A DNA stretch of 64,000 nucleotides, taken from NCBI RefSeq assembly GCF_000003815.2, contig NC_049982.1:7476334-7540333 (forward strand), read 5' to 3'. The position numbers and the translations under genes are program-made. The notes under the pieces were generated by a model. It was not told the origin of the DNA and did not search any database. It saw only the letters and a list, made by a program, of their open reading frames with translations. The DNA comes from Branchiostoma floridae (lineage: Eukaryota; Chordata; Leptocardii; Amphioxiformes; Branchiostomatidae). Positions within the stretch are counted from its first letter, which is position 1. Every line of letters starts with the position of its first letter. Shown in pieces: positions 1-64,000 of the stretch.

Positions 1-2168
1 ACTGGCCATTTCAGCATTTTTGTTTAGGTGGTGAAAAGGGCATGTCAAGTTTGAATGACAAGAGTTACATGCGTATATTATAGATTTATTAAAGATATAT
101 GTAAAATTTAGTTGTTAGGGTGTCAAAAGGATTGTTTTCACAAAGGTAAGTTATATCTTAGGATATTTCTTACTTGCCACATGTGTATGTTACTGTGGAT
201 AAAGGTGTCTGGGACATCATGGTGAACTTTCTCCTACCTGTGTATCAACCTCATTGTTAAACTGTTTTTCCTGCGATTGCCAAAACAGATCATCAATGTT
301 TGGATTACTTTGATTACTCGAGTGTTAATCAGTCTGCTTTGGTAGTATGCGACAGTGGCATGTTATATTCAATATAATATTAGTGAAGAAGGTATTAGCC
401 AGACTGTCATTGCGGTGTAGGAAAAAGGTGTCAAAGATTGTTGAGTCAAGGAAAAAGACATACGTTTATGTTGGTCAGTGTCATGATCTGAATTCTTCCA
501 AGTACATGTACCAATGCATGTTGTATTGCAATAAACCAAACCAATGAATTACTAACTCTATTTGCTACCCCAGCTGTTGATATTAAACCTATGGATACAT
601 GTACATTTGTACATGTAGTTTGGATGAAAATTGGTAACCATCAATTTACAGTTCAGTCAAACCTGTAATGTAACTAGTAACCATCTCTGGAAAAATACCA
701 CTTGGCCATGCAATGTGACTACTTTTTGATGGTCTTTTGGATTATCATCCCACTTCATGCTGTAGTGGGTGCCTACATACTATAAGTTTTCTTCAAGTCC
801 CCTGAGTGCTCACTAGAGCCTGATTGGATTGTTCCAAGAAAGTATAACTCATAATAACTGTCACTGAAGACTGAAAACACACCAGTGTTCCTCCATATGT
901 AACCCCTCCCCTAAACATGAATCTGTAGTATAGTATTGACATAAAGTGAAATTACACGTACGTTGATAATTTCAACTCCTGTAACAAACCTTGTGAAATT
1001 GAGATGTATTAAAAGATTTGCCCAAGACACACTATTGTAACAATGGAGAAGAATCACTTGCAGATGTGTTATCATTATGATGTTATATCAGTAGTGTTGT
1101 ACATGTTTATATTGCAAAATATTATGTGTAATGATTGGTCTTGTATCGGCCACTGTGCATCTGTATTTGTAGGGGTAGTGTTCTTTCTTCTTCAGTGCCA
1201 AGGCTGTATGCACTGTACTGCTGCACCCAAGGGAGTTACATGGAATAAATGACGGACAGTAGTGAAAATGATATATGTCTGTCATTATTTTTCACAGCTA
1301 ATCAAACAACTGGTCTCTTAAATAATTCTTAAGCACAACTATACAAGTATACTTCAGTCTTACATTCCGTTTAATTCTTTAGAACATTTTTACATCGACA
1401 AGAGCAACAAGCACTACATGTACTCGCTGTTAGAAATCTCAAACTTCTTTGCATAAAAGAAACTGTAATCAACTTACTACATTCCTTAATTTTGTGGCTC
1501 AATGTTTCTAAGCTACTATAAATGTTTTAAGAAAAAACAAAGGCATTGTACTGCTATACATACAGGTGTACTTGCCACTTATAACATACCAAGGAAAACT
1601 GTCATGTTTAAATAGTTTCTATAACAAGATGTTCCCGTATTAGAAATCTATCCACTGCATAAAAACATGAAACCTGTTAAGTTATCTGTGTACAATGTTT
1701 GCTACAGTTCCTGTGCATGACCTTCAATATTTTGAACTCTCCAACTTTTCATTTCCCATAATATCTAAGCCTTGATCTGTCTATCGGTTAGAACACAGAT
1801 GACAAAACTATATTTTATTTAAACAATCGCAAAACTGTGTTTTCATTTTTTTTGGTGGGCGACATTACTGGAAGTTGCAAGGGCGGAGCAAACCTTTTAG
1901 TTAGCAATGTTTAGTCATAGTTGCTACATCTTCTTTCTGACTATGTACTGTACTGGTTACCAGTTTTTGTTTCTTACATAGTTACATAATCATCCATGTT
2001 GTGTCTTTACACCTCCAAAAGGCATCCTTTTTTACATCCCCATCATTCCAATGGTATGTTCTGATCAAACAGGTGCTTCCTTTGTTCATGTTTCTCGAAA
2101 TGGAGTTCACCACTAATCTAATGGGGATGGACAGGATGTTTTGCGGATTTCTTTACAGTCCAGCATCA
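1..2168. other. Non-coding: DDB1 3' UTR and downstream intergenic DNA
   Basis: No open frame here resembles a known protein or has supporting splice sites. The first few hundred bases below the DDB1 stop codon should be its 3' UTR, which a candidate poly(A) signal near 1816 would end. The remainder is AT-rich DNA in which I see no RNA gene, transposon terminus or tandem array. Confidence 0.6.
1814..1819 (-). terminator. Candidate DDB1 poly(A) signal
   Basis: TTTATT on the plus strand is AATAAA on the minus strand, about 350 bases beyond the DDB1 stop codon. It is the nearest canonical hexamer I noticed in a plausible position. The hexamer is common in AT-rich DNA, so this is positional inference only. 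Confidence 0.35.
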
Positions 2169-20572
<18,404 letters not shown>

Positions 20573-20720
20573 GGCTCTGTGATTCTGCTGTCCCCTCTGT
20601 CAGTGCTGTAAAGGTCTTAGACAACAACGAGACCGAGTTTTCCTCTCGAGGTTTCTCTCGCACAAAAAAATCAGCCCGCGAAAGATGGCTGGTACCACTG
20701 CGCTTGCGTGATGACCTTTG
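20573..20720 (-). promoter_or_regulatory. Candidate DDB1 5' UTR and core promoter
   Basis: The 150 bases upstream of the DDB1 start are GC-richer than the surroundings and lack an obvious TATA box. Near 20685 is AAGATGGCTG, resembling the YY1-type element found at housekeeping start sites, and near 20700 TGCGCTTGCG resembles an NRF1 site. LINE sequence begins only about 220 bases upstream of the ATG, so the promoter must be compact or include repeat sequence. Motif matches are by eye. Confidence 0.35.
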
Positions 20721-22766
20721 GCCTACATGCAAACCTGCTTACTCGTGTAAAAACGTCCTCGATTGCATACACACGGTACCCCTCAACAAACTTTAATAAC
20801 AATAAGTCAAGCGGCAATGACAGAATTTTGAATGAAATGCTAAATTCTGGTAAAATGTTGCTTAAAGAACCTATACTCCACTTGTTTAACACTTGCTTAC
20901 AAAATGGTCATTTCCCGCAAGAATGGTCAGTAAGTCATATTGTTCCTACCCACAAGTCAGGAGACACCTCCCTGCCAGATAACTACAGAGGGATTTCTAT
21001 AATCAGCTGTTTAGGGAAATTATTCTCCTCCATTCTAAATTCACGCCTTGTCAAATACGCAGAACACAATAACCTCTTCCAGCCACACCAAGCAGGCTTC
21101 AGACAAAACTTTAGAACTACCGATAATCTGTTTGTTTTAAGTACACTAGTTAGCAAATATCTAAACAAAAACCGTCAACTTTACGCTTGCTTCATTGATT
21201 TTAGCAAAGCATTTGATTCTGTTTGGAGAAACGGCCTCTTGTTTAAATTGAGTAAACTCGGTATTGGTGGAACATTTCTAAAAGTAATAGAAGGCATGTA
21301 TTCAAAGACTATAAACTGCGTTAAATCTAAAAATGGATTGACTGAAACTTTTGTTACTAACTGTGGTGTGAGACAAGGGTGTAACTTAAGCCCTACATTA
21401 TTTAACCTTTTTCTTAGCGATATTGTGTCCCAATTTGACGGTACTCCTACGTAATCCCCCACTTATGCACAGCAAAACTGTCCCATGCTTGTTGTATGCT
21501 GACGACTTGGTAATTTTTTCCGAGTCCAAACAGGGATTACAGCATTCCTTGAACAATCTGGAAAATTATTGTGCACTTTGGAAATTAAAAGTAAATCTTA
21601 GGAAAACTAAAATTATTGTATTTACAAAGGGTGGCAGTCTACCTAAAAACTGTTCTCTCCTGTTTGATAATCGTGAAATAGAAGTTGTAACTTGTTATAC
21701 TTATCTTGGTATTATTGTAAGTGCAGCTGGCACGTTTAAAGCTAACAACAAATACCTGAGTGGCAAAGATCTGAAGGCTTTATTCGGAATAAAACAATCT
21801 TTAGATAAAGCCACCGCCTCATTACCAGTTAGAAACAAACTTTTCGATGCATGTGTCAAACCTATTCTACTTTATGGCTCAGAAATATGGGGCGCATTTA
21901 AAAGCCCTAAAACCTGTGCCATTGAATCTGTTCACCTTAAATTCTGCAAACAAGCACTAAATGTCCCCAGACCAGCATCTAACCTTGCCACAAGAGCGGA
22001 ATTAGGGAGGTACCCCATTCAACTGGAAGCCTCCCTGAACGCTATCAAACACTTTCTAAGAATCCGTCAAAACGTGCCAGCTGACAGTCTACAAGCCGAC
22101 GCCCTATCTTGTCAATTACAACTAGATACTAATGGAAATAAGTGCTGGGCGTCCGGCGTTCGTAAGATACTGGAGGAATGCGGTTTTGCCTACATATGGA
22201 GATCTCAGATATCTCTAGGAACAAACCTATTACCTATAACCAACGCCATCAGCCAACAATTAAAGGATATTTACATTCAAACATTTAGAACCGAAATACA
22301 CAATGACAACCGGGACAAATCTTTCGGTAACAAATTACGAACCTATAGATTATTCAAGACTATTTATAAAGAAGAAGAATATCTGATGGTGAAAAACATA
22401 CAGCACAGAGTGGCTGTCACTAAACTCCGGATTAGTTGCCACAAGTTACATATCGAAACTGGAAGGCACAACCGCACCCCTCTGCAGCATAGAGTCTGCC
22501 AATTTTGTGATCTACAACATGTAGAAGATGAACAGCATTTTATTTTACACTGTAAATTGTACCATAATGAACGGATTGTGCTTTATGAATATATCAGAAA
22601 AGAGTTCCCATATTTTGAACATCTTAATGCAACGGATAAATTTCTATTTTTGATGCGCCTAGACAAACCCTGTATATCAAACATTATATGTTCTTATATC
22701 TACACCTGTACAAAGAAGCGAGAAGATGTCGACCATCCTGTTAGCTTAGTACCTTCAACTAGTTAA
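20708..22766 (+). pseudogene. LINE reverse transcriptase, frameshifted
   Basis: Two overlapping open frames together cover a reverse transcriptase. The first (to about 21454) contains the fingers and palm motifs AGFRQNFRTTDNLF, DFSKAFDSVW and GVRQGCNLSPTLFNLF. The second (from about 21423 to 22766) starts with the catalytic YADDLVIFS box and continues to a C-terminal CQFCDLQHVEDEQH....C motif resembling a zinc knuckle. The frame changes at about 21450, at Gly-Thr-Pro-Thr, where a stop interrupts the first frame, so the copy cannot make a functional enzyme. The closest clade is uncertain (CR1/Jockey-like by motif style). Confidence 0.82.
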
Positions 22767-22888
22767 ATTGTATCCTGCTGTTTTTTCATATGTTTGTTAT
22801 TCTGTTATCAGTCATGTCTGTTATCAGTGACCTGTACCTAGCCCATCGAGGCATGAATGTACAATAAAGGTCTTTCATTCATTCAATA
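20790..22888 (+). mobile_element. 5'-truncated non-LTR retrotransposon (LINE)
   Basis: The fragment encodes most of a reverse transcriptase but no endonuclease, so the 5' part of the element is missing. It ends in a short 3' UTR with AATAAA (near 22863) followed by a few TTCA repeats, the kind of 3' tail used by CR1-like and related LINEs. The left boundary is approximate, and I could not identify target-site duplications. The insertion lies just upstream of DDB1 in the opposite orientation. Confidence 0.8.
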
Positions 22889-22944
22889 ATATCGAGTGTA
22901 TTTTGCAGCCAGTAGGTACCCAAAGTGAGGGTAATGTGGCTGTT

Positions 22945-23049
22945 TAACCTTGGTTGGTCCCCCATCCAAGCACTGTCTGGACCGCGCGTTGCTTAACTTC
23001 CGAGATCGATATCGAGGGATCGGGTGTACCAACGCGCCACGCGGCCGTA
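22945..23049 (-). repeat. 5S rRNA-like repeat (5S-derived SINE head or 5S pseudogene)
   Basis: Read on the minus strand, this stretch resembles 5S rRNA in order: TACGGCCG near the start, CCCGATC, CTCGGAAGTTAAGCAACG (A-box region) and GTGCTTGGATGGGGGACC (C-box region). The 5' third is diverged (GCGTGGCGCGTTGG) and the 3' terminal stem is missing, so it is not a functional 5S gene. SINE3-type elements carry such 5S-derived promoters. No clear body or tail is visible here. Confidence 0.6.
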
Positions 23050-23286
23050 GCTTTACTGTAGACTTTCAGGTAAAAATTTCAAGCAATATTTGCAACAACT
23101 GAGGCTATTGGCAATACGTTCCTGTCGATAAGAATTTTGTACACTACTCGTGTAAAAACGGCTGAGGGTGCATACACGGCGCACACACACCCTCAAATAG
23201 GGACAAATAAATTTAGTACTTTAGACTTTCAAGTAAAAGTTTCAAGCGATGTTTGCAACAACTAAGGCTATTGACAGCAAGTTCCT

Positions 23287-23510
23287 AGTCTCTACCAGAC
23301 TCCGGATCGCTGGAAAATCGTAGAAATGGAACAAATAGAGAGGAATATAACCGNNNNNNNNNNNNNNNNNNNNNNNNNNNNNNNNNNNNNNNNNNNNNNN
23401 NNNNNNNNNNNNNNNNNNNNNNNNNNNNNNNNNNNNNNNNNNNNNNNNNNNNNTCCTCTATTTGTTCCATTTCTACGATTTTTCCAGCGATCCGGAGTCT
23501 GGTAGAGACT
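23287..23510. mobile_element. MITE with long inverted repeats and an 11-bp flanking duplication, containing a gap
   Basis: About 57 bases at each end (beginning AGTCTCTACCAGACTCCGGA) are near-perfect inverted repeats. The element is flanked by AGCAAGTTCCT at 23276-23286 and 23511-23521. Because the duplication can slide against the element ends, the true target duplication is somewhere between 7 and 11 bases. The interior is an N run, perhaps because the hairpin impeded sequencing or assembly. No coding sequence is visible. Superfamily undecided (hAT or Mutator-like by duplication length). Confidence 0.75.
23354..23453. other. Assembly gap (100 N)
   Basis: One hundred N between the two arms of the inverted repeat at 23287-23510. 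The true length of the element interior is unknown. Confidence 0.99.
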
Positions 23511-23570
23511 AGCAAGTTCCTGTCGATAAGAACTTTGTGCACTATTGACAGAATGTTCCTGTCAGTACAA

Positions 23571-24838
23571 ATTTTTACACCAGTGATAGGATTCATTTTC
23601 ACAATCCAAGTGTGTACAACACCTCAATATCCTGTCAACACAAAATCTAACCCAGTGGATTATCCTGTAAAATGGTCATCAACAAGAATTGTTGACAAGG
23701 TCTTCAATAGCAAAATCTGTTTTGCTTTTGTCCGCATCCATGGGTTCTGCAATGTTGGATTTTGACCTCATGCAGGGGCCATCTGTTTTTGCTTCAAATG
23801 TGATGCCATGATCATGAGGCAGGTCATCATCTTTGCTGCTTTGTGGCTGCATCTTCTTCATAATGACTTAAGTTCCAACCTAAATAGTTTATACCCCATA
23901 GTTGTTGTCCCATCCCAACTTTGTAGTAATTAGCACTTATCTACACTTGAAGGTCTGGGGGATGAGATGCTTTAAAATCCATTCTGATGTCTTGGTGCAA
24001 ATATTTAGCCCTAATGACTTGAGGACCATCATCACCTGTGCACAGCTACGCTCAACTAAACATGGTAGATAAAAAAGCACACTCACTTCAATAATGTCCC
24101 AATTTCCTTCTTGTTGAAAAGGACACGTTTAGGAGTCTCTTGTATATAATATGATCTAATATTTGTAACCGTTACAAGTCGGAACTGACAACACACCAAT
24201 GGGTTCCTCTGTGCCAAAGAGATGAAAAGAAAAATCAGTCATCTGGAAGTGTTACATTAATAAAGAATTGTCAAATGTCAGAACATATTCAACAGCTTTG
24301 GGTTTTATAATAGGCACATGTGGGGGGGAATAAAAAATGAACCCACCTGTGCATGTATGTACCTGTCTACAATGCTATTGTAAGCATGCGTACTTGATCC
24401 AAAGCATTCTATACATAACTCCAAGCCATTGACACTTTTAATTGTAATCAGAAGTTGGAAGTATGGTATACATGTACACATTTTTGTTCTTTAAATGTCT
24501 GGACTACACATACATGGACAGTGTTATTGCATACACAATGTAGGTAATGTCTTTGGCATCCCTTGTGTAAACTTATGCTCTGCAAAGTTCCCTTCTGTTC
24601 CCAACTCCTAAGGAGTCCTATGCCGTGAAAAAGTTTTGGTGAGTTGCTGTGAGTACCTTTCATGTAGTGGTCCAAAGTAATACACAACAATGGCATCTAA
24701 GTTTGACGTTTAAATCTTGATACAAAATCCTTGTTAGAAAGCAACTATGATAACGGAATGCGACATGTAACATGAAAGCATTATGGCAACAAGCAAAATG
24801 TGTGTTTAATGCAAAATAGTCTAATGCATGGCAGTTCA
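23571..24838. other. Intergenic and 3' flank of the BTB-Kelch gene; nothing recognised
   Basis: Short unsupported frames only. Part of it next to 24838 should be the 3' UTR of the minus-strand BTB-Kelch gene, but I found no convincing AATAAA on that strand. No RNA gene or transposon terminus seen. Confidence 0.5.
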
Positions 24839-26524
24839 TCATTGATCATACACGAGTACGGTGACACAAGAAATTGTGTTAAACAGACCCTTGGCCATGG
24901 TTCCCACATGGCTGAGTGACTGGGTTTCTGGATCTAAACACATGACAGCTGAGCGAGCTGCAGTGTTCTCATAGCCTCCGTAGGTGTGAATCTTCCCTTT
25001 GAATACAGTCATTCTATAGCCTAGCGGAGCACCAGATGCTACCTTACTCCAGAGACCACCGTTTTTGCCAGGCGTGAAACAAAAAATCTGTGAACCTACG
25101 CTAGTATAGATACTGCCATTGAGAACTGCAGAGGCTGATGAATTTCTACCTGCATCAGGCATGTCCCTCATTGATTGCCACTGGGAATCACCTGGGCTGA
25201 AGCGGTACATGGTAGGTGTTGGTTCAAAATTATCATCAACCCCACCCATGACATATATGCTGCCATCTAACACTGAACATGCATGACTGTACTTTGACTG
25301 TGGGAGAGGAACGCCTTCAGTCCACATGTTCTGTCTTCGGTTATAGACCTCAACAGATTTTTGTGCTTTACAGAAGATGTGCAAGCCACCAATTGCATAC
25401 ACTTTACCATACAACACTACCAAACTGTACATGTAAGTGTACCGCAATAATTTCATTGGAGCAAGCTTGGACCAGGAGTCCAGTTCTAGCTGGTACAGCC
25501 ACACATCCCTGCCCATACACATGATAATGTCACTTGTGCCCAGAACAGCCACATTGCGCACACCACACAGACTTTCGGGGTGAGTTATATCTTTCCAACT
25601 TGAGCTTGTTGGCTCTGCAGAGTAGGTCATTCTCATGTCCTCCCCAGGTTCAGTTCTATCTCGTCCTCCAAAGATCACTACTGCTTCCCTCAGACCGCTG
25701 GCATGGCGAGGAAGGGTGCGAGGTGACTGGACCTCTCCCGGAAAGTGCTGGCATCTGCGAGCTTCTGCCATGACATCATGACAAGACTTGCGTACGGCCT
25801 CGTTGGTCTCCACATTCTCAGAGAAATACTGCTTGTCCATGAATGGGAACCTGACCAGTTCCATAAGCTCCTTCATGTACCTCTTCCTCTTCCTGGTGTC
25901 GTGGTTGATCCATGTCATCACTGCTGCATACACGACTTCTTCAGAAGCATTAAGGTCATCAGATGAGATGATTGTACTGAGCTGGTCCTTAGTCAAAGAA
26001 TGGAACTCGGGGGTTTCCCTGACTGTTCCAAACTCCTTTAAGACACACAGCCTAGCTTTCTTCTCCAGGTCTGGGCAAGACAGCATGTTGCCTGTTTGCA
26101 TCATCTGCAGACAGTCTTTGGCACTCAGATTGTTGGATATGAAGGTCTCACAAGCATCATGCACAGGCAGGATCCGGAAGAAGTTGGCTCCTTCTAGCAG
26201 TTTCACAGCATTGTCTTCTGTGATGGTGACTTTTGATGTGTAGGCGTAGTCAACAAGAAGCTGCAAGGCACCAGGGCTGACTTCATGTATGGTCACTTTG
26301 TGCTCTCTGCTCTCACGATGTCTGTTACAGAACATTGCACGAAAGTACTCACTACAGGCAGCCAGAACATTTCGATGGCATGGAATCTCTTTTCCGGAAA
26401 CACAAAGGACAACATCTGTCAGCAGGCTGTCAGACCGCAATTCCTGTAAACCCTGCAAGAGGGAGCCTGCATGCGGATTGTGGCAGAATTCGAATGCTGC
26501 CTGTGATCTCTGTACCTCTGCCAT
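24839..26524 (-). CDS. BTB-BACK-Kelch protein (KLHL family), 561 aa
   Basis: Kelch-like proteins usually act as substrate adaptors for CUL3 ubiquitin ligases: the BTB domain binds CUL3 and the Kelch propeller binds the substrate. The whole coding region is one exon. BTB spans about residues 29-130 (LTDVVLCVSGKEIPCHRNVLAACSEYFRAMF is split here as LTDVVLCVSG..IPCHRNVLAA..SEYFRAMF). BACK spans about 135-235, and five or so Kelch units follow from about 265 to the end (for example YAIGGLHIF, YVMGGVDDN, HTYGGYEN). Start choice: an acceptor (TTTTGCAG) ends at 26537, so 5' UTR precedes the exon and the first AUG is MAEVQRSQ at 26524; the frame extends slightly upstream without an ATG. Its vertebrate orthologue is unclear (KLHL6/24/35-like group by impression). 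Confidence 0.9.
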   Translation of the reverse strand: MAEVQRSQAAFEFCHNPHAGSLLQGLQELRSDSLLTDVVLCVSGKEIPCHRNVLAACSEYFRAMFCNRHRESREHKVTIHEVSPGALQLLVDYAYTSKVTITEDNAVKLLEGANFFRILPVHDACETFISNNLSAKDCLQMMQTGNMLSCPDLEKKARLCVLKEFGTVRETPEFHSLTKDQLSTIISSDDLNASEEVVYAAVMTWINHDTRKRKRYMKELMELVRFPFMDKQYFSENVETNEAVRKSCHDVMAEARRCQHFPGEVQSPRTLPRHASGLREAVVIFGGRDRTEPGEDMRMTYSAEPTSSSWKDITHPESLCGVRNVAVLGTSDIIMCMGRDVWLYQLELDSWSKLAPMKLLRYTYMYSLVVLYGKVYAIGGLHIFCKAQKSVEVYNRRQNMWTEGVPLPQSKYSHACSVLDGSIYVMGGVDDNFEPTPTMYRFSPGDSQWQSMRDMPDAGRNSSASAVLNGSIYTSVGSQIFCFTPGKNGGLWSKVASGAPLGYRMTVFKGKIHTYGGYENTAARSAVMCLDPETQSLSHVGTMAKGLFNTISCVTVLVYDQ

Positions 26525-26536
26525 TATACCTGAACC

Positions 26537-29500
26537 CTGCAAAACAGAAGGACTTATTGATCAGCTATATATCCAGACAGAAGTCATTGGTGGCTATTAT
26601 ATTAAAAACTGAGCAAAGGTACAAGAAGTTTCATTTTGAGGTCCCAGAGGTGCCAAACTTGTCAAGCAGATTGTAGCAGAAAATAATCAATGTTATGAAC
26701 ATCTTCTACTTACATGTACCTGTAAGCTCTATGCTATAGCTACTTATTTCAGCCTGAATTCTGGAGCAGTTAGAAACAACCTCAGTGTGCATGAAAACTT
26801 GACATTCTTTTTCTTCAAACATAACAATACTGTTACAATGGTTGTTTTTTAAAATCTCATTCCTGTCAAACACCAAAGTTTAAAACATGTGCACTAGCGT
26901 ATTTTGATTCTGAATTTATGAGCTAAAAAAGCAGGGTGTTTACAAGCATAACGTTACACTTTTAAAGCGTAGGAAGAAGAATGCTGTGTTTCCAGCTTCA
27001 TGACTAACCCTAAGCAAAACCTGCTGATCCTTTCAATCTCACATATGAGTGATGAAACAAAAGTCATTAAGTTTTAAATTTCCTCAGCAGGCTACCCTTT
27101 CCGGGTCACAGGGCTAGTGTGACCTTAGCCCACCCTGATAGCATCCCATCTTTTCTGGAAACCCTTATTTAAAGTAGGTCCCAGAGGGGGGTATACTAAG
27201 CCGACGTTTAGTCTCAGACACAATTTGACATTTCGTTGGAAACAACAAGGTACGCAATATGATAAGCTGTTTAAACTTGTTCTGATCGTAGCTAGAACAC
27301 TTGGGTCTGATTCTCAGTGATACTACCAGTACCAGTACTACTACTAAGAAACAGACGTCTGTATAAACGGACGGTCCGGACTTGTTTTAGTTCCAACACC
27401 TAGATCATAACCTTACAAATTGAGATCGATACTGATGATAGAGCTGTTTTCCCACGCCAAGCTGAAAATTAACTTGACTCTAAGTTTCAAAGACTTCACC
27501 TGCACTACTTTGGTCAGCAAAGGAGCATTCAAACCGTCGTAAGCGGTAAGTGTATGCCTCCTGGACTGTGGTCTGTGGAATGCGTCGAGTCCTGAACGGA
27601 AGAGCGGGAAACTTTGATGAGTTCAAAGGTCAAATCTATCTGGGACAGTCGAAAATATGAGAGGGGGTATTTCAACGCCTTGAGCCCTCATGCTATATAG
27701 GCTTTTGCTATTCATTTCTGCTAGTCTAATAGGTCCACATATTGCTGTTTTCGTCCACGATTTTGCCACTGGAAGATTTAACGTTATGTAACGCATAGTG
27801 CGTTGCAGATTTTTGTGCATGTATGTGCGCGCTTTTGTGTTGCAACTTTTGAGGTGTCTCGAAATATCATTTAATTTTATTTTTAACATTAAAAGACGTT
27901 TAACGTTAATAATCTTTAAAATTCTAGCAACATATCACGATTAAAAATAATGACTTTAAAAATTAAAAAATGGACTGTGTTGATTTCAAATTTCATAATG
28001 CTTACATTCTCTGGTGAGGTTTGTGGAGTCGTAGATCGGTTAACCGCTTGTAGCTCATGTTCTGTTAACGTTAGATTCTTAATTGCTGATTACCCTCACT
28101 AGCGCTCCATGAAGATAGAGATACTGGATTAGGTCCGGAATAGTATTTGATGGGTGGGGTATTCAATATCCGTATTCGGTCGAATATCTTAAAGAACCTC
28201 TGGATGGATTGTAATGGGCCAACGATTTTAAAGTGCTTTTGGGCCCTCTGGTGGCTGACCTGGATACTACAGCAGGACTTCACCTTTGTATTTATTACTG
28301 GTAACGTTACCCCTTGTTCTTGTTAGAGTTCGTGTCATGATAGTACTGCATACCTGCAGCTGTACAGCCTATTGTTGCCGTGGCGTTGTCTTGCTGACGA
28401 CGTAGTTGTGAGGTCTGAATGTTGAGCGTCATGTCTTGTAGTCTTTGTTGGTTTAAGTTATAGGCATGATTCCTCTTGTGATCAACCATTACCAGTTCCA
28501 TTCCATCAAGCGGACATGACTGTCCATTGTCACTATGTGTATACCATGTACTTGCAATTAGCCCTCGGGCACGAACTTGCAAATAAACTTCTATTATTTC
28601 TGTACCTCATATGAAGGTAATCCCTTCCATTCCTCTACGGGTATCAGATAGAAATACAGATATCATCGCCTGAACGTTTCAGAACATTTTACGATGTTCT
28701 TGTCTGTCACAAATATTTTCAGCTACGCTATGCCATATTTAGGAAATATTATGTGTATCGGTCATCAGTTCGATAGTGTAGTAAGCCTCAATAGTTGCTC
28801 ACAAATAGATAAAATTTATACAGAACCCTGTTTTCAAACTGACGCCGATGTAGCCTCCCATTTTTGTTAGAACAAATACCAACCAAGCCATGGCTTATTG
28901 TTTGCCCAATAACTATAGCGCTACAGCGTAGAACTAACCACGACTTTTCGAGATATGTTTGATTCATAGTATTACGAAAATGTGACATCAACACCAGTGT
29001 GCGAGTGAATGTATGAACGACAAACTCCTTGGAACGACGACGGGTATAATCCCCAAATATTCTTACTTTATTTCGAACCTTCTGATAACATTTTCAGATT
29101 ATTTGAGTCCATACCGTGTCTCAGAGCTGGATTTGAACATCAGCTAATATAAAGAAGGTGCAGGGTTCAAACGAATTCCCGCAGACTGTTTCCAAATTTC
29201 TCCGATTGCTTCTACCAGCATCTTTTCTGGTTAGCACACCCAGCCGTCTTCCTTTGGTTTTCGAGCGATTTTGGACAGGATAGAAAATCCTGATACTTTC
29301 CGTCACATAACCCTGCACCTCCTTTAACCCTGCACCCCCCTAGATTAGTGTTACATGGTTCTGTCCAAGTAAACGCTATAAAACGCCAGATACTAAATAA
29401 AGGCCGTGGAGTATTTCCAATTTAGATATTTTGGATAAATGTTTCTTTCAAATATTTAGGGGGGAAAGTATGAGTTTTTTCCTTGTATCTTAGGGCCTCG

Positions 29501-30375
29501 ATACGTACGAAATAATTATTACATTTGTAAATCTTTTGGAGAAAATGGCCTACATAACTTAATCGACGCATTAAAGCTATATATCTAATTTCCCATTGGC
29601 CTCTGAATGTTGCCCACTCAATTATATTGTATACCTGGCCAATGTAACATTCCGACGCGCAGTATGTCCTTTCTATAGAAAGTCAGCGCAATCTGTATAT
29701 ATGACATTGGTTTTCGTTACAACGGCAAAAAGAAGATGATATAAGCAAAGATTTGGTCTTTTTAGATTTTTTTGGTTTTTATTTATTGTACAATGCAAAT
29801 GTAACTCTTAATCACAGATTACGTAGTAAACTTGTTTTTATTCGACAGCCCTAGTCTGAAATTCAAAGCTCCGGATAAGGATCTCAGATGGAAGAAGAGA
29901 ACCGGCCAGTTGAATCTAAGAATAGAGATGTTGCCTTTTTTTCATTTTTATCTTTTTCAAAGCAAACGGACATATAAACACGAGGTTAAAGTTTTGTGGT
30001 CAGGACAGTAGTTGGGGCGTCTCGCGGAAAGATGGCCGCCAAAGTCGCACGCACAAATTTAGATGGAAAAAAAGACACAGCAACAGCATATGACCACGAG
30101 ACGCCAGCAACTTTACGACTAGGAGCGTACTCAACGGGAAAGTCACGTGCTTCTAATTTAAAAGCACGTGGCTTTCGTGAATATCATTACGCACCCCCCA
30201 AAACAAAACAAAACATACATGAAACAACAACGACACGACGCTCAATGTCATTTTTACATGCGTCCATTGACACGTGGACAAACAAGTGAGTTCTAATACA
30301 TGAAAACATTGAAAAAGGGTTGTTCAGAAGTTTGTTCAGAAGTTTTGCAAGCATCTTTGTTGTTCTTTGTCGAGT
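26537..30375. other. Intergenic; 5' UTR exon of the BTB-Kelch gene probably within it
   Basis: The splice acceptor at 26537 predicts at least one upstream non-coding exon for the minus-strand BTB-Kelch gene, but I could not place it. The longest frames here (for example 91 codons at 28307-28582 minus, 97 codons at 29996-30289 plus) lack homology I recognise and good splice context. At about 30142-30173 two CACGTG hexamers form an inverted pair around an AT-rich loop. No clear transposon boundary seen. Confidence 0.5.
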
Positions 30376-30567
30376 TCATGGTGACTTTACAGAGTATATG
30401 ACGATGTGTATCTCTTCCGGGACATTCTTGGCGAATACAGTAATCAAAACGTACATGAAGAAGTAAAGGAGACTAGCAATTAGAGAGAGGAGGGCGTTCC
30501 GGTGCAGGGCGGGGCGGACAGCAAGGTAGCCAGGCGAGGAAATCAGTTCACAATCCACTTGGCTTAG
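30376..30567 (-). CDS. Orphan terminal exon encoding a membrane-protein C-terminus
   Basis: A minus-strand exon candidate of 63 codons plus stop, preceded by a good acceptor (TTTTATCTACAG). It reads from Leu-Ser-Gln-Val-Asp-Cys through SSPGYLAVRPALHRNA, a hydrophobic segment of about 20 residues (LLSLIASLLYFFMYVLITVF) and a polar tail ending Val-Lys-Ser-Pro. The layout, a short loop then a final transmembrane helix and short tail, resembles the last exon of gustatory-receptor-like or other multi-pass proteins, but I cannot assign a family. I found no matching upstream exons before the troponin T gene begins at 31782, so it may be a gene remnant, a gene nested in or spanning the troponin T locus, or chance. 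Confidence 0.35.
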   Translation of the reverse strand, partial: LSQVDCELISSPGYLAVRPALHRNALLSLIASLLYFFMYVLITVFAKNVPEEIHIVIYSVKSP

Positions 30568-31781
30568 CTGTAGATAAAAAACAGGGAAATACGACATATC
30601 ATTATACACAATCTTTCACTCACTCAAGTCTTCAATGCCTCCCAAATGATCAGAAAACCTCTCATTGCGAAAAAGGAAGTTTACTTATTAATTTAGAAAG
30701 AAACTACTGTCTCAGTAGACTTCATGATGTCAGTTTTTTTTTGGTTACAAACGATCACCGTGTTAGTCGGAAAACTTACAGAGAGTTTTCTTTTTACAAA
30801 TTGCTATATATAATTAGATACAAACAAGACAAGTTAGTGGTGCAGTGGTTGGTTGTGTTGTAGTATTTTGTTACAACTCGAGAGGTCTTCTATAGGAGGA
30901 GACTTGAGTCGAAAAAGTGCAGACTACAGGTGCAGAGGTGCACAGTTCTACTCTTCGTTACCTTGGGAAGTGTTCCAGGTGGGGATAAAAGTGCTTTTAG
31001 TTGACATTTCTGGGGACTACTTCTACAGAAGAATAGGTTTAAGGACAGGGTCACAAGATGTAGTGCCGCAGCATATGACTCTCTGGTTGGTCATGAGTGA
31101 ACCAACCAGAAACCAATATATGATATGTTTAAAATTCAACCTCCAGCGTCAGTATGTTTTCTTTTTAATTCTTTTTTGACGTTCTGGTTAAAAAAATTGC
31201 GGTGGCACTCCGTCTTTGTTAAAACAGGGCTTGAGAATGAGAGGTGGCAAAAATTCTCGTGGGAGTGATCATCCTGTGTGCAACAGACAATACCATACAT
31301 GCCATACAAAACCTAGTGTTGTACTGGAATCACGAAGCAGCAAAGCGTCAACTGTGAAAATAGAAAAACATTCTTCAATCTATTGTCCCTTCTATTCCGC
31401 TTCTTGAAAAATATCTATTCGACGAAAAAAAATACTAGAAAAAGAACATTTAATGTAAAAAAATACCTTGAAAAACAATATGAATGTATAGTTGTTGTTT
31501 TCTTTTGCTTTCCATGGTCCTGTATACTACAGGTCTTCTTTTTTTTTAAGTTGCGAGATACTGTTATTTTCCGGTGTTGAAATGGTGGGAGGGGAATGTG
31601 CAGAATTTTCTTCCGCAAATAAAATTACTAAAAAAAGCTCATCATTGACCTATCGTATCATTACTGATTTGTAACGAATATTTCGCAGTACTTTACAAAT
31701 ATCTGACCCTTCTTACGACTGAGTATTCTTCCCCAGAATGCACTGCAGGATGACGTGTAGCTTCCGGTTCCGGTACCTACC
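30568..31781. other. Non-coding: 3' flank of the minus-strand troponin T gene
   Basis: It contains unsupported short frames on both strands, including a 108-codon plus-strand frame at 30853-31179 with no recognisable motif. The 3' UTR of the troponin T gene must lie here, but no convincing minus-strand AATAAA was found close to the stop. Confidence 0.45.
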
Positions 31782-34700
31782 TTACTTCTTTCCGCCCCAC
31801 TTGCCGCCGCTGACCTTGCCCCTGGACACGGCTCCGGGCTTGGAGCTGCAGGAGGATGGGAAAAATTGTCAGAAATAGAATATATGATTCTATATTCAAG
31901 AGCTAAAAGGGGAAAAGAGGAAATAAGACTGGATGGACAAAACATTGGAGGTATACTTACAACTTGCCCATGCTCTCGTTGACAGTTGTCCTGAGGCGTT
32001 CAACCTGTAAGAAAGGTGTAATTGTTTTAGAACAACTGCGTTATACGTACACGCACGTAAGCATGCATTGTTATGTATAAGAGGCTGTATCAGAACTATG
32101 ACACATGATACAAAAGTTTGATACCCCTTCCCTCCTAAATGTTACGTTCTCTACAATGTTGGTCAAAATAAAGATTAAATTTCATTAATGCACAGCAAGA
32201 CCAGCTTACGTGGCAGTGGCAGTGCAGATATGAAAAAGGCATGAGTCTCACTGGTGGAAGAGTCAACGAGAACATTTCGCTAGTTCGTACCACGCCTGCG
32301 GTGTAACCAGTCATTCAGCACCAAGGACAGAGATCACCACCATACTACCCATATTTGGAAAATGACGAAAAAGAACGAAAATGTGACTCACGTCTTGGTT
32401 CTGGATCTTGACCTTGTCCTTGATGTCGTAGAGTGCCTCCTCGGAGTGCTGCAGCTTCTCGTGCAGCTCATCGGCGTAGGATTCTGACACGGCGTCGGAG
32501 CTGAACTTGCCGACACGCAGCTCGACGGTCTTGCGCTTCTTCTCGGCAGCCATGTCTCTCTTGCTTGGGCCCTTCTTCTCCAGCTAGAACAGAACAGTAC
32601 AAAACACGAAACGTCAAATCAGATCTGATATTCCGATCAGTTTTTACCAACCGTCATTGGCATGAAGTTGGAAGGAAGGCCACTGTGGCTTTTTAACGTA
32701 GACTGAATTTGTTTCATGGAATCGATTGCATGTGATGTCAGCATCTGGCATTTGAATATTTTTTTGAATTTTTTTTTAAATCTTGCTATTTTATCAAAGA
32801 TTGTTCATTTCGTTCCCCTTGATTGATATTTTATCAATTCAGCTATAGATATAGGAACAGAAGCGATTGTACTGAGACGAAGTTTTGGTGATATAACGCA
32901 TAGAGTTTCAAGTTGAATATAATTTCACATTGTCACACAGCATATACGTTGCGTCCATGTATCTAGAGCCTTAAGGCCTTACGTAACAAAGAAATACAAA
33001 TACTGCATTCAAAACAGGTGAAGCAAACAAGAATGCTAGAACAAGGAGGGAGCAGCGTTGGATTGTTAGTACAGACATAAACAGGTCAAGGAGGAAGACA
33101 GTCATCATTATCAGGTCAAAGCAGCACAGGTAGACAAAGCGCAATGAACAACAATAAAGAGCGCGTTACCACCTACTGCTCAACGGCAGATACGAATTCT
33201 ATCATTCTAAGGTTCAAATCGAGCCAGACAAATGCGCAGTTAGCGATGATATGCAAAGGAAAGTGACGAAATATAGGAAATTCTTACATTTCGGTGCGAA
33301 AACAATGACTGTAACTCTCACATTATTTGCCACACCAGAAACATGTTTTTATGCTTGCTTGTCTATATTTGTCGTACATTTCGACTTAATTCACCAGCTT
33401 TTCGTACGTTACAACCTCATTTTTATCTCGATATGTTTTTTTTTTCAAACTTCACAAGCTTCGCAAAATTAGACTCGTATGTATCAGTATGACAACAGAA
33501 ATCTAGCAAAGCACACGAGATGACGTCACGGAGCCTCGGAATAGGAAAGGAAGTGAGATGGCTGTGATAATGGCGGCACCGTGGAGCGCTTCGTGTGTGG
33601 AAAAAGAAGAAGAAGAAGAAGAAGGCTGTGACGGAAGCCGTGCAGGAAGGGAGAGGGTTGAGGAGCAGCACACACCGCACCACTGGATAGTGAGCACACT
33701 GTGTCTGCCCGGGTCATTTGGCTAACCTGAATACCAAACGTCACCTTTCATGGTCTGAAACCATTACGACACACGCAGTGGTTTCCAGACTTTGAGCTAT
33801 ATCGTTTTTTTCTTAATCAGACTTTAAAAGATATTTTAGAGCACTTTGTCAATCATCATATCATACTTTGTCAATAAGTTCTTATCACGTTATCTCCTAA
33901 AGGTCGAATGGGGAAGGTTTGGTCGTTCTCGTGCACATGCGACGTGACCCGGTCAGACGTGCGTGCGAGGCTATGTTTGCCTACAGTTCTCAGGTAGCCG
34001 CCCATGTGCATGTTGACGTTGCCGAGTCTCTTCTTGCGCTCGTCCAATTCGCGCCTCCTCTTCTCCTCAGCTTCCTTCTGTTCACGCATGCGACGCTATC
34101 GTTGGAAGGGGGCACAGGGAGAGAGGGACAGAAAACATGACATTGGTTATTTCCTGGGAAACATAGACAACGTTAGCCCGAGCTTACAGTTCTGAGATAG
34201 CCACCGAGTTGCTGGTTGGCGTTGCCGAGCCTTCTCTTGCGCTGTTCTATCTGCTTCCTTCTCTCCTCCTCCTGTTCTCGCTGCTGTTTCAGCTTTTGCT
34301 AAAATATGACACAACAAAGGGATTTGACGAGAGGTCCCTGCCATAGTGTCCCCTCTGTCTGGAAAAGTCTTGTTTCCACTTACTGTTGGATCGAGTTTCA
34401 GAGTAAGTAGGAAGGCCTTGATCGCTTGCAAGACACTGGTTTCCGACATGCGGGAAAATCGCACTTTGACTATTGACGACACGCGAAGCAACACATACGT
34501 GCATCTTTAATTTATCCAACAAATGTACTGACAGAGGCTTTGTCAGCTGACAAAATCAACCATATGAACAACACACTGAATACCGTTTATACAGCATGCA
34601 CATATGATACAATGAACGTTGCATTGTTTGTAAGTCGACGCAACTTTTTTTTCCTTTCTTGGAAGCTGAAGATTTCATTCAACTCAAAAGTTTAGTAATA

Positions 34701-37069
34701 TTACAAATTACAAATTTCAAACGGCTTTGAGTCAGGCAATATACGTACCAGATTTAAAGGAATATTTCAAGCCAGCGACGTCTACAGGAACTGTGAAATA
34801 CGTCTTGGATTCACTAAGGAGCGTGCACAACCTTACCTTCTCAGCCTCGATACGCTCCTTCTCCTGTTGTTTCCTCAGTTCCTCCTTCTCTGCCATCTCC
34901 GCCTTGCGCTGTTCCTGTGAGGAAACAAGATGCAAACGGAAGTGTTAAATCTATCTCTCATGATTTTGCTATAGATGCGACACGTTATCCAGACGGGTGT
35001 TCTTGCATCCAGCATCCACCCTACACAACTACACAAGAACACATTCGTCACCCCTCAACCTTTGCTCAGACTTTCTTCCTTCCGTTTCCATCATAATCTC
35101 AAAAGTCCCTAACTTTATCTCTATTGACCGATGGCTGGCTGTATGTATGTCAAATTGCTGGCAATCAGGCAGAATCGCCGATTCCATTGAAATACAGTAA
35201 GATCTTCTGGACTTCGGTTGCATCCGAACACATGCCTATCATCCTGATCGCGGAGTCTCCAGGTACAGAGACTTTTGTACGGTCCTCTACATCTGTACAC
35301 ATATAAAACATGACTTTAACGTATCGTTTACGTATGTATATATATACCAAGTAAGATCTCACATCTCATCCGGCCCTTCACATCCACACCTCCTACTCAC
35401 CCTCATCTGGCGCATCTCCTCCAGCTCAGCATCTTCCTTCGTCCTCTTCTCGAACCACTTCTCGATGAGGGACTCCAGCTCCAGCTGGTCTTTGTCTTTG
35501 CGCTTGGCGGCGATGGCACCAAGGTCGACCTTCTCTCCCGTGGGGATCTTGGGCGCTGCCACGGGCGGTGGCTTGGGCTTGGGGGCCTCGGGCTCGGGAG
35601 CGACCTCGGCGACTTCCTCCTCGTAGGCCTCCTCTTCGTAGGTTTCCTCGTCCGCCATGGCTTCTTCTTCAGCAGGTGCTTCTTCTTCAGCAGGTGCTTC
35701 TGTAAGGCCAGCGATTACACAGGTGAGTTGTTAGCATTACGGATGGAAATATAGAAAAAAAGGCGTCATTTTCCTCAGGTGAACTGAAGAGAGCGGGATC
35801 AAAACTGAAAAGCAGTAAAGGTTTTTATTGAATATTTGATTAAAACATGTTCACGTAAGGAATCCTGGGTCTTTATGTTCTTAAGCCTGGTACAGGGTGT
35901 CCGGTATCAAGGGGCTGGGGAGGGTCTGGTTGAGGGAGCTTGTATCTAATGTAAAGGGAAAGTGAAGATGTCGGGCATTTACATGATCGTGTAAAGGGGA
36001 AATGAACGTAGCATGTACGGAGCGGATGATAACTGATGAATAGGCAAATTGGAGAGGAAGTGGGCGATGAAGAGCTTTAATTGCCCTCTACCCTTTAACA
36101 GGCTCTTCTTAATGGTAAAACGTAATCAATCAAGTGTTGGGTTGGATTGGATTGGCAAGAGGTTTTTGTGGAGACAACCAAAATTGTGGTCCTCTGGCAC
36201 TCGGAGGGTCTTGTCCTTTTGAAGGAGTGAACAAAAGATGAAAAGATCGGGTGCAGAAAAGAGGAAGTCCCGCAGTGAAGAAGACGAAAAAACGTGACAG
36301 TGGATCACCCAAGAAAGAGGAGTGAACAGTGAAACAGGGCACAGCAAGCACTACAGCCAGGCATTACCGCAGGCAAGTACAACACTACCAACAATGTCAT
36401 CAAATATCAAGAAGCAAATTTGAAAAACGGGCATTGTGTGGGCAGAAATATTTGCAGCCTCCTTTTTTACCGTATGACATCGTTAGCAGTGCGGTATGTA
36501 CGAAGTTGTGTAGGTGTCATGTGAGGTAAGCGGTCTCCTTGGAGAGGCATGCACATCCTAAAATTTGAATCTCGCTGGCGAGCACGCACACCGCTCCAAG
36601 GAGAATCGCTAACCCCAATATGACACAACACACCTCCTAGCTTCTCTACGTCAATCGTCATGCGCTTCTAAACCGTCTAGTCAACAGCCACTGGTCCTGC
36701 TCTGATTTTCTCACTCACTATGGTTACGCCTCGTATCTGCTCGGAAGTTTAGTGTGAATCTGTGTACTTCGCAAAAATCTAGTAACTTTCTCAATTTTAT
36801 TTCTGTGTGGTCGAATCTATTTTTCACGAAAGCCGTTAGAAACATATTCTAATCGATTTTTATATCGGAATAGCTTAATGCAAAATGAACGTATCAAAAT
36901 CAGCATTGTATCATCATTCAAAATTATTCAAATCTGTATTGTGAGCCAATCAGAAGAGAGAAGAGTGGCTGTTGACGACGCTACGTCACTAGCACGCGAT
37001 TGGATCCACTGTACCCTCCTCCTCCTCTGGCGCGGCGTCCTCTACCACCTCTTCTTCAACGTCCGACAT
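31782..37069 (-). CDS. TNNT: Troponin T, minus-strand paralogue (about 280 aa)
   Basis: Troponin T anchors the troponin complex to tropomyosin on striated-muscle thin filaments. Coding exons, 5' to 3': 37015-37069, 35401-35699, 34837-34914, then 34188-34298 and/or 33985-34095, then 32392-32583, 31961-32004, 31782-31845. Phases join exactly. With one of the two 111-base exons the product is 280 aa. It begins MSDVEEEVVEDAAPEEEE, has an acidic and Pro-rich N-terminus, then the conserved LIEKWFEKRTKEDAELEEM helix and the GNVNMHMGGYLRT tropomyosin-binding motif (vertebrate MMHFGGY). The I/C-interacting coiled coil follows (YADELHEKLQHSEEALYDIKD), then a basic tail ending GGKWGGKK, as in vertebrate TnT (RWK). 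An acceptor (CCTATAG) 11 bases before the ATG shows a non-coding 5' exon, which I did not place. It lies head to head with a second troponin T gene at 43563. Confidence 0.93.
33985..34298 (-). other. Tandem pair of 111-bp alternative troponin T exons
   Basis: Exon A (34188-34298) encodes QKLKQQREQ...LGNANQQLGGYLRT and exon B (33985-34095) encodes RRMREQKEA...LGNVNMHMGGYLRT. Both are exactly 37 codons, phase 0 at both ends, with good acceptors and the same AACT|GTA donor, and 92 bases apart. Each equals the single 111-base exon of the plus-strand paralogue, which encodes LANVNLHIGGYLSR. They therefore look like duplicated, alternatively used versions of the tropomyosin-binding segment. Including both would keep the frame, so exclusivity would have to come from splicing control or from the short intron between them. 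Confidence 0.85.
36502..36646. repeat. Imperfect inverted repeat, possible MITE relic
   Basis: Arms at about 36502-36551 and 36590-36646 pair imperfectly. The left arm reads GTTGTGTAGGTGTCATGTG and later GGTCTCCTTGGAG; the right arm complements it as GGTGTGTTGTGTCATATTG and later ATTCTCCTTGGAG. No convincing target duplication was found. It lies in the first coding intron of the minus-strand troponin T gene. Confidence 0.4.
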
Positions 37070-40000
37070 ATCTGCTGCTCCTATAGGGAAACGGACAACA
37101 CAGATGGGCTGGTGAAAAGCTGGACACACAAACAGCGCACATGGACATGATAATGAAGTGGTGAATCTGGCGTTTATCAGTCAGTGGAAATGGTATAAAT
37201 GCATCTCTAGGGGAGTAGTCTTCTTACTTGCATTTGATCAAATGAGATGTTATTGTTTGCTGCAGTTTTCACGAATGAAAACGCCGGTAGGAGACGTCCA
37301 TGTTGGTCAATATCATGAAAAACTAGAACCACACAGGCATGTAATTTTTTTGTTGGTTATCTCCTCCTCGTTCAAGTTCATTTCGACAGAAGAACGGTTC
37401 CTGTTGCAGCAAAAGTCCATCATCGTTTCCAGAAGAAATCCTTCTCAAAGGGATCAGGATGCAACGGTGTAGAACACAGTATAAAACCCCGAATGAGCGA
37501 CGGTAACATGGGTTACATTTCGCTTCGTTTGGAGAGGATGATTTTCATGGCGGTTCATCATTGATTGATGCGAGCGTTCCTAAACCAGTCAAAGTCCGGA
37601 CTGTAAACGACAGATCGCAGTTTGTAGTGAAACCGCAAGGTGGCCTCTGTGAGCAAGACTTTAAAGGACATTCACTCCGTGTGGATCAGTGACACAAAAT
37701 ATGGGTAGGATTAGCATCTGCAAGCAATTGGTTACGACAGTCGACAAATAAAGACACCCGTCGCACGACGTTTAGCGGCCCGCTGGTTACTCCGTGTTTG
37801 TAGTCCTCTATTTGCCGCTAACATCTCTCACCTCCATGTTAAGTTTGCCGTGGTGCGGATGGTCGCTTGTTGGGGACACACACGGGTTCTGTCCGTTAGA
37901 TACATGCTATATATCCATGCACAAAATCCTCGGTGTGATAAAATTGCCCAAATCATCGGGCCGTTTTGGATACCCTGGAAATTCCAATGTACGCGAGTCA
38001 CAGCTAGATAGTATCAGTGTCCGACAATATCTATGGTCCTTCTGGACTAACAGATGCCAAGTTGTGTACATACACAGCAATAGTGACAAAAGATACTGCT
38101 GTATTTGGAATAGTCAACGTTCAAAAAGACGTTTTCCAGAAAAAATGACATGACTACATAATTCTGTAATTCTACGTGAAGCTGTAAGGCATAGAGTACT
38201 TTGTGAAGAAGCATAACGGTTATCATAATATTCCAGAAACGTAATGGCAAGGTGCCTATTGAAACAAAAAGGGACAGCCAGTCATCTATTTGGAGATACA
38301 TTTTACATTGTTGTGTCCGAGTCTATGGTACATGGGGAGGTTTAGTACATGCAACAGTCTCTATAGCTAATAGAAATATAGCATTCCGTATTTGTTTATA
38401 ACACATTGTTGCAGTTTACTAGTCTGAGGCAGTTGGCCTGTGCTGTTGCAATCCTAAAGATAACTTCCAGCATCGACAAAAATGAGGGGGGGGGGTGACA
38501 GGATAACACTGAGGTTTGAACAGGTGCTGCACTCACTCAGGCCAGGACAGAAAGTGATATCGTCGGAGACAGAAATTTCTGTATTGCCCAACCACCCTCC
38601 TCTCTTTACTAGTAACCCCGATCTTGTTATGTTACTTTTCCTAACCCATTGCAAACACCGCAGGGATTAGACAGTAAACCCTCTCACATCTTCTACAAGT
38701 AAATACCGACATGCGAAACACACACCCGTATATGGCCCCGCGCCAACTAAAGAGTAACTGTCAAGAATTAGTGCCCTTCAGCCGTCTATCGTCAAGGCTT
38801 AAGACTTAATAAGAACCTCGTACTGACAATCATTTTGTCGTGGGGGATTTTGTAGCAAAAATAAAGTACCTTATCAAGCAAAACAGTCGGGGTAAGATAG
38901 GGATCCAAGGTAAGCAATCTCAAATATTTGTTTTGGCTGAAGACCTGATATCGTGATGTAATGTGACAGTGAATGATTTCAAAATATTTATTTATGTGTT
39001 ATTCAAACTAATACAAAACTACTAAATTTGAAGGCGTTAATCGTTACGAAAATGCAGCATAAAACTGTGCACAATTTGTGTAATAGAATTTCAATTAGGA
39101 AAAAGACGTTTTGACTGAATGATGACGTTCTGAAACGTTCCGTCGCTATCTGCTGTCCTCTGGACATTTTGTGGGACGCTGAAACCCGAACCCCTGTGCC
39201 CGAGAGGCAATACGCCCGGACCCTCGGCTATTTTAGTCGCAGGCAACCCGAAATTGCCGGGATCGCCTTTTTTGGTCAACAGAAACCGGCGTTTCGGATG
39301 TACACTAAACTGGAATAAACATTTCACAGACACCGTACAAACCGTCATGACTATACAAACTCTGCCTCGCGAGCTCACAAATAGCGATTTTGTTAAAAGA
39401 AAATCGTGGGTAATCGAAGTGAAGGTCGAGTTTTCTTTTTCGGGCGGGAGATATAAAGTTTCAACCTTCGTCCTGCCGTCATCGCATTTCGCACATACTG
39501 CAGATGTCGCGGATCGCTCCACAGACCTTCTATTTTTGAGATGGACCACTGTAGATTACGGGAATGACTTTTGGCTACAGGAACACTGACATTTTGCCAA
39601 GAAATTCCCCCACACTGTCTCTGCACAGCCGTATTTTGTGTGAACGAAGGGGCTTCCCGCAAATGTGACACATTCTTACAGAAATGGGGCAAGAGAACAC
39701 GGGAGCAACAGAGGAGAGAAGAGAACAACCTGGACACATTTTAAACCACACAGCGACATTTCACAGTAAATAACATTGCAGCGATAGTTTAAAACCTGTC
39801 TCAATATGAGTAACAGATTAGGAACACAGCAAGGGAAGATATTCCCATCAATATGACGACATCAAAAAATGTGTAATTCAAACCGAAGGCTACATCGGGT
39901 CATTCGTTTTTAGTACCAAAGCTCGGAGTCTATTGTTGAGTGTACTTAAAATGCATTCCTTTGTAAACGAAAGTTGGTTTCAAGATATTAATCTATTGTG

Positions 40001-43000
40001 TCCTAGACCTGACCGTGTCTCTTTACCTTGGGCGTTGAATTTGGTGATATCGTATCTACAACACAATAGTTATCATCGGAAACAATGGCAAGTATGCGCA
40101 TCTCTTTGCTTTGTATACATCTTTCTAGCAATTACATGGTAGTCGTTCGAATTTTCTCTAAAGTCTTCAAAATTTTAAAGCGTTATATGCTTGCTCAGAT
40201 GGTGTAACAGATTTTCACTTTCGTTCAAGTACAAACGAACATGTTCGCCATTAAAACTTCATCGGACAATTTTTGCCTGCTATCCTCCCGCCGTATACAC
40301 TCTTATACACCACAAACCTAACCATATCTGTAATCAAAAAGAAACCCTTTAACAGAAAAAGAACCACATCACCTTAAACAGCGCACACGAAAAAGGAGGG
40401 TCCGTCTGAACAAGGGGAGGCAGTTGTTGAGCGGCTTACCTTAACGGCCGGTCGGTCGGGAAAGTGCCACACTGTAAGAGAGAGAGAGGGAGTGAGACCG
40501 GTGACGTTTTTGGTCACCCTGTTCCAAGCTTGGTCTGACTGCAAGGCGCAGGACCGTGCGGAATGTACCCCATTTACATAATGCCAGCGCTGACATTAGC
40601 ATACTATAATCGTATACGAGGCGAATAGCACACATAGCTGGGCCTGCCCGGGGGACAGGCGGCCGGGTCGTGTTACCCCCTGCCCGGGCCAGGATTGGTG
40701 CGCGCCCGGCCCCGCGGATCGGAATAGCACATACCCGGACTGTGGGATGATGGGATATATATGGGTCAGCTCAGCGATCGCTAGCAGAGATTAGATTACC
40801 CAGGGGTCCTTGTTCACGCCCAGGAAATAGCATAGCCACAACTTCGATATCATCAAAAGCATTAGACTTGAAGTTTAGGGCCAAACAAGGGTGTTGCGAG
40901 CAGGGATGCGTTTGGAGGTTCTTTGGTGACTCACTGCGTTATAGTAGTATCACCATAACGTTTCACAGGTGCATGTGGTATATTGGTATATATCAGAGGG
41001 TTGCCCGAAAGACTCGATTAGAGGCAAACCATCGATACCGTATGTCTATACTGGCGTCCTGATTTTTCAGTGCCATATTTACGTTGTGCTGTGTTCGCTC
41101 CTGATTTATACGATATGCCGATCCTCTTAGCTTTCGTTTTGCATTTGCAAGATCTCCAACTTACGGTCGTACCAAGCTCCGTATTTCCCGCTGTATGTCA
41201 GGACAGGTGCAGGGAGCGTGTGATCCGTTATACGTTAGTTCTGTCAGGGTGCGGACAATGGCCTGGAAGATGCCCAACTTCCGATTAGATCCATTACTGC
41301 AGTACGGAATACAAGGAGACTCTTCATTGGGATGAGAGCTCCCATATTGTACTATTAAAGGCCTCTAGTAAATCTAAAGCTCGGCTGTTACGATCCGATA
41401 CAACACGTATTTGTTAAATCATGACCAAAAGCTATTGCATTTACAAGTACAGTATCGAAGTAAAATTCAAGTTATAGAGTACATTAAGAAAATAAACTAT
41501 AAAGTAATCCGTTTGCTATTGTGGGGTTTGACTTCTCTTAACGTAGTGGACTATGAACTGCCCCATGTTCTAAACAATGCCTTGTTAGTTTTGTGATTTA
41601 GCAGAGGTGTAGTCTTTTGGTGATATATTTCATAAATCTGCGATCTCCAGTAACATTTGCAGCACCATGTGGGATGTGGGAAGTACTATATTGTAACTCG
41701 GCTTGGAAACATGTAGTCAGCCTCAAGGCAAGACTTTGAAATGTTCCATTCACGCTGTGTCGTGACGCCCGTCTGGCACAACAGCTGACGTCATGACGTC
41801 ATCTGGTTATAGCTCACGTCAGGGCGTTTGGCACGGATAGAGCACTCTAAAAACAGGGTCATGCCGAAATGTTGACCCTGAGGGACACTGCATTGTAAAC
41901 ATAGATAGAGTTAGATGCTAAATATTATGGCAGGCATGTCATATTAATTAACTCGTTTTTTCTGCTAATTTCTGTTGGATCTAAATTCATAATTTGATAC
42001 ATTTTTAAACATTTGTGTTTTTAAGCCCAATAATCGTGAACGCATTTTTTTACATTTCCACTTGTTGTCTTTATGGATTTTCTTTTCAAATGAAGTTTGG
42101 AAAGAATGTTTTAGAAGTGAAACCTTATTCTTTAAAAGTAGCTAATGTCGCAGCTTAACTTCTTCTTCATCAACGAGCAACACTTAGTGATACACCACCA
42201 CGTGATACCTCACCACACCAACGAGACACACGGGCTTCACTGGAGCACAAGGCCGTGGCTCCTTTCCACACAGTCACACCTGCGTAAGACAGACACATCA
42301 ACTGGTTCTTCTCTATTTTCATAGCAGGTATAAGTAACAGATGATCGGTGCAAGTGTTTTGAACCCTAAGACCAGCCCTTCATAGCTCTGTACCAACATC
42401 ATTAAAGTTTAAAATCCTACAGTGGAATACTTTGTGCACGTGTGATACTTTATTGTCAGCAGAAACATGTTGGGGGAAATCGATGAGTTACAGAGTAAAG
42501 CGGCAGTGTCATTAGCAAGTTAAGAATTTAAGATGAAAAGAGAAGTCAATTAAAAGGCTGGGTGTGCAAAATGAATTTTCCGAAATTTTAGCCAGTCGAA
42601 ACATGATAACCATTCATACCAGCTACTTCTGTACAGCAATACAATCATGTCAATTCTAAGCCAACGCGTGCTCCTATATTCTATGTGGCCAACGCGGTTC
42701 TTGTCCTTAGTCAACTTAAGTTCACCCACAGGAACATGCAGTCTGCTTAAAGTAATCCGTTTTCACTTTTCTCCCTCAAATACACTGTGCCATCTCTCTT
42801 AGTTATTACCCGTTTCCCACGTTAAATATATCCCGGTGACAGCTAATAAGACCCAAGCTTTCCGGACTATATGGCAGCGAACCACCATAACAGGGCCAGC
42901 TCCCACCGTGTACCCGAAAGGAAACGTCGCATTTTTCTGCAACGCTCTTCCGAACAGTTCCGAGTGCTGGTCCGGACAGGCGAGTTCCGCTCCCAGTTCG

Positions 43001-43546
43001 CTCTCCGTAAAACAGAGTCTGCATCTGGGGATTACACTTTCTCCGACACGGAAGTTGTATTGCTGCCTTAATCAGAAAGGTAAGCCTGTTTTCATTATGT
43101 AGGGAACTGCTTTTGCTTGAAAAAGTAGGGAGAAAAAAATTGTTCGCTACCACGGGTGACCCAACAAGGTCATTCCCCTCCCCCGTCTAGTTTTTTTTCT
43201 GCAACGTAAATCGTAAATTCTAACTTTTACAGATCTAAATAGACGTATTGTTGTCAAGCTATGAAGTTGTTTTTTCTGCCTTACTGAAAAGCAACAGAAA
43301 TGAAATGCAACATACTAATATTACCAAACCAATATCTAGCCTGTAACCTAGATATTGACGGAATAGGTCATAATCGGACACCGTACCTATAGCTAGGGAC
43401 GAGACCGAAAAGAACCGTACGTAAATTTTAATTGACTTTTGTACAAATTGAAGGCAGGTTGTGTTTTATTTTATGAATGGTTAGAGACTAGAACATGCTT
43501 GGCATTGATTTTCTTCTTAGTTGACATCATTGTTTTCTTCTTTCAG
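37070..43546. other. Shared upstream region of two divergent troponin T genes
   Basis: About 6.5 kb with no supported coding exon. Both genes have acceptors just before their start codons, so each must have a non-coding first exon, and probably its muscle promoter, in this interval. A GC-rich patch lies at about 40640-40740. No tRNA, tandem array or transposon terminus was recognised, and the longest frame (152 codons, 39091-39549 minus) has no family resemblance. Confidence 0.6.
40756..40762 (+). promoter_or_regulatory. Candidate TATA element of a troponin T promoter
   Basis: TATATAT just downstream of a GC-rich patch, roughly mid-way between the divergent troponin T start codons. Because the motif is near-palindromic the direction is unclear. 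There is no transcript support, so it is only a place to look. Confidence 0.25.
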
Positions 43547-43562
43547 TCAACTTCTATCAGCC

Positions 43563-46500
43563 ATGAGCGACCAGGAGGAAGAGTAAGTGATTTAATATAC
43601 TTTTCTACTTTTACGCCCAAGTATCAAATGCGCACTGGCGCGTTGGGATTGTTGGAAACCGATATAGACAAGAGAAATGTGATCCTAGCGATCTTTCACT
43701 GAACTGCAACATCAGGGTCATTAAGCCATCGTGGCCTACTGATTCCATATACGTTTACGGAGCAGTGTCTGTTGCTAGTATGTAATGGATGCTTAATCTA
43801 ACAGGCCCTATAGGGGATTTGTACAGTGTCATAGTCTTACGATAAAGCTGTATGTGTCTTTGGAATTACGATAATGTTGTCTGTTATGCAATATCGTTAA
43901 CGTTACATTTATTATTATCGATATACCTCCACCTCTTTTGATATAATGTGTTTTGCATCAGCTGATAAATGTCAATTTCCACACGTGATCATAATAGGTA
44001 GCTACTGGATGTTGTGAGACGCCAAGAGGTGTGGGCATACCCAGAAGATCAAAGTACACGTACATCCTACAGATGGGCAGGAAAAGTATTTTGTTACTAA
44101 TATGTAAAATCAAGTTCGGATTGTTCCTATGCTGACACAACACCACAGGCACGGTTACTGGGCTGTGCTAGCGCTGTGTGTAATGTTTGACACCTGTACA
44201 GGTACGAAGGGGAGGAGGAAGTTGAGGAGGAGGTTGAGGAAGAGGTGGAGGAGGAGGTGGAGGAAGAGGCCGAACCGGAACCGGAACCTGAGCCGGAACC
44301 CGAGCCTGAGCCAGAACCGGAACCGGAACAGGCCAAGCCCAAGCCGAAGTTTATTCCATCGTAAGCCTTCTGATGATGATGATGATTAAATGTACAACGA
44401 TGGAAGAGTAATCAATGGCTTTGAAATCCAGGCTTCTCTCTTCCTCCACGCATGTCCAGAAGAGTTTTGTGTCCTCTACTGGTGATCATGGCCATGTTCA
44501 TTAGGGTTCGGATATCCGTCTGTTCTCTCTCCGAAGAGGCACCCTTGCACCCTCTTCTCTGTAGATCTCACTCTTAACTTTACTGTACTTGGTTGTTTGT
44601 GTTCTTCTTATCGACGCAGCTATTTATTTCATTTATCCAATTCTACAAACTATTCACTCGGAAAAGCTCGCGATAACTACAAAGACGTTGTTCCTTTTTT
44701 TATTAGAACATACGAGCAGCCAAAGTATGAAGGAGACGAAGACGTCGAAGCCAGGTTTGGGGTATGTCACGTTGGAATTCGAAGTTCCTTCATTCACGTA
44801 AAGAGAGACTTGAAGCTATTGGGATATCCAGTTGCAATATTTACGTGGCTACAACTCTCATTCACTGTGGTGAAATGACAAGCGCTAGGATAACATATCG
44901 TGACAGCTTTTGTTGACGTCCTGATTAGTGGTTTGTAGCAAGTAGGTTCTAGGATATTATTCCTAATATGCTGTCGCTCGCATGTTCACTGTCCTCTTTA
45001 TTCTTAACACTGAGAATAGAACTAGAATATATCTTTGTCATATAGAGCGACTCTACATTGAAGCAGGTCCACGGATGTGCAATAAACATATAAGCTGTGA
45101 ATATAACCAACTACTCCTGAACACAGGGCCGGTCCCAGGTAGACATATCAAGATTGCCCCATATGTTGAAAATTGGCGCCATTAATAAGTGTAATTTTCC
45201 TGCTACAGCAAATGGCCGACAAGAGGCGTCAGAAGGACCATGTGGAATTGGAAGAGTTCATCAAGAAACACTTCGAGAAGCGAGCCAAGGAGGAGGAGGA
45301 GCTGCAGCTGCTCATCGTGCGAAGGGTCAGGAAACACCCAATCTTATTTTTCGATCCATGTAATACCCGTCACATTATCTACGATCTTCGGACGTACTTC
45401 GCGATCGTTGGAAGGTTGACCGGTTTTAAGATCGACAGAGGGTTGCGCGTATGTTTCGCCCCAAAAGGCAAAAGTCAAAACCATCCCTGTCACATTAAGC
45501 GAAGGCGATCACCTGTGATTAAATCTATGATAATGAACGTTACCTCCCATGACCTCTTGCACGCGCGCGGACAAGGTAAGACAAAACGTTCCTCACAAAC
45601 AGGCAAGAGATCAATAAATGTTGATTTTTTTGTTGTCGGAATCTTTTCGACCAATTAATGGAATGCGCAGACATAATAGAAATGATGAAAGAAAAGAAAA
45701 TGTGTTACCAAGCCAGCCTACATACTACCACAGGGTCCACAATTACCCGCAAGTTTCAAGACAGTCAATATTTGCAAACAAACGGAAGACTTGCCGCAGC
45801 AGCAGGAAGTTCAGTAGAACTACTCTTCAATTGTTTCATCATCTGAATTTATTCTTTTTCATAAACTTTGATGAAATGACTTTTTACTGGCTCCTTTGTT
45901 CCTATAAGACGTATCGAAGCAACAGGTTTTAAGAAATCAAACGATGTGTATGCAAGCGTTAAACTAAATGGAGAAAACGAAGTAATCAACTTCGTACAGA
46001 TTGCTTGTGTCCTGTTATAAAACTTTGTGTAAGGCTGTGGCTGGTATTTCCCATCAGTGTCCAACATCTGAAATCCATCCCTTATCTTTTATTAAACTGT
46101 GGCTATCTTTAATGTTAGGAGAAACGCAAAGCTGAGATGGCGGACAAAGAAACGGCCCGCAAGGAAAGAGAGCGGGAGAGAGTGAACGAGGAGAAGGTAC
46201 AAACTCTACACTTTCTGAGCTTCTTAAACTCTACACTTCCTTAGCTTCTTCCTATTTGTAAGCTGATGCAAATTAAAGTGTAACTAGTACTGATATTTGA
46301 TTGAGTGAGACATATGAAGCAACTTGTTGGCACCGGTGCGGCGCAACTGTCAGAGCGTTGGGCTCAACACCGATAGGTCCCAGGTTTCATACTCGTCATG
46401 CCCGGACGCTGTCCATTGGTAAAGGCACGACATACATATCATGAAGGGAAGCCCATAGACCCTATCTGTCAAATGTGTGCCCAGAAAAGGCGGATTTGGT

Positions 46501-49495
46501 GCGCTGCAGATGCCAACGCATGTGCACATTTGCCACAAAGAGCCATATTTTTCTTTATCAACCAAGAGCCAGATTGCAGTACTCTATGACGACATCCATT
46601 CCTTTCCAGGCTCGCTTGATGAAGCAGCGCGAGGAGGAAGAGCGCAAGCGCAAAGAGGAGGATGACAGGAAGAAGAAGCTTGCCAACGTGAACCTGCACA
46701 TAGGCGGCTACCTGTCCCGGGTAGGTACCTGGCACGGCTACTGTATTACATAAGGGTGTAGTCACATGAGCGTGTATATAAGTCCGTATGACTATGAGGT
46801 TCGTATTGACATTTTTGTCACACCCATCTCAACCGCTTTCTGCCAGTTTTAAGTACTGTACTGGGCCGTACCGAAACCTGGCACAAAACGATTGAGATGC
46901 GTATGAGATGCGTATTGTGTGTACGACTGCGTATGACAAAAGATGCCAATACGAACCTCATACGGACCTGATATACACGCTCGTGTGACTACACCATAAG
47001 CCACTTCACAGATTAAACTGTGTATGCGCAACGAGATGCATCGTGGGTAATGTAACAAAGGTGAAGGCCTCTAAGGAGTAGACCTTGCTTAAATAGACGT
47101 GATTTGTTTATGTCTTAAGGGCCTTCAACTTTGACTTATTAACTATAGTACGTCTTGCTGCGCATGCTCATACGCCGTGAATTGTTTACTAAAGTCGGTA
47201 GTGCCTATATCTAGTCTCCGACACTGCCTTTGCAATTTTGAACAGTGAAAAGTACTTGTATTACTCTTTTAGAATTGCGGCATTTTGTGCGTTGATGTCT
47301 CACTAGTGGTGCGCCATAACCTGGGCCTAAGCCCACTTTAGTAGCGAGGTACGCACATTGCTGTAGATACATAGGCAAGAAAAGCTGAAGCTAGAATCTG
47401 CTTGGGGAGAAGTGAAATAAAACAGTAAAGCTAGTAACTCCTCTTGCTTCAAGTATTGTACGAGTAGTCTAAACTCCGCTGTCCAGGGCTGTAACTGGCC
47501 GTTTGGCGGGCTGCTATAAGCGAGATTTAATCAGGCTATTGTACGAGTATTAAAACGTTATTTAACGTCTGGTCTCGTCTGCCGTCTGATTCCACCCAAC
47601 TCAGCTCGAGGGGAAGGAGAAGGGTCCCAGCAAGCGGCAGCTGGCGCAGGAGGCCAAGCGGAAGAAGATCATGGCCCGCGTGAAGGCCCTGCCGGACCTC
47701 GGCACCCTGTCCGACCACGAGCTGCGCGAGAAGGCGCAGGAGCTGCAGGACAGGCTCAAGTTCTCCGAGGAGGAGCTGTACGACATGAAGGACAAAGTGC
47801 AGCGACAGGTTTACGACGTGAGTACGTCAAGGATACGGTGCTTGCACTTTGCAGACATAAGAAATGATCTTTTGGGGCTACTAGTATTACCGCTGATGAT
47901 CAAGTTTACATGTTATGTAGACTGCAAAGCTTTAAATTGGTTACTGCAACACTTGCCACACTTCAAACTGAGACAGAAGAAGTTATGAGTCTCCTATCGA
48001 CATCTAAAAGGTATCACACATTGAGGTTTTCATGAGACGCTTGTGTTGAATACGTACATACATTATTGCCGCTGTGGTTGTTATTTCCTTTTACCGTTCA
48101 AGTGTTCATTTGTGGTACTTATATTTTCAGATGGACCGTTTGAGGACCACCATTAATGAAGCCATGGGCAAATTGTAAGTACTGTCTCCCTAGATGTACT
48201 AGTACATGAGTTATGCAAGAACCAGATTCTCATCATGAGAGTGTACCGTGCTTAGACCGAAATACGTCAACGGGGCTGGTTCGTTGGTTGGTTTCGGAAC
48301 GTGCTCAAAGGCAATTTGATCGCCTCGAACATGAGCCGCGCCGCCGCGTAGGTACGTGCTTCTACAAGAAAAATTACGTGTACCAGGGCTCGAATTACCA
48401 CCTGCATATGCAGGTTAGTGTAGGTAAAATTGTAGCTGTGCAGGTATTTCTGGTGTCTACCTGCACCTAACCTGCACTGATCCATGGACCTATAGCTAGC
48501 TACTTTTTCCGATACTAAACAATTACAGACCGACACACCTTGCTAATACCCCCTTTCCACTAGGACGGCGCTCCCGCCGCGCTCTCTCTGCGACATAGAA
48601 TTTGACAGATCGCTCAACGAATTGTTTAAATAAGAAACGAATCTTTTTACACTTTGTGTGTTTTGTTGTCCTCTCGGTCTCACTTTTACATGCTGTCTGA
48701 TATTCCCAGTAAGAAATGAAAGGTTACACATATCCTATTTAGGTCGCAGTGAGAGCGCATCGCGATCGCCGTCTAGTGGAAAGGAGGTCTTAGAGTACAT
48801 TTAGCTTGACTAAAATCGCGCTCCTAGCGGCCGGCCTTACAGTTGCCACCACGAGGGGGTCATTAACCCGAGCCAACGAGAGCTTTTGTAAACACATAGA
48901 CAGAGGGGACTCGAGATCAATAACCCCAATTGGAGATACTTGGCTTGGGACTTCCTCAGCATCAATTGTTCTATATATAGTGCAAATGAAAAGGTCAGGG
49001 ATATTGATATGGCATTAAGAAATTCACAAAAATTAAGTAAGACAATCCTGGAGGTATGAAGTCTCTGACTTCTTGTTTCTTGTATGTCTCTACAGCAACA
49101 AGCCTGGCACAGCCGGCGGCGCACAGAGAGGACGGGTAAGGTCACATTTTTGTTCTTTTGAGCTTATTCCCTCCTATAGGCTTATCATTATGCCGCCTCG
49201 GTACGTGTTAAGGTGTAGTGCAATCTCCACCACAGAAAGTGTAGACTTTAAATTGCATGTCGTAGGTTGTAGTAAAACTATATTCAGTACATTGTTAAAT
49301 GAACAACTTTGGTCCCGTTTTGGAGCATTTATCACTGGTTGAACAGCATGGTTGGACTTCGTTTTAAAACATTGACTTTATTTGAATTGTAACAACACGA
49401 AGGATACTGGACAAGTTGAATCACGATAAATTTCCCTGACCTTTTTGTCTTTGTCTTTTCTCGAACTATAGGTTGCTGGGAAGTTCGGAAAGTAA
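43563..49495 (+). CDS. TNNT: Troponin T, plus-strand paralogue (286 aa)
   Basis: Second troponin T, tropomyosin-binding subunit of the muscle thin filament. Exons: 43563-43582, 44202-44360, 44707-44761, 45209-45325, 46119-46196, 46610-46720, 47605-47817, 48131-48174, 49096-49135, 49472-49495, all in phase. For exon 44707-44761 I used the GTATGT donor at 44762, because the upstream GTTTGG would break the frame. The protein starts MSDQEEEYEGEEEVEEE, runs into a Glu-Pro dipeptide array (EPEPEPEPEPEP), and then has the conserved ELEEFIKKHFEKRAKEEEEL helix, LANVNLHIGGYLSR, and the coiled coil HELREKAQELQDRLKFSEEE. It ends Val-Ala-Gly-Lys-Phe-Gly-Lys. Its C-terminal coding part is split by one more intron than in the minus-strand paralogue and lacks the Lys-Trp near the end. 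The exon at 43563 has an acceptor 16 bases before the ATG, so a non-coding exon lies upstream. Only one version of the 111-base exon is visible. Confidence 0.93.
46333..46410 (+). mobile_element. tRNA-like SINE head in a troponin T intron
   Basis: The stretch has an A-box-like GGCGCAACTGTCAGAGCG and, about 30 bases on, a degenerate B-box (GGTCCCAGGTTTCATACTC), the spacing of a tRNA-derived pol III promoter. The cloverleaf is not preserved, and unrelated sequence follows without a 3' acceptor stem. This fits an old SINE or tRNA pseudogene in the intron between exons 46119-46196 and 46610-46720. The full extent is not defined. Confidence 0.55.
46755..46995. mobile_element. 241-bp MITE with about 60-bp inverted repeats and ATAAG target duplication
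   Basis: Both ends begin GGTGTAGTCACA.GAGCGTGTATAT reading inward, and the arms pair over roughly 60-70 bases with scattered mismatches. ATAAG flanks the element at 46750-46754 and 46996-47000. There is no coding capacity. It lies within a troponin T intron, close after the donor at 46721. Confidence 0.78.
48550..48787. mobile_element. About 240-bp MITE with 45-bp inverted repeats
   Basis: The left end starts CCCCTTTCCACTAGGACGGCG and continues to CTGCGAC near 48593. The right end is the reverse complement of a close relative (GTCGCAG near 48744 to CTAGTGGAAAGGAGG). The arms match over about 45 bases with several differences. I did not find a convincing target-site duplication, so exact ends are approximate. 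It lies in the intron between 48174 and 49096 of troponin T. Confidence 0.65.
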
Positions 49496-49960
49496 CCATC
49501 GAACTGAGAACATCGCAGCTACTCCTGTCACTGGCTCGCGGAACACCTATCCTTCTCGCATCTTTATACACAGAAAAAGTCAGTGGCCAAGCCCATAATT
49601 TAGGTACCACGCAAAAGAGACGACCTGCTTAACAAAGTTATTCCACATCAAATCACATGTGGGTCGTGTTATCAGCTGAAGTTTAGATTAGTCAAAAGAC
49701 GCTTTAATTCTCTTAAGCTCGAGCTGGGCATCCGACCAATAGAACAGTACCGCATTGTTTATTCTTACCGAAGTAGTGTTTAAGATAGAATCTGTCACAA
49801 TTGAAAAAAGTTGTTTGCCTATTTAGCATAATTACATATAACATTTCAAATCGAGTGTTTGGAGAGTGTAAAATAGTATGCGTAGATTTGTGTAGAACAA
49901 TCATATGTTAACGTTGCTGTAGGTTGTTCGTTATGCTGACATGAACTGGCCAGGAATGTA

Positions 49961-49966
49961 AATAAA
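49961..49966 (+). terminator. Poly(A) signal of the plus-strand troponin T gene
   Basis: AATAAA lies 466 bases after the stop codon, the first canonical hexamer downstream of 49495 that I saw on this strand. Position and sequence fit a 3' end near 49985. Confidence 0.55.
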
Positions 49967-50301
49967 ACGGTTAAAACTTTGGTTCCTTCGTCATCTTTTT
50001 ACAACATAGTAAAGGTGCACTCCTTCATCATTTCTATTAATGAACAAAAGAGTTCTACTCCTCAAGTAGATATTGCGAGGCAACCGTGGAGTTTTCTCGC
50101 TATGACAGTTGGTCGGAAGAACACAGTCGGTAGAAGAACGCAGTGTTTCCCCTTAATTCGAAATCTACTTTAGGTTTGTTTATACCTCATTGATACAGTT
50201 GTTGATACGAATATCCTGTAGGCTGGGTTTAAATGTGTCATACGTCAACAGATAGATGGCACCGTAAAGGCTAACCCTAATTCACGAAGATCCCGACCGT
50301 C

Positions 50302-50389
50302 ATATCCTGCCCCCAAAGGGCCTGTGACGTCACACCCTGTCCCTAAAGAATTGGTGACGTCACATCCTGTCCCATCGGGCGTGACGTCA
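50302..50389. repeat. Three tandem units each ending in a CRE palindrome
   Basis: TGACGTCA occurs at 50325-50332, 50355-50362 and 50382-50389. Related flanks of about 27-30 bases (CATATCCTGCCCC, CACCCTGTCCC, CATCCTGTCCC) precede the octamers, so this is a short minisatellite. TGACGTCA is the full cAMP-response element bound by CREB/ATF dimers. It could be a regulatory cluster or simply a repeat. Confidence 0.7.
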
Positions 50390-51232
50390 CACACTGACCA
50401 GACAGGTTGTATCTGTAAGGCACAAAGGGGTTTAAAATAGCAGGGTGAACCGACTGACCAGCCCACTGACCCAATTCTTTGGGGAAAACCTGACAAGAGG
50501 TGTTGATGTTATCGTTTCAACAAATGCAAAAGGTTTAAGTACTTGGAAGGAATCATTAGGGCCTAGTTGTCCACATTTCCCTCACAATGCAGAAGTAATC
50601 ATCTTTGATCTAGTCGAGATAGTTGCTAATGGCAGGCGTAATGGGAAACGGTCTAGAAATGTGCAGTTTCAGAAAAAAAAACACCTCGTCGGATCTGCAT
50701 TACATTTACAAGTCTATATCGGAAGAATCAAAGGAGCCAAGGTAAAGTAGGCTGCATGAAAGTTCATCTGAGGTGGTAAATTATATAGCGAGAAAATTAA
50801 ACAATTCCACTTCCGAACAAGTCTAGCGGCCTTTTTCAGCTTACTGTGCCCCGAGTGCATGCTATAGACGCGAGCTTTTTTACACGTGTGGGTCAGATAG
50901 CTAAAAAAGCAACAACTATAGATTCTGTTCAAATTTCTTCAGTTGGAGTCTAATTTTCTTATAAAATGTAGGGTGTTTGTGCCCAGAAACCCGTAAAAGG
51001 CGGGGCAATCCGTCGTAACAAGAACTTCAATATTGGCACCCACAGATACAATTGCAAACTGGGCTGCTGAAGCCCCAGACTTGCACGGATGTGATCCAGT
51101 CTGCAGGTGCCAGCATGACGACAAGCAATTTGCCGTCTATTTTGGGCAAAGATAAGGATATAAGTTGTCGAACTAACCACCTGTAAGTAAATGTACGATC
51201 AGCATAAACACGCCACAGGGATGAAACGCTTG

Positions 51233-51271
51233 TTATATTTCAGCCATACCATATATGGTATGGTGAAATAT
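51233..51271. repeat. 39-bp near-perfect palindrome
   Basis: TATATTTCA.CCATACCATA reads back as TATGGTATGG.GAAATATA, with one mismatched pair and almost no loop. It abuts a TTTC microsatellite at about 51289-51308 and may mark the end of the repeat that follows. Confidence 0.7.
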
Positions 51272-51272
51272 A

Positions 51273-51625
51273 TTGTATTCGTAATGTTTCTTTCTTTCTT
51301 TCTTTCTCCTGTCAAATCTTCAAAGCGATTCATCTCCGTCGTTCCGTGACCGAATGACCTGAAATTTGGCACAAGGGTAGAGTGGGTCAATACCGAGGTG
51401 CTTTTTTCTCATTTTTTTCATATCTGCCTCTAAAATGATTTTATTGAAGTTTAAAGGTCATGTTTTGACCAAAACGGTATATTGTGGCCCCCTGTTCCCT
51501 TGAATTACAATGGAATGACCTTAAATTTGGTGTAGATAGGCATTAGATAGTTGGTAAAATGATCCAAGTAAAATTTTGGGCATAAACTACTTTAAAATGC
51601 TTAATTTCAGCGCTTTTCTGAGTTG
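51273..51625. repeat. Probable dispersed repeat adjacent to the palindrome
   Basis: Two related phrases occur about 130 bases apart: GAATGACCTGAAATTTGG at about 51352 and GAATGACCTTAAATTTGG at about 51513. This suggests internal duplication within a longer, non-coding repeat. No ORF or terminal repeat identifies a class. Confidence 0.4.
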
Positions 51626-53223
51626 AAATTGGTTTTCTTTCGGCTTCCTGCCGTGAACTCCCGTGACCCCAGAGCCCACAGGTGCCAGGTGCCAGCGGTC
51701 TGGGGAGAGCGAGAGATAATTACTTTATGGACGCCAGCCAATCAGCGACGAGAAAGGCGAATGCTAGTTAATATTCATAAGCGGGGCCTTGCAATCCCGT
51801 ATATACACAAACAGATGCATATTACAGCCTTACAGTGGCCATATGGCACCCTGTGCCGGGTTTGAAATTGTAGTTTGCGAGGATTTGGAGTTCAGACAGG
51901 GTCATTTGAGCGGTAGCGGACGGTACGCGTGCATTGAACGTTAGTGTCGATGAATTTACCAACATTCCGCATGGCACTATCAATCATTTTCGGCAGATTT
52001 GGACAAGGAAAATTGGACGGCTTGCGTTTAGTTTTGATAGGTAAGTTTGACAGTGGCGAGAATGCATGTATTTTTTCCCGAACAAATGTACGGTAGGTAC
52101 TTCTAGTGTTGTTGTTGTTCTTTTTTGACGTAAACTTTGTACATTCAAATTGTAAGTAACTTTAAACTGCCAGAGTTTGAGCCCAATAAAACACTCTCAG
52201 TACCAGAGTATCACCACTGACCTCCGAAAAGAAACCCCCGAACAAAGTAGAAACACCTATCCTCCAGGTCTCGCACGCTACGAGCAGGAAATTATAACAC
52301 TCAGACAAGATTACGTCCGATGGCTGATTGCATACAAAGTAAAACAATTTAACAGTGGTAGTTCTAGTATTTTTAATCTACCGGTATAAGTCTTACTACC
52401 GGTATTATGCCAATGCATGTTAAAGCAAAATCAAATTAACTTGTTGGTCCTGGGATCTTTCAGAAAAGAAATGAAGCGACAGAGTGGTAGAATTCTTGTA
52501 AAATTTCGAGACGTCTCCGTTTATGTAATGGCTCATACAAAACAAGACGAAGATTGAAGTTTTTAGCTTGAAAAAAACAACAAAAACACTCCTACTACAC
52601 AGTACCTGCACCTGACAATTATTAAAACGTATGCCCTACTTGCTTAAAAAAAGTTCACTGCAATAATAAATGTACCCACATCACAAGGAGATTATGACGG
52701 TACTTAGACCTAGTTATCGAAGTGGAAATTGTTGAATGGCGTCATGTAAATTCATGACGAAAATCTTCTGAATGGAAGATGCGTTTTTTTTCACTCTCGG
52801 AAAAATAGGAGCTGCCGCAATTCTAAAAACCAATCAGTTATGCATAGGCGCTCCTGTGGAAGATTATATTCTTCTATATGGGCCCGGGGCATATTGGGCA
52901 AGCTCTGTTTTGACATGGAATCAATTCACAATATTAGTTCTCTTTTGGGGATAACTTACATTAAAATATTGCATTTTTGCGCAGGGGTGACTTGGAACAG
53001 TCCAATGTTGCGTGGGAATGGGTATGGCTGAAATATGCTGTATTTGCACCCAAGCAAATGTCGGCCTTTCTAGTTAAAGATTTCCGTCACATTGTGGTGG
53101 GGATACGTCAAGAAGCGGTCGGACTGGTCACCTGTATGGAAGGGACTTATCGCCATCACGTCACGGATTTAACTATGAATGAAGATTATTTCCGCCAATT
53201 TCTTTTTTGTGGCGAAAGATAAG

Positions 53224-53230
53224 TATAAAA
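53224..53230 (+). promoter_or_regulatory. TATA box of the LPMO-like gene
   Basis: TATAAAA in the context AAGTATAAAAGTGG, 144 bases upstream of the start codon. A start site near 53255 would give a 5' UTR of about 120 bases in the same exon as the ATG. A clear TATA box is typical of regulated, tissue-specific genes. Confidence 0.6.
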
Positions 53231-53373
53231 GTGGTCAAACTTCAACCAAATCTCAGTTTGCTCAGGAAGAAGAAGACGAAAGAGGACTTCATCTTGTGTT
53301 ACTTTAAATTCCTGACAACTCTATCTAAAAAAGTTTGTAACAGTTTTAAACGTACTTGTAATATTGGCCAGAA

Positions 53374-55923
53374 ATGAAGCTATCTAAAGGCACTTTTTTG
53401 AGCGGCCTGGTCTCGCTCCTGCCGCTCCTGGTGGCGGGCCACTCCTGGATCGCCTGCACGGACTACACGGAGATGAACGGCGAGTACTGGGACGCCGACA
53501 AGTGCCGGGCCTTCCCTCGGTCTGGCCAGCAGTTCGTGCCGAAGACGGAGTTTGGCATCGACAAGGGGTACAACTTCCACGGGGCGGAGGAGCAGGCCTG
53601 CCGCACGGTGAGGAATGACGCCGGGGCGTACACGGCGGGTTATCCCATGGCGGTGTACTATCCCGGGCAGAGAGTCGTCTTCACGCACCCCACCAAGGTA
53701 AGGCTGCGGCCTGCTATGGTCTGTCTTTCGGTTACCGACGCACTGTATGTTCTTGGCTGTTCAAGCTCTAATAAATTTAATTCGCCATCTCCTTTAATTT
53801 CGTCCGGCCAACTCGGCCAGGATAGTTTTTAGCTAGGCTGACTTTGTATAAGATCCGGTAAAGAAAAAGATAACGTTATGCATGATTTAGTGCACGATTT
53901 GGACTTACTGTAAAGTACGGTCTACACGACTATCTCAGAATTATGGGCGCGGTCCGTCGATCTTTCAAAGAGTGTGGTCTGGCTACACATGGGACTCTGG
54001 GAGGGTACATATATGCGTGTTTTATTTAATATTTCCGTTGAGTTTAAGAACTGGTTATATCTTATTCTTCATCTGGCAAGTTAACTTTACTGACCATGTA
54101 CTCATTTCCCCGCGTGACAGAACCACGTAGCCGATCCCGACTGCACCAACAACCACATCCCCGACAACGGCAACAAGATCATGATCGGCGCGAAGGATGC
54201 CGACGCCGACCCGAAGTTTTCCGAGTTCCAGCTGCTGGAGGACCTCGGCGTTTCTCCGACGGGGAAAGCCGAGTCGGTCATGACGTCTTACCCCAAGCCG
54301 GGTTTCCAGAACGCGCCCAAGTTTTGCGAGAACACGGACAAAGCTCTGGCCACTGGCAACTTCACACTTCCGGCAGACATGCAACCAGGTAACCACAGCC
54401 AATTTTCGTTAGATTTCAACGTAATATGTGGGATTTGTACACTTATTCATGATGTCGCGAACAGCTTTCCTACTTCAGACATTTTCCGAATGATAGATGC
54501 GTGACCCGTCGAACTTTATATTTTCCGCCACCTGTAATTGATATACGAAGCTCTCATCTTGGGAGCGGTCTTCTCTGATTTTTTAACTTACGTCCTCTCC
54601 TTTTGTTCTCAGGCCGCTACACGTTCCTGTGGGCCTGGAGCTTCAACGGCCCCCAGGACACGTACACCAGCTGCTGGGAGGCGGACGTGGTGGCCTCGCA
54701 GTCCGAGCGGGATTCCCGCCTGCAACAGCGCGGGCAGGACAGCGGCGACGCCTGCGACTTCAACACGAACTGCAACGGCGGGAACTCCGGCGAATCCGGA
54801 ACCGGAGGGGAATCCGGAACCGGAGGGGAAACTGGCGGGGAATCCGGAAACGGAGGGGAATCCGGAACCGGTGAAGAGACGGCGGGTTGTGACAACTGCC
54901 TGGCCTTCTCCTACACCATCCTGAAGACCAACGTGGCGACCGGTGAAATCAGCATCTCCGGTGACTTCCCGCCACCGAGGGCCGATCCCGACCACCCGGG
55001 ACAGGTGGACGTCCGGTTTCCGTTCCCAGTCAACAAAGCTGTGGTGAGCTGAGTTTGGAAACTTAATTAGGGGTTCGTTGAGTCACTTTAAAGACAAGAT
55101 GGAAATGCTTCTGTGAAGACAGCGTTCGCATTCTAAAGATGTCAATGTTTGAAATCAAAGTTTTATTGAGACTGGAACTTTACAAATTCATGTTACTTGT
55201 CTTCAGTGGTTCATTGGGTCAAGAAGATATAATTGTAAACGTTTTTATCTATATCAAAAGCGAGAAGATAAAACTGGCAGTTTTATTTAAACATTACGCT
55301 GACAGTATTATATCAAACTTTGAATGTTTCTATGTTTCAAATACGTACATGTATTTCTCATCTTAATCTAACGATCATAATTGTTCTCAAACTTAACAAC
55401 TCGTATCCCTCCCCCACAGTTTAAGATCGGCAAGAGCACGATCATACCCTCCACCGAGACAACTGACGGCGTGTTCGTGCTGAGTGAAGAGGACCTGGCC
55501 CCGCTGGCAGGCAACACGATAACCGTCACCGTCAGGTACGACAGCGGTGCCGGGCCGGACTGCTTCAGCCAGGCGGGGCGGGTGCGCATCCAGCACGTCG
55601 GGTACATCGCCCAGACCACGCTGGACGTCAACTTCGAGCAGGAGTGGAACGGGGGCGGGATGGGGGGCATCGCCCTCCCGGACAGCCGGAGGACCCTGTC
55701 CGAGGACTGGTGGGTGGAGGTCCAGTTCCCATGTCCGGAACTCACCTTCCAGGTCTGGTACGGCAACGACCAATCATCGGCCGAGCAGAAGGCTCTGGGC
55801 CAGTACGTCATCCGCCAGCCCGAGTGGGAGACGCACAACACCGACCACGTAGGCTTCACGGTGCAGAACAGCGCATGCGAGCTGGATGACGTCGTAGCGA
55901 CCTTGGTAACTGCCCCTAAATAA
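53374..55923 (+). CDS. Secreted copper-histidine-brace protein, LPMO-like, with CBM2-like module (508 aa)
   Basis: Exons 53374-53697, 54121-54388, 54613-55043 and 55420-55923 join in frame. A signal peptide (residues 1-22, ending LLPLLVAG) would expose His23 as the mature N-terminus, as lytic polysaccharide monooxygenases require. The second brace ligand candidate is His110 (Lys-Asn-His-Val-Ala-Asp, after VVFTHPT). The motif GRYTFLWAWSF...DTYTSCWEADVV (198-224) resembles the LPMO C-terminal strand, with Tyr215 as axial-residue candidate. A linker of Gly-Glu-Ser/Thr hexads (about 254-288) follows, then a beta-rich domain (about 290-390). A C-terminal region (about 405-495) has the layout of a family-2 cellulose-binding module (EWNGGGMGGI, DWWVEVQFP, FQVWYG, PEWETH, HVGFTVQN). 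LPMOs cleave chitin or cellulose oxidatively using copper. I cannot place it in a named AA family. Function is inference. Confidence 0.78.
54829..54876 (+). repeat. Short coding repeat in the linker of the LPMO-like gene
   Basis: Part of a run from about 54790 of units close to GGGGAATCCGGAACCGGA, encoding Gly-Glu-Ser-Gly-Thr/Asn-Gly. Five to six imperfect 18-base copies form the flexible linker between the catalytic-like domain and the C-terminal module. Confidence 0.75.
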
Positions 55924-57511
55924 TGTGTTGAGATGACGATATATGTCACGTATACCAAAAAGTTAAGCACAGTCGTAATAACGTAAAATGAAATGTGCAG
56001 GTGGCAGTGTTCTTTAGATGTGCATTTGGTCACATGCTATGGAGACATCTACTATGTGGGAAACAAGAGATATCGATTCCCTCTGATTCTTATCCCCCCC
56101 CCCCCTTTTCAATGTGTCAGGTGCTAAAACAAACTATTCTCATTGATTTTAACATGAGCGAATAGTTGCCATAAAGTTGAGTTACTGGAAGCAACATTCC
56201 CATTAAATGTTTATCATTTCTAAGTGTATTACGTATTAAACACGTAACCTAAAATGTAACAGTGCTGGCCATCGTTATAGTGATTCTTTTGTAGAAAAAT
56301 ACTTATCAATTCAGGGTAACGTTTATCATAGAAAATCCCACACAACAATATTGTTGTAGTGTTGACATTATTGTTTTACATTGCTACCAATACCAACATG
56401 ATTGGCTCAGGAAGTCAGTCATTGTCAGATTGGCAAAATAAACTACTAGTACTTATCATGAAATCTTCTGTCTGGCTGTCTTTGTAAAGTATGGGGTGTA
56501 TATGTTGCTTGAGTAATTTGATTTACACAAACTTCTCAGCACTTTTAATGCAATAAGGTACATGCAGAAATTTTCCAACGTAGCACATTACATTCAACCG
56601 TACACCAATTACACTCAATGGTGAATCGGACATGTCAGAGCAATCCAATTAAGAATTTGCTTAAATTTGAAATGGATTATAATGCCCCACAGAGAGTTAG
56701 TATGCAGGTCCTACAAACATGTAGACCTGCAAACCCCCTAACTTGTAACTTTGGGTATCTAAACAAGAAGAAGTAAGAAAACAAGTTAATTTGTCGGACT
56801 TGCCTGCTCTAGCCTGATTAATTCACACTTATAGTGGCCCAGTGGTCACATGGGTACTTGACACGCTGGTACCCAGCGCCGCGAAGAAGCCATAGGTTTT
56901 AATAGATCGTGGCAAGGAGCTTATATTGAGATCGTGGGCTTATTAGTTACAATCCACCTCAAGCCGAACAAAATAAAGTCAATGGAATTCATAGCTGTCA
57001 TGTTGTTTTGTGTGTGAGTGAATTACCCTAGAAAATCGTAAGTTGTAAGACATGTAACTGTGTGCACGCCACTATGTGCGATACCTAGTACTATTGTACT
57101 TGAACCTCCTTCGAGTCCTTGGGTGAATGGATTCGATAGGACATTATTTATCCCAAGTAAAGATTTTAGTCTTCTACTACTATTAAATGTGTGTTGTTCG
57201 CCTTGAAAGTACCCGCAGAATTGATCATCAATGAAGCAGCCGGCGGCTAGCAAGTTAATGTACTAGTATGCAAGGAACCATGGCAGCCCGAGCGCAATAA
57301 TAATGATATGCAGCGCCTCTGCTACGTCACGACTTTCCAGAAATAGCTCGGCGGAGACACCAGCGGGGTATTTCACACAACCAAAACAAAAGGACTGGGT
57401 CTTTGTAAAACATGGTTGAGACCGTCTGGCGGTGAAAAGGTGCCAAAATCAATTTGCATCAAGGCATATTTGCATAAAAGCTTTTCGACCAAAAGTTACG
57501 GCGGTCTGGAA
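55924..57511. other. 3' flank of the LPMO-like gene and promoter region of the next gene
   Basis: No supported exon. It includes the 3' UTR of the LPMO-like gene. AATAAA at 56437-56442 is the earliest canonical signal noticed, with another near 56972. The last 200 bases lead into the start codon at 57512 and should hold that gene's promoter, though no TATA box is evident. Confidence 0.5.
56437..56442 (+). terminator. Candidate poly(A) signal of the LPMO-like gene
   Basis: AATAAA about 515 bases after the stop codon; the nearest plus-strand canonical hexamer noticed. Positional inference. Confidence 0.4.
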
Positions 57512-58669
57512 ATGGCGGAGAGACAAGAAAACGACGTAGAAGGACTAAGAAAACTGCAAACTACCGCTTGCCGAGCCTCCAGAGAGGGGAGGGTACCATG
57601 CCCCCATGATGACTGCCAGGGAAATGCAGTGTTCTTTCTAAAAGGTGCAGGTTTGGACGTGCATTACCGCGCTAAGCATGGGACAAAACCAGACGCAACA
57701 GCAGAAAAAGCGGCAAAACAGAGCTTTGTTTCGAGGAAATGAAGCAGAGACTGCAAAAGATCGAGGTGCGTTTGCATTTGTGAGGATTTGGGTGTTTATG
57801 GACGAGTTTTGCTGAATTAATATGATACACTGTTCAAGTTATAATAATTATCTTTGCAGCTCGCGGGAGATTTCTAGCAAACAGGGAGCCACTACGGGTT
57901 TCTACAATAACCTCCTTGGTTTCTTACTAATCTTAGTGTTGAGTCGTACATTGTTCACTAATTTTGTCTTAGATAAAAGTTAATAGACTTTTCTTGTTTA
58001 TTTTCAGACGTGAGTAAATAGTATTGTAAGCCTTATAATACAGTAACTGCTTTTCGTACAAGCCTGACAAAGTTCCAAAATGATGCATAAGCAAATCGTC
58101 ATTACTGTAAAAAAAACATCTGAAAATGTGTGTGCATATCATGATTTCCAACTTATAATATCTGTATATTTTACCGTTGATTACGTAGTAGTAAAGACAT
58201 GAAGAGATGTATTTGTGGGATGCAATATCTAATGTCTTCTTTGTTATTACAAAACTCTCCTATGGATAGTACATTGTACTCACTTTGCATTTACATTGTC
58301 TTACAGGCAAATGAGCAAGGAGGTCAACAGTTTTCAGTAACAAGCCCAGCACTGTCAACCAAAGTCACTGCAACAAGACCCGAAGCTGCTGCAAAAAAGG
58401 CAGGCATCGTCCTTCAGGCCGGAGACTTCCTGAACTCCTTCTCGAGTGGGTGCCCACCAGATTCCTTGACAGTTGAAGGGAATGACAAGGTGGTAAACTA
58501 TCACCTGTGGTATGTTTCAGAGACAGCAGAGGACAGCAAGACATTCATATCTATTGTCTGTAAGCCGGTCGGCGTAAAAATGTTTTCAAAACATCCTCAT
58601 CAACAGGCTACCAAAAGCAGTCCAGTTCCAGACACTGCAGATCCACTGTACGACTCCCCACACCAATAA
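57512..58669 (+). CDS. Small C2H2-like zinc-finger protein with a frame conflict in exon 1
   Basis: Exon 1 opens with MAERQENDVEGLRKLQTTA and contains CPHDDC...HYRAKH, a Cys-x4-Cys-x14-His-x4-His pattern like a C2H2 finger. That frame stops at 57740 (76 aa). However, the last part of the exon in another frame reads FEEMKQRLQKIE up to a good donor (GAG|GTGCGT at 57766), and only that frame joins in phase to exon 2 (58307-58669, ANEQGGQQFSVTSPALSTKV...YDSPHQ, preceded by TTACAG). So either a one-base indel lies between about 57700 and 57735, from error or mutation, or a 76-aa protein overlaps an unrelated second gene. If joined the product would be about 205 aa. No family recognised. Confidence 0.55.
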
Positions 58670-58998
58670 TAATCTCGTCCCCAGGATAGTTCGCTTCTCC
58701 CAGGCATGCTTCACACAGGATTATGCGTTCTCCTTCCCAGGACCGTCTGTGTGACGAACCAGTAGCCCTCATGTGACCATATCATGTATTGCACAAAAGA
58801 CTAGCACACGCATATTCAGAGGAATAAGACAGTTTATTGGGATGCTGTGGAGGAGCGTGGGTACTTGAGGTTCAGTGAAACCTTGACTAGTGCCCATTTG
58901 TAGTACCTAAGGACCACCTGGCCTTTGTGACTATTTTTTCCCACTGACACCTGTCTTTGGTGGCCACGTGGAAGAGCAAAAAAATGTCATCACAAAGA

Positions 58999-59004
58999 AA
59001 TAAA
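58999..59004 (+). terminator. Poly(A) signal of the zinc-finger gene
   Basis: AATAAA 330 bases after the stop codon at 58667-58669. Confidence 0.5.
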
Positions 59005-59017
59005 TCCAACCCACATC

Positions 59018-59023
59018 TTTATT
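59018..59023 (-). terminator. Candidate GMPS poly(A) signal
   Basis: TTTATT on the plus strand is AATAAA on the minus strand, about 1,360 bases beyond the GMPS stop. It faces the plus-strand signal at 58999. Closer unconventional signals for GMPS cannot be excluded. Confidence 0.35.
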
Positions 59024-60380
59024 TCAATTCCCAGACAATCAAGAAAATCAGGACAAGGAGTACACCAAACAACCTTAAAATAATACCTTATAGCTCAGCT
59101 AATACACAAAGTGCAATAAACAATTCATAAATACTTAACCAAGCAGCACTTGTATCCTTCATACAATACTTGATCACCACAAAGACTTTGAAAATGACCT
59201 TGAACAGAAGTGTCAGACTGAAACATTTCATTCAACCCCCTCCCAGCCCATAAAACAACAATCTGGCAGATTGTCCCAAGAACTTATCTATGAAACTTAG
59301 GTACATTGGGGGTACTTTCAGAGCAGTTCAGTAATAAGAAAACTAGTATTCACCATCAGATTTGCCTTCAAGGGTACAAGAATGTTTAATGACACTTACC
59401 AGTGCCAATGTAACGGACAACCTGGCTACATGTTGATAAAATGTCCTGCTATATACTTTTGATTTATGTACAAAAGAGAATGTAACTCTTTAAGTAACTT
59501 CTATTACCAGTTCAGGCAACTCAGCTGTGATTTTGTTACAAGCTCGTCAGAGAGCAGAGTTACACTTGATTAAGTACTTATCAAGATACATGACTGCTTC
59601 GTGGTAAAACAATATTGATGTAACATGCTAATAAACTCATCAGTCTATTCATCCATCTACAAATATCTAATATAAATCTGCATCCATTTTATATCTGACA
59701 CTTGTTACTTGCTAACTCTTGTTACTTTGTCATTTTCCTTTTCAATGACATCTTATAAAAGAGATATTGCTATTTTTCCATGGCCAAAATGAAAAAAACA
59801 TTGTCAACGGATTACTTTTAGTAGTAGTTACTCCCTAAAACAACCAGATGGCAAGACTAGAGGCAAAAATGGTGTACATGACATCATGAAAACAATGATA
59901 AATAGTTCTATAACATAAAGCTGAGATAAATACATGTTGTGCAGACTGCTGAAGCAAATGTGTACCATCTACACTGGGATAGGAAGCTTTGCACATGTAC
60001 ATAATGCATGCAGTAATTTGGTTGACACCCCACCTGTATAAAATTCAATGTCCCAGTTTAAAGTTCACAGTGTACGTGTAATACAGAACAATATGCATGT
60101 CAATCGGGCCCTTAGTATCATCTAGAAACAGTGACAACACTCTGATGTCAAAGAAAGGTGGGCATTTGGTTTGGAAGAAGACTTTTAAGGCAAGGACTAA
60201 TAATGCAGAGGCTCTAGTAATACATAGCACAATTATATAATTTCAAAGCACTATAATATATAGACTTACGTCTGACACAAGCAACTCATATCCCTGTACT
60301 GCTACCAAAGAGGAAAATTTAGGCTGGAAGTCACCTGAATGATGTCAATATTCAAATCTTTGTCTGTATCATGAAAGGAC

Positions 60381-63300
60381 TTATTCCCATTCTGTGGTGC
60401 CGGGCGGCTTGGCTGTCATGTCGTACATCACGCGGGAAACCCCCGGAACCTTCTCAATCTCTTCTGCCATCTTACTCACCAACTAGGACAAAAGGGAAAG
60501 TCTGTCATTACAACAACATATTTGTAAAATATAGTGAATCTCCGTTGATACTAGTATTTCGTTTTTTAAGACATGGTACTCCTCCAACAAATGCAAGATC
60601 AAGTCTGTGTGCCAAAACCCGAAGTTAGTTCAATCATCATGCAAATAAAGTAGAACCACTGGCAGTCAAATGTGCCATTTTCTACAAAGGAGTTTTCTGA
60701 CCACACTGTACGTCTTCTGATCATAGTGCCAAGAGTACGTCTGCGATGAAGGTTAGACATCCAGGTAATAAGATATGCCAAATACAAGTTACTCAAGCGA
60801 CTGGATATGACTTTGGGACGGTCACACATTTCAGAGAGCATCCACAGTCTTTCATCAGTAACAACAGTTTCCAAAATCTTGTCCAGTTGCTTGAGTAACT
60901 GGTATTTGGACAACCAAGTGCACTTGATTAAGGTTGAAAAATTGTACTTGATTAAGGTTGAATAATTGACCAAACAAACATTTTAAAATTTCAACCAAAC
61001 CTTTAGATTTTTGGAACCATTACTTATCAAACTGGACTTACCTCCACCGGTATGTGGTCCCCAGGCACGGCGGGGATTCCCGTCATGAAATCGTTAGTGA
61101 TGAAGGTTCTGATAACGACAGAGCGCTGACACGACGCCTGCCGAAGAATCGCGTCACGGCCGAAATGCAGAGGCACCATGATGATGGGCATCTGGCTCAA
61201 TGTTTTCATGTGACCTGGGGTTCAGTAAGATCAGAGCCAACAGGACAAGCTTCAGTGGAAGCAGTAGTTCCACATCTTTTATTTATACAGTTTAATCTAT
61301 AGTCTTTGGTTTCTACAAAAAACAAACTCTTAAGTGCAAAACCTACACTGGCTAAACTCCTTGTTGCCGTCTGAAACTGATCTGTTATTGGTACTGGACA
61401 CTGATTGTGTTACAATATCTATGTTAAGTTTGTCTAACCATACATATTTTATTGGTTAATCATTTCCTTGTTTTTATCCTACAAGTTGAAATCGTTTGTA
61501 AAATTCAGCACAACTCAGTTTATGCTGCAATGCCGATTTGTACATTGCTCAACAAACCGATTACAACTAATAAATATCCAGCTAATGTTTTGGAGACCGC
61601 CTGTAGCCTCCTTCAGGGCAATACTGAAACAGTCTTTGGTTGTGTGCAAAGAACTTCATTCAAGAATGTTTTACCAAGCTGAAGGAACTTGTCACAAATC
61701 TAACACTAGAAACCACATTGTCAATGTCTGAACTCACCACTCTCCAGCAGAACTTTCTTGGCGATGTGATCTGCCTGACGGAGGGTGCTCAGCACGCCTG
61801 TGGTCAGGAACGTTGGCGTGACGTCAGGTATGATTTCCTTGATGGGGTCACCAAACAGGAACACAACTCTGCAACACAGTTGTGTGTGGTCACACATTTA
61901 TTGATATACCTTGTACATAAGACAAGTTAACATTAAAAGAGATAACTTTCTTGCACATTCATGCCCAAAGGCTAATTGTAAATGAGCAAAGAGCTATAAA
62001 CAGACACATATTACATAGGAACAATTTACTGTTGATGGATTTGACTTCTTTATTGGTGGCAGTGGAAGATGAGCCTCCACATTTGAAGTAAGAAGTGGAT
62101 TAAAGGATTTTAGAAAAAGATTTTTTATGCTCACATAAGCCATGAGAGAGTGTGGATACTTAGATATCTGCCATCAGTATGCTGCAAGTGTGAGGATATA
62201 GCACGCCTGGTCCCAAGTTAAGAAAAAAGTCCTGTACACTCGTTCGTTCTTTCTTCCATCCATGTACTAAACATGCTAAAGGAAAGAACTGTTTTTCCTG
62301 TAAATATGCATGTTACCTGTTGACACAGCCACATATCCTGGGGATGATCTTGGCCAGTTTGAAGAGGGTGGGCCAGTGGGGAGGCTCGCTGGAGGAGATG
62401 GCAGCCACGTAGCTGTACGTTCTCGCATCACCCTGGAAATAGTACATGTAGGTTTAAGAATAAGAGATCTTTCAGGATAAACATTTGGGCAAGATAGGAC
62501 TTGGAAAGTCCCAGACTCTTTTCAACTCTGACAAATGCTCTAGACCCCCACAAATATTTGTACTTTAAGTTACACATCTTTTGAAACAACTCAACCTTAT
62601 TTCTAAACCTTATTTCACTAAATTTAGCCCCATGGTTATAGAGTTAGTTCCTCAAAACCCTAGACTCCTTTTTGTGTTGGTTGACTTTGAATGAACAGAA
62701 GAATCGTCTCCAAGTAAGTAAGTAGTTAGAAAAGAGTGTACCAAGTACACAGAACCTTGTTCTCATGCTTTTGAACATTCATCTCTACAGCTTGAATGAC
62801 ATGACTTTCAACCATACTTAAAGTATGGAATGGTAGCAAGACATACAAATGTAAAACTAGTGGGGGAAACGATTTAGAGGCAGAGTCTATATTGTCACAG
62901 TTTTGTTGAGACAAATCGGTTACCTGGACTCCCACAGACTTGATGGGCAGGAGAGTGGACATCATGGGGTGTTGTCTGGTCATGGAGGCCAGCATGGATC
63001 TCTCCTCTTCTGTCGTGCTGTTCTTGATCCGCTGTAGCAGGGCATGGGGCTACAACAGGACACACAAACATACCAGTAGGAAGCTGGCTTTTTCTTTCAC
63101 AAACAATCATGGACAACACTGAAGGAAACCATGTCTACTTGACAAAAAACAGCAAAGGGATGAACGAATTCAACTTATTGCAATTCAAGTTGGAACTATA
63201 GATAAGATACATCAATGTATCTAGGAATTATGATTCTTGTTAATTTCAACAGTTATCCAACTTGTCTTCGGGTTAGTGAACGGGGCAAACCGTAGGTAGG

Positions 63301-63892
63301 GAAAAAGATACATACATAGTTTACCTTTTCTAGGGTGTCGGCAAACTTGACGATCAGTCTGAGGATGGTGTGGGTCTCGTTGTAGTCGTCGCAGTGATAC
63401 GGTTCGTCAGCACAGATCACACGGATGGCCAGACCAGGGCCTGAAATGGAGAGGGAAATTAGAGATGACTTCAAAATTTTCATTCTACACTGAAGTTCTA
63501 CGTTGCGTAGACAAGCTATGTTTTTCGAAACTGCCACAGGTATACTAAGTAAGAAAGTAACAGGTATACTAGTATATAAAAAAATGACAGCATTTTCCCA
63601 TACTTTTATACAATAGAATCACAACCCGTTTCATTTCATCTCTAAGCAGATTTATTTAATAATAATATTAATTTATTGGTTTGGCTGTTCAGCCCACACT
63701 TTTTTTTCTGTTTCAATGTCTCTCTCTAGTGAGTCACATCCATCAGCTAGCTTACAGATTACATGATAAGTACAGCTCAGCCTGACCTGGGAAGGGATGT
63801 CTCTGTACCAGGTCCTGCGGCAGACCCAGGTCACGCCCGAGCGCACGCACTTCGTCCTTGTGGAAGTCCTTCAAAGGCTCGACCACACGGCC
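60381..63892 (-). CDS. GMPS: GMP synthase, C-terminal seven exons (partial)
   Basis: GMP synthase (glutamine-hydrolysing) converts XMP to GMP using ATP and glutamine in the last step of guanine nucleotide synthesis. Exons, 5' to 3': 63787-63892, 63325-63440, 62924-63049, 62317-62432, 61738-61868, 61042-61214, 60381-60482. They join in phase to give 289 residues that match the second half of the animal enzyme. Landmarks are [87 protein letters not shown] and the terminal KPPGTTEWE. This is the end of the ATP-pyrophosphatase domain and the dimerisation domain; the glutaminase half lies beyond the window edge. Confidence 0.95.
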
Positions 63893-64000
63893 CTGTGGGA
63901 TACAGGCAATTGTGACTGGGTAAAGTTTCATTGTGGAGTACCAAAAGGAGAGACATAGAACACAGCTTAATGATAACAGCACTTTTATATTTAGCCTTCG

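Follow-up and report, generated by a model that had tools for sequence, protein, structure and literature searches.

The window analysed here, a 64,000-nucleotide stretch of the Branchiostoma floridae genome at C4:7476334-7540333, contains a complete coding gene on its forward strand. Four exons with GT-AG splice sites join to one open frame of 508 amino acids, which runs from an ATG start to a TAA stop at exactly the coordinates given in the original prediction. The gene and its features are:

53224..53231, + strand: TATAAAAG, possible TATA box, weak, 150 bases 5' of the ATG
53374..55923, + strand: whole coding gene, from the ATG to the end of the TAA, four exons
53374..53697, + strand: exon 1, with the likely signal peptide (residues 1-22), His23 and the start of the putative catalytic domain, as far as THPTK
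54121..54388, + strand: exon 2, central part of the catalytic domain, opening with N109-H110, in which His110 is the candidate second brace His
54613..55043, + strand: exon 3, with the GRYTFLWAW...DTYTSCWEADV strand, the candidate axial Tyr215, the Gly/Glu/Ser linker and the start of the C-terminal region
55420..55923, + strand: exon 4, with the remaining C-terminal region, a CBM2-like module from TTLDVNFEQEW and the stop codon

The TATA-box candidate is considered weak because the window holds four such matches against a chance expectation of 3.05. In the spliced protein, HSWI starts at residue 23 and is directly preceded by V-A-G, in agreement with the predicted signal peptide ending just before His-Ser-Trp-Ile. 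Signal peptidase cleavage is expected to follow small residues at positions -3 and -1, and the residues preceding His23 fit this rule, so that cleavage is likely to leave His23 as the mature N-terminus. At the 21 other loci of the family described below, the corresponding three residues are A-A-A (16 loci), V-A-A (2) or V-A-G (3). The further motifs that had been read from the DNA are likewise present in the spliced protein, namely Asn-His at 109-110, Tyr-Thr-Ser-Cys at 215-218 and the Gly/Glu/Ser linker at about residues 253-286. In mature numbering, His1, His83, His88 and Tyr193 correspond to precursor His23, His105, His110 and Tyr215.

Paralogues, conservation and selection

The genome itself (513.4 Mb, 431 contigs) was searched by tblastn with the catalytic domain. 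At least 81 pieces were returned at E <=0.01, and at least 22 loci carry an exon-1 piece: one on C4 (the window gene), two on C9 (one of them a fragment), two on C19 and 17 on C10. All of the exon-1 alignments start at the first residue of the query, the mature His, which is informative because a local alignment could have opened further in. Gene models were then built for the 22 loci with a spliced-alignment script. HSW stands at the mature start in all 22 models, a count that is only partly independent since the query itself begins at that His. The second-His motif HPxxxH(V/A) is found in 20 of the 22 loci and the axial strand in 18.

The 17 exon-1 starts on C10 form a tandem array at 13.405-13.515 Mb (C10:13405000-13515200), with all matched pieces on the same strand and a few copies broken or incomplete. 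Across the family, in-frame stops occur in three models (13409389, beside a stretch of N; 13426847; and the C9 fragment at 15.69 Mb), and the axial strand is absent from four (13426847, 13431928, 13438391 and the same C9 fragment). The two C19 genes (C19:1137861-1150686 and C19:1196103-1205006) lie about 58 kb apart and are near-identical in the exons compared, reflecting either a recent duplication or an artefact of a two-haplotype assembly.

Intron positions are largely shared. The phase-0 intron at mature residues 83-91, which precedes exon 2 of the window gene, is shared by all but one of the 21 other models, and the phase-1 intron at mature 175-186 is common to the window gene and 19 of them. 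Most other models contain two extra introns, one in phase 2 at 26-30 and one in phase 1 or 2 near 131-156; the window gene carries neither of these, and the second is missing from the C19 genes as well. The presence of shared introns on a chromosome-sized contig argues against both contamination and recent transfer.

Two sets of models were used for comparison. The first alignment (A1) contains 13 of the 22 models, with nine omitted as broken, incomplete or near-duplicate, and the second consists of the 15 most complete models, on which conservation, dN/dS and the tree are based. Mature His1, His83 and His88 are invariant in all 15, while His47 is retained in 13 and His98 is found in the window protein alone. 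The axial column, occupied by Tyr193 in the mature window protein, holds Tyr in three models and Phe in 12. The median dN/dS is 0.256 (range 0.14-0.44; calculated over those 70 of 105 pairs whose dS lies in the range 0.05-1.2), clear evidence of purifying selection on the family. The tree contains one split with full support (100/100), with the genes of the window, C19 and C9 on one side and the C10 array on the other, although long branches lead to the C19 and C9 genes and the midpoint root serves for drawing only. Members of the first group combine an axial Tyr with the CBM2-like module, whereas those of the array have an axial Phe and no module in the stretches read. The gene in the window is thus real and intact, and it belongs to a chordate family that is both expanded and constrained.

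In their screen for LPMOs, Vu and co-workers are reported to have looked for a post-signal His, a second conserved His and an N/Q/E-X-F/Y motif (PMC5320794). Compared with that screen, the lancelet family shows HSW at every locus and the second-His motif at all but two, and every one of the 18 strand-bearing loci has Tyr or Phe at the axial position. N, Q or E precedes this aromatic by two residues in 9 of the 18; the residue there is Asp in the window protein (D-T-Y) and Ser, Asn, Gln or Leu elsewhere. Taken with the similarities described below, these features suggest that the family consists of LPMO-like histidine-brace copper enzymes, a reading to which we assign a probability of roughly two in three.

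The proteins could instead adopt an LPMO-like fold with a copper-binding histidine brace and yet cut nothing, acting as copper carriers or recognition proteins that the module would merely anchor. The second-sphere Glu/Gln varies within the family, and tandem expansion of the kind seen here is common among recognition genes. There are precedents, since LPMO-like brace proteins without peroxygenase activity are reported to exist (PMC12186267) and the AA11 protein CWR-1 is described as functioning in allorecognition without catalysis (PMC9550227). However, an axial aromatic in 15 of 15 models, the clear purifying selection, and the CBM2-like module on the window gene and three others all speak for a cutting enzyme, and without being decisive they leave the non-cutting role rather improbable.

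Similarity to AA11 LPMOs and DUF7492

When the window protein was searched against all PDB chains, AA11 LPMOs were returned at E of 3.3e-5 and 1.6e-4, and no further match fell below 0.7. AA11 proteins were also the best matches of the C9 copy (9.4e-5), the C19 copy (8.9e-4) and one C10 copy (0.0098) searched singly, and of a 13-member profile (best 7.2e-5), which found three distinct sequences at E <=10, all of them AA11. Across these four single members and the profile, the PDB matches at E <0.01 are AA11 LPMOs only. With the C9 copy, an unrelated 2-oxoglutarate dehydrogenase (0.03) outranks the third AA11 protein, 7P3U (0.062), which carries the PDB label 'Endoglucanase, putative' and is identified as AfAA11A (PMC8668981). 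As a control, a bacterial AA10 query run under the same settings returned 28 PDB sequences at E <=10, from which 4MAH, 9EXJ and 7P3U are absent; for this one control sequence, the AA11 signal is therefore not general to LPMO queries.

In every search the AA11 match spans only about 45-55 of 218 residues and is confined to the strand PGRYTFLWAW...YTSC. By counted positions, the alignment with 4MAH places window Tyr215 on Tyr140 and Asp213 on Glu138. The copper ligands of 4MAH (AoAA11) are given as His1, His60 and Tyr140, and the AA11 Glu is said to do the job of the AA9/AA13 Gln two residues before the Tyr (PMC5094447). Similarly, the copper site of AfAA11A is described as His1, His71 and Tyr133 (PMC8668981), and by counting, Tyr133 falls inside the 7P3U strand matched by the profile and the C9 copy. 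The Asp in the window protein is not disqualifying, because the E139D variant of AfAA11B is reported to have lowered activity that is still present (PMC12186267).

The position of the second brace histidine is less directly indicated. No search aligned the family's second His with the AA11 brace His, and when the AA11A fragment around His71 was compared with five members, the best alignments lay elsewhere than at the GQ...H motif. His110 is nevertheless the most likely candidate, with His105 as the alternative, because its Gly-to-His spacing of 12 is close to the 13 of AfAA11A (Gly58-His71).

The family thus resembles the fungal AA11 proteins AoAA11 (4MAH), AfAA11A (7P3U) and AfAA11B (9EXJ) in its predicted N-terminal His and in a PGxYTxxWxW...YxxC strand with an aligned axial Tyr. 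AfAA11B is likewise described as modular, with a linker and a C-terminal domain (PMC12186267), that domain being X278. The differences are that the match covers about 45 residues rather than the whole domain, that Asp stands in place of Glu in the window protein and Phe in place of the axial Tyr in 12 of the 15 models, that the second His is unaligned, and that the genes lie with introns in an animal genome. We therefore keep the family outside AA11, while considering a distant AA11 relation probable. Coincidence is another reading of so short a match, the protein then being an unrelated secreted beta-sandwich that carries the mature His and the strand motif by chance; when profiles of the family and of 12 bacterial AA10s were compared, the result (0.7%) fell short of significance, even though the axial strand again gave the best local match. 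Such a coincidence seems very unlikely, given that AA11 came first for each of the four members searched singly, that the axial-Tyr columns coincide, and that all 15 models retain His1 and His88.

A similarity was also found in Pfam. The window protein matches DUF7492 (PF24320) with 32.4 bits (E 7.1e-8), above the gathering cut-off of 27, and residues 21-233 align with positions 2-247 of the 265-position profile. When the signal peptide is removed, the strongest part of the match runs over mature 161-209, so that the axial strand carries much of this similarity too. Among the A1 members, 7 of 13 match at E 1; of four other members run singly, the C19 copy scores 26.7 bits and the C9 copy 20.9 (cut-off 27), and two C10 copies give no match at E 1. 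The likeness to DUF7492 is strongest at the axial strand; Pfam assigns this domain no function, and neither the name DUF7492 nor PF24320 was found in the literature searched. In NCBIfam, neither the catalytic nor the C-terminal part had a match at E 1.

Animal LPMOs described so far are, in the sources consulted, mainly AA15, with LPMO14-type proteins, which we take to be what is now AA16, in bivalves and cnidarians. A member of either family, too diverged for the models used, would be another explanation, given that AA15 is reported to be widespread among animals (PMC5823890) and that animal sequences are said to account for about 2% of LPMO14 hits and to come from bivalves, sea anemones and stony corals (PMC5320794). 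AA15 proteins of insects, molluscs, cnidarians and others are also described as secreted, with an N-terminal His, family expansions in some species and, in some proteins, CBMs (PMC5823890). However, neither the window protein nor any of the 13 A1 members matches PF03067 (LPMO_10, AA10/AA15) at E 1; many LPMOs are known to escape this model, 26 out of 30 in the case of one fungus (PMC5320794). The nearest PDB sequences are AA11, no listed PDB match is named AA15, and none of the 13-member profile's matches carries the name AA16. Membership of a known animal family is on these grounds quite unlikely, with AA15 and AA16 set apart by the Pfam model and by PDB names rather than by direct sequence comparison. 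The proposal of an animal histidine-brace branch other than AA15 is favoured by the many conserved paralogues and the AA11-only PDB matches, with copper binding and catalysis as predicted properties.

Wider searches returned no relative in viral contigs (single-protein and profile scans) or in contigs of prokaryote genomes (profile scan); among 198 genomes from a single bacterial phylum the profile matched none, an empty result that carries no weight either way. PF24320 and PF03067 gave 0 matches each against the lancelet genome, which is no sign of absence, since the window gene, split by introns, also escaped PF24320. Among the literature matches listed, from a search outside which most subscription journals fall, no such LPMO family was found in lancelets. 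A further family, AA18, is reportedly credited to a 2025 Nature article. A histidine-brace candidate outside the named AA families has been described elsewhere, the Egh16-like TrsA of a nematode-trapping fungus, put forward as an LPMO family and with reported copper-dependent oxidase activity (PMC12377627); TrsA belongs to another organism and another named domain, and is likened to the window protein by description only.

The C-terminal module and proposed function

The C-terminal region had been predicted to carry the pattern of a family-2 cellulose-binding module. The Trp/aromatic pattern is suggestive of CBM2, but the Pfam CBM_2 model (PF00553) scores the window module at 14.7-14.8 bits, below its cut-off of 24; the C19 module reaches 22.0 bits (E 2.1e-4), also below it, and the C9 module gives no match. 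Taken as a whole, the 219 residues of the C-terminal region match nothing in Pfam at E 10, and searched alone against the PDB they return a single match, an unrelated oxidase (E 1.2). A profile of three modules had as its top two PDB matches 2CWR (labelled chitinase, 0.18) and 2RTT (labelled ChiC, 0.42), with an unrelated lactonase next (0.77). We take 2CWR and 2RTT to be chitin-binding CBM2-type domains, with which the window module has the Trp/aromatic pattern in common, albeit through weak matches. In the genome (E <=0.1), the module is found on C4, on C9 and in both C19 genes, and it has no similarity to the catalytic domain. These observations suggest a CBM2-like module.

The LPMO-like mechanism would proceed as follows. 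Signal-peptide cleavage would expose His23, whose amino group and side chain, together with the side chain of the second invariant His, would hold one copper, with Tyr215 in the axial position (Phe in the tandem-array paralogues). Once reduced, the copper site would cleave glycosidic bonds of an insoluble polysaccharide oxidatively, with O2 or H2O2 as co-substrate, and the flexible Gly/Glu/Ser linker would join the catalytic domain to the CBM2-like module, which would hold the enzyme on its substrate.

Tunicin-like cellulose, algal cell walls and chitin had all been put forward as substrates. Chitin now appears the likelier, whether in the animal's own gut membrane or in food, because the module's best PDB matches, weak as they are, are labelled chitinase and ChiC and because the gut membrane of B. 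floridae is reported to be chitinous and devoid of cellulose (PMC6109156). The listing of AoAA11 as active on beta-chitin (PMC5094447) points the same way. The family is thus probably chitin-directed, a statement that carries less confidence than the LPMO-like mechanism itself. An active LPMO directed at cellulose or dietary algal cell walls would accord with the likeness of the module to CBM2, named 'cellulose binding domain' in Pfam, and with the description of lancelets as filter feeders (PMC6109156). Against the AoAA11 activity, the composition of the gut membrane and the module's top PDB matches, at E of just 0.18 and 0.42, such a substrate has a minor share of the probability. A tunicate LPMO orthology group is also reported (PMC8704543).

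If the LPMO-like reading is correct, these genes would add to the animal LPMOs an expanded LPMO-like family that looks unrelated to the others, in a species with a chitinous gut membrane, and would be a candidate set of enzymes for gut-membrane turnover in a chordate. It would also provide a function for a Pfam domain of unknown function. More tentatively, we propose that the lancelet family of at least 22 loci may share its origin with fungal AA11 and DUF7492, the latter being a new LPMO family; that two branches may have arisen within it, one of Tyr-axial enzymes bearing a chitin-binding module and one of Phe-axial single-domain enzymes in the tandem array; and that the family may remodel or renew the chitinous gut membrane.

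Other features of the window and its contig

Several other coding segments are found in the window:

5963-6400 and 11754-12059, - strand: likely DDB1/CPSF1-like exons (CPSF_A 9e-10, over the cut-off; Beta-prop_RSE1_1st 25.7 bits, just under its cut-off of 26.9)
17158-19392, - strand: open frame resembling a DDE_1 transposase (PF03184, 1.7e-19) and containing a long repeat rich in Thr, Ala and Ser
20708-22766, + strand: retroelement reverse transcriptase (RVT_1), split across two overlapping frames
24839-26542, - strand: BTB-BACK-Kelch gene in a single open frame
47671-47988, + strand: troponin-like exon (PF00992, 22.0 bits, under the cut-off of 26.2)

Elsewhere on the window's contig, a cluster of fluorescent-protein genes lies at C4:24570345-24647499. 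Searching the genome with a fluorescent-protein query returned 27 pieces at E <=1e-10, of which 16 fall in this cluster and are 55-88% identical to a lancelet-derived fluorescent protein.
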